From NCBI RefSeq assembly GCF_013340205.1, contig NZ_BJTG01000005.1:124001-188000 (forward strand): a DNA stretch of 64,000 bases, written 5' to 3'. The DNA is from Anaeromyxobacter diazotrophicus (GTDB lineage Bacteria; Myxococcota; Myxococcia; Myxococcales; Anaeromyxobacteraceae). Below, piece after piece: positions 1 through 64,000 of the stretch. The translations under genes were made by a program, and so were the position numbers. The notes beneath the pieces are model-generated. The model worked only from the letters and a program-made list of their open reading frames with translations. It searched no databases and was not told the origin of the DNA. Each line of letters starts with the position of its first letter. The first letter of the stretch is position 1.

Positions 1-1786
1 CGCTCGGCGCCTGCTTGTACTTCTCGAGGAGCTGGGCCAGGTCGCGGCGGCGCGCGGCCAGGTCCTTCGCCACCTTCACCAGGTCGTCGGCGCGCTGCTG
101 GTCGAAGAGCTGCTCGAGGTAGAGGACGTCCTTCTCCAGCTCGCGGTCGAGCCGGCCGTCCACCTCGGCCACCCGGTCGAAGAGGGGCGAGGCGCCGGCG
201 CGCTGGAAGTGGAGCATGCGCGAGAGCGTGAGGCGCAGGGCGGCCAGGTCCTGCTCGATGGGGCGGATCCCGGCGGCGGCGTTGGCGAGCGCCTGGGGGA
301 GCTGGCGCGGCACCGAGCGGTCCTTCCTGAGCTCCTGGGCCGCGGCGCGCAGCCCCTCGTGCAGCTCGCGGGTGCGCCCGTCGAGCGCCTGCGCCTGCTG
401 GGTGCGCTCGTCGGTCCAGCGCGGGCCGCCCTCGAAGAAGTCGAGCCGGTCGCCGAGGAGCTTCACCATGTCCTCCCACAGGCCCTGCGCCCGCAGGAGC
501 GCCAGCCGGTGGTGCTCGGCCTCGCTGTAGATCTTGAGGGTGTGGGTGGCGGAGGCGCCGCGCTTCGGCCCGGAGACGACGTCGCCGTCCTCGGCCTCCA
601 GCCAGTAGAGGAGCTTCTCGCCCTCGGCCAGGCGCAGCGGGGCGAGCTCGAGCTCGTGCACGCCCGACTCGCGGCGGGTGCCGGCGAACGCCTTGAGCTG
701 GGTGCGGCGCTCGTCGCCGCCGGGCGGCTTCGTGACGAGGGTGAGCTTCTCGAGCCCGAAGTCGTCGGAGGCGGCCCACTCGATGCGGACGCGGGCGCGG
801 GCGTCCACCTCGAGCTCCGGCGCCGGGGCGGTGATGCGCACCTCGGGCGGCGCGTCGGGCTCCACCGCGAGCGCGATGGGGGGACCCTCGGCGACGAGCT
901 TCTTCCCCTTCAGGAAGCGGAAGCGATAGGCGCCGGGGACGTCGACGGTGAGGTGGCCCTCGAGGTCGCGGCGGTTCGCGACGGTGAGCGCGTAGACGGC
1001 GGGCCCCTCCTTCCTCGCGGCCGACTCGAGCGCGAGCTCCGCGCGCTGCACCTCGCGGTCGGCGCGGGTCTTGAGGGTCACCTCCGTCCCGCGCGGTGCC
1101 GAGATCTCGCCGCCGGTGCCGGAGATCGTCCGCGGCTCCCGGTGCATGTACGCCGGGTAGACGTAGCTCACCTCGACGTCGCCGGTGATGGGCTCGGCCC
1201 GGCGGACCGGCGCCGCCGGCCCGAGGCCCAGGAGCCGCTGCCACCCGGCGGCGAGCACCCGCGGCGCGGCGGCCAGCGCGACCAGGTTCACGAGCGCCGC
1301 GGCCGCCAGCGCCGCCCCGGCCCGGCGCGCCGGCCGCGCCGGGATGACGCGCGCGAGGTCGAGGCCGCGCGCCCGCTCGGCGGTGCGGGCGATGTGGGCG
1401 TCCACCAGCGCCACGCTGTAGCGCCCGGTGCGCTGCACCTCCTCGTAGTCGTCCTCCAGCTCGACCGAGCTGACCAGATCGCTCCTGAGCTCCGGCGCCG
1501 CCTCGCCCACCCGGCGCGCCACCGCCAGCGGCGACGAGGCGCGGCGCATGGCCGCCACCGCCGCCCAGGCGAGCGCCGAGAGCGCCACCAGCGCCGCGGC
1601 CGCGAGCGCCGCGGCGCGCACCGGCGTCGGGCGTCCGACACCGGCGCCGAGGAGCGCCGCCCCGCCGAGCCCGACGAGCAGGACGGCGCAGAGGGCGCCG
1701 CCGGCGGCGGTGGCGAGCACGACCCACCCCTGCCTGCGCCGGGCCCCGTCGAGGACCCGCGCGATTTCGGAGTAGGCGATCGCCAT
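1..1786 (-). CDS. DUF4175-type membrane protein, 3' end outside the window
   Basis: An uninterrupted minus-strand frame runs from an ATG at 1786 to the window edge, about 595 codons, so the C-terminus is missing. The N-terminus has two hydrophobic segments (about residues 20-50 and 57-80) and a third near 150-175. A soluble part with repeated beta-strand character follows, then, beyond about residue 400, a charged Leu/Glu/Arg-rich helical part. This layout resembles the DUF4175 family, large membrane-anchored proteins of unknown function that often lie near MoxR ATPase genes. It is divergent from the sigma-factor gene, with about 140 bp between. The family call rests on architecture and on remembered sequence character, not a search; the reading frame itself is secure. 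Confidence 0.7.
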   Translation of the reverse strand, partial: MAIAYSEIARVLDGARRRQGWVVLATAAGGALCAVLLVGLGGAALLGAGVGRPTPVRAAALAAAALVALSALAWAAVAAMRRASSPLAVARRVGEAAPELRSDLVSSVELEDDYEEVQRTGRYSVALVDAHIARTAERARGLDLARVIPARPARRAGAALAAAALVNLVALAAAPRVLAAGWQRLLGLGPAAPVRRAEPITGDVEVSYVYPAYMHREPRTISGTGGEISAPRGTEVTLKTRADREVQRAELALESAARKEGPAVYALTVANRRDLEGHLTVDVPGAYRFRFLKGKKLVAEGPPIALAVEPDAPPEVRITAPAPELEVDARARVRIEWAASDDFGLEKLTLVTKPPGGDERRTQLKAFAGTRRESGVHELELAPLRLAEGEKLLYWLEAEDGDVVSGPKRGASATHTLKIYSEAEHHRLALLRAQGLWEDMVKLLGDRLDFFEGGPRWTDERTQQAQALDGRTRELHEGLRAAAQELRKDRSVPRQLPQALANAAAGIRPIEQDLAALRLTLSRMLHFQRAGASPLFDRVAEVDGRLDRELEKDVLYLEQLFDQQRADDLVKVAKDLAARRRDLAQLLEKYKQAPS

Positions 1787-1927
1787 GGGGGTCGAAGGAA
1801 AAACAGGCGGGCAGGCCAGCCATTCCGGCCCGCGGCGCTGAATACTAATGAATCCGGGGAAGAAGCGCTGCTGTGGTAGAACTCCCCGGTGCGGTGAATT
1901 TCCCCGCCCGCTCGCCCGTCCTCTGCC

Positions 1928-2572
1928 ATGGAAGCCGACGACCTCACGCTGGTCTCGAGAGCCAAGACCGGTGACCCCGAGGCCTTCCGCGCGCTCGTCG
2001 TCCGCTACCAGAGGAAGGTGTACGCCGTGGCGCTCGGCATCGTGAAGGACCGCGATCTCGCGTGGGATGTCGCCCAGGAGGCGTTCGTGCGAGTGCACGC
2101 GCACCTGGCCGATTTCAAGGGAGATTCCACCTTCTCCACCTGGGTGCTCCGCATCGGGAGCCACCTCGCCATCGACGCGGTCCGCAAGGAGCGCACGGCG
2201 GCCAAGGAGGAGCTCGACGAGGTGCGCGGGCAGGACGTGGCGCGAGGGGGCGAGGGCATCCTCGCCACCGCGCTCGGGAACGATCCGCAGGAGAACGCGC
2301 TCAGGCGGGAGCTGGCCGGCAAGATGACCGAGGCCCTGGCGCAGCTCCCCGAGAAGCACCGCGCCATCCTGGTGCTGCGCGAGCTGGAGGGGCTCTCGTA
2401 CGAGGAGCTGTCGGAGCAGCTGGGGATCCCGAAGGGCACCGTGATGAGCCGCCTCTTCCACGCGCGGAGCAAGATGCAGGCGCTCCTGCGCGAGTACGCG
2501 GGGCTCCCGGCTGACGAGGGCGCCCAGACCGTGGGGCGGGGGCTCGCCCCCCGCCGCGGGGGCGAATCATGA
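1928..2572 (+). CDS. ECF-family RNA polymerase sigma factor (RpoE-like)
   Basis: A 214-residue sigma-70 family protein of the extracytoplasmic-function type. Region 2 spans about residues 18-85 (core binding and -10 recognition, with WDVAQEAFVRVH and STWVLRIGSHLAID). Region 4 spans about 135-190 and holds the helix-turn-helix LSYEELSEQLGIPKGTVMSR that reads the -35 element. There is no region 1.1 or 3, as expected. The stop overlaps the start of the anti-sigma gene (ATGA), so the two are probably translationally coupled. No good Shine-Dalgarno precedes the ATG. The last dozen residues (GRGLAPRRGGES) are encoded by a palindromic repeat found elsewhere in the window, so this C-terminal tail looks acquired rather than ancestral. 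Confidence 0.93.
   Translation: MEADDLTLVSRAKTGDPEAFRALVVRYQRKVYAVALGIVKDRDLAWDVAQEAFVRVHAHLADFKGDSTFSTWVLRIGSHLAIDAVRKERTAAKEELDEVRGQDVARGGEGILATALGNDPQENALRRELAGKMTEALAQLPEKHRAILVLRELEGLSYEELSEQLGIPKGTVMSRLFHARSKMQALLREYAGLPADEGAQTVGRGLAPRRGGES
2531..2564 (+). repeat. REP-like palindromic element, copy 1 (inside sigma gene)
   Basis: A GC-rich element beginning GTGGGGCGGGGGCTC, with a 7-bp stem (GCGGGGG/CCCCCGC) around a five-base loop. It is almost the same as the minus-strand copies at 39437-39469 and 46341-46369. It supplies the last codons of the sigma-factor gene. Confidence 0.7.
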
Positions 2573-3072
2573 CCGCGTGCACCCGCTTCGCGCCCATGCT
2601 GGGCGCCCGCCCGGGCGAGCTCTCCGAGCCGGAGGCGCAGGCGCTGGCCGAGCACCTCGCCGGCTGCGACGCCTGCCAGGCGCGGCTCGCGGACGAGGAG
2701 GCGCTGGCGGGGATGCTGGGCGACGCGCTCCTCGCCGAGGCGAACCGGCGCGACTTCGCGACCTTCTCGGACGAGGTGCTGCGGCGCATCCCGGAGTACC
2801 GGGCGCGCCCCGCGGCCGCGCCGGCGCGGGCGGCCCGCGCGGGCGGGCTGCTCGACTGGGTCCGCCATCACCGGTTGTTCACCGCCGTGGGGACCCTCGC
2901 TCCGGCGCTGGCCGCGCTGGCCGTCGTCGTGTACGTTGGCCGCTCGCCGTCCCCCGCGCCCGGTGACGAGGCCGCGCTGCAGGTGAGCGCCGAGGGACGC
3001 GGCACGACGGTGCTCGACACGACCGAGGGGCCGGTGGTGCTCCTCGGCGACGACGAGCCGGCCGGGACGTAG
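2569..3072 (+). CDS. Membrane anti-sigma factor with zinc-binding motif
   Basis: A 167-residue protein coupled to the preceding sigma gene by an ATGA overlap. The N-terminus carries the ZAS/zf-HC2 signature His29-x3-Cys33-x2-Cys36, with an additional Cys4 that could complete the zinc site. A single hydrophobic segment lies at about residues 100-124, followed by a tail of about 40 residues. Such proteins hold their partner sigma factor at the membrane and release it on an envelope or redox signal; the zinc motif allows, but does not prove, redox sensing. Its place straight after the sigma gene makes it the probable cognate regulator. Confidence 0.88.
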   Translation: MTACTRFAPMLGARPGELSEPEAQALAEHLAGCDACQARLADEEALAGMLGDALLAEANRRDFATFSDEVLRRIPEYRARPAAAPARAARAGGLLDWVRHHRLFTAVGTLAPALAALAVVVYVGRSPSPAPGDEAALQVSAEGRGTTVLDTTEGPVVLLGDDEPAGT

Positions 3073-3080
3073 GAGGGGAC

Positions 3081-3527
3081 ATGCGGAGCCGCAGGACCTT
3101 CGTCGCGCTGCTCGCCCTCGCGCTCTGCGCTGCGCTGGCGCCGGCCGCCGTGCACGCGGCTCCCACCATCCCGGTCCGGGTCCGGATCCTCAAGGGCTCG
3201 CGCCAGGGCCCGCCCGCGGTCGACCCTCGGCTCGCCGATCTGCACGGCCAGCTCGGGAAGCTCGCCTACCAGCGCTGGGACCAGGTGGGGGAGCAGCAGG
3301 CTGCGATGGAGCTCGACAAGCCGCTCACGCTCCCGCTCCCCGACGGCTCGACGCTCGAGCTCACGATCGTCGACGCGCGCAAGGACACGGTGACGTTCGA
3401 CGTGAAGGTCGCGGCGCGCAAGACGCACTCGCGCCTGACCATCTCGAAGGACCAGCGCATCGTGCACCAGGTCGCGGGCGAGAAGGACGGGGCGGCCCTG
3501 TTCGCGACCGTCCGGCCCTGGCCGTGA
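3081..3527 (+). CDS. Small secreted protein of unknown function
   Basis: A 148-residue protein with a clear Sec signal peptide (basic start, hydrophobic core near residues 7-22, AHA-type cleavage site near 27). The mature part of about 120 residues is mostly beta-strand-like (VRVRILKGS, LTLPLPDGSTLELTIVDAR) with no cysteines. A strong Shine-Dalgarno (AGGAGG) sits just before the ATG, and the gene follows the anti-sigma gene by 8 bp, so it is probably the third gene of that operon and may be a target or modulator of the regulon. I do not recognise the family. Confidence 0.75.
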   Translation: MRSRRTFVALLALALCAALAPAAVHAAPTIPVRVRILKGSRQGPPAVDPRLADLHGQLGKLAYQRWDQVGEQQAAMELDKPLTLPLPDGSTLELTIVDARKDTVTFDVKVAARKTHSRLTISKDQRIVHQVAGEKDGAALFATVRPWP

Positions 3528-3530
3528 CCG

Positions 3531-5108
3531 TCAGCCGGCCTCGGGCCACGCGCCCCTGAGCTCCGCCCGCAGGAGCTTCCCGGCCTCGCTGCGCGGCAGC
3601 GCCGCGAGCGCCGTGAACCGCACCGGGACGCGGTACGGCGGCATCCGCTCCCGGCAGAAGCGCCTCAGCTCGTCCTCGCCCGGCCGCGGGCCGTCGCGGA
3701 ACACCACGAACGCCTCCGGCACCTCGCCCATGAGCGCGTCGGCGGCCCCGACCACCGCCGCCTCCAGCACGTCCGGGTGGCGCGCCACCACCTGCTCGAT
3801 CTCGATCGGGCTCACCCGGTGCCCGCCGATCTTGAGGATCTCCTTGGCCCGCCCGCGGTGGAACAGGAAGCCCTCCTCGTCGCGGGAGGCGAGGTCGCCG
3901 GTCCAGAGCCACCCGTCGTGGAGGATGGCGGCGGTCTCCTCCGGCTCGTCCAGGTAACCCTGGGTGACGTTGTCGCCCCGGGCCACCAGGTGCCCGGTCT
4001 CGCCGGGTGGCAGCTCGCGCCCCGCCTCGTCCACCACGCGCAGCTCGACGCCGGGGATGGCGACTCCGATGGAGCCGCGCTTGTCGTGGGCGCGCTCGGG
4101 CGGGAGGTACGAGAGCCGCGCCGTCGCCTCGGTCTGCCCGTACATCACGAACAGCCGCGCGGGGTGAAACGCCTGCCGCACCCAGTCGATGGTCTCGGGC
4201 GCCATCCCGCCGCCCGCCTGCGTCAGGTAGCGGAGCCGCGGGAAGGCCAAACTGGAGACGTCCACCTGGCGCCGGAGGATCTCGAAGGTGAGCGGGACCC
4301 CGGCGAAGCCGGTGCACCCCTCGGCGGCCATCGCCTCGAGCGCCAGCCGCGGGAAGGCGAACCGGTTCTCGAGGAAGACCGAGCCGCCGGCGAACAGGTG
4401 CGTCTGGAGGACGCTCCGGCCGTAGCAGTAGTAGAGCGGCAGGGTGAGGAGGGCCCGATCCTCGGGGCCGAGCCCCAGGTAGCGCACGATGGAGCGCGTG
4501 TTCGCGTCGACGTTGCGGAAGGTCTGCACCACGCCGCGGGGCCGGCCCATGCTCCCCGAGGTGTAGAGGATCAGCGCCGGCGCGTCGGGGCCGAGCCGGG
4601 GGCGCGGCGGCGGAGGCGGGGGCCCGAGGTCCGGGTCGAGGCGGCCGTCGTCCCCCAGGAACGCGGCGGGCTCGCCTCCCAGCGCCTCCTGCGCCGGCCC
4701 TCGGGAACGCCCGGGGTGCACCACCCAGAGCCGGTCCAGGCCGCCCCCGGCGCGGACGGCGCGCCAGGTCCGGGCGTCGCGCGCGCTCACGAAGGCCACC
4801 CGGGCTCCGCTCTGCGCGACGATGCCGGCCAGCACCTCCGGGCTCCACTCCCGGTTCACCTCCACCGTCGTCCCGCCGGCGGCGTTCACCGCCAGCCCGG
4901 CCACGACCGTGGCCGGCTCGTTGGGCAGCGCGAGCAGGACCCGGCTCCCGGGCCCCACGCCGCCGGCGGCGAGTTGCCCGGCCAGGGCGCGGACGCGCTC
5001 GGCCAGGTCCGCGTAGCTGAGGCGGACCGAGGGCGTCGCGACGGCGGGGGCCTCGGGCCTCCGCGCCGCGTGGGAGAACAGCCAGTCGTGGAGGAGGGGG
5101 GAGTCCAA
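3531..5108 (-). CDS. AMP-forming acyl/amino-acid ligase of the polysaccharide locus
   Basis: A class I adenylate-forming enzyme of about 525 residues that activates a carboxylic acid as its acyl-AMP and passes it to a thiol. The AMP-binding core is LILYTSGSMGRPRGV, the A5-like motif is VMYGQTEATARLSYLP, and the C-terminal lid carries GRAKEILKIGGHRVSPIEIE with the catalytic lysine near the end. A TTG at 5108 with AGGGA upstream gives the usual family length; an in-frame ATG at 5231 would add about 40 atypical residues. It is divergent from the NadE-like/AsnB/ACP genes, so the likely acceptor is the acyl carrier protein at 8333. It resembles the acyl-CoA ligase of exosortase-A-associated polysaccharide loci. 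The substrate cannot be read from the sequence. Confidence 0.85.
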   Translation of the reverse strand: MDSPLLHDWLFSHAARRPEAPAVATPSVRLSYADLAERVRALAGQLAAGGVGPGSRVLLALPNEPATVVAGLAVNAAGGTTVEVNREWSPEVLAGIVAQSGARVAFVSARDARTWRAVRAGGGLDRLWVVHPGRSRGPAQEALGGEPAAFLGDDGRLDPDLGPPPPPPRPRLGPDAPALILYTSGSMGRPRGVVQTFRNVDANTRSIVRYLGLGPEDRALLTLPLYYCYGRSVLQTHLFAGGSVFLENRFAFPRLALEAMAAEGCTGFAGVPLTFEILRRQVDVSSLAFPRLRYLTQAGGGMAPETIDWVRQAFHPARLFVMYGQTEATARLSYLPPERAHDKRGSIGVAIPGVELRVVDEAGRELPPGETGHLVARGDNVTQGYLDEPEETAAILHDGWLWTGDLASRDEEGFLFHRGRAKEILKIGGHRVSPIEIEQVVARHPDVLEAAVVGAADALMGEVPEAFVVFRDGPRPGEDELRRFCRERMPPYRVPVRFTALAALPRSEAGKLLRAELRGAWPEAG

Positions 5109-5319
5109 GAGAGTCCCTGCGTTCGGGTCGTCGCGCTGCGTCCTCGGCGCCCGCCTCCGGTCGAGGCGCGGCGCCGTCCTGGCGCCGCGGGACGCGCTCG
5201 CGCCGCAAGAGCAGCGGTCCCAGCCGAGCATCTGCGCATCGTGCACTGACCGTACAACCGCTTGCCCGGGTCCTGGCCGGGCGGGCGGGGCGGCCCTACT
5301 CCTCCTGACTGGAGCGGCC

Positions 5320-6294
5320 ATGATCTCGCGAGATCTGCTGTCGATCGACGCCCCGCGCGTCGCGGACGAGATCGGGCGCGCCGTGCGGGAGCAGGTGCTC
5401 GGCCAGCTCCGGCGGCGCGGCGCGGTGGTGGGCCTCTCCGGCGGGATCGACAGCTCGGTGGTGGCGGCGCTGTGCACGCGCGCGCTCGGCCCCGATCGCG
5501 TGCTGGCCCTGCTCATGCCCGAGCGCGACTCCTCGGGCGACGCGCTGCGCCTCGGCCGCCTGGTCGCGGACGGGCTCGGCGTGCAGCACGTGGTGGAGGA
5601 CCTCGCGCCGGCGCTGGAGGGGCTCGGGTGCTACGCGCGCCAGCTGGAGGCGATCCGCACCGTCTTCCCCGAGTACGGGCCCGGCTGGCGCTGCAAGCTG
5701 ACGCTCCCCTCCTTGCTGGAGAGCGACCGGCTCAACATCACCACCCTGACGGTGTCCGACCCGGAGGGGCGCGAGCGCAGCTCCCGGCTGCCGCTCGCGG
5801 GCTACCTGCAGCTCGTCGCCGCGACCAACTTCAAGCAGCGGGCGCGCGCGATGGTGGAGTACTACCACGCCGACCGGCGCCACTTCGCGGTGGCCGGCAC
5901 GCCCAACCGCCTCGAGTACGACCAGGGCTTCTTCGTGAAGCAGGGCGACGGGGCCGCCGACTTCAAGCCCATCGCCCACCTCTACAAGACGCAGGTCTAC
6001 GCGCTGGCCGCGCACCTCGGCGTGCCCGAGGAGATCCGCCGCCGCCCGCCCACCACCGACACCTTCTCGATGCCGCAGACCCAGGAGGAGTTCTACTTCG
6101 CGCTCCCCTACCAGGACATGGACCTCTGCCTCTGGGCGTACGACCACGGGGTGCCCGCCGCCGAGGCGGCGCCGGCCCTGGAGCTCGCGCCAGCCCAGGT
6201 GGACCGGGTCTACCGCGACATCGAGGCGAAGCGCAGGGTGAGCCGGTACCTGCACCAACCGCCGCTGCTGGTCGAGGCCGTCCGGGGGAGCTGA
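5320..6294 (+). CDS. NadE-like PP-loop ATP pyrophosphatase (NAD synthase family)
   Basis: A 324-residue protein of the ammonia-dependent NAD synthase fold. The PP-loop SGGIDSS is at residues 40-46. The later NadE signature is present as GTPNRLEYDQGFFVKQGDG and the following PIAHLYKTQVYALAAHLG. There is no nitrilase-type glutaminase domain. It is longer than usual NadE (about 275) because of extra sequence around residues 110-165. A Shine-Dalgarno (GGAG) precedes the ATG, and only 2 bp separate it from the asparagine-synthetase-like gene. Placement next to AsnB, an ACP and an adenylating ligase suggests a specialised amidation or adenylation step on a polysaccharide precursor, not housekeeping NAD synthesis. 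A true NAD synthase role is not excluded. Confidence 0.8.
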   Translation: MISRDLLSIDAPRVADEIGRAVREQVLGQLRRRGAVVGLSGGIDSSVVAALCTRALGPDRVLALLMPERDSSGDALRLGRLVADGLGVQHVVEDLAPALEGLGCYARQLEAIRTVFPEYGPGWRCKLTLPSLLESDRLNITTLTVSDPEGRERSSRLPLAGYLQLVAATNFKQRARAMVEYYHADRRHFAVAGTPNRLEYDQGFFVKQGDGAADFKPIAHLYKTQVYALAAHLGVPEEIRRRPPTTDTFSMPQTQEEFYFALPYQDMDLCLWAYDHGVPAAEAAPALELAPAQVDRVYRDIEAKRRVSRYLHQPPLLVEAVRGS

Positions 6295-6296
6295 CG

Positions 6297-8336
6297 ATGT
6301 GTGGCATCGCTGGGGTCGTCTTGCTCCGCGAGGCGCTGCCGCCGCCCCGGCTGGAGGACGTCGGCGCGATGATCCAGGCCCTCGGCCACCGGGGGCCCGA
6401 CGCGTGCGGGGCCTACCGCGATCGGCGGGCCGCGCTGGGCCACACCCGGCTGTCGATCGTCGATCTGGCCGGTGGGCAGCAGCCGCTCGCGAACGAGGAC
6501 GAGACGCTGTGGATCGTCTTCAACGGGGAGATCTTCAACCACCTCGAGCTGCGCGGGGAGCTCGAGGCGCTCGGGCACCGCTTCCGCACGCGCAGCGACA
6601 CCGAGGTCGTGGTCCACGCCTACGAGGCCTGGGGCGACGCGGCCTTCGCCCGCTTCAACGGCCAGTTCGCGGCGGCGCTGTGGGACTCGACCGCCGAGAC
6701 GCTGGTGCTGGCGCGCGACGCCGCCGGCGTGTGCCCGCTGTACCTGGCCGAGCACGAGGGGCGGCTCTGGTTCGCCAGCGAGGTGAAGGCCCTCTTCGCC
6801 GGCGCGCCCGGGCTCTCCCGGGCGCTCGACCCGGTCGGCCTGGCCGAGACGTTCACCTTCTGGACGGTGGTGCCCCCGCAGGCGGTCTTCCAGGCGGTCA
6901 CCGAGCTCGAGCCGGGGCACGTGCGCAGGATCTCGCGCGGGCTCGGCACCGATCGCGCCTTCTGGACCCCGCGCTACCCGGCGGGTCCCGGCGAGGGGTT
7001 CCAGGGATCGCTCGACGAGGCGGCCGAGCGCGTCGGCGCCGCGCTCGGGGAGGCCGTCCGGCGCCGCGTGCTCCAGGCCGACGTGCCGGTCGGGAGCTAC
7101 CTCTCGGGCGGGCTCGACAGCTCGCTCGTGGCGGCCCTCGGGTGCCAGGCCCGGGGCGGCAGGTTCCGCACCTACTCCATCCGCTTCGAGGAGCCCGAAT
7201 ACGACGAGACCCGCTACCAGCGCGCGGTCGTCGAGCTCATCGGGAGCGAGCACCAGGAGCTCCTGGTGCGGCGGGAGGACATCGCGGAGGCCTTCCCGGC
7301 CGTGGTGGAGCACGCGGAGCGCCCCCTCTTGCGGACTGCCCCCGCCCCGCTCTTCCTGCTCTCGCGGCTGGTGCGCGACTCCGGCGTGAAGGCGGTGCTC
7401 ACCGGCGAGGGGGCCGACGAGATGTTCGCCGGGTACGACCTCTTCCGGGAGGCGAAGGTGCGGCGGTTCTGGGGGCGCCGCCCCGCGTCCGCGCTGCGCC
7501 TGCGGCTGCTGGAGCGGCTCTACCCGTACCTGGCGCGCTCGCCCGTCGCGCAGCGGGCGCTGGCGCGGGAGTTCTTCGGGCGGGACCGCGAGCGGCCGCA
7601 CGCGCCGGGCTTCGCGCACCAGACGCGGTGGCGGCCCACGGCGGCGCTGCAGCGACTCTTCTCCCCGGACCTCCGGGAGCTGGCCCGCACGGCCCAGGTC
7701 ACCGCGCGCCTGCTGGGGACGCTCCCGGCCGAGTTCGGCAGCTGGGTCCCGCTGGCCCAGGACCAGTACCTCGAGATCCGCACCCTCCTGGCGGGCTACC
7801 TGCTCTCCTCGCAGGGCGACCGGATGCTCATGGCTCACGCGGTGGAGGGCCGCTTCCCCTTCCTCGACCCGGAGCTGGTGGAGCTCGCGAACGCGCTCCC
7901 CGCCCGGTACAAGCTCCGCGCGCTCCGCGAGAAGCACGTGCTGAAGCGCGCCGCCGCCAGCCACCTCCCGCCCGAGATCGTCCGGCGGACGAAGCAGCCC
8001 TACCGGGCGCCCGACGCGCTCTCCTTCGTGGGGCCGCGGGCGCCGGCCTGGGTGGGCGAGCTGCTCGGCGAGCGCGCCGTCGCGCGGGCGGGGGTCTTCG
8101 ACCCGCGCGCAGTGGCGCGGCTCTGGCGCAAGTGCCGGGCCGGCTCCGCCGCCGCGCAGCTCTCGCACTCGGACAACATGGCGCTCGTCGGCGTCCTCTC
8201 CACCGCGCTGCTGCACGAGCAGCTGGTGCGGCGGCGGCCGGAGCGGCGCGCCGCGCCGGAGCTCGGGACGCTGGTGGACCGGCTGGGGGAGTGGCCGGGG
8301 AGCGAGGCGCCCCTGCAGAGGAGATGCGGACCATGA
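6297..8336 (+). CDS. asnB: Glutamine-hydrolysing asparagine synthetase-like amidotransferase
   Basis: A 679-residue protein. It begins MCGIAGV, so the N-terminal nucleophile Cys2 (after Met removal) of a class II glutaminase is present. This domain spans about residues 1-200. The synthetase domain follows, with its PP-loop SGGLDSS near residue 270 and the downstream GEGADEMFAGYD. Both active sites look intact. The enzyme should release ammonia from glutamine and transfer it to an AMP-activated carboxylate. In polysaccharide loci such AsnB relatives are thought to amidate uronic acids or carrier-bound acyl groups. It follows the NadE-like gene by 2 bp and overlaps the ACP gene (ATGA). It resembles amidotransferases of exosortase-A-associated loci; its true acceptor is unknown. 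Confidence 0.9.
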   Translation: MCGIAGVVLLREALPPPRLEDVGAMIQALGHRGPDACGAYRDRRAALGHTRLSIVDLAGGQQPLANEDETLWIVFNGEIFNHLELRGELEALGHRFRTRSDTEVVVHAYEAWGDAAFARFNGQFAAALWDSTAETLVLARDAAGVCPLYLAEHEGRLWFASEVKALFAGAPGLSRALDPVGLAETFTFWTVVPPQAVFQAVTELEPGHVRRISRGLGTDRAFWTPRYPAGPGEGFQGSLDEAAERVGAALGEAVRRRVLQADVPVGSYLSGGLDSSLVAALGCQARGGRFRTYSIRFEEPEYDETRYQRAVVELIGSEHQELLVRREDIAEAFPAVVEHAERPLLRTAPAPLFLLSRLVRDSGVKAVLTGEGADEMFAGYDLFREAKVRRFWGRRPASALRLRLLERLYPYLARSPVAQRALAREFFGRDRERPHAPGFAHQTRWRPTAALQRLFSPDLRELARTAQVTARLLGTLPAEFGSWVPLAQDQYLEIRTLLAGYLLSSQGDRMLMAHAVEGRFPFLDPELVELANALPARYKLRALREKHVLKRAAASHLPPEIVRRTKQPYRAPDALSFVGPRAPAWVGELLGERAVARAGVFDPRAVARLWRKCRAGSAAAQLSHSDNMALVGVLSTALLHEQLVRRRPERRAAPELGTLVDRLGEWPGSEAPLQRRCGP

Positions 8337-8614
8337 CCGTGGAACAGCGGCTGCGCCAGTTCGTGATCGAGAACTTCTACGTGAGCGAGCCGGCCGAGCT
8401 CCACGACGACACCCTGCTCGTGTCGGGCGGCTACGTCGACTCGACGGGGATGCTGGAGGTCATCGGCTTCCTCGAGCAGGAGTTCGACGTCCGCATCGCC
8501 GACCAGGAGATGACGCCGGAGAACCTCGACTCCATCTCCCGCATGGCGGCGTTCCTCGCGCGCAAGCGGCGCGAAGCGGCCGCCGGCGGCCCCACCGTCG
8601 CGGCAGCACCTTGA
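8333..8614 (+). CDS. Acyl carrier protein
   Basis: A 93-residue carrier protein. The phosphopantetheine attachment serine lies in GGYVDSTGMLEV (a DSL-type motif with T in place of L), followed by the helix FLEQEFDVRIADQEM typical of ACP helix II-III. The ATG at 8333 is preferred over the one at 8324 because it makes an ATGA overlap with the amidotransferase and has GAGGAG at good spacing. It probably holds the acyl group activated by the divergent ligase while the AsnB and NadE-like enzymes modify it or it is passed to the sugar chain. No phosphopantetheinyl transferase gene is seen in the window. Confidence 0.88.
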   Translation: MTVEQRLRQFVIENFYVSEPAELHDDTLLVSGGYVDSTGMLEVIGFLEQEFDVRIADQEMTPENLDSISRMAAFLARKRREAAAGGPTVAAAP

Positions 8615-8747
8615 GCCTCGAGGCGCGCCGGCCGGGCGCCGCTCGGCATCCGGCGCGCGCCGATCTCACGTTGGGTGTAATGCACCAGAACAGGCCTCAC
8701 CTGTCCGAGCGACTGTCTCTCCCCCGCGCGCAGCACATATTGGCCCT

Positions 8748-8767
8748 GCGGCAATCTGGATTGCCGC
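8748..8767. promoter_or_regulatory. 20-bp palindrome upstream of initiating transferase
   Basis: The arms GCGGCAATC and GATTGCCGC form a perfect 9-bp inverted repeat with a two-base centre, 24 bp before the ATG of the WecA-like gene. With so short a loop it suits a dimeric repressor's operator better than an RNA hairpin. It could also occlude the ribosome site just downstream. I saw no second copy. Confidence 0.4.
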
Positions 8768-8791
8768 CTGCCCTTCGGGCTGGAGCGACGC

Positions 8792-10294
8792 ATGTTGCCG
8801 ATTGCGCTGGTGCTGGCCCTGTCGTGGGTGATCTCCCTCGCCGCCACCGCGCTCGTCCGCCGCGCCGCCCTGGCGCTCGGGGTGGTCGACTCGGCCCAGA
8901 GCTCCCGGAAGATCCACCACCGGTCGGTGCCGCGCCTGGGCGGGCTCGGCATCGTGTGCGGGATCTACGGAGCGCTCGCGCTCGGCCTGCTCTTCCCTTC
9001 CATCCGGGCAACCCTGGCGGGCGACGGGCAGCGGATCGGGGCGCTCGCGATCGGCGCCCTCGCCGTCGCGGCGGTCGGGCTCTGCGACGATCTCCGCGAC
9101 GTCCGGGCGCGGACCAAGCTCCTGGTTCAGTTCGCCGCTGCCGCGCTCCTGTACGCCTCGGGGTTCCGGATCGACCATGTCGACTTTCCCTTCGGCGCGG
9201 ACATCCTGCTCGGGCCGCTCTCCCTCCCGGTGACGCTCCTCTGGATCGCGGGCCTCTCGAACGCCTTGAACCTCATCGACGGCCTCGACGGGCTGGCCGG
9301 CGGCGTCGCCGTCGCGGCGGCGCTGGCGACCCTGTTCATCGGCGTGGGCCAGGGGCCCGACCTGGCGGGCATGCTGGTCGCGGCGGCCACCGTCGGCGGG
9401 GTGATGGGGTTCCTCGCCTACAACGTCGTGCCGGCCTCCATCTTCATGGGCGACTCGGGGAGCCTCTTCCTGGGCGTCCTCCTGGGGGCGCTCGCGATCC
9501 GGCCTCACGCGCGCGGCTCGGGCGGCATCCTCCTCGTCGCCATGGGCGTCGTGCTGGCGCTGCCCATCGCGGACACCGCGCTCGCCATCCTGCGCCGGGT
9601 GGCGCGGGGCTCGCCCGCCTTCAGCGCCGACCGCGAGCACCTCCACCACCGCCTCATCGACGCGGGGCTCTCGCACGGCCAGGCCGTCCTCGTGCTCTGG
9701 ACCGCGGCCGCCCTGCTGGCGGCGGCCGGGGTCCACCTCGCCTCGGGGATGCACGGGCGCACCCTGACCTTGGCCGTGGTCCTGGTGACCGGCGCCCTGC
9801 TCCTGCACCGCCTGGGGATGTTCACCTTCACGCGCGCGGACCAGAGCGCCCGCAGGCGGGACAACCGGGAGCTGTACGACGCGGTCCGCGTCGCCTCCAG
9901 GCGGCTCCGCGTCGCCTCCCACCTCGCGGAGGTGCGCGAGGAGCTCTCGCGCGCCGGCGCCGCCCTGCAGGTGCGCTCCCTGCGCCTCCGCACGAACGCC
10001 GAGACGCCGCCCCTGGGAGTGAGCGCGGGCGAGCTGGGCGCGCGCACCCGGTTCGTGCTCGACGCCTCGAGGCCCGAGCTGGGCGCCCTGGAGGTGGCCT
10101 GGAGCGACCTCAGATCCGGCCGGGACCGCGACGCCGAGATCGCGTTCGAGCTGCTCTCGCGCGACGTCGCGACCGCGCTGCGCCGCATCAGGTCGGCGCA
10201 GCCGCCGGAGCCCCGGCTGGCGCCGGGCGCCGGCAGGCCCTGGAGGGCGAAGAGCCCCGGGTCCGACCCGGTGGGGCCGGCGTCCCCACCTTAG
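8792..10294 (+). CDS. WecA/MraY-family polyprenyl-phosphate sugar-1-phosphate transferase
   Basis: A 500-residue polytopic membrane enzyme that starts the glycan by moving a HexNAc-1-phosphate from its UDP-sugar to undecaprenyl phosphate. About ten hydrophobic segments fill residues 1-345. Family signatures are CDDLRDVRARTKLLVQF (metal-binding DD), NLIDGLDGLAGG, FMGDSGSLFLG and REHLHHRL. A soluble, Arg-rich tail of about 150 residues follows that ordinary WecA lacks; I do not recognise a domain in it. It opens the rightward export block and is followed after about 175 bp by the Wzc-type kinase. Substrate is probably UDP-GlcNAc given the wecB and wecG-type genes downstream (inference). Confidence 0.9.
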   Translation: MLPIALVLALSWVISLAATALVRRAALALGVVDSAQSSRKIHHRSVPRLGGLGIVCGIYGALALGLLFPSIRATLAGDGQRIGALAIGALAVAAVGLCDDLRDVRARTKLLVQFAAAALLYASGFRIDHVDFPFGADILLGPLSLPVTLLWIAGLSNALNLIDGLDGLAGGVAVAAALATLFIGVGQGPDLAGMLVAAATVGGVMGFLAYNVVPASIFMGDSGSLFLGVLLGALAIRPHARGSGGILLVAMGVVLALPIADTALAILRRVARGSPAFSADREHLHHRLIDAGLSHGQAVLVLWTAAALLAAAGVHLASGMHGRTLTLAVVLVTGALLLHRLGMFTFTRADQSARRRDNRELYDAVRVASRRLRVASHLAEVREELSRAGAALQVRSLRLRTNAETPPLGVSAGELGARTRFVLDASRPELGALEVAWSDLRSGRDRDAEIAFELLSRDVATALRRIRSAQPPEPRLAPGAGRPWRAKSPGSDPVGPASPP

Positions 10295-10363
10295 GCCCTG
10301 CGCTCGGGGCAGATTGAGCGCGATTGCGCACGGAATGACCCGGAGGGTGCGTCCTCCAACGAC

Positions 10364-10391
10364 TTGTCGTCTCCGGGGGAAGTCCTATATC
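10364..10391 (+). promoter_or_regulatory. Possible sigma-70 promoter for the Wzc-type gene
   Basis: TTGTCG (10364-10369) and TATATC (10386-10391) are separated by 16 bp in an otherwise GC-rich gap. They would give a leader of about 70 bases before the ATG at 10470. This rests on consensus likeness only. Confidence 0.35.
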
Positions 10392-10469
10392 AGCACGCAG
10401 ACGCTCGCCTGAGCGCTGGCGATCCACGCCGCGCCGGACACCGTCCTCGCCGTGCGAGGTGTCATCGTG

Positions 10470-12728
10470 ATGCCAGACCCGCCGGAGCCCATCCGCCTGG
10501 CCGGCGCGCCCGAGCCGGGGACCTCCCCCGCGCGAGGCGCAGGCCTCCCCGAGCCGCAGCTCCTCCGCGACGAGGACGAAGGGGGCTACGTCGCCACGCT
10601 CTTCGAGAGCCGCTACCTCATCGCGGCCTCGGCGCTGGCCGCGCTCCTGGCGGGCGTCGCCTACGTCCTGCTCGCCACGCCGACCTGGAAGTCCGAGGCG
10701 ACCGTCCAGATCGACGAGAAGAACAAGACGCTGGCGGGGCTCGAGGACCTCACCACGGCGCTCACCGACGCCAACCCGGCCGACGCCGAGATCGAGCTCC
10801 TCCGCTCGCGCTCGCTCCTGGGCGCGGTGGTCGACCAGCTCGACCTCGCGGTCGAGGCGCACCCGCGGACGTTCCCGCTGGTGGGCGCCGCCGCCCGGCG
10901 CCTGCACACCGGGCCGGGGCTGGCCGCCGCGCCCCTCGGCCTCGCTTCCTACGCCTGGGGCGGAGAGCAGCTCCAGGTGGCCGAGCTCGCGCTCGGCGAC
11001 GAGCTCATGGGCAGGTGGCTCGACCTCGTCGCGCTGGGCGAGGGGCGCTTCGAGCTGCGGGGCCTGGGCGGCGAGCTGCTCGCCGCCGGCGAGGTGGGGA
11101 AGCCGGCGGAGGGCGCCGGCCAGCGCATCCTCGTCGAGCGGCTGGTGGCGCGGCCCGGGACGCACTTCCGCGTGCGCGCCCGCTGGCGCGAGGCCGTCAT
11201 CGACGAGCTCAAGGAGCGCATCCGGGTCGCCGAGCAGGGCCGGAAGACGGGCGTCATCGGCCTCTCGCTCTCCGGGCCGGACCGGGCGCTGGTCCCCGCC
11301 ATCCTCGACACCCTCGTCCACAGCTACGTCCAGCAGAACGTGCAGCGCAAGTCCGCGGAGGCCGCGAAGACGCTCCAGTTCATCGAGGAGCAGCTCCCCG
11401 CGCTCAAGGCGCGCGTCGACGCCGCCGAGAGCGCCCTGAGCCGGTTCCGGCAGAGCAAGGGCTCGCTGGACCTGCCGGCCGAGGCGCAGGCGATGCTCGA
11501 CCGGAGCGTCGAGGTCGACAAGACCCTCTCCGATCTCGAGCTGCAGCAGGCGGACCTCTCCGGCCGCTTCACCGGGGCGCACCCGCTGGTGGCCGCCACC
11601 CGGCAGAAGATGGAGCGCCTGCAGGCGGAGCGCGCCGCGCTGGCGGAGAAGATGCGCGCCCTGCCCCAGCAGGAGCTCGAGACCGCGCGCCTCACGCGCG
11701 ACGCCCGCTCCTCGGGCGAGCTCTACGTGCTCCTCCTCAACAAGGCGCAGGACCTCCGGGTGGTGAAGTCCGGGACGCTCGGGAACGTGCGCGTCGTGGA
11801 CGGCGCCATGCGCCCGTACGAGCCCGCCAGCCCGAAGCCGCTGCTCTCCTGCGCGCTGGCGCTCGCGCTCGGCCTGGTCGGCGGCGTCGGGATGGCCTTC
11901 GTGCGCGGCTCGCTCAAGGGCGGGCTGGAGGACCCGGACGCGATCGCCGCGCTGACCGGGCTCTCGGTGTACGCGACGGTGCCGCACAGCGACCGCCAGG
12001 CGGCGGTCGCGCGCGGCCGCCCGGAGCCGGGCGCGCCGGCGGCCGCGCTCGCGGTCGAGGATCCGGCGGACGGCGCGGTCGAGGCGCTCCGACGGCTCCG
12101 CACCAACCTCCAGTTCGCGCTGACGAACTCCCGGAACAACGTCATCGCCATCGAGGGCCCGGTGGCCGCCGTAGGCAAGTCCTTCGTCTGCTGCAACTTC
12201 GCCCACATCCTGGCGGACGCGGGGCGGCGGGTGCTGCTCGTCGACGCGGACCTGCGGCGGGGGCAGCTGCACCGCGCCTTCGGCGGCGAGCGGGCCCCGG
12301 GCCTGTCCGACGTCCTCGCCGGCGAGGCCACGCTCGCGACCGCCGTGCGGACCACGAAGGACGCCCGGCTGGCGTTCCTGTCGTGCGGCACGCACCGCGC
12401 GCGCCCCTCCGAGATGCTGGCCAGCCCGCGCCTCAAGAGCCTGCTGGAGGAGGCGGCGCGCGCCTACGACGTGGTGCTGGTGGACACCCCCTCCGTGCTC
12501 GCCGTGACCGACGCCGCGCTCGTCGCCCGGTTCGCCGGGGTGAACCTCCTCGTCCTCAAGGCGGGCGCGCACCCGCCGCGCGAGATCGCGCTCGCGCTGA
12601 AGCACCTCAAGGACGGCGGCGCGGCGCTCCGGGGCCTCGTCATCAACGACGCGGTCATCGGCTCCTCGCGCTACGGGCGCTACGCCCGGTACGGCTACCA
12701 GCGCTACGAGTACGGCGGCGAGCGCTGA
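10470..12728 (+). CDS. wzc: Wzc-type polysaccharide co-polymerase / BY-kinase
   Basis: A 752-residue inner-membrane protein that controls chain length and export. It has an N-terminal Wzz domain (first membrane helix about residues 48-70), a long periplasmic part with heptad-rich coil and GNVR-type region (about 280-420), a second helix near 455-475, and a cytoplasmic BY-kinase domain. The latter shows a Walker A-like loop (GPVAAVGKS, about 563), Walker A' VLLVDADLRRG and Walker B VVLVDTPSVLAV. The last 20 residues hold a tyrosine cluster (SSRYGRYARYGYQRYEYGG), the autophosphorylation tail. The ATG at 10470 is preferred to the in-frame GTG at 10452 because GAGG lies at good spacing. Its outer-membrane partner is the Wza-like protein at 31697; no Wzb-type phosphatase is seen. 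Confidence 0.92.
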   Translation: MPDPPEPIRLAGAPEPGTSPARGAGLPEPQLLRDEDEGGYVATLFESRYLIAASALAALLAGVAYVLLATPTWKSEATVQIDEKNKTLAGLEDLTTALTDANPADAEIELLRSRSLLGAVVDQLDLAVEAHPRTFPLVGAAARRLHTGPGLAAAPLGLASYAWGGEQLQVAELALGDELMGRWLDLVALGEGRFELRGLGGELLAAGEVGKPAEGAGQRILVERLVARPGTHFRVRARWREAVIDELKERIRVAEQGRKTGVIGLSLSGPDRALVPAILDTLVHSYVQQNVQRKSAEAAKTLQFIEEQLPALKARVDAAESALSRFRQSKGSLDLPAEAQAMLDRSVEVDKTLSDLELQQADLSGRFTGAHPLVAATRQKMERLQAERAALAEKMRALPQQELETARLTRDARSSGELYVLLLNKAQDLRVVKSGTLGNVRVVDGAMRPYEPASPKPLLSCALALALGLVGGVGMAFVRGSLKGGLEDPDAIAALTGLSVYATVPHSDRQAAVARGRPEPGAPAAALAVEDPADGAVEALRRLRTNLQFALTNSRNNVIAIEGPVAAVGKSFVCCNFAHILADAGRRVLLVDADLRRGQLHRAFGGERAPGLSDVLAGEATLATAVRTTKDARLAFLSCGTHRARPSEMLASPRLKSLLEEAARAYDVVLVDTPSVLAVTDAALVARFAGVNLLVLKAGAHPPREIALALKHLKDGGAALRGLVINDAVIGSSRYGRYARYGYQRYEYGGER

Positions 12729-12735
12729 CCGCCGC

Positions 12736-13329
12736 TCACTCGCGGTCGCGGAGCGCCGCGTTGTCGTAGCCGACGCGGACGACGCGGGCGGGGTTCCCCA
12801 TGACCAGGCTGTCCGGGGGCACGTCCCGCGTCACCACCGCGCCGGCGGCGACCGTGGCCCCGGCGCCGACGTGGACCGGGCCCACGATGCGCGCGTGCGG
12901 GCCGACCCACACCCGGTCTCCGAGCCGCGGGCCGGCGCCGCCTTCGGGCGCGGGCTCCACCCGGACCTCCTGGTGGATCACGCAGCGCTCCCCGAGGCGA
13001 CACCCGCGGAGGCGGATGCCGCCCAGGTGCCAGATCTGGAGCCCGGCCCCGATCTCGGCCGAGGCGTCCAGGTGGATGTCGAAGGCGCGCCGCACCCACG
13101 CGTCGAGCAGGGCCCAGGCCGGCGCCAGGCCCGCCGCGGCGGGCCAGCGGGCCGGGCGGCGGGCCGCCGCGCGCACCCATCGGCCGAGCCGGTAGGCCAC
13201 CAGGGCCTGCAGCCCGGAGCGGTAGAAGAGCAGGAACGGGATGCGGCCGGGGACGAGCACGCGCCGCGGCTCCGGGCCGGGCGAGAGGTCCGAGGTGCAC
13301 TCGAAGTCGGCGCGGAGGTCCTCGAGCAC
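12736..13329 (-). CDS. Serine-acetyltransferase-like hexapeptide O-acyltransferase
   Basis: A 197-residue protein with a helical N-terminus (LLFYRSGLQALVAYRLGRWV) and a left-handed beta-helix of hexapeptide repeats from about residue 85 to 180 (IGAGLQIWHLGGIRL, VWVGPHARIVGPVHVGAGA), ending in MGNPARVVR. This is the layout of CysE/WcaB-type acetyltransferases, which use acetyl-CoA. In this place it probably O-acetylates a sugar of the repeat unit. The start is a GTG at 13329 with AAGGGG upstream. It lies 10 bp after a second hexapeptide transferase of the same strand; its stop is 7 bp from the stop of the convergent Wzc gene. Confidence 0.88.
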   Translation of the reverse strand: MLEDLRADFECTSDLSPGPEPRRVLVPGRIPFLLFYRSGLQALVAYRLGRWVRAAARRPARWPAAAGLAPAWALLDAWVRRAFDIHLDASAEIGAGLQIWHLGGIRLRGCRLGERCVIHQEVRVEPAPEGGAGPRLGDRVWVGPHARIVGPVHVGAGATVAAGAVVTRDVPPDSLVMGNPARVVRVGYDNAALRDRE

Positions 13330-13339
13330 GGGCGCCCCT

Positions 13340-14110
13340 TCACCCCGCGCCGGTCCCGGGCGGCGAGCCGCACGCCGCCGCGAGGCCGCGCCGCAGCGCG
13401 CCGTGGTCGGCCTCGCGCCGCACGACGCGCGCCGGATTGCCCTGGACGACCGCGCCCGCCGGCACGCTCACGCTGAGCACGGTGTCCGGCAGCACCGTCG
13501 CCCCGTCGCCTACGCGGATCCTCCCGAAGATCACGCAGCGCGGCCCGATCCACACCCCGCGCCCGATGTCCGGCTTGTCCTCCGGCAGCGCGCCGCGGCC
13601 GATGGTGACGTGGTCGTGGACGATCGTCCCCGCCCCCATGGAGCGCGGCCCGATGATGATGTGGCCCCGCTCGGAGAGGTAGACGCCCCCCTCGATCACC
13701 GCCCCGGCCGTGATCGAGCTCTTGAAGAGCACCTCCCCCGCCCGGAGCGCCAGGATCGCGCCCAGGCGCGCCCCCCGCCGCAGCGGCCGGAGCGAGCCGG
13801 AGGCGGAGCCCCAGGCCAGCGCGGCGGACCCCACCCTGCGGATCGCGAGCAGGTGCAGGCCGCGCGCGCCCGCGAGGACCTTCGCCCGCGCCCACCAGCC
13901 GCCGCGGCCGCCGGGGTGGCGGAGCGCGTAGGCGAAGCGCGCGTCCTCCCGGAGCGCCCGCCACGGGCTCGAGGGCCCCGCGAGCGGCGCGGGGGTCCGG
14001 GCGGGCCCGGGCCTCGCCGCCGCGCGCTCGCGCACCGGGGCGCCGCGCGCGCCGCGCGCGAGCTGCTCGCTGGCGATCTGCTCGCTGGCCATCCGGTCCA
14101 GCATCGTCAT
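13340..14110 (-). CDS. Hexapeptide-repeat acyltransferase
   Basis: A 256-residue protein from the ATG at 14110 (ATGACGATG); the open frame continues upstream, but that part has no conserved character. Residues 1-110 are Ala/Arg-rich and variable. The beta-helix lies from about 130 to 240 (IIIGPRSMGAGTIVHDHVTIG, VWIGPRCVIFGRIRVGDGA) and closes with VVQGNPARVVRREAD. Like its neighbour it should transfer an acetyl or other acyl group to a sugar. The two are not obviously recent duplicates, since they differ in N-terminal part and loop content. Start choice is moderately certain. Confidence 0.82.
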   Translation of the reverse strand: MTMLDRMASEQIASEQLARGARGAPVRERAAARPGPARTPAPLAGPSSPWRALREDARFAYALRHPGGRGGWWARAKVLAGARGLHLLAIRRVGSAALAWGSASGSLRPLRRGARLGAILALRAGEVLFKSSITAGAVIEGGVYLSERGHIIIGPRSMGAGTIVHDHVTIGRGALPEDKPDIGRGVWIGPRCVIFGRIRVGDGATVLPDTVLSVSVPAGAVVQGNPARVVRREADHGALRRGLAAACGSPPGTGAG

Positions 14111-14208
14111 CGCCCCCGCCGCGCGCCAGCGATCTGCCGCCTGCCGGGCGGAGCCGACCGCTCGGGGCCGCGGCCCGGGGGCCCTCGCGAGCGGCGTGGG
14201 CAGCGCGT

Positions 14209-16227
14209 TCAAAGGGCGCAGGGGCCGGGGTCGGAGCCCTTGCACACCAGCGCCTTCGAGACGTAACCGTTCCAGTTGTGGTCGGCCGCGCCGCTCCCCA
14301 CCGTGAGCTGCCCCCCGGCGAGGTCGGGCGGTGGGACGTTCGGGAGCCCCGGCGGGTCCGATCCGGCCGTGCCGGCGGCCGCGCCGTCGACGTACAGGTG
14401 GAGCTCCCCGGCGGGCGTGACGCACCCCTTCACCTCGTGCGCCGAGCCGTCCGCCAGCCCGGCCGTCGGCGCGCAGGCCCAGCGCGTCTCACCCCCGCGC
14501 GCCGCGGTGGCGAGGTCGAGGCACAGCTGGCCGGAGGTCCCGGCGCCGACCCGGAGCTGCGACCAGGTCTGCCCGTCGGCGGCCATCCACTCGGCGGCCA
14601 CCCGCCAGCTCGCGAACCGCGCGCTCCACGGCAGGTGCTCGGCCGGCGCCGCCACGACGCTCAGGCAGTAGCCGCTGCCGGTGCTCTGGGTGAGCGGAGG
14701 GAGGAGGAGCTTGTCGATGGCCTCGGTCCCCTGCGTCCCGCCCGACGAGTACAGGGACGGCCCCGGGTCGAACCCGCCGAGGTCCCCGCCGCCGGCGAGC
14801 TCGGTGAGGACGGCGCCCCAGGCGTCGAACTCGACCTGACTCGAGGAGGTGTTGGCCAGGATGAACTGGGCCACGCCGGTGGGGTCCGTCCTGAGCCCGG
14901 GGACGAACACGCGCGTCCAGCCGGTGCCGATCGCGGCGAGGTCGATGGCGAGGTCGGCACCGGGGCCGCGGCCGTCCTTCACGACGACGGTACCGCTCGC
15001 CGACCCCGGCACCTGCCGGACCCAGAGCTGACCCTGCAGCACGGTGCTCGCCGGGAAGGTCCCCCGCTGCGTCGCCGTGAGGGTGGCGCCGGCGGGGAGC
15101 GTGACGCGATCGGCCGAGGCGCGCTCGCTGTCTCCGGGCGGCTCGCTCTGGTCGGCCACCACGGCCGCGCCGCCGGCCGCCGTCCAGCGGTCGAGCGCCT
15201 CGGGGTCCGCGAGCCGGTTGTAGCCCTGCAGCCCGAACAGGAACCCCTTCGCCGGATCGATGCGCGGGCCGTGCAGCCAGGTGGTGTGGTACTGCCCGTC
15301 CACGCCGACGAACGGCGCCTCGCCCGGGCGGAGGTAGGTGGCGACCGAGCCGTCGGCCAGGGTCAGCCCCTGGAACGCCGCCAGCTTCGCCTGGAGGTTC
15401 TTGGGGGTGGCGGCCTCCTTCCACACCGCCGTCTCGTAGACGCGCCCGTGGAACGCGTGGTTCGGGTCGCCGTTGGCGTAGCCGCCGATCGTCGCCGGCT
15501 CGGTCGGGGCGACCATCGCGCCCGTGATCGTCATCTCCTGCATGGTGTCGGCGACGCCGTTCGCCGACATGCGGATCGTGTCGCCGTCGCGCCCGGCGCA
15601 GACGACGACGTAGGACGCGTTGAGCTCCTGGTTGCGGCTCCCGGCCGGCGCGTCCCCGAGGTGGGTCGAGGTGGTGATCATCCACTGCCCGGGCGTCATG
15701 AAGCTCCCGGCGCCCCCCGCCTGGTAGTGGAAGCAGAACTGGTCGTGCATCTGCATCAGCACCCAGCCGCTCTCGCCCTGGAGGCCCTTCGCGACGATGA
15801 TGCCCTCGTTCCCATCCACGAGCGGATTGAGCTGCGGCTTCACCACCGCGCAGACGGTCATGTCGCCGCGGAGGTCGAGCGCGTCGCCCCCCGCCGCCTG
15901 GAAGCGGCTCGCGTCGAACGGGCCCGCGCCGTAGCGCGGCCCGTCGGGGAATCCGCCGAACGCGCGCTGCGCCGGCGCCGCCGCCCCGACGGTCGACCAG
16001 GAGATCCCCTTCGTCTCGACGAGCGACGCCCCGTCGAAGCGCGCGTGCTGGACCAGCGTCGAGGCGCCGTCCTGCCAGGGCGCGCCCCAGGTGGTCGGGG
16101 ACACCCAGGCCTGGACGACCGGGCCGCTCGGCGGAGGAGGCGGCGGCGGCGAGGAGGACGACGCCCCGTGACAGCCGGCGAGCACCGCCAGCGCGACGAG
16201 GGACGTGCGGGAGCGGGCGAGCCGCAT
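14209..16227 (-). CDS. LamG-like lipoprotein in the polysaccharide locus
   Basis: A 672-residue predicted lipoprotein: signal with lipobox VLAGC near residues 15-19, then a Ser/Pro spacer (SSSS followed by a proline run). Two regions have concanavalin/laminin-G character: about residues 40-310 (MTVCAVVKPQ, GGYANGDPNHAFHGRVYETAVW) and 520-670 (AHEVKGCVTPAGELHLYVDG, WNGYVSKALVCKG). A central part near 310-500 resembles a carbohydrate-binding beta-sandwich. LamG folds usually bind glycans or proteins at the surface, so a role holding the polysaccharide at the outer membrane is plausible but inferred. No catalytic motif is visible. It is divergent from the propeller protein at 16505. Confidence 0.75.
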   Translation of the reverse strand: MRLARSRTSLVALAVLAGCHGASSSSPPPPPPPSGPVVQAWVSPTTWGAPWQDGASTLVQHARFDGASLVETKGISWSTVGAAAPAQRAFGGFPDGPRYGAGPFDASRFQAAGGDALDLRGDMTVCAVVKPQLNPLVDGNEGIIVAKGLQGESGWVLMQMHDQFCFHYQAGGAGSFMTPGQWMITTSTHLGDAPAGSRNQELNASYVVVCAGRDGDTIRMSANGVADTMQEMTITGAMVAPTEPATIGGYANGDPNHAFHGRVYETAVWKEAATPKNLQAKLAAFQGLTLADGSVATYLRPGEAPFVGVDGQYHTTWLHGPRIDPAKGFLFGLQGYNRLADPEALDRWTAAGGAAVVADQSEPPGDSERASADRVTLPAGATLTATQRGTFPASTVLQGQLWVRQVPGSASGTVVVKDGRGPGADLAIDLAAIGTGWTRVFVPGLRTDPTGVAQFILANTSSSQVEFDAWGAVLTELAGGGDLGGFDPGPSLYSSGGTQGTEAIDKLLLPPLTQSTGSGYCLSVVAAPAEHLPWSARFASWRVAAEWMAADGQTWSQLRVGAGTSGQLCLDLATAARGGETRWACAPTAGLADGSAHEVKGCVTPAGELHLYVDGAAAGTAGSDPPGLPNVPPPDLAGGQLTVGSGAADHNWNGYVSKALVCKGSDPGPCAL

Positions 16228-16303
16228 GGCGACCCCTTTCGGAAGCGTGTTTCGGCGGGACCTCTCTCATGGGGGCGCGGGCAGCCGAACGCCAGACCAG
16301 CAA

Positions 16304-16380
16304 GGGGTCGGCCCCCGCGGCCCTCTGGAGCCGCCGTTCGCGAGGGCCGTCGAGGCCCCGGTACCTCGCGGGTCGACCCC
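16304..16380. repeat. Nested inverted repeats between divergent genes
   Basis: The outer arms GGGGTCG (16304-16310) and CGACCCC (16374-16380) enclose inner arms CGGCCCTC (16318-16325) and GAGGGCCG (16342-16349). The whole lies in the 277-bp gap between the LamG-like lipoprotein gene and the propeller gene. It may be a structured leader of the rightward gene or a regulator site; I see no other gene in this gap. Confidence 0.4.
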
Positions 16381-16504
16381 CCGGACCGCAGTTGCCCCCT
16401 GTGCGCGAAGCGAGCACCTGAGCTGCTGGGCGCTCGGAGCCCGGCCCCGTGGCGGGCCGGCCGGGAGGCCCTGGCCGCAGCTCGCGCGCGAGCGAGGGTG
16501 AGAC

Positions 16505-17482
16505 ATGGACGACCGGCAGCCGCTCCCCGGCAGGCGTGGGCTCCTCTCGAAGGTCCCTGGCCGGTTGCCCATCTACTCGATCGGCATCTACACCGGTCCG
16601 TCCCCGCTGGCGCTCGCCTCGCCCGCCACCGGCCTCGCGAACCCGGTGCTCACGCGCGAGAGCGTCACCGACCACTACGCCAGCTTCATCGCCGACCCGT
16701 TCATGATCCGGGCGGGCGGGAGCTGGCACATGTTCTTCGAGGCGCTCAACTGGGAGGGGAGCCGGCGGAAGGGCGAGATCGCCCACGCCGTGAGCGCCGA
16801 CGCCTTCCACTGGTCGTACCAGGGGGTGGTGCTGGCGGAGCCGTTCCACCTCTCGTACCCCTACGTCTTCGAGTGGCAGTCCGAGCGCTACATGATCCCG
16901 GAGAGCTCGGAGGCGGGCGCGGTCAGGCTCTACCGGGCGCAGCGGTTCCCCGACCGCTGGACCTTCGTGAAGGACCTGCTCGTCGGCCCGGTGCACCTCG
17001 ACAGCTCGATCTTCCACCGCGACGGCCGCTGGTGGCTGCTCACCAACACCGACGAGGAGCGGGGGACGCTGCACCTCTTCCACGCGACGGAGCTCCTCGG
17101 ACCGTGGGTCGAGCACCCGCGGAGCCCGGTGGTGCGGTCGGACCTCGCGCTGGGGCGGCCCGCCGGCCGGGTCATCTCGGTCGGCGACCGCCTCCTCCGC
17201 TTCGCGCAGGATTGCCGGCAGGCCTACGGCGCCAGCGTGGCCGCGGTCGAGATCACCCGCCTCACCCCCACCGAGTACGAGGAGCGGCCGCTGGCCGAGC
17301 GCCCCGTGCTGGCGGGCACCGGCCAGGGCTGGAACCGGGTCGGCATGCACCACCTCGACGCCCACCAGCTCGAGGACGGGAGCTGGATCGCGTGCGTCGA
17401 CGGCTGGCTCGACCGGTTCCGCCGCCCGCGCGAGCTGGCCGCCTGGGCGGCGGATCACGCGCGGCGCCTGATGTCCTCCTGA
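16505..17482 (+). CDS. GH43-like five-bladed beta-propeller protein (paralogue A)
   Basis: A 325-residue protein built from repeated blades like those of GH43/GH32/GH130 enzymes: NPVLTRESVTD, FIADPFMIRAGGSWHMFFEA, LSYPYVFEWQSERYMIPESS, LDSSIFHRDGRWWLLTNTD, VGMHHLDAHQ. The ADPFMI, ESS and HxD residues recall the acidic triad of such propellers, but I cannot assign a catalytic set. No signal peptide is seen. Bacterial proteins of this kind in polysaccharide loci resemble the N-terminal domain of plant GINT1-type glycosyltransferases, which is an alternative name. It is clearly paralogous to the product of 30683-31666. GAGGGTGAG precedes the ATG; the 3' end overlaps the convergent GT4 gene by 28 bp. 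Confidence 0.72.
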   Translation: MDDRQPLPGRRGLLSKVPGRLPIYSIGIYTGPSPLALASPATGLANPVLTRESVTDHYASFIADPFMIRAGGSWHMFFEALNWEGSRRKGEIAHAVSADAFHWSYQGVVLAEPFHLSYPYVFEWQSERYMIPESSEAGAVRLYRAQRFPDRWTFVKDLLVGPVHLDSSIFHRDGRWWLLTNTDEERGTLHLFHATELLGPWVEHPRSPVVRSDLALGRPAGRVISVGDRLLRFAQDCRQAYGASVAAVEITRLTPTEYEERPLAERPVLAGTGQGWNRVGMHHLDAHQLEDGSWIACVDGWLDRFRRPRELAAWAADHARRLMSS

Positions 17483-18669
17483 GGCGCCGCGGCCGCGCGC
17501 GCCCGGCGCCCGGCGCGGGCGCCCGCCCGGCCGTCGAGGACCTCCTCCAGGACCGCCTCCGTGCGGCGCGCCATCTGCTGCACGGAGAAGCGCGCCTCGA
17601 CCGACGGCCGGGCGCGGGCCGAAAGGCCGCGCAGGAGCTCCCGGTCCGCGGCCAGGCGCGCCACCGCCGAGGCGAAGGCAGCCGTGTCGCGCGGCGCGAC
17701 GAGCAGCCCGTTCTCCCCGGGCACCACGATCTCGGACACGCCCCCGATGGCGGCGGCCACCACCGGCTTCCCCATCGCCAGGCACTCGAGCAGGGCGAGC
17801 GGCAGGGACTCGGCGGTGGAGAACAGGATGCCGGCGTCCAGGATGGAGATGAGCTCCCGGGGATCGCGCAGGGAGCCCAGCCAGCGGACGCGCTCGCCGA
17901 GCCCGAGCTCGCGCGTCCTCCGCCGGAGGCGCTCCTCGTCGCGCGGGTCGGGCGCGCCGCCGGCGAAGAGGAGCTTCACCCGGTGGCCGCCCTCCGCGAG
18001 CCGGGCGGCGGCCTCGAGGATGCCGGCGTGGTTCTTCTCCGGCCGGATCGCCGCCACCATCCCGAGCACGAGCTCGCCGCCCTCGACGCCGAGCTCGCGC
18101 CGCAGCGCCGCCTTTCGCGCGGCCGGGACGTCGTCCCGGTACCGGTCGAGGTCGATCCCGTTGGGCACGGTGACGAGCTTCGGGCGGAGCGCGGGGTACT
18201 TCGAGGCCCAGAACCGCCGCTGGGCGTCGCACACCGTGATCACGCGGTCGCAGCCGCTCATGAGCGGCACGTAGAGCAGCCGGTCGGCGAGCTCCAGCCG
18301 CCGGCCGCGGTTCTGGGTGGTGTGGATCGCCTCCACGAGCGGGAGCCCGCGCCCGGAGCGGTGGATGGCGCCGCGCGCGACGAGCAGCGCCATCTGCAGC
18401 GTGCAGTGGACGAGCTCCGTCCGCTCCTCCCGCAGCAGGCGCGCGAGCTGGTCGACCGGCCCGGTGTCGAACCGGGAGCGCCGGAGCGCCCGGACGCGGC
18501 GCACCCGCGGGTCGACCGCCGCCCCGAGGTCGTCGGCCGCCTCGAAGGTGAACAGCGTCGCCTCGAACCGCTCGTGGTCGAGGTGGTTCACGAGGTCGAC
18601 CACCTGCCGCTCGGCGCCGCCGAGCTGGAGGTCCGGCACCACGAAGGCGATCCGGCGCCGGCCGCTCAC
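17455..18669 (-). CDS. GT4-family glycosyltransferase A
   Basis: A 404-residue GT-B fold enzyme. The N-terminal domain begins RIAFVVPDLQLGGAERQVVDL, typical of GT4 retaining transferases. The C-terminal domain has the nucleotide-sugar site with AIRPEKNHAGILEAAARL and STAESLPLALLECLAMGKPVVA (the E-x7-E motif). It should add one sugar of the repeat unit on the cytoplasmic face. Translation probably begins at GTG 18669, in a GTGA overlap with the upstream GT4 gene, so it is coupled to it. The extra in-frame codons further upstream lie inside that neighbour and are unlikely. Donor and acceptor unknown. Confidence 0.9.
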   Translation of the reverse strand: MSGRRRIAFVVPDLQLGGAERQVVDLVNHLDHERFEATLFTFEAADDLGAAVDPRVRRVRALRRSRFDTGPVDQLARLLREERTELVHCTLQMALLVARGAIHRSGRGLPLVEAIHTTQNRGRRLELADRLLYVPLMSGCDRVITVCDAQRRFWASKYPALRPKLVTVPNGIDLDRYRDDVPAARKAALRRELGVEGGELVLGMVAAIRPEKNHAGILEAAARLAEGGHRVKLLFAGGAPDPRDEERLRRRTRELGLGERVRWLGSLRDPRELISILDAGILFSTAESLPLALLECLAMGKPVVAAAIGGVSEIVVPGENGLLVAPRDTAAFASAVARLAADRELLRGLSARARPSVEARFSVQQMARRTEAVLEEVLDGRAGARAGRRARAAAAPQEDIRRRA

Positions 18670-19793
18670 GCCGCGATCTCCTCGTACAGCCGGGCGGTGC
18701 GCTCGGCGATGCTCCGCCACGAGAGCCGCGTCTGCGCCAGCCGCCGCGCGCCCTGCCCGAGCCGCCGCCGGAGCGCCGGATCGCCGAGGACGGCGATGAG
18801 CGCGGCGGCGAGCTGCTCCGGCGCCCCCGGGTCCACCAGGAGCCCCGACTCCCCCTGCTCCACCGCCTCCGGGATGCTGCCCACCCGGGTGGCGACGACG
18901 GGCTTCCCGAACTCGTAGGCAAGGGGGAGGACCCCGCTCTGGCTCGCCTCGCGGTACGGCAGCACCACCACCGCGGCCCGCCTGAAGAGGCGCGGGATCT
19001 CCCGGTTCGGGATGAACCGGTTCTGGAGCTCGAAGGCGGCCGGGTCGAGCGCGTCCCGGTAGGCGTCGAGCGGCCCCTGGCCGGCGAGGACGAAGCGCGC
19101 CTGGGGGAGGGCGGCCGACACGAGCCGCTGGGCGGCGATGAGGTCCTCGATCCCCTTGTAGAGCACGATCCGGCCGAAGAAGAGGACCGTGAACGGCTCC
19201 TCCTCGACGCTCGGGTCGTCCCAGGCGCGGTAGAGCGACAGCGCGCCGTGGGGGAGCGCCACCACGTCGGCGCCGCGCGCCAGCGCCGGGAAGGTGCGCT
19301 GGAACTGCAGCCGGAGCGCCTCCCCGTGGACGATGACCTTGCGCGCCGTCCGGAGCAGCAGCCGGAACAGGAACGCCTGGAGGCCGCGGCTGCCGTCGTC
19401 CCCGGGGTGGCGGGTCACGTCGTGGACCGTCACCACCACCCGCCGCTTGCGGCTCAGCAGGACGAGCAGGACGACGCGCCAGTCGACGGTGTCCTGGACG
19501 TGCACCACGTCCGCGCCCCAGCGCCGGATCTTGCGGTGCAGCCGGAGCACCTCGAGCAGGCTCCGCGGGTCGCGCCGTCGGTACCGCAGGCGGTCCACCT
19601 GCACCTTCTTGCTGAGCGCGGAGTCCAGGTACTCGGCGAGGCGCATCGGGGCGTCGGGCGAGGACACCTCGAAGTCGTGGTCGCGAGGGACGAGCAGCAC
19701 CTCGTGGTCCTCGGCCATCGCGTTCGACAGCTCGGTCGCGTAGAACAGGAACCAGTCGAGGAGGTAGACGACCTTCAGCCGCTCCCCGGTCAT
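18666..19793 (-). CDS. GT4-family glycosyltransferase B
   Basis: A 375-residue GT-B enzyme that begins MTGERLKVVYLLDWFLFYATE. The acceptor domain spans about residues 1-180, with ADVVHVQDTVDWR near its middle. The donor domain has FTVLFFGRIVLYKGIEDLI and YREASQSGVLPLAYEFGKPV, a variant of the GT4 E-x7-E motif. The ATG at 19793 overlaps the stop of the flippase gene (ATGA) and the stop overlaps the next GT4 gene (GTGA), so polymerase, flippase and both transferases form one leftward operon. It should extend the lipid-linked repeat unit. Confidence 0.88.
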   Translation of the reverse strand: MTGERLKVVYLLDWFLFYATELSNAMAEDHEVLLVPRDHDFEVSSPDAPMRLAEYLDSALSKKVQVDRLRYRRRDPRSLLEVLRLHRKIRRWGADVVHVQDTVDWRVVLLVLLSRKRRVVVTVHDVTRHPGDDGSRGLQAFLFRLLLRTARKVIVHGEALRLQFQRTFPALARGADVVALPHGALSLYRAWDDPSVEEEPFTVLFFGRIVLYKGIEDLIAAQRLVSAALPQARFVLAGQGPLDAYRDALDPAAFELQNRFIPNREIPRLFRRAAVVVLPYREASQSGVLPLAYEFGKPVVATRVGSIPEAVEQGESGLLVDPGAPEQLAAALIAVLGDPALRRRLGQGARRLAQTRLSWRSIAERTARLYEEIAA

Positions 19794-21247
19794 GGCGTCC
19801 CCCGGTGGTAGCTCGGCTGGCGCAGGCGCCGGAGCTCGGCGACGGCCTCGCGCCCCACGACCAGCACCGCCAGCGCGTACGCCGTCACCCCAGCCGACAC
19901 CAGCGCGGCGAGGCGCGGCGCCGGGGCCTCCGTCACCAGGGCGGCGTCGGTGGCGGCCACCGCCGCGGACATCGCCAGCGTGGCCGCGAGCGGCCCCTTG
20001 AGCGTCGCGAGCCAGGCGCCCAGCGTGCCCCCGCACTCCCGCATCGCGCCGCGCACGAAGAGCAGCGTCACCGGCGCGGAGGCGAGCCCCACGCCCGCGG
20101 CCACGCCGGTGAGCCCGCCGAGCCTCGCGCCGAGCCCGACGCCCACCACCGTGGCGACGAGCGAGAGCACGTTCAGCACGAGGTTCCGGCGCGTGCCCGC
20201 CCGGGCGTTGATGACCGACCCGGCGGTCGCCTCCACGACCTTGAAGAAGGCGAGCGCGCAGAGCAGCTGGGTGGCCCCGACGGCGGGGCGCCAGGAGGCG
20301 TTGAGCATGAGCGCGAAGAGCTGCGGCGCCACCAGCGCCAGGCCGGCCAGCGCCGGCAGCGCGACGAAGGCGGTGTACCGCGTGACGTCGAGGAACGCCT
20401 GGCGCAGCCGGTCCACCTCGCCCTGCAGGCGCGAGAAGACCGGGAACACCACGCGGGAGAGCGTGGCCGAGGCGAACTGGGGCAGCGCCCCCGCGAACTG
20501 CCAGGCGAGCGCGTAGAGCCCGAGCACCGTCGGCCCGAGGAAGCGGCCGACGATGAACTGGTCGGCGCGGCTCGCGCCGAACCACGCGATCTTGGAGAGC
20601 GTGATGTCCACCCCGTACCGGACGAGCGGCCGCATCGCCTCCCAGGAGAGCTCGAAGGTGAGGCGCCACCGCGCGCGCCGGTAGCAGGACATCGAGAACG
20701 CCATCTCTGCCAGGATCTGCGGGAGGATGAGGCTCCACACGCCCGCCCCGCGGAGCGCGAGCGCGATCGAGACCGCGACGCGCAGGACTGCGATGGCCGC
20801 CTCCCGCTTCGAGAGCTCGTCCACGCGCACGTCGTGCGCGAGGATCGCCTGCGCCACCGTGCGGAACGGCAGGAAGAGGAGGATGCTGCTCTGCACCGCG
20901 ATGATCGTCCCGATCCCCGGGGTGCCGAAGACGAGGTCGAGGAGGGGGCGCGCCAGCACGGAGGCGCCGAACCCGGCGCAGCCGGCGACCAGCAGCAGCC
21001 AGAAGGAGCCGGCGAGCTCGCGCTGGGTGAGGGTGGGGCGCTGGATGAGCGCGTAGAGGAACCCGGCGTCGATGAACTGCTGCAGGAAGCCCAGGTAGAT
21101 CTGGGCCATCGCCACCAGCCCGAAGTCGGCCACGGGCAGCAGGCGCGCCAGGAGCAGCGTGCCGACGAGCGTCGTGCCCTGGGACACGAGCTTCGCGAGC
21201 ACGCTCCAGGAGAACGAGGCTAGCGCGCGGGAGCGGAGCGATTCCAC
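19790..21247 (-). CDS. wzx: Wzx-type lipid-linked oligosaccharide flippase
   Basis: A 485-residue polytopic protein of the MATE/MOP superfamily with about 12-14 hydrophobic segments. It begins with the usual SRALASFSWSVLAKLVSQG and LLLARLLPVADFGLVA. Further marks are YGVDITLSKIAWFGASRADQ and FPVFSRLQGEVDRLRQAF. It should move the undecaprenyl-linked repeat unit across the inner membrane. A GTG at 21247 with GGAG six bases upstream is preferred; a GTG at 21259 is also in frame. The gene starts inside the 3' end of the polymerase gene and overlaps the next GT gene by four bases. Confidence 0.9.
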   Translation of the reverse strand: MESLRSRALASFSWSVLAKLVSQGTTLVGTLLLARLLPVADFGLVAMAQIYLGFLQQFIDAGFLYALIQRPTLTQRELAGSFWLLLVAGCAGFGASVLARPLLDLVFGTPGIGTIIAVQSSILLFLPFRTVAQAILAHDVRVDELSKREAAIAVLRVAVSIALALRGAGVWSLILPQILAEMAFSMSCYRRARWRLTFELSWEAMRPLVRYGVDITLSKIAWFGASRADQFIVGRFLGPTVLGLYALAWQFAGALPQFASATLSRVVFPVFSRLQGEVDRLRQAFLDVTRYTAFVALPALAGLALVAPQLFALMLNASWRPAVGATQLLCALAFFKVVEATAGSVINARAGTRRNLVLNVLSLVATVVGVGLGARLGGLTGVAAGVGLASAPVTLLFVRGAMRECGGTLGAWLATLKGPLAATLAMSAAVAATDAALVTEAPAPRLAALVSAGVTAYALAVLVVGREAVAELRRLRQPSYHRGTP

Positions 21248-22686
21248 GGTCGTCTCCACGCTCCGACGGCCTGCCGCGCCGGCTCGCCCGCGCCCGCCCA
21301 CGCGCCGAGCCCGAGCCCCGCCACCAGGAACAGGGCCAGCTCGGGCGCGCCGCCCGCCCCGTACACGTCGGTGTTCATGTTGAGCAGCGTCGCCCCGAGC
21401 GCCGCCGCGGCCGCCCCGTGCCACATCCGCGCGGCGCCGGCCGCGCGGCGCGCGCGCCGGACGAAGGCCGCCAGCGTGAGCGCCCAGAGCGCCAGGTACA
21501 GGACGCCGCCCGGGACCCCGGACTCGGCGGTGACCAGCAGGAACTTGTTGTGGACCGGGTAGGGCAGGACCGGCCCGTAGGCGCCCATCGCGGCGACGTA
21601 GTTGCCGGGGCCGACGCCGGTGAGCGGGTTCGCGAGGATCATGTCGCGCGCCTGCTCGAGCTGGGCCGCGCGGCCGTCGTCGCCCTGCACCTCGGCCGAG
21701 ACCTCGGTGACCCGCGCCAGCACCGCGTGGGCGAAGTAGGCCGCCACGACGAGCGCGACGAGCGGGAGGGCCCAGCTCACGAAGAGCTTGCGGGAGCGGG
21801 GCACGGCGGCGTTCGGCAGGGCGAGGGCGGCCACGGCGATGGTGCTGAGCCCGAGGTTGACGAGCCCCGCGCGCGAGAGCGTCGCGGCGGAGGCCACCGC
21901 CGCCGCGCCGAAGAGCGCGAGCAGCGCCGCCGCGGCAGCGCGGCGGCGCACCGTGAACGCGGCCGCCAGGACGAGCGGGGCCAGCACCCCGATGTACTCG
22001 GAGAGCACGGTGGGGTTGAGCGTCCCGCCGCTGCGGGTGAACACGCCGGCGGCCGTGCTCTCCTCGAAGTGCTCGTACAGGCCGAAGGAGCTGCCGGCGA
22101 CCCGCTGGGCGATGGCGAGGGCGGACTGGGCGAAGAGCCCGAGGAACAGCCCGGCCTGCGCCCAGCGCACGCGGGCGGCGTCGGTGGCGCAGGCGGCCAC
22201 CAGCGCCAGGGCGAGGAGCAGCCGGCAGTAGACCAGCACCTGCGCGGCGGAGGCGTCGGGGTGCCGCGCGCCGAGCGCGCAGTAGCCGAGCCAGCCGACG
22301 AAGGCGAGCCCGAGCCCCAGGACGCCGCGGGCGGTCCGGTCGAGGCGCACGGCACCGCCGGAGGTGGCCCGCAGGAAGAGCGCCACCAGCATCATCGCGA
22401 GGGGGACGTCGAGCGCGCTCAGGGCCAGGCTCTCGCCGGAGGCGCCGGGCGCGGTCTCCCGCAGGATCTTGGTGAAGTTGAAGGCCGACGCGGCGCCGGC
22501 GAGGAACAGCCACAGCCTGGTGTCCCGGACCGTGAGCGCGATGGGAACGGCGAAGAACACCACCGCCGCGTAGAAGAGGCGCCACTTCGCCTCGAGCGCC
22601 AGCACCGGCAGCACCGCGAGCGCCGGCAAGAGGACCACCACGAGGGAGCCCTTCCAGGCGCGACCGGATGCGAGGTCAGGACACAT
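21220..22686 (-). CDS. wzy: O-antigen ligase/Wzy-type polysaccharide polymerase
   Basis: A 488-residue membrane protein with about 11 hydrophobic segments and a large periplasmic loop at about residues 345-385. The loop holds the family motif ARDMILANPLTGVGPGNY and the later PVHNKFLLVTAESGVPGG, whose H-N pair is typical of O-antigen ligase/WaaL-Wzy proteins. Beside a flippase it is more likely the polymerase that joins repeat units than a ligase; sequence alone cannot decide. The ATG at 22686 is chosen; GTG 22695 is possible. It heads the leftward polymerase-flippase-GT-GT operon and is divergent from wecB. Confidence 0.85.
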   Translation of the reverse strand: MCPDLASGRAWKGSLVVVLLPALAVLPVLALEAKWRLFYAAVVFFAVPIALTVRDTRLWLFLAGAASAFNFTKILRETAPGASGESLALSALDVPLAMMLVALFLRATSGGAVRLDRTARGVLGLGLAFVGWLGYCALGARHPDASAAQVLVYCRLLLALALVAACATDAARVRWAQAGLFLGLFAQSALAIAQRVAGSSFGLYEHFEESTAAGVFTRSGGTLNPTVLSEYIGVLAPLVLAAAFTVRRRAAAAALLALFGAAAVASAATLSRAGLVNLGLSTIAVAALALPNAAVPRSRKLFVSWALPLVALVVAAYFAHAVLARVTEVSAEVQGDDGRAAQLEQARDMILANPLTGVGPGNYVAAMGAYGPVLPYPVHNKFLLVTAESGVPGGVLYLALWALTLAAFVRRARRAAGAARMWHGAAAAALGATLLNMNTDVYGAGGAPELALFLVAGLGLGAWAGAGEPARQAVGAWRRPWNRSAPAR

Positions 22687-22891
22687 TGGGATCACACCGC
22701 CACGGTCGCCAGCGCCATCGATCCTCGCTCGGGGGGCGTCGGGGTGGAATCTAGGCGCAGGCGCTCGCCCGGACGAGTGGGGCACCCCATCGCGGGCTCG
22801 GGTGGGGCCGCCTCCACCCTCTCCACTGTGGGCGAAGGACGCCCCGCGGCGCCGGAGTGCTGACCCCGCCGCCGCGACTTAGACTCGGAGC

Positions 22892-23998
22892 GTGAGCGGA
22901 CGAACGAAGATCCTCCACGTCGTCGGCGCCCGGCCCAACTTCATGAAGATCGCGCCGGTGATGCAGGCCGTCGCGAAGGCCGGCTTCGCCGAGCAGAAGC
23001 TCGTCCACACCGGCCAGCACTACGACGTGGCGATGTCCGACGTCTTCTTCACCGACCTCGGCATGCCGGTCCCGGACCTGCACCTCGCGGTGGGCTCGGG
23101 CTCGCACGCGGAGCAGACGGCGAAGGTGCTGGTCGCCTTCGAGCGCGTCTGCCTCGCGGAGCAGCCCGACCTGGTGGTGGTGGCGGGGGACGTGAACTCC
23201 ACCCTCGCCTGCGCCCTCGACTGCGCGAAGCTCCGCATCCCCTGCGCGCACGTCGAGGCGGGGCTCCGCTCCTTCGACCTCGCCATGCCGGAGGAGGTGA
23301 ACCGGATCGTCACCGACCGGCTGTGCGAGATCCTCCTCACGCCCTCGCCGGACGCGGACGAGAACCTCCGGCGCGAGGGGACCGACCCGGCCCGCGTCTT
23401 CCGGGTCGGCAACGTCATGATCGACACCCTCCGGGCGCACCTGCCGCTGGCGCGCGCCACCGGCTCGCCCGCCCGCCACGGCGTCCAGCCCGGCGCGTAC
23501 GGCGTCCTCACGCTCCACCGGCCCTCCAACGTGGACGACCCGGCGGTGCTGGCCGGCCTGCTCGAGGCGGTGGGCGAGCTCCAGCGCCAGCTCCCCATCG
23601 TCTTCCCCGCCCACCCGCGCACCCGCCGGCGGCTGGAGGAGTCCGGGCTCGCCGCCCGGGCAGCCGCCATGGGCGGGCTGCACCTGTGCGAGCCGCTCGG
23701 CTACCTCGAGTTCCTCGGCCTCGTCGCCGGCGCGAAGCTCGTCCTCACCGACTCGGGCGGCTTGCAGGAGGAGACGACCGCGCTCGGCATCCCTTGCCTC
23801 ACCCTGCGCGAGAACACCGAGCGGCCGGTCACGGTCTCCGAGGGGACGAACACGCTCGTCGGCGTCGACCCGCGCCGCATCGCCGCGGAGGCGCGCCTGG
23901 CCCTCTCCGGCCAGGGCAAGGCGGGCCGCGTCCCGGCGCTGTGGGACGGCCACGCCGCCGAGCGGATCGCGGAGGTGCTCCGGACCTGGAGGCGGTGA
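22892..23998 (+). CDS. wecB: UDP-N-acetylglucosamine 2-epimerase (non-hydrolysing)
   Basis: A 368-residue enzyme that interconverts UDP-GlcNAc and UDP-ManNAc. Signatures include VVGARPNFMKIAPVM near the start, VHTGQHYD, HVEAGLRSFDLAMPEEVNR, LTLHRPSNVD and LTDSGGLQEETTALGIPCL. Length and motifs are as usual for the family. The start is a GTG at 22892 with GGAG just upstream. It is convergent with the nucleotide-sugar dehydrogenase (3 bp between stops), and together they can supply UDP-ManNAc and perhaps UDP-ManNAcA for the WecG/CpsF-type transferase at 28805. Confidence 0.95.
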   Translation: MSGRTKILHVVGARPNFMKIAPVMQAVAKAGFAEQKLVHTGQHYDVAMSDVFFTDLGMPVPDLHLAVGSGSHAEQTAKVLVAFERVCLAEQPDLVVVAGDVNSTLACALDCAKLRIPCAHVEAGLRSFDLAMPEEVNRIVTDRLCEILLTPSPDADENLRREGTDPARVFRVGNVMIDTLRAHLPLARATGSPARHGVQPGAYGVLTLHRPSNVDDPAVLAGLLEAVGELQRQLPIVFPAHPRTRRRLEESGLAARAAAMGGLHLCEPLGYLEFLGLVAGAKLVLTDSGGLQEETTALGIPCLTLRENTERPVTVSEGTNTLVGVDPRRIAAEARLALSGQGKAGRVPALWDGHAAERIAEVLRTWRR

Positions 23999-24001
23999 CC
24001 T

Positions 24002-25324
24002 TCAGGCCTTCACCACCCGCGGGCCCTTCGCCCCGCCGTGGAAGAGCGCGGCGAGGGTGTTGCGGGTGTCCACGACCAGCGGGACGTCGCGGTACAGGGC
24101 GGCGTCCTTGAACTGGTCGTGCGCGGTGGAGATCACCAGCGCGTCGTGGCGGGCGAACGCCTCCGGCGTGACCGGGACCGACTCGAGCTCGAGGTCGTGC
24201 TTGCGGGTGCGGGGCGTCCTCGGGAAGAACGGGTCGCAGTAGGCGATCTGCGCGCCGGCCTCCTGGAGCAGCTCGAGGATCTCGTAGGACGGCGACTCGC
24301 GGTCGTCGTCGATGTTCGCCTTGTACGAGAGGCCCAGCACCAGCACCCGGGCGCCCTTGAGCGCCTGGCCGCGCTCGTTCAGGCCCTGCGTCACCTTGGC
24401 CACGACGTAGGCGGGCATGCGGGTGTTGATCTCGCCGGCCATCTCGATGAAGCGCGCCCACAGGCCGTGCTCGGCGGCCTTCCAGGAGAGGTAGAAGGGG
24501 TCGAGCGGGATGCAGTGCCCGCCCAGGCCCGGCCCCGGGTAGAACGGCATGAAGCCGAACGGCTTCGTCCGCGCCGCCTCGATCACCTCCCAGATGTCGA
24601 TGCCCATCCGGTCGAAGATCACCTTGAGCTCGTTCACCAGCGCGATGTTCACCGATCGGAAGACGTTCTCGAGCAGCTTGGCCGACTCGGCCACGCGCGT
24701 GCTCGACACCGGCACCACCCGGTCCATGGCGGCGCCGTAGAGCGCCACCGCCGCCTCGGTGGAGGTCGGGTCGACGCCGCCCACCACCTTGGGGATGCTC
24801 TTGGTGGAGAAGTCCTTGCGGCCCGGGTCCTCGCGCTCGGGCGAGAAGGCGAGGAGGAACTCCTTCGAGCACTGGAGCCCGCTCTCCTCCAGGATCCCCT
24901 TCACCTCGGTGTCGGTCGTGCCGGGGTAGGTGGTGGACTCGAGCACGACGAGCTGGCCGTACCGGAGCCGCTTCGCGATCTCGCGCGCCGTGGAGTGGAT
25001 GTACGAGTTGTCCGGCTCCCGGTGCGTCCCGAGCGGCGTTGGCACGCAGATGAGGACCGCGTCGCAGGCGCGGAGCCGGCTGAAGTCGGTGGTCGCCTCG
25101 TACCGGCCGCTCGCCACCGCGCCGCTCACGCGCTCCGGCCCGATGTGCTTGATGTACGACTCGCCGCGCGCGATCGCCTGGACCTTGGCCGGGTCGAGGT
25201 CGAAGCCGGTGACGCGGAACCCCGCCTCGGCGAAGAGGAGCGCCAGCGGCAGCCCCACGTAGCCCTGGCCGATCACCCCCACCCTGGCGGTCCGGTTCGC
25301 GATCTTCTCGAAGAGCTCTTGCAT
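24002..25324 (-). CDS. Nucleotide-sugar 6-dehydrogenase, WbpA-like
   Basis: A 440-residue NAD-dependent dehydrogenase that oxidises C6 of a UDP-HexNAc to the uronic acid in two steps. The Rossmann motif VGVIGQGYVGLPLALLFAEAG is at about residues 16-36. The catalytic cysteine lies in GPGLGGHCIPLDPFYLSWKA. The C-terminal UDP-binding domain has VLVLGLSYKANIDDDRESPS. The GHCIPLDPFYLSWK form looks closer to WbpA (UDP-GlcNAc dehydrogenase) than to enterobacterial WecC, so UDP-GlcNAcA or, with WecB, UDP-ManNAcA are the likely products. It lies just downstream of the beta-helix protein gene on the same strand. Confidence 0.93.
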   Translation of the reverse strand: MQELFEKIANRTARVGVIGQGYVGLPLALLFAEAGFRVTGFDLDPAKVQAIARGESYIKHIGPERVSGAVASGRYEATTDFSRLRACDAVLICVPTPLGTHREPDNSYIHSTAREIAKRLRYGQLVVLESTTYPGTTDTEVKGILEESGLQCSKEFLLAFSPEREDPGRKDFSTKSIPKVVGGVDPTSTEAAVALYGAAMDRVVPVSSTRVAESAKLLENVFRSVNIALVNELKVIFDRMGIDIWEVIEAARTKPFGFMPFYPGPGLGGHCIPLDPFYLSWKAAEHGLWARFIEMAGEINTRMPAYVVAKVTQGLNERGQALKGARVLVLGLSYKANIDDDRESPSYEILELLQEAGAQIAYCDPFFPRTPRTRKHDLELESVPVTPEAFARHDALVISTAHDQFKDAALYRDVPLVVDTRNTLAALFHGGAKGPRVVKA

Positions 25325-25337
25325 GGTCCGCGGGTCC

Positions 25338-26687
25338 TCAGGGTGAGCACACGTTGTTCGTGATGTTCGCGACGGGGTTCTTGCGCGTGTCCTGGACGAA
25401 GATCTGGTCCGAGCAGAGCGCGGTCCGGCCCTTCCAGCCCCGGGCGGCCGCGTTCCCGCGGAGCACGTTCCCCTCGAGCCGCGTCTCGAACGAGCCGGTC
25501 CAGCTGGGCAGGGGCTCCACCGCCTGGAGCGCGGGCTCGAAGGCCGCCGTCTCGACGTCGCTCGCGTAGCCCTCGTCGCCCAGGTAGATGCCGGAGATCC
25601 TCCACCCCGAGGCGACCGCGTTCCCCTGGATCGCGCTGTCCAGGATGGCGTCGCGCCAGGCGCCGGAGGCGAGCCAGAAGCCTCCGCCGCGCGGGTTGGA
25701 GTGGACCTTCATGTTCCGGAACACGTTGTGGCGGCCGGTGCCGGCGGTCACCGCGGGCGCGTCCTGCGCCGTGCACGCCGCGCCGCCGGCGCGCCCGGTC
25801 GAGCAGCCGTTCCCGTAGACCTCGACCCCGTCGAAGGTGTTGAACGAGGCCTCGCGCCCGTCCTCGCCGTTCCAGAGGTGGATGCCCGAGTCGCGGTTCG
25901 CGTGGTACCGCCCGCGCGCGACCGTGTTCTTCATGGAGCGGAGGTACAGCCCGTGGAGGTGCATGGCCACGCCCGGGGCGCCGTTGCCGTGCACGTCCAG
26001 GTCGAGGAACTCGTTGTAGTCGCCCGCGCCCCAGTAGATCCCGTGCGTGGGCGAGTTCAGGACCTCGAGCCCCTGCAGGCGGATGTGGTGCGGCCCGGTG
26101 GCCGGGGCGTCCCCGCCGTTCCAGGAAGGCTGCACCCAGATCGCGGCCGCGGAGGCCCCGGCGACGTCGCGCGCGTCGACGACCAGCTTCCCGCCCTCCG
26201 CCGGATCGGAGCCGAGGGTGACGTAGCGCGGGCAGCCGTCGGAGCAGCGCCCGTACTGGCACGGGCCGCTCATGGCGAGCGGGACGCCCTGGGTGTGGCA
26301 GCGGAACAGGATCACCGCGGCCGGGCGCGTGCGCTCGCCCCGGAGCGCGGGCCGGAGGATCGCCGTCTCGCGCGGGTAGGCGCGGATCGTGACGCGGTGC
26401 TGCTCGTCGGTCCCCCGCGGCCCGGCCGCCTCGGACCAGGTGAGGGAGCGCGCGTAGGTGCCGGCGCGCAGGCAGAGCACCTCGCCCGGGGCGAGCTTCC
26501 CGAGCCCGGTCGGGAGATCGCAGGGCGCCGCCGCCGAGCAGACGTCGCCGGCGCCGCGCGGGGCCGCCACGTGCGTGCAGGCCGCGGCCCCGGGCCCGCC
26601 CGCGCCGGGCGCTCCGCGGGCGCTCGCTGCGGGCGAGGATCCCAGCGCGAGGGCCAGGCACAGCGCGCGACCTCTGGACCTCGCCAC
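25338..26687 (-). CDS. Secreted right-handed beta-helix protein (paralogue 1)
   Basis: A 449-residue protein with an N-terminal signal peptide and a Cys-containing mature start. The body is a pectate-lyase-like parallel beta-helix: LAPGEVLCLRAGTYARSLTW, VTIRAYPRETAILRP, TGPHHIRLQGLEVLNSPTHG, GIHLWNGEDGREASFNTFDG, TNNVCSP at the end. It has the same order of motifs as the product of 26815-28434, without the Ig-like and TP-repeat part. Such folds in polysaccharide loci are often lyases, epimerases or surface binders; I see no certain catalytic set. It is 13 bp upstream of the dehydrogenase gene, so probably co-transcribed with it. Confidence 0.8.
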   Translation of the reverse strand: MARSRGRALCLALALGSSPAASARGAPGAGGPGAAACTHVAAPRGAGDVCSAAAPCDLPTGLGKLAPGEVLCLRAGTYARSLTWSEAAGPRGTDEQHRVTIRAYPRETAILRPALRGERTRPAAVILFRCHTQGVPLAMSGPCQYGRCSDGCPRYVTLGSDPAEGGKLVVDARDVAGASAAAIWVQPSWNGGDAPATGPHHIRLQGLEVLNSPTHGIYWGAGDYNEFLDLDVHGNGAPGVAMHLHGLYLRSMKNTVARGRYHANRDSGIHLWNGEDGREASFNTFDGVEVYGNGCSTGRAGGAACTAQDAPAVTAGTGRHNVFRNMKVHSNPRGGGFWLASGAWRDAILDSAIQGNAVASGWRISGIYLGDEGYASDVETAAFEPALQAVEPLPSWTGSFETRLEGNVLRGNAAARGWKGRTALCSDQIFVQDTRKNPVANITNNVCSP

Positions 26688-26814
26688 GGGGGAGCCCCTC
26701 CGCAGCTTGGAGTAAGCATCCCGCCGCGCGCCCGGTAGACGTGGAGCGGCCCGGCGAGCTTCCCCGCCGGGCCGTTCCGAGGTGCTGCGCGCCTTGTCCC
26801 GCGGGGAGCGGACG

Positions 26815-28434
<1,620 letters not shown>

Positions 28435-28804
28435 TGACCCGGGTCGAGTTCGATGCGCCTCTGCGGGCCGCCCCAGCCGAGCGGTTCGGCGTTGCGGATG
28501 TCACTCGAATACAGGACACCCCGTGTGGGCGATCAAACGACTCCGGTACACCTCGAGCGAAGCAAGCAGGGTCATTGCGGACCCCCGTTGACGGAGAGGA
28601 AACGACCGGCGAGTGGGTGCGGGGCGAACCGGCGCGGCGGGTGGCCGAGGCGGTCGCCCGGGCCCTTCCCCCCAGCGCTAAGCGGGGCCTTGCTGGGCTT
28701 TTCCGAGGACCCCACGTTCCCGCTGCGATCGGCGCGGCGCGGGCGAGGGGCTCGCGCGCTCGCCGTCCCGGCCGCGGACTTCCCCGCGCGAGGTGCGAGG
28801 CGTC
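28435..28804. other. 370-bp divergent intergenic region
   Basis: No gene is seen between the beta-helix lipoprotein start and the WecG-type start. Within it, CCCAGC (28671-28676) and GCTGGG (28692-28697) followed by CTTTT form a weak terminator-like hairpin on the plus strand. Promoters for both divergent genes should lie here, but I find no convincing -35/-10 pair. The stretch near 28490-28570 is less GC-rich than its surroundings. Confidence 0.5.
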
Positions 28805-29605
28805 ATGACGCCCGAGGCTCCCAGCAGCGTCCCGCAGCGGCTCGAGATCCTCGGCGTGCCGGTGGACGCCGTCGACATGGCGCGCGCCGTGGCCTTCGCG
28901 GACGAGGCGGTGCGCGCCGAGAGCCGCCCCCAGTCCATCCTGGCCGTGAACCCCGAGAAGGTGATGTCGCTCGCGAAGGACCCGTGGCTCGCGGAGTTCT
29001 TCCGCGGCGGCCGGCTGCTCATCCCCGACGGCATCGGGGTGGTCTGGGCCGCGAAGCTGCAGCACGCCTCGCTGGCGCGCGTCCCGGGCGCGGACCTCAT
29101 GCAGGAGCTCTGCGCGCTGGCGGCGCGGCGCGGCTACGCCATCTACCTCTACGGCGCGAAGGAGGAGGTCAGCGCCGCCGCCGCCGCGCACCTCCAGGCG
29201 CGCCACCCGTCGCTGCGGATCGCGGGGCGGTCGAACGGCTACGTCCCCGCCGAGCGCATGGGCGAGCTCGTCGACGCCATCAACCGCTCCGGCGCCCGGA
29301 TCCTGTTCGTCGCGCTCGGCAGCCCGCGGCAGGAGCGGTGGATCGCGGAGCACGCCTCGCGGCTCCAGGTGAGCGTGATCCAGGGGATCGGCGGGACGCT
29401 CGACACGCTCTCCGGCCACGTGAAGCGCGCCCCCGAGGCCTGGCAGCGGATGAACCTCGAGTGGCTGTACCGGCTGCTCTCCGACCCCCGCCGCATCCGG
29501 CGGCAGGCCGCCCTCCCCGTCTTCGCATGGCGCGTCCTCGTCCAGACCCTCGCCCACCGGGTGCCGGCCGGCGTCGGACCCGGCCCCACGGACACGCTGC
29601 ATTGA
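28805..29605 (+). CDS. WecG/TagA/CpsF-family glycosyltransferase
   Basis: A 266-residue GT26 enzyme. Family marks are ILAVNPEKVMSLAKDP, RLLIPDGIGVVWAAK, IYLYGAKEEVSAAAAAHL, ILFVALGSPRQERWIAEH and IQGIGGTLDTLSGHVKRAP. Members transfer ManNAc or ManNAcA (WecG, TagA) to GlcNAc-PP-undecaprenol as the second sugar. With a WecA-like initiator, WecB and a HexNAc dehydrogenase in the locus, a ManNAc(A)-GlcNAc-PP-lipid start of the repeat unit is likely. The ATG at 28805 has GAGG at close spacing and is preferred to the GTG at 28793. Its stop overlaps the TTG start of the next GT gene. Confidence 0.92.
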   Translation: MTPEAPSSVPQRLEILGVPVDAVDMARAVAFADEAVRAESRPQSILAVNPEKVMSLAKDPWLAEFFRGGRLLIPDGIGVVWAAKLQHASLARVPGADLMQELCALAARRGYAIYLYGAKEEVSAAAAAHLQARHPSLRIAGRSNGYVPAERMGELVDAINRSGARILFVALGSPRQERWIAEHASRLQVSVIQGIGGTLDTLSGHVKRAPEAWQRMNLEWLYRLLSDPRRIRRQAALPVFAWRVLVQTLAHRVPAGVGPGPTDTLH

Positions 29606-30717
29606 CGCCCGGGGGGAGCGGCGCGCAGCCCGCGGCCCCGGCGCCGCCCCGCCTGCGCGTCCTCATGGTCGGGCCCGACCCGAAGATGAAGGGCGGGATC
29701 GCCTCGGTCGCCGCGACCTACCTCGGCTCGGAGTACGCCCAGCGCGTGGCCTTGCGCTACCACGCGAGCACGGTCGAGGGCGGGAAGCTCCGGAAGGCGT
29801 GGAGGAGCGCCGGCGCGCTCCTCCGCTTCCCCGCCGCGGCGCGCGCGTTCCGGCCCGACGTGGTCCACCTCCACTACGCGTCGCGGCTCAGCTTCTACCG
29901 CAAGCTGGCGTACCTCCTCGTCGCGAAGGCGCTGCGGCTCCCGACCGTCGTCCACGGGCACTCCGGCACCTTCCCCGACTTCCGCGACGCGTCGGCCCTC
30001 AACGCTCGCTGCGTGAAGCTCTTCCTGGAGCGGGCGGACGCCTGCATCGCGCTCTCGTCCACCTGGCAGGCCGTGCTCGCGGGCTACGCGCCCGGCGCGC
30101 GCATCCACGTCGTCCCGAACCCGGTGGAGGCCCCGGAGCTCGAGGCGGCGGCCGGCGCGCCGGGCCCCGGGGGCGAGCAGGTCGTCCTCTGCCTGGGCCG
30201 CCTCGGGCAGGCGAAGGGCACCTACGATCTCCTCCGCGCCATCCCGCTCGTCCTGCAGTCGGCGCCAGCCGCGCGCTTCGTGCTGGCGGGCGACGGCGCG
30301 GTCGAGGAGGTGCGGCGCCGCGTGCGGGCCCTCGGGCTCGAGCGTGCGGTGGAGCTGCCGGGGTGGGTCGCGGGCGAGGCCAAGCTGCGCCAGCTCGCGC
30401 GCTGCGCCGTCTACGTGCTCCCCTCCTACCGCGAGGGCATGCCGGTCTCGATCCTCGAGGCCATGGCGGCGGGCAAGCCGGTCGTGGCCACCCCGGTCGG
30501 CGCCGTCCCGGAGCTCGTCGAGGAGGGCGTGAACGGCTACCTGGTGCCGGCGGGCGACGCGGCCGCGCTCGCCGCGCGCGTGGCCGCGCTGCTCCTGGAC
30601 GCGCCGCTGCGCCGCGCCCAGGGCGAGCGCAACCGGGCCAAGGTCGCGGCGTCCTACTCCATGAGCGCCGTGGCCGGCCGGCTCATCGCGGTCTACGAGA
30701 GCGTGCGGCGCGCGTGA
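29602..30717 (+). CDS. GT4-family glycosyltransferase C
   Basis: A 371-residue GT-B enzyme starting at a TTG in a TTGA overlap with the upstream WecG-type gene. The N-terminal domain has RVLMVGPDPKMKGGIASVAA and PDVVHLHYASRLSFYRKL. The donor domain has VVLCLGRLGQAKGTYDLLRA and PSYREGMPVSILEAMAAGKP, the full GT4 E-x7-E motif, then VNGYLVPAGD. An alternative start is the ATG at 29665, which would cut into the first beta strand. It should add a later sugar of the repeat unit after the WecG-type step. Its 3' end overlaps the convergent propeller gene by 35 bp. Confidence 0.9.
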   Translation: MTPGGSGAQPAAPAPPRLRVLMVGPDPKMKGGIASVAATYLGSEYAQRVALRYHASTVEGGKLRKAWRSAGALLRFPAAARAFRPDVVHLHYASRLSFYRKLAYLLVAKALRLPTVVHGHSGTFPDFRDASALNARCVKLFLERADACIALSSTWQAVLAGYAPGARIHVVPNPVEAPELEAAAGAPGPGGEQVVLCLGRLGQAKGTYDLLRAIPLVLQSAPAARFVLAGDGAVEEVRRRVRALGLERAVELPGWVAGEAKLRQLARCAVYVLPSYREGMPVSILEAMAAGKPVVATPVGAVPELVEEGVNGYLVPAGDAAALAARVAALLLDAPLRRAQGERNRAKVAASYSMSAVAGRLIAVYESVRRA

Positions 30718-31666
30718 GCTCGAGCGCCTGGCGCCCGTGGTCGGCCGCCCAGACGGCGAGCTCCCGCGGGCGCCGCGCCCGCTCGCGCCAGCCGTCCACG
30801 CAGGCGATGAAGCCGCCCTCCTCGCGCGGGTGGACGTCGAGGTGGTGCATGCCGAGCGCGCGCCAGCCCTCGCCGCCCCCCGCCAGCAGGGGTCCGCCGG
30901 CGACCTCGCGCTCCTCGTACTCGCGCTCGGTCAGGCGGGTGATCTCGAGCGCGCGCACGGCGACGCCGTAGTCGAGCTCGCAGTCCTGCGCGAAGCGGAC
31001 GAGCCGGTCCGGCGTCGCGAGCACCCGGCCGGCGGGCCGGGCGGTGCGCGGGTCGGCGGCGACGACCGGGCTCCTCGGGTGCTCGCGCCAGGGCCCGGTG
31101 AGCTCGCGGGCGTGGAACAGGCGCAGCGTGCCGCGCGCCGCGTCGGTCTCGGTGAACATCCACCAGCGCCCGTCCCGGTGGAAGACGGAGCTGTCGAGGA
31201 GCACCGGGCCCTCGAGGAGCACCGCCGCGAGCGTCCAGCGGGTCGGGAACGGGTCGGCCCGGTACAGCCGGACGCCGCCCGCCGCCGTGCTCTCGGGGAT
31301 GAGGTAGTGCTCGCCCTCCCACGCGAAGACGTGCGGGTAGGACAGGTGAAAGGGCTCGGCGAGGACGATCCGCTGGTACGCCCAGCGGAGCCCATCCCGG
31401 CTGGTCGCGAGCCCGATCTCCCCCTTCTTCGACAGCGCCCCGCACGCCAGCACCTCGAAGAACATGTGCCAGGTGCCGTCCACCCGGATCATGAACGGGT
31501 CCGCGACGAAGGAGGCGTAGCGGTCGGTGACGCTCTCGCGCGTCAGGACCGGGTTCTCGAGCCCCGCGGGCGGCCCGAGCGCCAGCGGCGAGGGCCCGGT
31601 GTAGATCCCGATCGAGAAGACGGTGCTGAAGACGGGCTTCTTACACCACGGCCGGCGGCTTGGCAC
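30683..31666 (-). CDS. GH43-like five-bladed beta-propeller protein (paralogue B)
   Basis: A 327-residue paralogue of the 16505-17482 product. It shares, in order, SIGIYTGPSPLAL, NPVLTRESVTD, FVADPFMIR, EPFHLSYPHVF, LDSSVFHRDGRWWMFTETD, EHPRSPVV, RFAQDC and LGMHHLDVH. Both lack a signal peptide. The two copies lie about 13 kb apart in opposite orientation, each convergent with and overlapping a GT4 gene. Those shared contexts hint at transfer or modification of a sugar in the cytoplasm, perhaps as a glycosyltransferase partner; the GINT1-N-like reading and the GH43-like reading are both open. The GTG start at 31666 is the likeliest. Confidence 0.72.
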   Translation of the reverse strand: MPSRRPWCKKPVFSTVFSIGIYTGPSPLALGPPAGLENPVLTRESVTDRYASFVADPFMIRVDGTWHMFFEVLACGALSKKGEIGLATSRDGLRWAYQRIVLAEPFHLSYPHVFAWEGEHYLIPESTAAGGVRLYRADPFPTRWTLAAVLLEGPVLLDSSVFHRDGRWWMFTETDAARGTLRLFHARELTGPWREHPRSPVVAADPRTARPAGRVLATPDRLVRFAQDCELDYGVAVRALEITRLTEREYEEREVAGGPLLAGGGEGWRALGMHHLDVHPREEGGFIACVDGWRERARRPRELAVWAADHGRQALELTRAARSRRPR

Positions 31667-31696
31667 CCGCGAGACCCCCAGCTCCGCGCCCTGGCG

Positions 31697-32866
31697 CTAC
31701 CTCGTGCGCTGGACGATGTCGTACGTCTGCCAGATGCCCTGGATGGTGGGCAGGATCTGCAGGATGACGCGGTTGAAGCGCGAGAGCTCGTAGGTCGAGA
31801 CGAACACCACGTCGCGCGGCTGGAGCGGGAACTGGGCCGCGAGCAGGATGGCGTCGGGCGAGCTGGCGTCGAGGTGGTAGATCTGCGGCGCGTCGTAGCT
31901 GCCGCGGATGACGTAGATCTTGGCCGGGTTCGCGGCGGTGGGATCGAGCCAGTTGACGACGGTCCCGCTCGACGCGGCCGAGGACATCCCGACCGTGGTG
32001 CCGGTCGTGTCGGCCAGGGCCTCCGCCAGCGACATCCGGCCGCGCACCATGAGCCGCGACTGCGGCGCGCGCACCTCGCCGATGACGAACACCTTGTTCC
32101 GGCTGCGGTCCGGCACGTTCACCACGTCGCCGTCCTGCAGCAGCCAGTTCTGCGAGAGATCGCCCCGCTCGTAGAGCGCCTGGAGGTTGAGCTCGAAGGT
32201 GGTCCCGGCGCGCGACAGGGTCACCCGCGAGAAGTCGGACTCGGAGGTGAACCCCTTGGCGAGGGCGAGCGCGTCCTGGACGCGCAGGGGCACGTCGGTG
32301 ACCGGGATGGTGGTGGGCGCCACCACCTCGCCCGTGACCTGCACCTTCTTGCCGCGGAAGGCCACCACGCGGACGTCGATCTGCGGCCGGGTGATGGCGT
32401 GGGCGATGCGGTCGGTGAGGAGCTGCCGCACCTCCTCGACCGTCTTGCCCGCGACCGCGACCGCCCCCACGTAGGGGTAGAACATGGTCCCGTCGGCGTG
32501 AACCTGGTTGCCGTTCTCCTCGGGCGAGCGGAACTGGCCGGTGGGCGCGGTCAGCTCCGGGTGGTCCCACACGATGACCTGGAGCACGTCGTAGGGGGCC
32601 ACGCGATAGTGGTAGTGCGCCGCCTCCTCCGCGAGCGGGTCGGTGAGCGGCGCCGGGTGGACCGCGCCCTGCTCCGCCAGGCGCTTCACCAGGGCCTGGG
32701 TCACCGGCTCCACCTTGAACTGGGGGTCCTTGGTGGTCTCCTGGCCGCGGCGCACCGCCGCGTCCTCGTCGAGGCGCATGCCGGGCGCGAGCGCGCAGCC
32801 GGCGGCGGAGGCGAGCGCGAGGACCGCGAAGAGCCGGAGCGAGGTGTCCACGGGTGAACGGTCCAC
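31697..32866 (-). CDS. wza: Wza-type outer-membrane polysaccharide export lipoprotein
   Basis: A 389-residue lipoprotein (lipobox ASAAGC near residue 24). The Poly_export domain begins YHYRVAPYDVLQVIVWDHPEL at about residue 86, with DGTMFYPYVGAVAVAGKTVEEV, and is followed by SLBB-type repeats (KKVQVTGEVVAPTTIPV, NKVFVIGEVRAPQSRLMVRG). The C-terminal helix region (RFNRVILQILPTIQGIW) resembles the amphipathic helix that forms the outer-membrane pore of Wza. It works with the Wzc-type kinase encoded at 10470. The GTG at 32866 has GGAG five bases upstream. It lies just upstream of propeller paralogue B on the same strand, so the two may be co-transcribed. Confidence 0.93.
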   Translation of the reverse strand: MDRSPVDTSLRLFAVLALASAAGCALAPGMRLDEDAAVRRGQETTKDPQFKVEPVTQALVKRLAEQGAVHPAPLTDPLAEEAAHYHYRVAPYDVLQVIVWDHPELTAPTGQFRSPEENGNQVHADGTMFYPYVGAVAVAGKTVEEVRQLLTDRIAHAITRPQIDVRVVAFRGKKVQVTGEVVAPTTIPVTDVPLRVQDALALAKGFTSESDFSRVTLSRAGTTFELNLQALYERGDLSQNWLLQDGDVVNVPDRSRNKVFVIGEVRAPQSRLMVRGRMSLAEALADTTGTTVGMSSAASSGTVVNWLDPTAANPAKIYVIRGSYDAPQIYHLDASSPDAILLAAQFPLQPRDVVFVSTYELSRFNRVILQILPTIQGIWQTYDIVQRTR

Positions 32867-33039
32867 AGGGTCTCCACGGAGATATGCAGGCTGGTCCTGG
32901 ACAGCAAGCGCTCGCTCGGAGGGGGCACGGGCGGGCGAGCGCCGCCGATGCTACCCCCGCGGCGCGCGGCCGCCCGCGTCACTGATGGTGCGCGTCGACT
33001 GCCGAGCCGGGGCGCGTCCCGCCGGACCCCCCGGCGGCC

Positions 33040-33414
33040 TCACCGCTGCTGGCGGCGGCGGTTGAGCCACTCCATCCGGTTGATCCGGCGCTGCTCGCGC
33101 ATCTCGAGCATGGCGTCGCCGCGCTCGCCCTCGTCGGGCGACTGGAGCCGCTCCTGGTACTCCGGGGCGGCGACGGGCTCGGCCCGCACCGGCGCCGACA
33201 CGGGCTGCTGGGCCACCGGGACGGGCGGGGCAGGCGGCGCGGGCGCCAGCGCGGCGGGGGCCGGCGGCTCGTAGGCGGGGAGCGGCGGCGCCGGCGGGGC
33301 GGCCGCCGGCGCGCGGGCCGGCGCCGCGGCTCCGCTCAGCGCGTAGACGGCCGCCATGGCGCCGGCGCCGAGGAGGACGATCGCGATCGCTGCCCACAGG
33401 AACGGCTTGCCCAT
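33040..33414 (-). CDS. Small membrane-anchored Ala/Pro-rich protein
   Basis: A 124-residue protein with one N-terminal hydrophobic helix (residues 5-27, LWAAIAIVLLGAGAMAAVY) and no cleavage site that I can see, so it is likely anchored in the inner membrane. A low-complexity Ala/Pro stretch spans about 30-80. The C-terminus is charged and helical (MLEMREQRRINRMEWLNRR). I do not recognise it. It stands alone, 173 bp from the Wza gene on the same strand and divergent from the thioesterase gene. Confidence 0.65.
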   Translation of the reverse strand: MGKPFLWAAIAIVLLGAGAMAAVYALSGAAAPARAPAAAPPAPPLPAYEPPAPAALAPAPPAPPVPVAQQPVSAPVRAEPVAAPEYQERLQSPDEGERGDAMLEMREQRRINRMEWLNRRRQQR

Positions 33415-33505
33415 GCCGCGATCCTATATCGCCCCGGGCCGCCCCACGCCGCCGCCCGGATCGACCGCGCGCCGCCGGGCCGTTACACTCCGGCCCGGGA
33501 GGCGC

Positions 33506-34576
33506 ATGCGACCCCTCGAGACCACCCGGACCTTCGCGCTCCAGCTCTCCACCGACGCCGCGCTGCGCCGCCGGTTCATGGTGGTGGACGCGCCGCTGCA
33601 GGGGAACCTGCGCTTCGGGCTCCTGCTCGAGGTGCTCGACAAGCTGGCGGAGGAGACCGCGCTCCACTACGCGCAGCGGGCGCACCCCGAGGCGCGCGTC
33701 GTCACCGCCGCCGTCGACAACATTCTCGTCCGCCACCCGGCGGACGTGGCGCGCGACATCCAGTTCAGCGCCCGGCTCAACCACGTGGGCCGCAGCTCGA
33801 TGGAGGTCGGCATCCGGGTGACGCAGCCCGGGGACCCGCCGGTGCACGTCGCCTCCTGCTACTTCACGATGGTGGCGCGGCTCGGCCACGGCGACGAGGC
33901 GAGCAGCGTCGCCTTGCCGCCGCTCGAGTACGTGGACGCGCTGGAGCGCCACCGGGAGGAGCGCGCGCTCGAGCGGCGCGAGGCGTACCGGCGCCACCTG
34001 GCCGCGGCCCAGCAGCCGCCGAGCCACGAGGAGTACGAGCTCCTGACGCGGCTGCGGCGCGAGCAGGAGCAGCCTGGGTTCGCGGGGCTCCTGGCCGGCC
34101 GGCTCGTCACCGAGGCCTGGGAGCGGATGTACCCCGAGCAGGAGAACGTGCCGCGCAAGATCTTCGGCGGGTACGTCATGCGGCACGCCTACGAGCTCGC
34201 CTCCATCTGCGCCGAGCTGGCCGCGACCGACCGGCCGGTGCTGGCGGCCGTGAACCGCGTCAACTTCCTCCAGCCGGTGCGCATCGGCGACTCGCTGCAC
34301 TACACCAGCCGGGTCGTCTACGCCGCGGGCGACCTGCTCTCGGTCGAGACGAGCATCGCCCGCCGCAGCCGCGACCGCACCACGAGCGCGCTCTCCAACT
34401 CGTGCCTGTTCACGTTCGTGAACGTGGACGCCGAGATGCGGCCGCGGCCCATGCCCCCCGTCTACCCGACCACCTACGCCGAGGACGCGCGGCTCCTCGA
34501 GGCGCGGCGGCACTGCGCCGAGCTGGCGCGGTACGGGGGGCGGCACTTCGGGGCGGCGGCGGTCGAGCGCCCGTGA
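33506..34576 (+). CDS. Double-hotdog acyl-CoA thioesterase (ACOT9-like)
   Basis: A 356-residue protein with two hotdog domains, at about residues 25-160 and 205-330. The second has PRKIFGGYVMRHAYELASIC and VNRVNFLQPVRIGDSLHYTS, matching the ACOT9/BACH-type acyl-CoA hydrolases; the first has NLRFGLLLEVLDKLAEETAL and VDNILVRHPADVARDI. It should hydrolyse acyl-CoA to free acid and CoA in the cytoplasm. GGGAGG precedes the ATG at 33506. Chain preference cannot be told. It is not clearly part of the polysaccharide pathway, though it could serve acyl supply. Confidence 0.85.
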   Translation: MRPLETTRTFALQLSTDAALRRRFMVVDAPLQGNLRFGLLLEVLDKLAEETALHYAQRAHPEARVVTAAVDNILVRHPADVARDIQFSARLNHVGRSSMEVGIRVTQPGDPPVHVASCYFTMVARLGHGDEASSVALPPLEYVDALERHREERALERREAYRRHLAAAQQPPSHEEYELLTRLRREQEQPGFAGLLAGRLVTEAWERMYPEQENVPRKIFGGYVMRHAYELASICAELAATDRPVLAAVNRVNFLQPVRIGDSLHYTSRVVYAAGDLLSVETSIARRSRDRTTSALSNSCLFTFVNVDAEMRPRPMPPVYPTTYAEDARLLEARRHCAELARYGGRHFGAAAVERP

Positions 34577-34655
34577 CGCGCGGCCGCGCGCGGCAGCGGC
34601 GCGGCGCCGGCGAGGAGTTTGACCGCGGGGGGCGGCGGGGTATGACTAGGCCTGC

Positions 34656-35051
34656 ATGACGTCGTTCCTCGCCGCGCTCGGCCCGCTCCTCGGCCGGCTC
34701 CTGCTCTCGGGCATCTTCTTCTACTCGGGCTTCCAGAAGTGGACCGCCACCGGGCGCGCCGCGTCGGCCATCGCCGGCCGCGGGCTGCCCTTCGCCACCG
34801 CCGGCGCGTACGCGGCGGGCGCGCTCGAGCTCGGCTGCGCCGCGCTGCTCGCGCTCGGGCTCAAGGCGCGCGCGGCGGCGCTGGTCCTCTTCGCCTACCT
34901 GGCGGCGGTGAGCTGGCTCTTCCACTGGCACCCGGCGCTGCGCGGGGATCACGCGCAGATGCTCCAGCTGCTCAAGAACGCCGGGATCGCCGGGGGGATG
35001 CTGCTCCTCGCGAGCCACGGCCCCGGCCGCGCCTCGCTCGACCGGGGCTAG
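34656..35051 (+). CDS. DoxX-family membrane protein
   Basis: A 131-residue protein with four hydrophobic helices. It has LGRLLLSGIFFYSGFQKW near the start and ALELGCAALLALGLKARAAA in the middle, which are typical of DoxX/DoxD-like proteins. These small membrane proteins have been linked to thiosulfate oxidation or redox defence in a few cases; most have no known role. It is 79 bp after the thioesterase gene. Its last four bases overlap the stop of the convergent baeRF-type gene. Confidence 0.8.
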   Translation: MTSFLAALGPLLGRLLLSGIFFYSGFQKWTATGRAASAIAGRGLPFATAGAYAAGALELGCAALLALGLKARAAALVLFAYLAAVSWLFHWHPALRGDHAQMLQLLKNAGIAGGMLLLASHGPGRASLDRG

Positions 35052-36313
35052 GGAGGTCCGCCCGGCGGCGCGGGCGGCTCGCGGCCGGAGAGGCCGTTCG
35101 CCCGGCCCTGGCGGAGCAGCGCGGCCACCCCGTGGTAGGCGTGCAGCCGGTTCGTGTGCGCCACCACCTCCACCTCGCCGTCCTCGGCCAGCACCCGGCC
35201 CACCAGCTCCTCCGAGAGCGCCTCCACCAGCGCCAGGGGCCCCTGGCAGAACGAGCAGACCTCGTCGTGGGTGGTCCCGAGCGCCTCGCAGTTGCGGCAC
35301 CGCCAGCCGGACCGCTCGAAGTCCTCCTCCACGATGAGCCGGTGCACGCGGCGCTGGTTCACCGCCGCCACCACGTCCTCGGGGCCGAGCACCGCCAGCC
35401 CGCCGCGCAGCGCCTCCCCGATGGCGTGCTCCACCTGCGCCGCCTCCTGGCCGCGCTCGTGGCCGACGATCTTCTCCACCACCTGCCCGAGCAGCGCCGC
35501 CTTGCCGTCGCCGCGCCAGCTCTCCTTGCCCGGCGGCCGCGGCAGGCGCGCCAGCACCTTCTCCTGCATGCGCGCCGGGAGCGCGCGCTCGAACGCCGCC
35601 ACCTTCTCGCTCGTGCCGACCAGCACCAGGTTCGCGCGCGGGTCGCGCTCCCAGAGCTGCCGCAGGAGCTCCACCGCCTCCCGGCGGGCGCGGTCGGCCA
35701 GCTCCTCGACGTGGCGCTGGTTCTTGCGCTCGCGCTCGTAGAAGGCGCCCCCCGAGGCCCCGCGCGGCGACGGGCTCGCGCCGCCGCGGATCCGCCCGCC
35801 CTGGCCGTGTCGGCCCGGCACCGGGCGCTCCACGGTGGCCTCGTTCACGATGGCGCCCAGCGCCACCTCGTACAGCCGGGCGCCGCGGTCGTGCACGAAC
35901 ACCAGGATGCCGGGCTCCACGTCGTCGGCGAGCCGCGCCAGCTGCAGGAGGTGCGGCCGCGCGTCGGTGCACAGCTCGTCCACGAAGGGCCGCGGCACCG
36001 CGTGCACGCTCCACAGCCCGAGCGCCTCGCAGGCGAAGATCGCGAGGCCGCGGTCCGCGCCGCCGGGCTGGCCCACCCGCTCGCCGGCGGCCGCCGCGAC
36101 GCGGCCGAGCGTTCGCCGCAGCGCTTCGAGCTGCGGGTGCGCCGCGTGCCGGTCGACCGTCCGCCGGAGGGACTCCTGCAGGAAGACGCGCGAGCGCTCG
36201 CGCTGCTTCTCGTCGGGCCAGCGGGTGTCGAGGTAGAGCGACACGATGGGCTCGCCGTCGCTCCGCAGCTCGCAGAGCTCCGCGAGCGCCTGCTGCACGT
36301 GGTGGTCGGCCAT
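35048..36313 (-). CDS. baeRF-family (bacterial eRF1-like) protein with zinc ribbon
   Basis: A 421-residue protein related to archaeal/eukaryotic peptide release factor eRF1 and Vms1, the bacterial baeRF group. The N-terminal domain has PIVSLYLDTRWPDEKQRE and GLAIFACEALGLWSVHAV. The middle domain, about residues 130-235, has ILVFVHDRGARLYEVALG. The third part has LVLVGTSEKVAAFERALPAR and ends in a C4 zinc ribbon (CRNC and CSFC, about residues 345-365). Members are thought to act on peptidyl-tRNA in ribosome rescue; I see no GGQ motif, though a Gly/Gln-rich stretch HGQGGRIRGGAS is present at about 172-183. It stands alone. Function is inferred from the family. Confidence 0.72.
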   Translation of the reverse strand: MADHHVQQALAELCELRSDGEPIVSLYLDTRWPDEKQRERSRVFLQESLRRTVDRHAAHPQLEALRRTLGRVAAAAGERVGQPGGADRGLAIFACEALGLWSVHAVPRPFVDELCTDARPHLLQLARLADDVEPGILVFVHDRGARLYEVALGAIVNEATVERPVPGRHGQGGRIRGGASPSPRGASGGAFYERERKNQRHVEELADRARREAVELLRQLWERDPRANLVLVGTSEKVAAFERALPARMQEKVLARLPRPPGKESWRGDGKAALLGQVVEKIVGHERGQEAAQVEHAIGEALRGGLAVLGPEDVVAAVNQRRVHRLIVEEDFERSGWRCRNCEALGTTHDEVCSFCQGPLALVEALSEELVGRVLAEDGEVEVVAHTNRLHAYHGVAALLRQGRANGLSGREPPAPPGGPP

Positions 36314-36373
36314 TCACCGGAACGGTGAGCACGGGGCGGCCCCGGGGGGAGTCACGCGCTAGACTGTCCAGCC

Positions 36374-37306
36374 GTGGCCCTGCTCGACGCCCTGCGCGCC
36401 CTCACCGCCTTCGACCCGCCGGCCGAGCTGCCGCCGTGCGATCCCGCCGAGCTCTTCGAGGTGCTCGACGCGCACGGGCTCGCCCCGCTCGCCTCCTACC
36501 AGCTCGAGTCGCGGCGCCTCGGCGCTGGCGCGCCGGCCTCGCTCCGCGAGCGGCTCCTGCCGCTCTACCAGGGCACGGTGAACGACAACGTCTTCAAGCT
36601 CATGACGCTCAAGGGCGCGCTGCGCGGGCTCGGCGTCCCGGCGCTGGTGCTGGGCGGGGCGGCCTACGTCGACTGGCTCTACCCCCACCTCGCCTTCCGG
36701 CCGGTGGGCGACCTGCGCCTCCTGGTGCGCGCCGAGGACGGCGCCCGCTTCGCCGCGCAGGTGGGCGAGGCGGGGTTCCGGGCCCTCGAGACCGGGCCGG
36801 GGGGACACACCGTCACCTTCGACGACGGCCGGCTGCCGCTGCGGATCCAGGAGGGCCTGCTAGCGGGCCGCGCGGGGGACCTCGGCGCCTTCGAGCGGCG
36901 CGTCCCGACGCCGGCGCTCGGCCCGACGCTCGCCCGTCCCGCCGCCGAGGATGCGCTGCTCCTCGCCGCCGCGGAGCTGGCGCAGGCCGGGCTCTACGCG
37001 CCGCTCCTGCTCTACGTCGACGTCCGGGAGCTGCTCCACCAGCCCGACTTCGCGGAGCGCGCGACGGTGGAGGCGGTGCGGCGGCGCGCCGCCGAGCTGG
37101 GGCTGGCGCGGGCCCTCTACGGCGCCTGCGCCGTGACCGCGCGCTACTTCCCCGCCGCCGCGGAGCGCGCGGCGGCGCTGTCGCCTGAGCTGGGCCGCGC
37201 CGAGCGCGCGGCGGTGGAGGCGCTCGCCGAGAGCGCCGGCGACCCCACGCGCCTGCGCCGCGCGCGCGGGGCCGAGGCCGCGGCGAAGCTCCTGCTGGCG
37301 CCATAG
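36374..37306 (+). CDS. Nucleotidyltransferase-fold protein (PF14907-like)
   Basis: A 310-residue protein from a GTG start. A central KLMTLKGALRGLGVPALVLGGAA then RPVGDLRLLVR resembles the core of the NTP_transf_5 family, in which a Gly-Ala and an Asp-x-Asp form the active site. Here the expected DxDLLV reads GDLRLLV, so one acidic residue is replaced. The C-terminal half is all helical. Relatives sit in polysaccharide or peptide-modification loci and their substrates are unknown. It is divergent from the baeRF-type gene (60 bp) and precedes the UDP-glucose dehydrogenase gene. It could be an inactive member. Confidence 0.55.
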   Translation: MALLDALRALTAFDPPAELPPCDPAELFEVLDAHGLAPLASYQLESRRLGAGAPASLRERLLPLYQGTVNDNVFKLMTLKGALRGLGVPALVLGGAAYVDWLYPHLAFRPVGDLRLLVRAEDGARFAAQVGEAGFRALETGPGGHTVTFDDGRLPLRIQEGLLAGRAGDLGAFERRVPTPALGPTLARPAAEDALLLAAAELAQAGLYAPLLLYVDVRELLHQPDFAERATVEAVRRRAAELGLARALYGACAVTARYFPAAAERAAALSPELGRAERAAVEALAESAGDPTRLRRARGAEAAAKLLLAP

Positions 37307-37422
37307 GGCCGCGCTGCCTCGGCGCGGCGAGCGAGCCCCCGCCCGTCCGGCCGCCGCGCGCCCGGGGACGGCCCGGGCGGGACCGCGTGTTATCGTGCGG
37401 CGCTGCTCAGGAGGTCCTCGCC

Positions 37423-38727
<1,305 letters not shown>

Positions 38728-38732
38728 CCGCG

Positions 38733-39431
38733 CTAGGCGCTCGGCGTCCGGCCCTGCGACAGCATGAGGATGACGCTCGCCACCTCGCCGGTGACGAGGT
38801 CGAGGCGCTTCGCCACGTCGAGCTCCTCGATGACCGCCAGGCGCTTGTCGGGCTCGCTCACCACCGCGGCGGCGACGAGGTCGGCGAGCGTCGAGGCGGA
38901 GGGGGTGCGGGCGGCCAGCTCGGCGAGCTGCGGCGCGCCCGACTCGGGCGGCAGCACCTCGGCGAGCTGCAGCACGCAGGCCTCCAGCGCCCGCCGCTGG
39001 CGGAGCAGCGCCGCGGACCCGGCCGGCGGGTAGACGTCCTCGAGGAGCTCGGCCCTGAACTCGCGGTACGGGAGCCCGTTCTCGAGCTCCTCCACCAGGC
39101 GCACCCGGGCGAGCCCGCGCACCAGGATGTGGAACCGGCCGTCGGGGAGCTCCTCCGCCTCCTCGATGAAGCCGGCCCCCGCGATGGGCTGGATGGGCGC
39201 GCGGTCCTGCGTGGCGCCCTCCTCCGAGGCGAGCGTCGCGACGGCGAGCATGCGGTCGCCGCGCAGCGCCTCGGCGGTGAGCTGCCGGTAGCGCGGCTCG
39301 AAGACGTGAAAGGGCGTGGGCGTCCCCGGGAGGACGACCACGCCCGGCAGCGGAAAGACCTTGAGGCGGGCGCAGGTCCGGACGAGGGCCGTCCGGAGCT
39401 CGTCGAGATCGATCACGTCCTCGTCGGCCAA
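38733..39431 (-). CDS. Lon N-terminal (substrate-binding) domain protein
   Basis: A 232-residue protein that resembles the N-terminal PUA-like domain of Lon protease without the ATPase or protease parts: LKVFPLPGVVVLPGTPTPFHVFEPRYRQL and GRFHILVRGLARVRLVEELE, then a helical bundle ending DVAKRLDLVTGEVAS. Stand-alone forms are common; some may deliver substrates but no firm role is known. The TTG at 39431 with a GGGGGG tract upstream starts the conserved part. The open frame runs on upstream, but it crosses a REP-like element, so a longer protein is unlikely. Confidence 0.82.
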   Translation of the reverse strand: MADEDVIDLDELRTALVRTCARLKVFPLPGVVVLPGTPTPFHVFEPRYRQLTAEALRGDRMLAVATLASEEGATQDRAPIQPIAGAGFIEEAEELPDGRFHILVRGLARVRLVEELENGLPYREFRAELLEDVYPPAGSAALLRQRRALEACVLQLAEVLPPESGAPQLAELAARTPSASTLADLVAAAVVSEPDKRLAVIEELDVAKRLDLVTGEVASVILMLSQGRTPSA

Positions 39432-39436
39432 GGCGG

Positions 39437-39469
39437 CCCCCCGCTGCGGGGGACGAGCCCCCGCCCTAC
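39437..39469 (-). repeat. REP-like palindromic element, copy 2
   Basis: On the minus strand it begins GTAGGGCGGGGGCTCGTCC and has the same 7-bp stem (GCGGGGG/CCCCCGC) and five-base loop as copies at 2531 and 46341. It lies right before the start of the Lon-N-domain gene and may include its ribosome-binding region. Confidence 0.75.
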
Positions 39470-39503
39470 GGACGCGTGCCCACGGCGCGCCGGGTGAGAC
39501 GGC

Positions 39504-39529
39504 GCCCCCGCCCTCCACGGGGCGGGGGC
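39504..39529 (-). terminator. Hairpin after the pyrophosphatase gene
   Basis: The arms GCCCCCGCCC (39504-39513) and GGGCGGGGGC (39520-39529) form a perfect 10-bp stem with a six-base loop, 11 bp downstream of the pyrophosphatase stop on its strand. There is no T-run, so it may be a weak or Rho-assisted terminator, or an mRNA-stabilising 3' hairpin. Confidence 0.6.
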
Positions 39530-39539
39530 CCGCCCGTGT

Positions 39540-41957
<2,418 letters not shown>

Positions 41958-42106
41958 GGGCTTGCAGTTCCGGTGAGGACCCTTGTGTCCAGGAGTGGGG
42001 TGCGAGGTGGGCCAAGGGCCCGGAATTCGGAGGGCCGCGATACTAGCGGGGCGTGCCGGTCAGGGCAAGGGGCAGGCCAGCGGAAGGCCGGGCGGCGCAC
42101 GGTCGG

Positions 42107-42140
42107 GGAGGAGGCGCCGCCGCGGGCCGGGCGCTCCTCC
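42107..42140 (-). terminator. Hairpin after the TolQ-TolR-TolR operon
   Basis: GGAGGAG plus CGCC (42107-42118, one bulged G) pair with GGCG plus CTCCTCC (42130-42140), an 11-bp GC-rich stem with an 11-base loop, 24 bp past the last TolR stop. No T-run follows, so this is a probable but not certain terminator. The rest of the 207-bp gap holds no gene. Confidence 0.45.
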
Positions 42141-42164
42141 GCCCCGGGATGAGCGGGACGCCCC

Positions 42165-42731
42165 CTACTTCTTGGCGGCGGCCGGGCCGCCCTCTTCCAT
42201 GGCGGCGAAGTTGATGTTGCCATACCCCGCCTCGGCGGCAGAGGCCAGCACGCGCCGGACCACGCGGAAGGGCACCTTCACGTCCGCCTGGACGTTCACC
42301 TCGCCCTTCCAGTTCTTCTCCCGGTCGCGGTCGTTCTGGTGGATGAAGTCCCAGCGCTTCTTCTCGTCGCGCAGCTTCTCGGTGAGCGGCGCGATGATCT
42401 GCGACGGGTCCTTCTCCAGGTCCGGCACGTCGGCCACCTTCACGCCCGAGACCACCACCTGCGCGGCGCTGATGGCGATCACCGGCGCCACCTCGATCTG
42501 CTGGCCGTGGCGGGCGTCGGGCAGCCGGATGTCCTTCTGCATGTAGAGCACTTCGCCGGTGGCCGAGAACTGCTGCAGGAGGAAGATGACGAGCATCGTC
42601 ATCATGTCGACCATCGGCACGACGTTGAGCTCGACGTTCCCCGTGCGCAGGTGGCGGTGCATCTTGCCGCCCATGATCTTGGACGACTGGAAGCGCTTGG
42701 CGGGCCGCTTACCGGGCTGGACGATCGGCAC
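42165..42731 (-). CDS. ExbD/TolR-family motor protein (second copy)
   Basis: A 188-residue protein with one membrane helix at about residues 34-54; the conserved aspartate lies in NVVPMVDMMTMLVIFLLQQF. The periplasmic domain follows, with VVVSGVKVADVPDL, and ends in Ala/Lys. It forms the proton path with ExbB/TolQ subunits and drives periplasmic or envelope work. It is the last gene of an ExbB-ExbD-ExbD operon; 3 bp separate it from the previous ExbD. The periplasmic part has an added charged segment (RDEKKRWDFIHQNDRDREK) not usual for TolR. Confidence 0.88.
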   Translation of the reverse strand: MPIVQPGKRPAKRFQSSKIMGGKMHRHLRTGNVELNVVPMVDMMTMLVIFLLQQFSATGEVLYMQKDIRLPDARHGQQIEVAPVIAISAAQVVVSGVKVADVPDLEKDPSQIIAPLTEKLRDEKKRWDFIHQNDRDREKNWKGEVNVQADVKVPFRVVRRVLASAAEAGYGNINFAAMEEGGPAAAKK

Positions 42732-42734
42732 GGC

Positions 42735-43217
42735 TCACCCCGCTCCCATGACCGAGACGTTCGAGAGCCCCGCCCCGACGCAGGCGTCGATGGTGTGGAC
42801 GAGGTCCGCGTAGACGACGGCGTCGTCGGCGGCCACCGTGATGGCGGCCTGGTCGGGGAAGTCGGCCTTGAGCTTCTTGAGCCGCTCGCCCAGGCCCTTC
42901 AGGTCGTACTGCACGCCGCCGTCCGGCGCGCGCCCCAGGGCCGGGATCTCGATCTGCGCCCCGGCGCTGGTGGCGAGCACGAAGCCGCGCTCGCCCACCG
43001 TGAGCGTCACGGTGAGCGACTTCACCTGCTCGGTGGGGGCCGGATCGCCGTTCCCCATGGGCGTCGCCTGCAGCCGCGAGATCTGGGTCCAGACCGCGGT
43101 GAAGAGCAGGAAGGAGATGCAGCAGGAGAGGAGGTCGATGGCCGGCACGACGTTGACCGTCGTGTCGAGCGATCGCTTGCCCTTCTTGCCGCTCTCCGGG
43201 AGCGCGCCGCCGCCCAT
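42735..43217 (-). CDS. ExbD/TolR-family motor protein (first copy)
   Basis: A 160-residue protein with one membrane helix at about residues 22-44; the conserved aspartate is in NVVPAIDLLSCCISFLLFTA. The periplasmic domain has LTVTLTVGERGFVLATS and ITVAADDAVVYADLVHTIDA, the usual TolR/ExbD end. It pairs with the ExbB subunit 3 bp upstream and the second ExbD 3 bp downstream. The two ExbD proteins differ much in sequence, so the motor may carry two kinds of stator rod, as in the AglQ/AglS pair of myxobacteria. Confidence 0.9.
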   Translation of the reverse strand: MGGGALPESGKKGKRSLDTTVNVVPAIDLLSCCISFLLFTAVWTQISRLQATPMGNGDPAPTEQVKSLTVTLTVGERGFVLATSAGAQIEIPALGRAPDGGVQYDLKGLGERLKKLKADFPDQAAITVAADDAVVYADLVHTIDACVGAGLSNVSVMGAG

Positions 43218-43220
43218 GCC

Positions 43221-43919
43221 TTACTCCACCGTCTCCTCGACGGGGGCCTCGGCCACGGCGCGCGCCGCCGGCAGCTTCATCTTGTCCTTGTTGGCCACGA
43301 TGAGGTTCAGCACGCCCACCGCCGACTCGTTGATCTCGTCCACCATGCGCTGCGTGCGCCCCTGCAGCACCGAGTAGAGGACGAGCGCGGGGATGGCGGT
43401 CCCGAGGCCGAAGGCGGTGCAGAACATGGCCTCCGAGATGCCCTGGGAGAGGATGGTGGCCTTGTCGGCGGGGTTCGCGTTCGCCACCGCGCCGAAGCAG
43501 CGGATGAGGCCGGAGATGGTGCCGAGGAGCCCGAGCAGGGTGGCGACGTTGGAGATCATCGCCAGGTAGCCGGTGCGGCGCTCGATCTTGGGCGACTCGC
43601 GGAGCGTCGCCTCGTCCATCGCCGCCTGGACGTCCTCCTCGCCCTTCGGGACGTTGATGAGGCCGGCCTTGATGACCGAGACGAGCGGGGTCTTCTTCTG
43701 CCCGGCGCAGTAGCTGATCGCCTTGTCGAGGTCGCCCGCGTAGATGTGCTTCTTCAGCCCGCGCAGGAACGCTTCCTTGTCGACCGACGACTGGAAGTAG
43801 AGGACGAAGACGCGCTCGGCCACGATCGCGAGGGCGAAGATGAGCGCGACCGAGATGGGGTACATGCCCCATCCGCCCTTCTCGAACGACTCGAACACGC
43901 TGCCGAAGAAGTTCCCCAT
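43221..43919 (-). CDS. MotA/TolQ/ExbB-family proton channel
   Basis: A 232-residue membrane protein. It begins with a helix near residues 17-40 (MYPISVALIFALAIVAERVF), followed by a cytoplasmic loop and two more helices near residues 120-145 and 160-185, with LAMISNVATLLGLLGTISGLI and the long conserved AMFCTAFGLGTAIPALVLYS. This is the five-fold channel part of Tol/Exb motors. It is the first gene of the operon and has a good candidate promoter at 44006-44034. No TolA, TonB, Pal or TolB gene is near, so the partner driven by this motor is not shown in the window. Confidence 0.93.
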   Translation of the reverse strand: MGNFFGSVFESFEKGGWGMYPISVALIFALAIVAERVFVLYFQSSVDKEAFLRGLKKHIYAGDLDKAISYCAGQKKTPLVSVIKAGLINVPKGEEDVQAAMDEATLRESPKIERRTGYLAMISNVATLLGLLGTISGLIRCFGAVANANPADKATILSQGISEAMFCTAFGLGTAIPALVLYSVLQGRTQRMVDEINESAVGVLNLIVANKDKMKLPAARAVAEAPVEETVE

Positions 43920-44005
43920 CGCGGCCCGTCCTCCAGAGGCTGGTACTCGCGGGGGGTGGCCGGGAATACCCGCCTGTCCCGCGCACGCACGACACCGAGC
44001 GAGAG

Positions 44006-44034
44006 CCCTATCACGGCGCCGGAAACGCAGTCAA
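44006..44034 (-). promoter_or_regulatory. Candidate sigma-70 promoter of the ExbB-ExbD-ExbD operon
   Basis: On the minus strand TTGACT (44034-44029) and ATAGGG (44011-44006) are 17 bp apart, about 87 bp before the ExbB start. The -35 is a near match, the -10 is weak. The remaining part of the 249-bp divergent gap holds no gene. Confidence 0.4.
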
Positions 44035-44168
44035 CGCGGCGGTTTACGTACTTTCGCTCACCCGCGGGGCCGGTGCGCGGCCCCGCACAGGATGGTTCTC
44101 ACGGAGGACCCGGGTCGCAATTGCCCAAGGGGCGAGCGGCGTTGTACCGTGCGTCGCTCCCCGCCTCC

Positions 44169-45893
44169 ATGGCCGTCCAGACCGCCTTCGCTCCCTACCG
44201 GCTCCCCGCGGGTGTCCTACCGCAGGAGGCCGCCCGGACCGCGCTCGCCGCCGCGGCCGAGCCCCTCGTGGTGCGCCTCGACGAGCCGCTGCCGGGCGGC
44301 ATGGTCGCGCAGGCGCTCGCCGACGTCGCCGCCGGCCACGCCTTCGCGCCCGACGAGGCGTGTCGCGCCGCCGACGGCAGCCCCTCGGGGGCGCCCGGCC
44401 ACCCGCGCGCCTGCCTCGTCTCCCCGCGCCACCGCGCCCGCGTCGAGCAGGCGGTGACCGCGGCCCTGGCGGCCGGCTTCGCGGGGGTGTGCCTCGACCG
44501 GCCCGACGCCCCCATGGCGCAGGGCATCCTCGGCTCGGGGTTCTGCCCGGACTGCCAGCGCGCCTTCTCGAAGGACCTGGCGCGCGAGTACGGCGACCAC
44601 TTCATGCCGCTCGACTACCTGGCGATGGCGCGCGAGGCGCTCGCCAACGCCTCGGGCGCGGTCGGCCACGCGGCCCTCCCGTTCGGCCGCGAGTTCTGGC
44701 GCTTCCGCTCCGCCGCGCTCGACCGGGCGGTGCAGGCCTACGCGCGCGCCGCACGCGACGCGGCCCGGGCCGCCGGGCGCCCGTTCCAGGTGGTGGCCCA
44801 GCTCGCGGCGGTGGGGCCGGCGCAGCTCCTCGCCGCGCGCCACCTCGACGCCGCCATCTTCCCGGTGAAGGGCGACACCCAGACCACCGGCGCCGGGCTG
44901 TTCCGGCTCCTGCAGGCGGCCATGGGCCGGCGGCCGTGCGCGGCGGCGGTGCAGGGCGAGGCGCCGGCGGCGCTCGTGCTGCGGCTCGCCGGCGTGGCGG
45001 CGGCGTGCGGGGTGGAGCTCGTCACCCCCGCGGCGGCCGGCGCCGCCTCCCACGCGCGCGACGGTGCCGCGGGCGCGGCCACGCCGGCGCGGGAGCTCGA
45101 GGCGCTCGCCGCGCTGCGCCGCTTCGCGCGGCAGGTCGGCGCCGAGCGGCACGCGCCGGGCGCGGTGGAGCCGGTGGCCGAGTGCGCGCTCCTCTACTCG
45201 CCGGAGGCCGACCTCTGGACCGGCGGCGACCACCGGGCGCAGGTGGAGCGCGCCGGCGATGCCCTGGCCGCGCTCCACGTGCAGGCGCCGGTGGTGATGC
45301 GCCTCGCCGACGCGCCGCCCGGGGCGGCGCTGGTGCTGGCCGGCGCGGGGGCGCTGCCGGCGGCGGACGTCCAGGAGGTGAAGCGGCGCCTCGAGGCGGG
45401 CGGGAGCGCCCTCCTCCTCGGCGAGCTCGCGCCGGTGGACGGCGACGGCCGCCCGGGCGGCCCGTCCCTGCCGCCGGGGAAGGCGGCCGGCGCGAAGGTG
45501 GGGAAGGGCACGCTGGTGGCGCTCCCGGCGCTGCCCGCGCCGCGGGCGGGCGCGCTGCTCGAGCCAGCCCAGCTCGAGCCGCTGGCGCGCGCCCTCTCGG
45601 TGCTGCTGGGGAAGGGGCGCCGCGCCGCGAGCGTGGCCGGGCGCACCCCGCTCTTCGTGGCGCTCGCGCGCAACGCGGAGCGGCTCGACGCGCACCTCGT
45701 CTCGCTCGGACCGGCGCCGGCGCAGGGGGTGACGCTCTTCCTCGGCGCGCACGTGGCCGGCCCGGCGCGCCGCGCCCGCTTCCAGGCCGCGGACGGCCGC
45801 GACGAGCGGATCACGATGAACCCGTCCGGCTACTCGATCTCCACCGTGCTGCCGGCGTTCCAGGGGTACGCGACGCTGTCGATCGGGGGCTAG
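44169..45893 (+). CDS. Uncharacterised protein with glycosidase-like barrel
   Basis: A 574-residue protein without signal peptide. The first part, to about residue 270, looks like a TIM barrel of the GHL/GH42-like kind: FAGVCLDRPDAPMAQGI followed by a two-cysteine motif FCPDCQRAFSKDLAREYG, then FGREFWRFRSAALDRAVQAYA. The later part, about 330-480, alternates strands and helices (ECALLYSPEADLW, LVLAGAGALPAADVQEVKRRLEAG), as in the glutamine-amidotransferase-like domain of such enzymes. The end is beta-rich. I cannot name a substrate. The ATG at 44169 has no clear Shine-Dalgarno; an in-frame TTG at 44142 is another start. Its stop touches the stop of the convergent larC. Confidence 0.7.
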   Translation: MAVQTAFAPYRLPAGVLPQEAARTALAAAAEPLVVRLDEPLPGGMVAQALADVAAGHAFAPDEACRAADGSPSGAPGHPRACLVSPRHRARVEQAVTAALAAGFAGVCLDRPDAPMAQGILGSGFCPDCQRAFSKDLAREYGDHFMPLDYLAMAREALANASGAVGHAALPFGREFWRFRSAALDRAVQAYARAARDAARAAGRPFQVVAQLAAVGPAQLLAARHLDAAIFPVKGDTQTTGAGLFRLLQAAMGRRPCAAAVQGEAPAALVLRLAGVAAACGVELVTPAAAGAASHARDGAAGAATPARELEALAALRRFARQVGAERHAPGAVEPVAECALLYSPEADLWTGGDHRAQVERAGDALAALHVQAPVVMRLADAPPGAALVLAGAGALPAADVQEVKRRLEAGGSALLLGELAPVDGDGRPGGPSLPPGKAAGAKVGKGTLVALPALPAPRAGALLEPAQLEPLARALSVLLGKGRRAASVAGRTPLFVALARNAERLDAHLVSLGPAPAQGVTLFLGAHVAGPARRARFQAADGRDERITMNPSGYSISTVLPAFQGYATLSIGG

Positions 45894-47111
45894 CTAGCTC
45901 CCGCGCGCCGCCCGCCAGGCGGCCAGCGCGTCCGCCATCACTTCCTTCACCGCCACCCCGTGCTCGCGGGCGCGCGCGGCGCAGTCCTCGTACTCCGGGT
46001 GCGCGCCCATGAGCTCGCCCCCGAGCCGGCCCACCTTGACCCGCACCGCGCCGTAGCGGGTCGCCACCTCGACGAGCTCCCGCGCGAGCTCGATCCGCTC
46101 CACCGGCCAGGAGCGCAGCCCGAGGCTGGTGGTCTCGGCGAGGAGCGCCCGCGCCACCGCCTCGCGCGCGGCGGCGGGGGCGAGCGCGCCCAGGACCAGA
46201 CCGGGCCGGCCCTTCTTCATGGTGCAGGGCGCCGCCCAGACGTCGAGCGCGCCGGCGGCGAGCGCCGCCTCCAGGGCGCGCGCCACGAGCTGGCCGGGGC
46301 AGTCGTCGAGGTTGAGCTCGAGCTGGTAGATCGCGTCGCCGGGCGGCGGGGGATGAGCCCCCGCCCTACCGCCCTCGGCCGTGGTCAACGCGCCCAGCGT
46401 CAACCTGAGCACGTTCGGCCGATCCGGCCAGCGCTTCCGCCCGAGCCCGTAGCCGACGCGGGCGGGGGTGAAGGGCGGCGGGGCGACGCCCACCTCGCAC
46501 AGGCCGGCGAGGAGGGCGGCGCCGGTGGGGGTGACCGCCTCGCCCACCGGGCCGCCGGGCTGGACGGGCACGCCGCGCAGGAGCTCCAGCACCGCGGGCG
46601 GCGGCACCGGCAAGAGCCCGTGCGCGGTCTTCACGAACCCCTGCCCCAGCTCCGGGGCGCGCGCCACCGCGCGCGGCCAGCCGAGCAGGTCCATCACCAC
46701 CGCCGCGCCGCACACGTCCACGATCGAGTCGACCGCGCCCACCTCGTGGAAGTGGACCTGCTCGAGCGCGACGCCGTGCACCTTCGCCTCGGCGCGCCCG
46801 ATCCGCTCGAAGAGCCCGAGCGCCGCCTCGCGCGCCCGCGGCGAGAGCCCGCTCGCGCGCACCAGCGCCTGGATGTCCGAGAGCGCGCGGTGGTGCGGCT
46901 GCGGGCCCTCCACCACCACCTCGACGTGCGCGCCGGCGATGCCGCTCGCCTCGGCGCGCGTCACCTCCAGCCGGAAGCCCGGCACGCCGAGCGTGGCGAG
47001 CGCCGCCTCGAGCGCCGCGCGCGGCACGCCCAGGTCGAGCGCGGCGGCGAGGAACATGTCCCCCGCGGCGCCGCCGACCGGCTCCACGTAGAGCAGCTCC
47101 GCCACGGTCAC
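45894..47111 (-). CDS. larC: Nickel-pincer cofactor biosynthesis protein LarC
   Basis: A 405-residue single-frame LarC, the nickel-inserting cyclometallase that finishes the pincer nucleotide cofactor of lactate racemase and relatives. Signatures are [50 protein letters not shown] and, in the C-terminal part, [19 protein letters not shown] and [14 protein letters not shown]. In some bacteria larC is read by a programmed frameshift; here it is not broken. The GTG start at 47111 overlaps the larB stop (GTGA). Residues about 247-257 ([12 protein letters not shown]) come from a REP-like element inserted in frame, in the link between the two LarC halves. Confidence 0.94.
46341..46369 (-). repeat. 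REP-like palindromic element, copy 3 (inside larC)
   Basis: On the minus strand it begins GTAGGGCGGGGGCTCATCC, with the same 7-bp stem and five-base loop as the copies at 2531 and 39437. It is read through in frame and codes for part of a Gly/Pro-rich linker in LarC. Confidence 0.75.
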
Positions 47112-47851
47112 CCCCTGGCGATGAGGCCGGCCACGAACCCGGCCCCGAAGCCGTTGTCGATGTTCACCACCGTGACGTTGGGCGAGCAGGAGTTCAGCAT
47201 GGCGAGCAGCGGCGTCAGCCCGGAGAAGGAGGCGCCGTAGCCGACGCTGGTGGGGAGGCCGATGACCGGCCGGCCGACGAGCCCGCCCACCACCGAGGGC
47301 AGCGCCCCCTCCATCCCGGCGGCCACGATCACGGCGCGGCAGCGGTCGAGGTCGCCGCGGCGCGCCAGCACCCGGTGGATGCCCGCCACGCCCACGTCGT
47401 AGACCTTCACCGCCTCGACGCCCATGACCTCCAGCGTGACCGCCGCCTCCTCGCACGCCGGGACGTCGCTCGTCCCGGCGCAGCACACCGCCACCGGGCC
47501 GCGGGTGGGCAGGGCCATCCGCCCCTTGCGCAGCGTGCGCGAGACCGGGTCGTAGATCGCGCCCTTCACCGCGCGGCGCGCCGGGGCGGCCTTGTCCGGG
47601 TCGAGCCGCGTCACGAGCAGCGGGCCGTGCCCGTCGAGCTTGCGGGCGATGGCCGCCACCTGGGCGGCCGTCTTGCCCTGGGCGAAGATCACCTCCGGCA
47701 TGCCCACCCGCAGCGCGCGGTGGGTGTCCACGGTGGCGAACCCGCCCACCGCCTCGAAGGGCGCGCCCTTGAGCCGCGCCACCGCGTGCTCGACGGGCGC
47801 CTCGCCATCCCGCACGCGCGCGAGCAGCGCGCGCAGCTCCCTCTCGTCCAT
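47108..47851 (-). CDS. larB: Nickel-pincer cofactor biosynthesis protein LarB
   Basis: A 247-residue LarB, which carboxylates and hydrolyses nicotinic acid adenine dinucleotide in the first step of pincer cofactor synthesis. The N-terminal helical part has [20 protein letters not shown]. The PurE-like C-terminal domain has [40 protein letters not shown] and [19 protein letters not shown]. Length and motifs are usual. It overlaps larC by four bases. LarE, the sulfur donor, and LarA are not in the window, so they must be elsewhere or the cofactor serves another racemase. Confidence 0.95.
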
Positions 47852-47863
47852 GGCGGTTGTCTA

Positions 47864-48475
47864 CTACGCGCCGCGCAGCGACGCGAGCAGCGCCGGCAGC
47901 TGGGCCGGCTCGGGCATCACCAGGATGAGGCCCTCCAGCCCGGCCGGGCCGTCGGTGGTGAAGCGCGTCGCCAGCGCGACCCGCCCCGCCTCCCGGTCCA
48001 CCAGCTGGTCGAGGCACGCCCTCCCGGCGCCGCGGGCGAGGACGGGCGGGCTCAGGAGGAGCCGCCCGCGCACCATCCGCGCGATGGCGGAGACGAAGGC
48101 GCTCCCCACGATGTTGCCCGACTCCATGAGCGCGCTCTCGGAGAGCGCGTCCCAGGCGCCGGACCGCGGCGTGGGCGACCCGAGCGCGGCGGCCAGCCGC
48201 TCGGCGTCGCGCTCGGGCAGCGCCAGCACCAGGTGCCCCGCCAGGAGCCCCTCCAGCCGGACCCCCACCGCCACCAGCTCCTGGCCCAGGTGGCCGAGGA
48301 AGTCGGCGATGGCGCCCGGGCGCTGGCCCACCCACGCCTCCGGCACGTCCATCTCGACGCGGCGCCGCAGGAGCGCGCCGAGCGCGGTCACCGCCTGGCC
48401 GCAGCCGATGGTCGCGATCTCCTGCAGGAGGTCGAGGTCGGGCGCGCCGAGCGCCGCCGGAGCGCCGGCGCTCAC
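47864..48475 (-). CDS. cheC: CheC-like chemotaxis phosphatase
   Basis: A 203-residue protein with the two-fold pseudosymmetry of CheC. The first active-site helix reads [20 protein letters not shown], where the usual E-x2-N is E-x2-T, so the asparagine is lost. The second reads [19 protein letters not shown] and keeps E-x2-N. One site may therefore be active. CheC dephosphorylates CheY-P. The start is a GTG overlapping the CheA stop (GTGA). It is the last gene of the chemosensory operon and ends 13 bp from larB. Confidence 0.85.
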
Positions 48476-50454
48476 GCCGCCCCCAGCCGTGCCAGGTCGA
48501 GCACGAACACCGGGCGCCCGCTCGCGAGCACCGTCACCGCGGAGAGCCCGGGCACGCGGTCGAAGGGACGGGCGAGCGGCTTCAGCACCGCCTCCTGCTG
48601 CCCGAGGAGCTGGTCCACCGCCAGGCCCACCGGGCCGGCCTCGCCGTCCGCCACCACCACCGCGCAGGGCGCGGGCCGCGCGCCGCCGAAGCCGAGCAGC
48701 GCGCCGAGGTCGAGCACCGGCACCAGCGCGCCGTCGTACGGCAGCACCGGGGCGCCGCGGCTCTGGTCGAGCGCGGAGAGGGCCACCTCCGCCGCCCCAT
48801 GGACCTTGGCGATGGGGAGCGCCAGCACCTCCTCCGCCACCCGCACCAGCAGCACCTGCTGCACCGCCACCGTGAGCGGCAGCCGGAGCACGAAGCGCGT
48901 CCCGCGGCCGCGCGCGCTGTCGATCTCGAGCGCGCCGCCCACCGCCTCCACGCTGCGCTTCACCGCGTCGAGCCCCACCCCGCGGCCGGAGAGATCGGTC
49001 ACCTCGGCGGCGGTGGAGAGGCCCGGCAGGCAGGCGAGCTGCAGCGCGTCCTTGTCCGACAGCCGCTCGGCGGCGGCCGCGGGCAGCGCGCCCTTCGCCA
49101 CCGCCGCCGCGCGCAGCCGCTCCGGGTCCATGCCCCGGCCGTCGTCGGCGAGCTCGAGCAGCACGCGGTCGCGCTCGCGGCGGGCGCTGACCGTCACGTG
49201 CCCGGTGGCGCCCTTCCCGGCCCGGAGCCGCTCGGGGGGCGACTCGAGCCCATGGTCCACCGCGTTGCGAAGCAGGTGCGTGAGCGGGTCGGCCAGCTCG
49301 TCCAGGAGCGCGCGGTCGATCTCGATCTCCGCCCCGCGGACCTCCACCTCGACCTGCTTGCCGAGGCGGCGCGCCAGGTCGCGCGCGGCGCGCGGCAGCC
49401 GCTCGGTGAGGAGCGAGAGGGGCGTCATGCGGACCGCCATGACCTTGTCGTGCAGGTCCTTCACCGTCGCGTGCAGCCGGTCCACGCCGTCCTCGAGCGG
49501 CGGGCGGTGCTCCTCCGGGACGGCGCGCCCGAGCGCGCGCAGCCGCGAGGTGGCGAGGATGAGCTCGCCCACGGCGTCGAGGAAGGAGTCGAGCAGCTCC
49601 ACCCTCACCCGGACGGTGCGCTCGGCGCCCTCCGCCGGGGCCGCGGGCGCGGCGGCCAGGCGCGGCGCGGCGGCGGGCGCGGCGGGGGCGGGCCGGGCCT
49701 CGGCCTCCGCCACCGCCACGCGCGCGAGATCGGAGATCTGGGACAGCGCGCGCTCCACCTCGCCGAGCGGCGCGGGGGTCTCGAGGGTGGCGGTGAGGCG
49801 GTGGCCGGGGAGCCGGCCGGCGCGGAGGTCCTCCTCGGCCGGCGCGGTGCGCACCACCTGCCCGAGCCGGGCGAGCTTCTTCACCACCAGGAAGGCGCGG
49901 ACGGCGGGGACGGGGCACGCCCCGGCCACCTCGACCTCGACCTCGACCCGGCGGTGGAGCGCCGCGGCGGGCGGCGGGGCGGGAGGCGCCACCCCGGGCG
50001 ACTGCGGCTCGGCGAGCGGGGGCGCCGGGGCCTCGCGCTCGGGGGCCGCCTCTCCGCGCGCCCTCGCCGCCGCGGCCTCGACGCGCTCCAGGAGCGCCCG
50101 GTCCGCCTCCGGCTTCTCGCCCTGCGCGGCGCGCGCCACCAGCGCGCCGAGCCCGTCCACCGCCGCCAGCAGCACGTCCACGCTCTCGGCGTCCGGCGCC
50201 ACCCCGCGGCGGCGGAACGGGTCCACCAGGTCCTCCGCCCGGTGCGCCAGGGCGGCGATGCCGTCGAGCTCCATCGAGGCCGACATGCCCTTCACGCTGT
50301 GCGCGTGGCGGAAGAGCCCGTCCACGAGCTCGCTCACCGCCGCGCCGTCGCGGCCAGCGGCCTCGAGGCGCACCAGCTCCGCCCCGAGCTGCGCCAGGTG
50401 CTCGCCCGCCTCGGACACGAACAGGCCGAGGTATTTGGAGATGTCGAGCGCCAC
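48472..50454 (-). CDS. cheA: Chemotaxis histidine kinase CheA
   Basis: A 660-residue kinase. The P1 domain (about 1-115) has the phospho-accepting His52 in [13 protein letters not shown] Pro/Ala-rich linker and a small beta-alpha domain (about 165-245, perhaps P2-like) follow. The P3 dimerisation helices are near 285-350, the HATPase near 350-500 ([43 protein letters not shown]) and the CheW-like P5 at the end. It autophosphorylates under receptor control and passes phosphate to CheY. The GTG start at 50454 has no strong Shine-Dalgarno. It is encoded between CheY and CheC. Confidence 0.94.
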
Positions 50455-50486
50455 GGTCCGCGCGGGTCCCCGGAGCCGGCCCGCCG

Positions 50487-50855
50487 TCAGGCGCCGCCGA
50501 GGACCTTCTTCACCACCGACAGCACGTCCTCGGCCTTGAAGGGCTTCACGATGAAGTCGCTCGCGCCCGCCTCGATCGCCTCCATGACGAGCGACTCCTG
50601 CCCGAGCGCGCTGCACATCACGATGACCGCCTTCGGGTCGCCCTTCACGATCTCGCGCGTGGCCTCGATGCCGCTCTTGAACGGCATGACGATGTCCATG
50701 GTGGTGAGGTCGGGCGTGAGCTCGCGGTAGCGCTCGACCGCCTCCAGGCCGTTGGCGGCCTCGCCCACGATCTCGAACCCGCCCCCGGCGAAGATGTCCT
50801 TGATCATGTTCCGCATGAAGATGGCGTCGTCGACGATGAGGACCCGCTTCGCCAT
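50487..50855 (-). CDS. cheY: CheY-type response regulator
   Basis: A 122-residue receiver domain with no output domain. The acid pocket is Asp9-Asp10 (LIVDDAIFMR), the phospho-acceptor is Asp54 (TTMDIVMPFKSG), and the conserved Thr/Ser and Lys are in VMCSALGQE and FIVKPFKAEDV. It should be the phosphorylation partner of the CheA encoded just downstream. Which output it controls (motility, development, gene expression) cannot be told, since no flagellar or pilus gene is near. Confidence 0.94.
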   Translation of the reverse strand: MAKRVLIVDDAIFMRNMIKDIFAGGGFEIVGEAANGLEAVERYRELTPDLTTMDIVMPFKSGIEATREIVKGDPKAVIVMCSALGQESLVMEAIEAGASDFIVKPFKAEDVLSVVKKVLGGA

Positions 50856-50914
50856 GGCTCGCCGTCCTTCCCAAGGCGCGGCGCGGCGGCCGGCCCCACA
50901 TCGAGTGTACTGCG

Positions 50915-51397
50915 TCAGGCGGACCTGAAGAGCGCGGCGGCGCGCGCCTCCAGCACGTCCGCGTCGAGCACCGTCACCGCCGCTCCGCGCACCTCGGCCA
51001 CCCCGCGGTCGAGCCGGCCCGGCTCGAAGGCGCCCTCGCGCGGCGGCGCGAGCGGCTCCACCCCCAGCACCGAGGCCACCCACACGCCCAGCCCGCGCCG
51101 GTCGCGGTCGAGCACGAGCAGGTGACCCTGGCCCGGCCCGAGCGCGTCGGGCGGCAGCCCGACGAGCGGCGCCAGCTCCACCACCGCCACCACGCGCCCG
51201 CGCAGGTTCATGGCGCCCCGCACCGCCGCGGGCGCCCGCGGCACGCGCGCGTAGGGCGGCTGCGGCACCACCACCTCGCGCACCGCCTCGAGCGGCAGCG
51301 CGAAGCGCTCGCCGCCGGCGCGGAACACGACGTGCCGGGCGGCGGCGGGCGCCGCGCCCGGGGCGCGCTCGGCGGGGCCGGAGGCCGGCTCGGCCAC
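50915..51397 (-). CDS. cheW: CheW-type coupling protein
   Basis: A 160-residue adaptor. After an Ala/Pro-rich start of about 20 residues, the CheW domain has VVFRAGGERFALPLEAVREV, RGAMNLRGRVVAVVELAPLVG and LLVLDRDRRGLGVWVASVLG. It links the receptor to CheA. The start is a GTG at 51397, just after the receptor stop (3 bp). It ends 60 bp before the CheY gene. Confidence 0.92.
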   Translation of the reverse strand: MAEPASGPAERAPGAAPAAARHVVFRAGGERFALPLEAVREVVVPQPPYARVPRAPAAVRGAMNLRGRVVAVVELAPLVGLPPDALGPGQGHLLVLDRDRRGLGVWVASVLGVEPLAPPREGAFEPGRLDRGVAEVRGAAVTVLDADVLEARAAALFRSA

Positions 51398-51400
51398 GCC

Positions 51401-52801
51401 TCAGGCCTTCCCCAGCCGGAAGCGCGAGACGACGCTCTGCAGCTCGAGCGAGAGGTTCGACAGCTCCTGCGCCGCGCTCGCCATCTGCGCCACCGCGGCG
51501 GTCTGCTCGGCGGTGACCTTGCGCACCTGCTCGGTGGACTTCTGGTTCGAGGTGGCGACGTCCGAGATGTGGTCCATCGCCTGGACCATGTCGGCCGAGC
51601 CCTTGAGCTGGTCGCGCGCCGCCTGGCTGATGACGCCCACCTTGTCGGCGCCGCTGGCGGCGATCTGCGAGATGTCCTCCAGCCCCCGGATGATGGCGTT
51701 CAGGTCCTCGCGCCCCTCGCCCAGCACCGACACCGACTCCTTCATGGTGCTCACCACGGCGGTGGCGCGGCCGGAGATGTCGGCCGCGAGCGACGAGATC
51801 TGCTCGGCGGAGCGGCCGGCGCTCTCGGCCAGCTTCCGCACCTCGTCCGCGACCACCGCGAAGCCGCGCCCGTACTCGCCGGCGCGGGCGGCCTCGATGG
51901 TGGCGTTCAGGGCGAGCAGGTTCGTCTGCTGCGCGACCGAGGTGATGGCCTCCACGATCTTGGAGATGGCCTTGGTGCGCTCGCCGAAGGCGAACACCTG
52001 CTCGCTGGCCGCCTCGATGCGGGCGAACACCCGCTTCACCTTCTCGCCCGCCAGCCGGGCGGCCTCGCCGCCCGAGGCGGCGCCGCTGCTCGTCTCGGCC
52101 GAGGCGCGGGCGGCCTCCTCGGCGCTGCGGGCGGTGCGCTCGATGGAGGCGGCGATGTCGCCGATCACCTTGGAGGCGAGCTCGACCAGCGAGCTCTGCT
52201 CCTCGGCGCCGCTCGCGATCTTCTCCATCGAGCGCGCCACCTCGTCGGTGGAGGCGTTCACGTCCTCGGCCGAGGAGGAGAGCTCGTTGGCGCTCTCCGC
52301 CACCGACTGGGCGGTGCGCTGGATGCGCGAGACCAGGTCGCGCAGGTTCTCCTGCATGGTGCTGATGGAGAGGGTGAGGTCGTCGATCTCGTCGCGGACG
52401 TGCGGGCTGGCGTCGCTGGCGAGCGGCTTCGAGAGGTCGCCGCGGCTGATCTCGACCGCCGACTCCTTGAGCCGGGCGAGGCGGGTGACGCGGGCGAGCG
52501 CGGTGGTGAGCCCGAAGCCGATGGCGAGCGTCAGCGCCACGATGATCGTGCCGCCGAGCAGCCGGTTGGGCACGTGCTCGAACACGAGCGGCACGGCGAA
52601 GAGCAGCACCGCGCCCACCACGAGGTAGGAGAGCAGGATCTTCACCTGCAGCGAGACGGTGAGGCCGGCGGCCGGCGGGGCGGCGCGCTCGCCGCCCTCG
52701 GCGGCCCGGCCGCGCAGCGCCACCAGGTGCGGGGCGGCGTCGGTCCACCGCGCCGAGGGGCGCGTCGAGGCCGGCCGTTCTTCGCGTACGCTTCGCGCCA
52801 C
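51401..52801 (-). CDS. Methyl-accepting chemotaxis receptor without large sensor domain
   Basis: A 466-residue receptor. Two hydrophobic helices near residues 50-100 are parted by only a few residues (FEHVPNR), so there is no room for a periplasmic sensor domain. A HAMP domain follows ([19 protein letters not shown]), then a long coiled coil. The highly conserved tip is [20 protein letters not shown], followed by [20 protein letters not shown]. The C-terminus lacks an NWETF-type CheR tether. The GTG at 52801 with GAGG upstream is preferred; the frame stays open to 52867. It probably senses something in the cytoplasm or membrane. It is the first gene of the chemosensory operon. Confidence 0.92.
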
Positions 52802-52925
52802 GTTCGCCTCTTCGCTCGGAGGAGTGTGCGCCGGGGCAGGCGCCCGCCGCGGCGAGCGCTCGAGCACCTCCGCGCAGCGCGAATCCTACGCGCCACCCGG
52901 AGCGAAGTCCAAGCGCCGGCGGGCG

Positions 52926-53867
52926 TCAGCGCAGGTGGTCGTGGCCGCGCGCGCGGGCGGTGTGGGTGCGCCCGCGCGCATCGAGCAGGCGCACCCCTCC
53001 ACCGCCCACCAGGGCGCCGATGTGGGTCACGGCCACGCCCGCGCGCGCGGCCGCCGCGGCCACCGCGCCCGCGCGCCGGGGCGGCGCCGAGAAGAGGAGC
53101 TCGTAGTCCTCGCCGCCGCCGCAGGCGAGCGCGAGGGGGTCCTGGCCGGCGCGGGCGGCGGCGCGCGCGGGCGGCCCGGGCAGGCGCGCGAGCTCCACCC
53201 GCGCCCCCACGCCGGAGGCGGCGCAGAGGTGACCGAGGTCCTGCAGGAGGCCGTCCGACACGTCCAGGCAGGCGGTCGCGAGCCCGCGCAGCGCGAGCCC
53301 GAGCGCGAGGCGCGGCGCCGGCCGGCGCTGCCGGGCGCGGGCGGCGGCCGGCGCCTGGGGGGCGAGGCCGAGCGCCGCCTCCCCGAGCCGGCCGGAGACG
53401 AAGAGCAGGTCGCCCGGCCGCCCGCCGGCGCGGGTGAGGGCGGCGCCGCGCGGCACCGCCCCCGCCACGGTGACGGTGAGCGAGAGCTCGCGGGCGCGGG
53501 AGACGTTCCCCCCCACCAGCGCGACGCCGTGGGCGCGCGCGCAGGCGGCGAGGCCCCGCCCCACCCCCGCCAGGCGCGCCGGGCGCTCACCGCGGCGGGT
53601 CGTCAGCGCGCAGAGCGCCCACAGCGGGCGGGCGCCCATGGCCGCCAGGTCGGAGAGGTTCACCGCCAGCGCCTTCCACCCCACGTCGGCCGGGGCGAAG
53701 CGGGCGTCGAAGTGGACCCCCTCCACCACCGCGTCCACGGTGACCACCAGGTCCTCGCCGCGCGGCGGCCGCAGCACGGCCGCGTCGTCGCCGATGCCGA
53801 GCACGACCCCTTCCCCGGCGCGCGGCGCGGGGCGGGTGAAGCGGTCGATGAGCTCGAACTCGGTCAC
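52926..53867 (-). CDS. thiL: Thiamine-monophosphate kinase
   Basis: A 313-residue ThiL, which makes thiamine diphosphate from thiamine monophosphate with ATP. It begins MTEFELIDRF, with GIGDDAAVL (metal-binding aspartates), TVDAVVEGVHFD, ALAVNLSDLAAMGA, and later CLDVSDGLLQDLGHLC and CGGGEDYELLFS. All key motifs of the family are present. The start is a GTG. It stands between the receptor gene and the PocR kinase gene on the same strand, 22 bp after the latter, and seems unrelated in role to either. Confidence 0.95.
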   Translation of the reverse strand: MTEFELIDRFTRPAPRAGEGVVLGIGDDAAVLRPPRGEDLVVTVDAVVEGVHFDARFAPADVGWKALAVNLSDLAAMGARPLWALCALTTRRGERPARLAGVGRGLAACARAHGVALVGGNVSRARELSLTVTVAGAVPRGAALTRAGGRPGDLLFVSGRLGEAALGLAPQAPAAARARQRRPAPRLALGLALRGLATACLDVSDGLLQDLGHLCAASGVGARVELARLPGPPARAAARAGQDPLALACGGGEDYELLFSAPPRRAGAVAAAAARAGVAVTHIGALVGGGGVRLLDARGRTHTARARGHDHLR

Positions 53868-53889
53868 GGCGAGGGCGGTCGCCGGGAGT

Positions 53890-55262
<1,373 letters not shown>

Positions 55263-55266
<4 letters not shown>

Positions 55267-55952
55267 GGCGTGCCCCCCGCCGAGAGGCGCGTGCCGCGCA
55301 GGTCGACGTGGGAGAAGATCCGCGACAGGAACTCCTCCTCGCTGATGCGGGCGGTGCGCGCGAGCCCGATGCGCTCGTCGAGCGAGCGGTAGGTGAGCTC
55401 GAGCAGCGTGTGCAGCGTCTCGACCACGCCCTCGCCGCGGATGGCGACCGCCGGCACCACCACCGGCTTCACCACCTGCGAGAGGTCGCCGACCTCGTCC
55501 TCGCTCCGCACGTCCGGCAGGTCGCGCTTGTTGAGCTGGAGCACGATGGGCAGCTGGCGGGGATCGAGCCCGTTCGCCTCCAGGTTCTTCAGCATGTTGT
55601 TCCAGTAGGCGAGCGTGGCCGGCGCCTCGGAGCGGCGCGCGTCGGCGACGAAGGCGATGGCGTCCGTCCCCTGGAGCACGATGCGCCGGGTCGACTCGTG
55701 CATCACCTGTCCGGGGACGGTGTACAGCTTGACCTTGATCTTCATCCCGGACGAGGTCCGGAAGAAGACCGGCAGCATGTCGAAGAACAGGGTGCGATCG
55801 TCCTTGGTGTCGAGCGTCATGAGGCGCCCGCGCAGCTTGGGGTCGATCTTGTTGTGCAGCGCGTGGAGGTTGGTCGTCTTCCCGGACAGCGCGGGTCCGT
55901 AGTAGACGACCTTCAGCGCCACCTCGCGCGCCTGATTGTTGAAAGCGACCAC
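55263..55952 (-). CDS. MglA-type small Ras-like GTPase
   Basis: A 229-residue GTPase of the MglA group. The P-loop is GPALSGKTTNL (residues 19-29). Switch II reads YTVPGQ, where Ras has DxxGQ; TVPGQ is usual in MglA. The base-recognition motif is QLNKRDLPDV. Known MglA proteins set the polarity of motility in Myxococcus and work with the GAP MglB, which is not seen here. A C-terminal tail of about 35 residues (ISEEEFLSRIFSHVDLRG) is extra to Myxococcus MglA. It is coupled by overlap to the PocR histidine kinase and is the upstream gene, so the kinase may control or read the GTPase state. Confidence 0.9.
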
Positions 55953-56033
55953 CCGGCCTCCTGCGCGCGAGTCTAGCCCGCGGCCGTGGGGGTGATCCAG
56001 CGGGGGCGGGCCAGGCGGGCGAGCGCGCTGATG

Positions 56034-58073
56034 TCAGGCGCCCGCCCACCAGCGGCGGGCGGCCTCGACGCTGCGTAGCAGCGGCGCGGGCGGCAGGGTG
56101 GCCAGGAAGGCGCGGCCGTACCCTTTCGTGGTGAGCCGCCGATCCAGCACGGCCACCAGCCCCCGATCCCGCCGGGTGCGGATCAGGCGACCGAACCCCT
56201 GCTTGAGCGCCAGGGCGGCGGCCGGGACGGAGAGCTCGGAGAAGGCGTCGCGCCCCTCGGCGGCGAGCGCCTGGCCGCGCGCCGCCAGCACCGGGTCGGT
56301 CGGCGGGGCGAAGGGGAGCTTGTCGATCACCACCAGCGAGAGCGCCTCGCCCGGCACGTCCACGCCTTCCCAGAAGCTCTGGGTGGCGAAGAGCACTGAC
56401 GGCTCCTCTCGGAAGGCGTCGAGCAGCTTCGCCTTGGGTCGCTCGCCCTGGAGGAGGAGCTGGTAGGGCAGGTCGGCCAGCGCCTCGCGCAGCGCGTTCA
56501 TCCCGCGCATGCTGGTGGAGAGGACGAACGCGCGGCCGCCGGTCACGGCCACGAGCTCGCGCACCGCCGCCGCCGCGGCCGCGGTGAAGGCGGGGCTCGC
56601 CGGCTCGGGGAGACCGTCCGGCACCACCAGCGCCGCCTGCCGCGCGTAGTCGAAGGGCCCGGGGAAGATGGCCTCGTCCACGTCGAACTCGGGGGCGAGG
56701 CCCACCTCGCGCCGGAAGTAGTCGAGCCGGCCGCCGGCGGCGAGCGTCGCGCTCGTGAAGACGGCGGTGTCGACGCGGCGGTAGAGCCGCTCCACCAGCT
56801 CCTCCGCCACGTCGACCGGCACCGCGCGCAGGAACACCCCGCGGCCGCGCGCCTCGGCGAAGTGGACGCGCGAGGGCTCGGCGAGCGTGGTCACCGCGCG
56901 CAGCTCGACGCGCAGCTCGGCCGCGCGCCGCCCGATGGCGGCGAGCGCGGTCGCCTCCGCGTCGGCGAAGACCTCGCGCACGTCCTCCAGCGCGCCGTCG
57001 AGCCGCGCCTGGTCGGGCTCGAGCGGGCCGAGCAGGTCGTCGGAGAGCGCCACCTTGAGGTCGCCGCGGGCGGCGGGTCCCGCCCCCCTCGCCCCGCGCC
57101 ACGGGGCGAGCGCAGGGGCAGCCGGAGGAGGCTGCCCCGGAGCGAGCGGGGAGTATGAGGGGGCGCGCCCCCTCATCTTGGATGAAGGGCTCGAGCCCAT
57201 CCGCGCCGCCACCCCGGCGAAGAAGCGCTCGCCGGCCTTCTCGAGCTCGCCGGTGCGGTCCTTCACCAGCCGCATGAGGTCGGGGCGGTCCGCGACCGCC
57301 CGCACCGCGTCGCGGGCGAGGTCGTCCACCCGGTACGAGGAGACCGACAGGCCGAAGTAGTCGGTCGCCACCTCGGAGAGCGCGTGCGCCTCGTCGAAGA
57401 TGACGGCGTCGTAGGGCGGCAGCACCTCCACCCCGGCGCGCGAGGTGCGCAGGACCAGGTCGGCGAAGAAGAGGTGGTGGTTCACGAGCACCACGTCGGC
57501 CTGGGCGGCGCGCGCCCGCGCCAGGGTGACGAAGCACTCGTCGTGGCGCTGGCACTCCTTGCCGAGGCAGGTCTCGCCCGAGGCGGAGAGCTCGCGCCAG
57601 GCGCCGTACTGGTCCGGCAGGTCGATCTCGCTCCGGTCGCCGGTGAGCGTCGCGCGCGCCCACTCCTGGATGCGCGGCCAGAGCGCCGCCTCGCCGCGGC
57701 TCTCGAAGGTGGGGCGCTCGGCGAACTTGGCCCCGCGCTCGAGGCAGTAGTAGTTGGCGCGGCCCTTGAGGTAGGCGGCCTCGACCTCCAGCCCCGCCCT
57801 CTCGGCGAGGAGCGGCAGGTCGCGCTGCCAGATCTGCTCCTGGAGCGTCTTGGTCGCGGTGGAGATGATCACCTTGCGGCCGGAGAGCGCGGCCGGGACG
57901 AGGTAGGCGAGCGTCTTGCCGGTGCCGGTGCCCGCCTCGGCCACGAGGTAGCGACGCTCGCCGAGCGCCCGCTCGACCGCGCGCGCCAGCTCGAGCTGGT
58001 CGTGCCGGTGCTCGTAGCCGGGGAGGCCCCGGGCGAGCGCGCCGGCGGGGCCGAGCACGTCCTCGAGCGTCAC
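56034..58073 (-). CDS. dinG: DinG/XPD-type ATP-dependent helicase
   Basis: A 679-residue superfamily 2 helicase. Walker A is EAGTGTGKT (residues 46-54) and Walker B is DEAH (VIFDEAHAL). Cysteines in NYYCLERG and in ETCLGKECQRHDECF fit the 4Fe-4S cluster of DinG/XPD. C-terminal motifs are FTSATLA, FATQSFWEGVDVPGEALSL and QGFGRLIRTRRDRG. It unwinds DNA 5' to 3', probably in repair or R-loop removal. Residues about 297-330 are Pro/Ala/Gly-rich and come from a set of palindromes inserted in frame at 57088-57176. The ATG overlaps the stop of the small membrane protein gene upstream. Confidence 0.93.
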   Translation of the reverse strand: MTLEDVLGPAGALARGLPGYEHRHDQLELARAVERALGERRYLVAEAGTGTGKTLAYLVPAALSGRKVIISTATKTLQEQIWQRDLPLLAERAGLEVEAAYLKGRANYYCLERGAKFAERPTFESRGEAALWPRIQEWARATLTGDRSEIDLPDQYGAWRELSASGETCLGKECQRHDECFVTLARARAAQADVVLVNHHLFFADLVLRTSRAGVEVLPPYDAVIFDEAHALSEVATDYFGLSVSSYRVDDLARDAVRAVADRPDLMRLVKDRTGELEKAGERFFAGVAARMGSSPSSKMRGRAPSYSPLAPGQPPPAAPALAPWRGARGAGPAARGDLKVALSDDLLGPLEPDQARLDGALEDVREVFADAEATALAAIGRRAAELRVELRAVTTLAEPSRVHFAEARGRGVFLRAVPVDVAEELVERLYRRVDTAVFTSATLAAGGRLDYFRREVGLAPEFDVDEAIFPGPFDYARQAALVVPDGLPEPASPAFTAAAAAAVRELVAVTGGRAFVLSTSMRGMNALREALADLPYQLLLQGERPKAKLLDAFREEPSVLFATQSFWEGVDVPGEALSLVVIDKLPFAPPTDPVLAARGQALAAEGRDAFSELSVPAAALALKQGFGRLIRTRRDRGLVAVLDRRLTTKGYGRAFLATLPPAPLLRSVEAARRWWAGA
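57088..57176. repeat. Triple-hairpin palindromic element inside dinG
   Basis: Three perfect inverted repeats in a row: CTCGCCCCG/CGGGGCGAG (57088-57096 and 57102-57110), GGGGCAGCC/GGCTGCCCC (57115-57123 and 57130-57138) and a 22-bp palindrome ATGAGGGGGCG/CGCCCCCTCAT (57155-57176). The element is read in frame as a Pro/Ala/Gly-rich insert of the helicase. It looks like a mobile or REP-type unit, unlike the element at 2531. Confidence 0.8.
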
Positions 58074-58429
58074 GGCGCTCCACCGGCGGCGCGGCTGAGG
58101 CGGAGGAAGGCCCAGGCGACCGCGGCGACGGTGCCGCTCGCCAGCGCGAGCATGAGCAGCCGGCGCAGGCCGGGCGAGACGCGGCGGGGCGGCTTCGTGC
58201 GCGGCAGCTGCGAGAGCGCGACCACTGTGGCGCGCCGCACGATCTCGTCGCGCCAGCGCGCGGCGACCGGGTCCGCCGGCGCCGCGTCGAGGGCCGCCTT
58301 GTAGCGCCGGCCCGCCTCGGCGAGGCCCTCGAGGTCCGGGTGCCGGTCGAGGAACGCCCGGTGCGCCGCCTCGTCCTCCCAGCGCGCGCGCACCTCCGCC
58401 CAGGCGGCGTCGACCTCCGTCGTGTCCAT
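58070..58429 (-). CDS. Small membrane protein of unknown function
   Basis: A 119-residue protein. It begins with a charged helical part (MDTTEVDAAWAEVRARWEDE, then HRAFLDRHPDLEGLAEAGRR) and has one hydrophobic helix at about residues 88-110 (LLMLALASGTVAAVAWAFLR), so it is likely anchored with its N-terminus in the cytoplasm. It overlaps the dinG start (ATGA) and is probably in the same transcript. I do not recognise it. Confidence 0.7.
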   Translation of the reverse strand: MDTTEVDAAWAEVRARWEDEAAHRAFLDRHPDLEGLAEAGRRYKAALDAAPADPVAARWRDEIVRRATVVALSQLPRTKPPRRVSPGLRRLLMLALASGTVAAVAWAFLRLSRAAGGAP

Positions 58430-58478
58430 GGCAGCGGAGAGTCTAAGCGCAACGCCCGTTCAGAGCGAAACGGGTCTT

Positions 58479-58671
58479 CGTACGCAGCCCGGCTCCGAGC
58501 GGGGCGGCGGGGTGGCCCTCCGGCGGTGCTCGGCAAACGACCTGCCGGTGCAGCGCACCGTTCGTTGGGCGCGGCCTCCCGCAGGTCGGGCCTGCGCTCC
58601 GGCGAAGGGCCACCCCGCCACCCCCTGGCGATCGCGGCTGTCCGCGCGGACGTGCTGCATGCGTACGCAGC
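58479..58671. repeat. Structured intergenic element with nested inverted repeats
   Basis: Ten-base direct repeats CGTACGCAGC stand at 58479-58488 and 58662-58671. Between them are nested inverted repeats: 14-bp arms GGCGGGGTGGCCCT (58506-58519) and its complement (58606-58619), inner arms CGACCTGC/GCAGGTCG (58538-58545 and 58581-58588), and a hairpin CGGTGC/GCACCG (58546-58560). No gene is seen here. It may be a miniature mobile element or a structured RNA. Confidence 0.6.
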
Positions 58672-58678
58672 GTGACCG

Positions 58679-59653
58679 CTACAACGACACGGGTACCGGG
58701 ATGAAGGTGCCCAGGAACAGGAGGATGGAGGCGACCGCGACGAGCTTCCGGCCCGGCGTGAGCGGCTCCTCGACCAGCGCGGGCGGGTGGTCGTAGCCGA
58801 CGAAGAAGCGCGTCACCCCCCACCACAGGAACCAGTTCCAGGAGACGAGCAGGCCGGCGAGGAGGAGGCCGAAGGAGACGGCGCGAGAGAAGCGGCGCGC
58901 GCCCCGGCGGCCGAGGAGCGCGTAGGTGACGTGGCCGCCGTCGAGCTGGCCGAGGGGGATGAGGTTCAAGGTGGTGATGAAGAGGCCGATCCAGGCGGCG
59001 AAGGCGACCGGGTGCAGGAAGACGTCGTGGCCGGGCGGCAGCTTGCCCCAGACGAGCCGCTGCACGCCCCAGGTGATGAAGCTGTCGCCGTAGTGCTGCA
59101 CGCCGGACGTCAGGAGCGCCTCGCCCTTCAGGTAGCCGGCGAGGAGCTGGACGAGCCCCATGCGCTGCCCCTCCAGCACCACGTCGCCGACCGGCTGGAC
59201 CACCGAGTGCGCGAGGCCCCAGAAGAGGAGCGGCAGCGCCACCGCGAAGCCGGCGAGCGGCCCGGCCGCGCCGATGTCGAGCGTCGCCGTCCGGCTCGGC
59301 AGCGCCGAGCGGATCCGGATCACCGCGCCGAAGGTGCCGACCGGCCCGACCGGCACGGGGATGAAGAAGGGCAGGGTCGAGTCGACGCGCCAGGCGCGCG
59401 CGAGCAGGTAGTGCCCCATCTCGTGGCAGAAGAGGATGCCGATGAGCGCGGCGGCGAAGGGGAGGCCGGCCACCGCCACCGCGGCCGCCTGCGCGGCGGC
59501 CGTCGCGAGCCAGCCGCCGCCCGCCTCCGGCAGCCGCAGCGCCGTCCACTGGGCGCCGGCGAGCAGCGTCGTCACCACCGTGGCGGCGAAGAGCGCGAGG
59601 TTGAGGACGGGGACGCGGGCTTTGGCGCGCGCGGGCGCCAGGGCTTCGTGCAT
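58679..59653 (-). CDS. M50-family site-2-type intramembrane metalloprotease
   Basis: A 324-residue polytopic protein with about 7 hydrophobic helices. The zinc site is HEMGH near residues 77-81 (LFCHEMGHYLLARAW), and the third ligand motif is NLIPLGQLDGGHVTYALLG. A PDZ domain is not seen. The form is like the stand-alone M50 group of plants and cyanobacteria (EGY type) and of bacteria. Members cut membrane-bound regulators. It could act on anti-sigma factors such as the one at 2569, but nothing here proves a link. It lies downstream of the LpoA-like gene on the same strand. Confidence 0.9.
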   Translation of the reverse strand: MHEALAPARAKARVPVLNLALFAATVVTTLLAGAQWTALRLPEAGGGWLATAAAQAAAVAVAGLPFAAALIGILFCHEMGHYLLARAWRVDSTLPFFIPVPVGPVGTFGAVIRIRSALPSRTATLDIGAAGPLAGFAVALPLLFWGLAHSVVQPVGDVVLEGQRMGLVQLLAGYLKGEALLTSGVQHYGDSFITWGVQRLVWGKLPPGHDVFLHPVAFAAWIGLFITTLNLIPLGQLDGGHVTYALLGRRGARRFSRAVSFGLLLAGLLVSWNWFLWWGVTRFFVGYDHPPALVEEPLTPGRKLVAVASILLFLGTFIPVPVSL

Positions 59654-59691
59654 GTCGGCCGCGATCTAACGCCGGGGGCGGCGGCGGGCCG

Positions 59692-61728
59692 TCAGAACCC
59701 GCCCGAGCCGGGCGCGGCCAGCTCGGAGGGGGTGAGCTCGCGCACGGCGCCCTTGTCCACGGTGAGGAAGAAGAGCGGCTTCTCCACCTCGCGCCGGGCG
59801 TCGAAGGCGAGGTCGCCGGTCGCGCCCGGGTAGGCCTTCACCGCCGCCAGGGCGTCGCGCACCGCCTCGCGGTTCGCCGCCCCGCCCTCCACCGCCCGGC
59901 GCACGAGGCCCGCGGCGTCGAACGCGCTCGCCTCCAGGATCGAGGGCGGGTGGCCGTACTTCTGCTGGAAGGCGGTCACGAACGCCTTGGTGGCCGGCCG
60001 CTCCGAGGCGGCGAAGAAGCCGTCCACGAAGATGGCGCACTCGACGTACTTCCCCGCCCGCTCGACGAGCGACGGGTCGTCCCAGCCGTTCGCGCCCAGG
60101 AGCTGCACCGGCTTCAGGTCCTCGCGCCCGGTGGTCTTGCGGATGCGCTCCACCTCGCGCGGGTCGCAGGTCTGGGTGACGACGTCCTCCACCGCCAGCG
60201 CCGGCGCCACCAGCGCCACGTTCTTCGCGAAGTCCGGGATGAAGACCGCGTCGAAGTCGGTGATGGGCGGGAGCCGCTCGCGCAGCTTCTCGAGCGCCTT
60301 GCGCCGGCGGAACGGGTCCTTCTCCTGCTCGAGGAGCGCCTTCACCTGCTCCAGGTAGTCCTGGCGCTCGTCGAGCCAGAGCTTCCCCACCATCCCCTTC
60401 ACGATGGGGGCGAAGGTGGTGCGGTCGTGCTCGTAGCTCTCCGCCGCCCGGACCTCGCCGCCGCGCGCGTCGACGTCGTCCCAGAACGCCTGGGCGAGCT
60501 CCTGGCCGTAGGCGATCTGCGGCCAGAGCAGGGCGAAGCGCCGCATCCCGCGCCGGCCCATGGCGAGGTCGGTGAGCGCCTTCGCCTGCGCCTCGGCGGT
60601 GAGCATGTTGCGGAAGACGTAGGGCCCGGCCTGGGTGACGCTCTCGGCGCGCGACAGCGACAGGAACGGAAGGCCCTCCTCCTGCGCCGCCTGCGCGGCC
60701 CGCGGCGCCTCGGCGCCGACCACGCCCCCCAGCGCCGCCACCGCGCCCTCCTGCGCCAGCTCGGCCACCGCCTGCTGCGCGCCGTCCGGCTCGCCGCGGG
60801 TGTCCTTCACCAGGATCTTGAACTGGTCGCCGAGCGCGAGCGAGACGCCTTGCAGCACCGCCTCGCCCCAGCCCTTCTGCTTGCCGGAGAGCGGCACCGC
60901 CACCCCCACCGTGCGCGGGTCGGCGTGGCCGCGCCGGGCGAGCCGGTCGACGAGCGCGCGCGCCTCGGCGGCGTAGGGCGAGCCGGGGTACCCCTGCGCC
61001 AGCTCCTGGGCCGCCCGCTGCGCCGCGGCGTCGTCGTGCAGGTGCAGCGCCACCTTGGCGAGCTTCATCTTCACCGCGGGCGCGAGCGGCGCGTCGCGCG
61101 GCAGCTCCGCGTCGAGCGCGCGCAGGTCCTCGAGCGGCAGCGCGTCGAGGTGGTCCACCGCGCGGGCGAGCGCCCGCGACCCCTCCTCGCCGGCGGTGAC
61201 GCGCGCCACCTCGCCCCACCAGCGGGCCGCCTCCCGCGGGCTCCTCGCCGCCTCGGCGGCGCGGGCCGCCTCGCGCGCGGCGGCGGGCCGCTCGGCCTGC
61301 GGCAGGCGGTCGTAGAGCGAGGCGAGCGAGGTGAGGGCGTCCTTGGGCCGGCCGCCTTCCGCCTCCGCCAGCGCGAGCTGGTACTTGGCCTGGTCGGAGC
61401 GGGGCGAGAGCGGGAAGCGGGTGAGGAGCTGGCCCAGCGCCGCCTGGGCGCGGTCCGGCCGCTTCGCGGCGCGCCAGCGGACGCCGGCGTCGTAGAGCGC
61501 CTCCGCCGAGGCGGGGACCTCGCCGTAGCGGGCGGCGAGCGCCTCGAGCTTCTCGGCGGTGGCCGCCTGCGGCTCGTTGGGCGCGCCCGCCTCCACCCGC
61601 GCGAGCTCCGCCCGCGCCTGCGCCTCGGCGTCGGCGGCGCTCAGCTCCTGCCCGTTCACCACGACGCGCTTCGGGCAGGCGCAGAGTACGAAGAACGCGG
61701 TGAGGAGGAGCCGGGGCAGCGGGCGCAT
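59692..61728 (-). CDS. TPR plus periplasmic-binding lipoprotein (LpoA-like)
   Basis: A 678-residue predicted lipoprotein (lipobox VLCAC near residue 18). Residues about 30-280 are TPR-like helical repeats (AEALYDAGVRWRAAKRPDRA, QAALGQLLTRFPLSPRSDQA). From about 290 to the end it has a type I periplasmic-binding fold of the Leu/Ile/Val family (VGVAVPLSGKQKGWGEAVLQ, ALGGVVGAEAPRAAQAAQE, FALLWPQIAYGQELAQAFW, HPPSILEASAFDAAGLVRR). This joining of TPR and binding fold matches LpoA, the outer-membrane activator of class A penicillin-binding proteins; a solute-binding role is an alternative. A weak hairpin (61792-61806) lies between it and dnaJ. Confidence 0.8.
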   Translation of the reverse strand: MRPLPRLLLTAFFVLCACPKRVVVNGQELSAADAEAQARAELARVEAGAPNEPQAATAEKLEALAARYGEVPASAEALYDAGVRWRAAKRPDRAQAALGQLLTRFPLSPRSDQAKYQLALAEAEGGRPKDALTSLASLYDRLPQAERPAAAREAARAAEAARSPREAARWWGEVARVTAGEEGSRALARAVDHLDALPLEDLRALDAELPRDAPLAPAVKMKLAKVALHLHDDAAAQRAAQELAQGYPGSPYAAEARALVDRLARRGHADPRTVGVAVPLSGKQKGWGEAVLQGVSLALGDQFKILVKDTRGEPDGAQQAVAELAQEGAVAALGGVVGAEAPRAAQAAQEEGLPFLSLSRAESVTQAGPYVFRNMLTAEAQAKALTDLAMGRRGMRRFALLWPQIAYGQELAQAFWDDVDARGGEVRAAESYEHDRTTFAPIVKGMVGKLWLDERQDYLEQVKALLEQEKDPFRRRKALEKLRERLPPITDFDAVFIPDFAKNVALVAPALAVEDVVTQTCDPREVERIRKTTGREDLKPVQLLGANGWDDPSLVERAGKYVECAIFVDGFFAASERPATKAFVTAFQQKYGHPPSILEASAFDAAGLVRRAVEGGAANREAVRDALAAVKAYPGATGDLAFDARREVEKPLFFLTVDKGAVRELTPSELAAPGSGGF

Positions 61729-61863
61729 GGGGGAAGGTTCTACTGCGATGCGGAGCGGGGGGACAGCGCGCGGTGTCGGCCGCCTGCTCTCCCCGGCCCT
61801 GCCGGGTGGGTATCCCGCTCGCGCGGGGCGAGGGGCTGAGACTCACGGTCCGCGACGCGGGCC

Positions 61864-62988
61864 CTACGCCTTCCCGATGAGGTCCCCGACCTTGGCCCAG
61901 AAGCTGCGGGACTGCGGGTGCGTCTTCTCGCCGGAGAGCGCGGCGAACTGCTCCAGGAGCTCCTTCTGCTCCTTGGTGAGGTGCGTCGGCGTCTCGAGCA
62001 CCACGCGCACGTGCTGGTCGCCGCGGGGGCCGCCGCCGAGGGTGGGGATGCCCTTGCCGCGCAGCCGGAAGACCTTCCCCGACTGCGTCCCGGCCGGGAT
62101 CTTCATCGCCACCGGCCCGTCGAGCGTCGGCACCTGCACCTGCGCCCCCAGCGCCGCCTGCGCGAAGCTGATGGGCATCTCGCAGACGACCTCGGTCTCC
62201 TCGCGCCGGAAGATGGCGTGCTCGCGGACCTGCACCACCACGTAGAGGTCGCCCGGCGCGGCGCCCGGCTGCGGCGCCGGCTCGCCCTCGCCGCCGAGCT
62301 TGAGGCGCGTGCCGGTGTCCACGCCGGCCGGCACCTTCACCTCGACCTCGGCCTCCTCGCGCGTCATGCCGGCGCCGCCGCACCCCTCGCACTTCTCCAC
62401 CAGGATGCGCCCGGCGCCGCTGCAGTGCGGGCAGGTGCGGGCGATGGCGAAGAAGCCCTGCTGCAGCCGCACCTCCCCGGCGCCGCCGCAGGTGGGGCAG
62501 GTGCGGGGCTGGGTGCCCGGCTTCGCGCCCGAGCCCTTGCAGACCTCGCAGCGGCGCGGGCGCGGGATGCGGATGCGGGAGGTGGTGCCGAAGGCCGCCT
62601 CCTCGAAGCCGATCTCGAGGTGGTAGCGCAGGTCGGCGCCGCGCGGGCGGCCACGGGCGCGGCGGCCGCCGGCCCCGAACATCTCGCCGAAGATGTCCCC
62701 GAAGATGTCGTTGATGCTCGCCCCGGCCGCCCCGCCGAAGGGGAAGCCGCCCTCGAACGGGTTCTGGCCGTTGGCGTGGCCGAAGCGGTCGTAGCGGGCG
62801 CGCTTCTCGACGTCGGAGAGGACCTCGTACGCCTCCGAGGCCTCCTTGAACCGGTCCTCGGCCTGCTTGTCGCCCGGGTTCTTGTCCGGATGGAACTGGT
62901 GGGCGAGCTTGCGGTAGGCGGTCTTCAGCTCCTGCTCGCTCGCCTCGCGGCCGACGCCGAGGACCTCGTAATAATCGCGCTTTTCCAC
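61864..62988 (-). CDS. dnaJ: Chaperone DnaJ
   Basis: A 374-residue type I J-protein. The J domain (1-70) has the HPD motif in [14 protein letters not shown] Gly/Phe-rich part with [17 protein letters not shown] follows. The zinc region has four CxxCxGxG repeats ([32 protein letters not shown]). The substrate-binding C-terminal domains carry [19 protein letters not shown] and [15 protein letters not shown]. It stimulates the ATPase of DnaK. The start is a GTG at 62988. It follows dnaK by 113 bp on the same strand, the usual chaperone order; no heat-shock element was identified in the gap. Confidence 0.95.
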
Positions 62989-63101
62989 GTCGTTCCGGTA
63001 GGTTGGAGGGCCGGGCGCGCTGGCGCCGGCCGCAATGTAACGCACGGGCGGACGCTGGCAATCCGCCCGGGCGCCCGCGCCCGCGGGAGCGCCCCCGGCC
63101 G

Positions 63102-64000
<899 letters not shown>

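Follow-up and report, generated by a model that had tools for sequence, protein, structure and literature searches.

Four neighbouring genes of Anaeromyxobacter diazotrophicus, encoding an adenylate-forming ligase, a NadE-like PP-loop protein, an AsnB-type amidotransferase and an acyl carrier protein (ACP), belong to a real and strongly conserved gene set. On balance they appear to form a dedicated carrier-protein cassette in which the NadE-like protein would be an ATP-pyrophosphatase (ATP-PPi) amide synthetase, the two synthetases would amidate an acid and an acyltransferase would deliver it; we infer this function only at the level of reaction type. The window, i.e., the whole stretch of 64,000 nucleotides that was analysed, corresponds to positions 124001-188000 of contig 5 of the 4.83-Mb genome (Table 1). 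A preliminary description of this DNA had listed four adjacent genes with the ligase divergent and the other three 2 bp apart or overlapping, and all of them were found in these places: the NadE-like frame stops at 6294, 2 bp before the AsnB ATG at 6297, and the AsnB stop codon (TGA, 8334-8336) and the ACP ATG at 8333 overlap within the sequence ATGA. On the other strand, the ligase frame is open as far as 5516 and its homologous part starts near the TTG at 5108. No Rfam element and no consensus promoter or terminator was found in the cassette region. Just upstream of the cassette (1928-3072), a predicted ECF-type sigma factor is followed by an anti-sigma-like gene.

Table 1. Features of the cassette and of the adjoining genes, in window coordinates
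Feature	Position	Strand	Remarks
AMP-binding class I adenylate-forming ligase	3531..5108	-	Divergent; TTG start at 5108 tentative
NadE-like PP-loop ATP-pyrophosphatase, cassette marker gene	5320..6294	+	NF002048/PRK00876 subfamily; 324 aa
PP-loop SGGIDS (ATP site) of the NadE-like protein	5437..5454	+	Residues invariant in NadE-like proteins and housekeeping NadE
Family-specific insert of the NadE-like protein, about residues 101-160	5620..5799	+	Housekeeping NadE lacks these alignment columns or differs in them
AsnB-type glutamine-hydrolysing amidotransferase	6297..8336	+	Nucleophile Cys2 at 6300-6302; PP-loop SGGLDS
Acyl carrier protein (ACP)	8333..8614	+	Phosphopantetheine Ser37 at 8441-8443 (DSTG)
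WecA/MraY-type polyprenyl-phosphate sugar-phosphate transferase, adjoins cassette	8792..10294	+	TIGR02380, 120 bits
Wzc-type chain-length determinant / tyrosine autokinase	10452..12728	+	PRK11519, 544 bits; TIGR01007, 132 bits, over its cut-off
Left-handed beta-helix (hexapeptide) acyltransferase	12736..13329	-	Hexapep PF00132; EpsC/CysE-like below cut-off
Second hexapeptide-type acyltransferase frame, start uncertain	13340..14425	-	Pfam score just below cut-off

The four genes stay together far beyond the source genome, as expected if they form one module. The NCBIfam model NF002048 was exceeded in 75 of 193 Myxococcota genomes, and 37 of the 40 Myxococcota loci fetched carry the four genes complete, the other three being cut by contig ends. 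Scanned against GTDB genomes, the NadE-like alignment found at least 583 genome stretches that encode a relative. Eighty of these were sampled, with titles that name Pseudomonadota, Acidobacteriota, Planctomycetota, Bacteroidota, Ignavibacteriota, Nitrospirota, Gemmatimonadota, Verrucomicrobiota, Armatimonadota, Spirochaetota, Rokubacteria and also Myxococcota (many are metagenome bins, so that single phylum assignments may be wrong), and all four genes are present in 61 of this sample of 80. Among loci in which the NadE-like gene has at least 7 kb of sequence on either side, the set is complete in 29/29 from Myxococcota and in 45/51 from about ten phyla of the sample (74/80 combined), compared to 0/20 control loci of housekeeping NadE with any ligase, AsnB or ACP of the cassette kind. 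The co-occurrence search that had been proposed together with the one-module reading therefore bears it out. Loci L095, L100, L102, L129, L137 and L148 harbor the NadE-like gene without the full partner set. The gene order within the cassettes shows many permutations, indicating that the linkage is kept by function and not by inherited synteny or recent descent. These counts rest on tblastn and HMM matches because, in GC-rich DNA, codon-composition gene calling puts some starts and frames in the wrong place.

The set is also found in annotated plasmid records of Mesorhizobium, Sinorhizobium meliloti (on pSymB, in the order asnB-ACP-ligase-nadE), Azospirillum and Shinella, where the genes are annotated as asnB, acyl carrier protein, AMP-binding or adenylate-forming enzyme, and nadE. 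Among 142 genomes drawn evenly from the class to which M. ciceri belongs, only two carry the cassette and one of them is M. ciceri itself, which suggests a patchy accessory trait there; M. ciceri WSM1271 possesses two NadE-like genes on different contigs (G193:C1:5552254 and G193:C2:394876). Methanosarcina acetivorans gave the sole NF002048 match over the cut-off among 14 control genomes, which extends the NadE-like family to archaea. Some loci (L045:474-2264; L132) show a second ACP-ligase pair near the cassette. An apparent fusion of an A-T-thioesterase protein with the NadE-like protein in Mesorhizobium sp. AR07 (L155:10898-14668, minus strand) has no stop codon between its parts, but they are joined out of frame and it was rejected as a frameshift; the loci showed no further fusion between cassette genes.

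The NadE-like protein matches NF002048 (PRK00876), a model named 'NAD(+) synthase', with 518.3 bits over residues 3-322 (cut-off 313), and its Pfam domain is NAD_synthase. It had been described as lacking a glutaminase domain and carrying an extra segment of about 50 residues, and both hold: the glutaminase domain is absent, and true NadE is devoid of the segment, in which C104, Y105, P117 and K126 are invariant or nearly so within the family and which forms three predicted strands in the AlphaFold model. The model as a whole (pLDDT 87.6) has the NadE fold, with the NadE of Pyrococcus as the closest structure (2e18, TM 0.85 by target). The ATP-site residues S40-G42, D44, S45, T194, E199, D210 and K223 are invariant across the NadE-like and housekeeping alignments, and the NadE-like proteins have pocket motifs of their own (GTPNRLEYDQGFFVKQGDGAAD, PTTDTxS and QTQEEFYF). 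A separate NadE of the long, glutamine-dependent type is encoded on contig 16 of the same genome (C16:6299-7051; PF02540, 244.7 bits), and a separate NadE is present in 20/20 genomes examined. In a tree built with a quick method, in which the E. coli sequence has a long branch and an uncertain placement, 44 NadE-like sequences form one clade (SH-aLRT 95) apart from 32 housekeeping sequences. The preliminary description would have been refuted by a NadE-like protein that falls inside housekeeping NadE in a genome with no second nadE; the protein lies outside the housekeeping sequences sampled and the second gene exists. The separate NadE genes, the clade and the control loci lead to the rejection of a housekeeping identity, and the protein named 'NAD(+) synthase' is not the housekeeping enzyme. 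The housekeeping NadE of Myxococcaceae (L178-L181) is itself very divergent, with an SGGRDS PP-loop and about 36% identity to the NadE of the window's genome, and phage NadE proteins gave distant matches only.

The catalytic residues of the other three proteins are nearly invariant across the cassettes. The ligase comprises the Pfam domains AMP-binding and AMP-binding_C, with PRK06187 and TIGR03098 as its best NCBIfam models, both under their cut-offs, and the A10 lysine is found in 103/104 cassette ligases. AsnB comprises Asn_synthase and GATase_7, exceeds the cut-off of TIGR01536 (508 bits, cut-off 267) and belongs among the AsnB-type glutamine amidotransferases; its nucleophile Cys2 is kept in 101/107 and its PP-loop in 106/107 cassette proteins. 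The ACP lies under the Pfam limit and matches NCBIfam carrier-protein models of other pathways below their cut-offs, while the Asp-Ser of its phosphopantetheine site (DSTG in the window) is present in 105/105 cassette ACPs.

The window's family of NadE, AsnB and ACP proteins shares 67, 64 and 47% mean identity, respectively, with the type ordered NADE-ASNB-LIG-ACP (Mesorhizobium and others) and 54, 44 and 39% with the Myxococcaceae type, whereas the ligase shows the reverse (34% and 53%, respectively) and falls in cassette ligase type I in the ligase tree. Starred branches in the NadE and ligase trees support the mismatch. By these comparisons the window cassette is a hybrid, with its ligase derived from another cassette type. 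The correlation of distances is highest for NadE and AsnB among all gene pairs (r = 0.78); together with the reversal of identities, this points to the ligase as an exchangeable module and to the NadE-like protein and AsnB as the tightest pair. The A4 motif separates the two ligase types (YYCYG and AFDYG), which may thus load different acids.

Accessory genes were counted within 7 kb in 127 cassette loci, many of them on cut contigs, and in 20 controls. Hexapeptide (LbH) acyltransferases recur in 40/127 loci, the window included, SGNH-like proteins in 24/127 and GNAT-like acyltransferases in 9/127, all three with 0/20 in controls; any recognised acyltransferase was seen in only 49/127 loci. 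The hexapeptide protein next to the Wzc-type gene of the window is a candidate for the transfer step. The GNAT-like protein, found in alphaproteobacterial loci, has no Pfam match; in its predicted structure (pLDDT 78) it is similar to Eis and N-myristoyltransferase. The SGNH-like protein looks secreted (FFGHQSVG ... DDGGHLN) and has no Pfam or NCBIfam match (L066:3317-4180 and 23 other loci). A PrmC-like methyltransferase accompanies the cassette in 34/127 loci, compared to 1/20 controls; it scores 168 bits, under the cut-off of 199 for true PrmC, and NPPY, the glutamine-binding motif of PrmC and amide-N methyltransferases (PMC8904536), is kept in 28/28 proteins examined. This fits a carboxamide product and is the best hint of one, possibly N-methylated in some lineages, although the protein could instead methylate another planar nitrogen. 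In Mesorhizobium (L106:7257-9992) the NadE-like gene is immediately preceded by a gene for a minimal A-T-thioesterase protein with the PCP motif GGDSL, and in Tardiphaga (L109:8829-9968) by one for a thioesterase-domain protein. Four loci of Acidobacteria and Deltaproteobacteria have a methylmalonyl-CoA epimerase-like VOC protein near the cassette (L145:5619-6038; 68 bits, below cut-off), a possible hint of an acid with an epimerisable alpha carbon.

With regard to the acceptor, the preliminary description had the acyl group placed on a glycan. In the window, the cassette is followed by the WecA-type and Wzc-type genes and then by the two hexapeptide-type frames, and a query set of 21 proteins recognised polysaccharide genes within the fetched stretch in 32/92 loci, compared to 2/20 controls. 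The remaining 60 of the 92 loci have no recognisable polysaccharide gene nearby, which weakens a glycan-only reading, and in some taxa, Myxococcus and Sinorhizobium among them, the cassette is more or less isolated. A glycan acceptor is thus plausible here from the context of the window and does not generalise across loci. The absence of an exosortase, also noted earlier, extends to the whole genome, where PF09721 has no match, and an exosortase-dependent reading is rejected for this genome. PF09721 was over its cut-off in 7 of 24 genomes or records, and in two Anaeromyxobacteraceae its matches lie about 13-16 kb from the cassette on the same contig (G111:C19:448535; G171:C1:4157039). In Ca. 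Manganitrophus, the cassette sits inside an XrtW exosortase locus with the exosortase gene directly downstream (L116:11007-12560), together with chain-length, autokinase, glycosyltransferase, deacetylase and FemAB genes, so the likeness to exosortase-A loci drawn in the preliminary description was apt.

We infer that the steps would proceed in the following order, with the amide on the carrier-borne acid. The ligase would adenylate a carboxylic acid and attach it to the ACP phosphopantetheine; AsnB, using glutamine, and the NadE-like enzyme, using ammonia, would convert the carboxylate or carboxylates of the acid to carboxamides before or after loading; and an acyltransferase specific to the context (of the hexapeptide type here and in many loci, of the GNAT fold in Alphaproteobacteria) would pass the amide-bearing acyl group to the acceptor, in the source genome probably a sugar of the polysaccharide from the adjoining locus. 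The near-constant presence of two amide-forming enzymes suggests either that the acid has two carboxylates or that one of the enzymes acts on the acceptor sugar.

Amidation of the acceptor sugar is the chief rival, because in Porphyromonas an AsnB related to TIGR03108 forms a uronamide (PMC7468200). Here, AsnB, the NadE-like protein or both would amidate a nucleotide- or lipid-linked uronic acid, and the same sugar would separately receive an N- or O-acyl group by way of the ligase and ACP. An NDP-uronate resembles deamido-NAD in its pyrophosphate-linked ring carboxylate, and the NadE-like protein shares with NadE an N-x-x-x-R-x-R motif (N170, R174 and R176), which leaves room for a nucleotide-linked substrate; AsnB scores 419.5 bits with TIGR03108, the glucuronamide of WbpS stands on an N-acylated sugar (same source), and the Ca. 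Manganitrophus locus joins the cassette with FemAB, a deacetylase and an exosortase. We nevertheless consider this somewhat unlikely, since many loci have no polysaccharide gene nearby and the near-constant pairing of the two amidating enzymes with a ligase and an ACP would be left unexplained.

It is quite unlikely that the product is a free small molecule of amide or peptide-like nature, for instance an osmolyte or a signal, that a context-specific enzyme frees from the carrier and that is not bound to a glycan. Such a product would suit the stand-alone cassettes in Sinorhizobium and on plasmids, the A-T-thioesterase protein beside the Mesorhizobium cassette and the 370 bits of AsnB with the N-acetylglutaminylglutamine amidotransferase model, but it sits poorly with the hexapeptide and GNAT acyltransferases, the SGNH-like proteins and the polysaccharide genes above controls, and with the WecA, Wzc and hexapeptide neighbours in the window. 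It is highly improbable that the NadE-like protein is just an isoenzyme of ammonia-dependent NAD synthase lying near a polysaccharide locus by chance: its database name, its fold and its intact ATP site would allow it, whereas the separate NadE in every genome examined, the separate clade, the family-specific insert and pocket residues and the almost unbroken association with the same three partners across about ten phyla all argue against it.

The preferred reading, a carrier-protein cassette with two amide synthetases, has a wider form that we put forward tentatively and that falls just short of being probable. The PRK00876 subfamily, with its at least 583 genome stretches, would be misnamed as a whole. 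Its members would be specialised amide synthetases, the first with a NadE fold known to act alongside a carrier protein, and they would form the centre of a four-gene pathway, undescribed and horizontally mobile, by which cell-surface glycans or other acceptors receive acyl groups that bear an amide. If so, hundreds of genomes bear a wrong 'nadE' label on an enzyme of another function, and the pathway has been overlooked in model organisms, e.g., on pSymB of Sinorhizobium meliloti and in Mesorhizobium; Myxococcus and Corallococcus species are, we take it, among the carriers as well. The NadE fold would gain a new substrate class, the pathway would give genetic access to a new surface or secreted amide, and the products of the ligase/ACP/amidotransferase sets of exopolysaccharide loci would become testable in laboratory strains.

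Several known systems share parts of this arrangement. WbpS of Porphyromonas gingivalis, a TIGR03108-related AsnB-type enzyme, makes a uronamide (glucuronamide) on an N-acylated sugar and acts with a VimA/FemAB-type aminoacyl transferase; as in the window, an AsnB-type amidotransferase lies beside surface-glycan genes, but its substrate is a uronic acid, and the accessible part of the account describes no NadE-like partner such as the cassette possesses (PMC7468200). Ammonia- and glutamine-dependent NadE enzymes have in common with the NadE-like protein the fold, the PP-loop and several active-site positions, whereas the latter is set apart by its clade, insert, pocket motifs and carrier-protein neighbours and by the second NadE in the genome. 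The OxyD malonamoyl starter of oxytetracycline, BtrI/BtrJ in butirosin and RfbK/RfbL in V. cholerae O1 likewise involve an acid that a ligase activates and that is modified on an ACP before its transfer, and to our knowledge none of these routes includes a NadE-like enzyme. A literature search retrieved no paper on the gene set and no described system that combines a NadE-like enzyme with a ligase/ACP/amidotransferase set, in line with the earlier statement that no system with exactly these genes was known. The closest concept is the XrtA/PEP-CTERM set (TIGR03098 ligase, TIGR03099 PLP decarboxylase, TIGR03108 amidotransferase and ACP), whose proteins are the nearest or second-nearest named relatives of the window ligase and AsnB. 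However, the ligase reaches 309.8 bits against a TIGR03098 cut-off of 592, AsnB stays under the TIGR03108 cut-off of 816.9, which is exceeded in 0/41 genomes (its own and relatives), the best TIGR03099 score in the source genome is 210 of 478 bits and lies on another contig, and the XrtA set has an exosortase, which the source genome does not. We know of no XrtA set with a NadE-like enzyme. The cassette thus resembles the XrtA carrier-protein set but is not a member of it.
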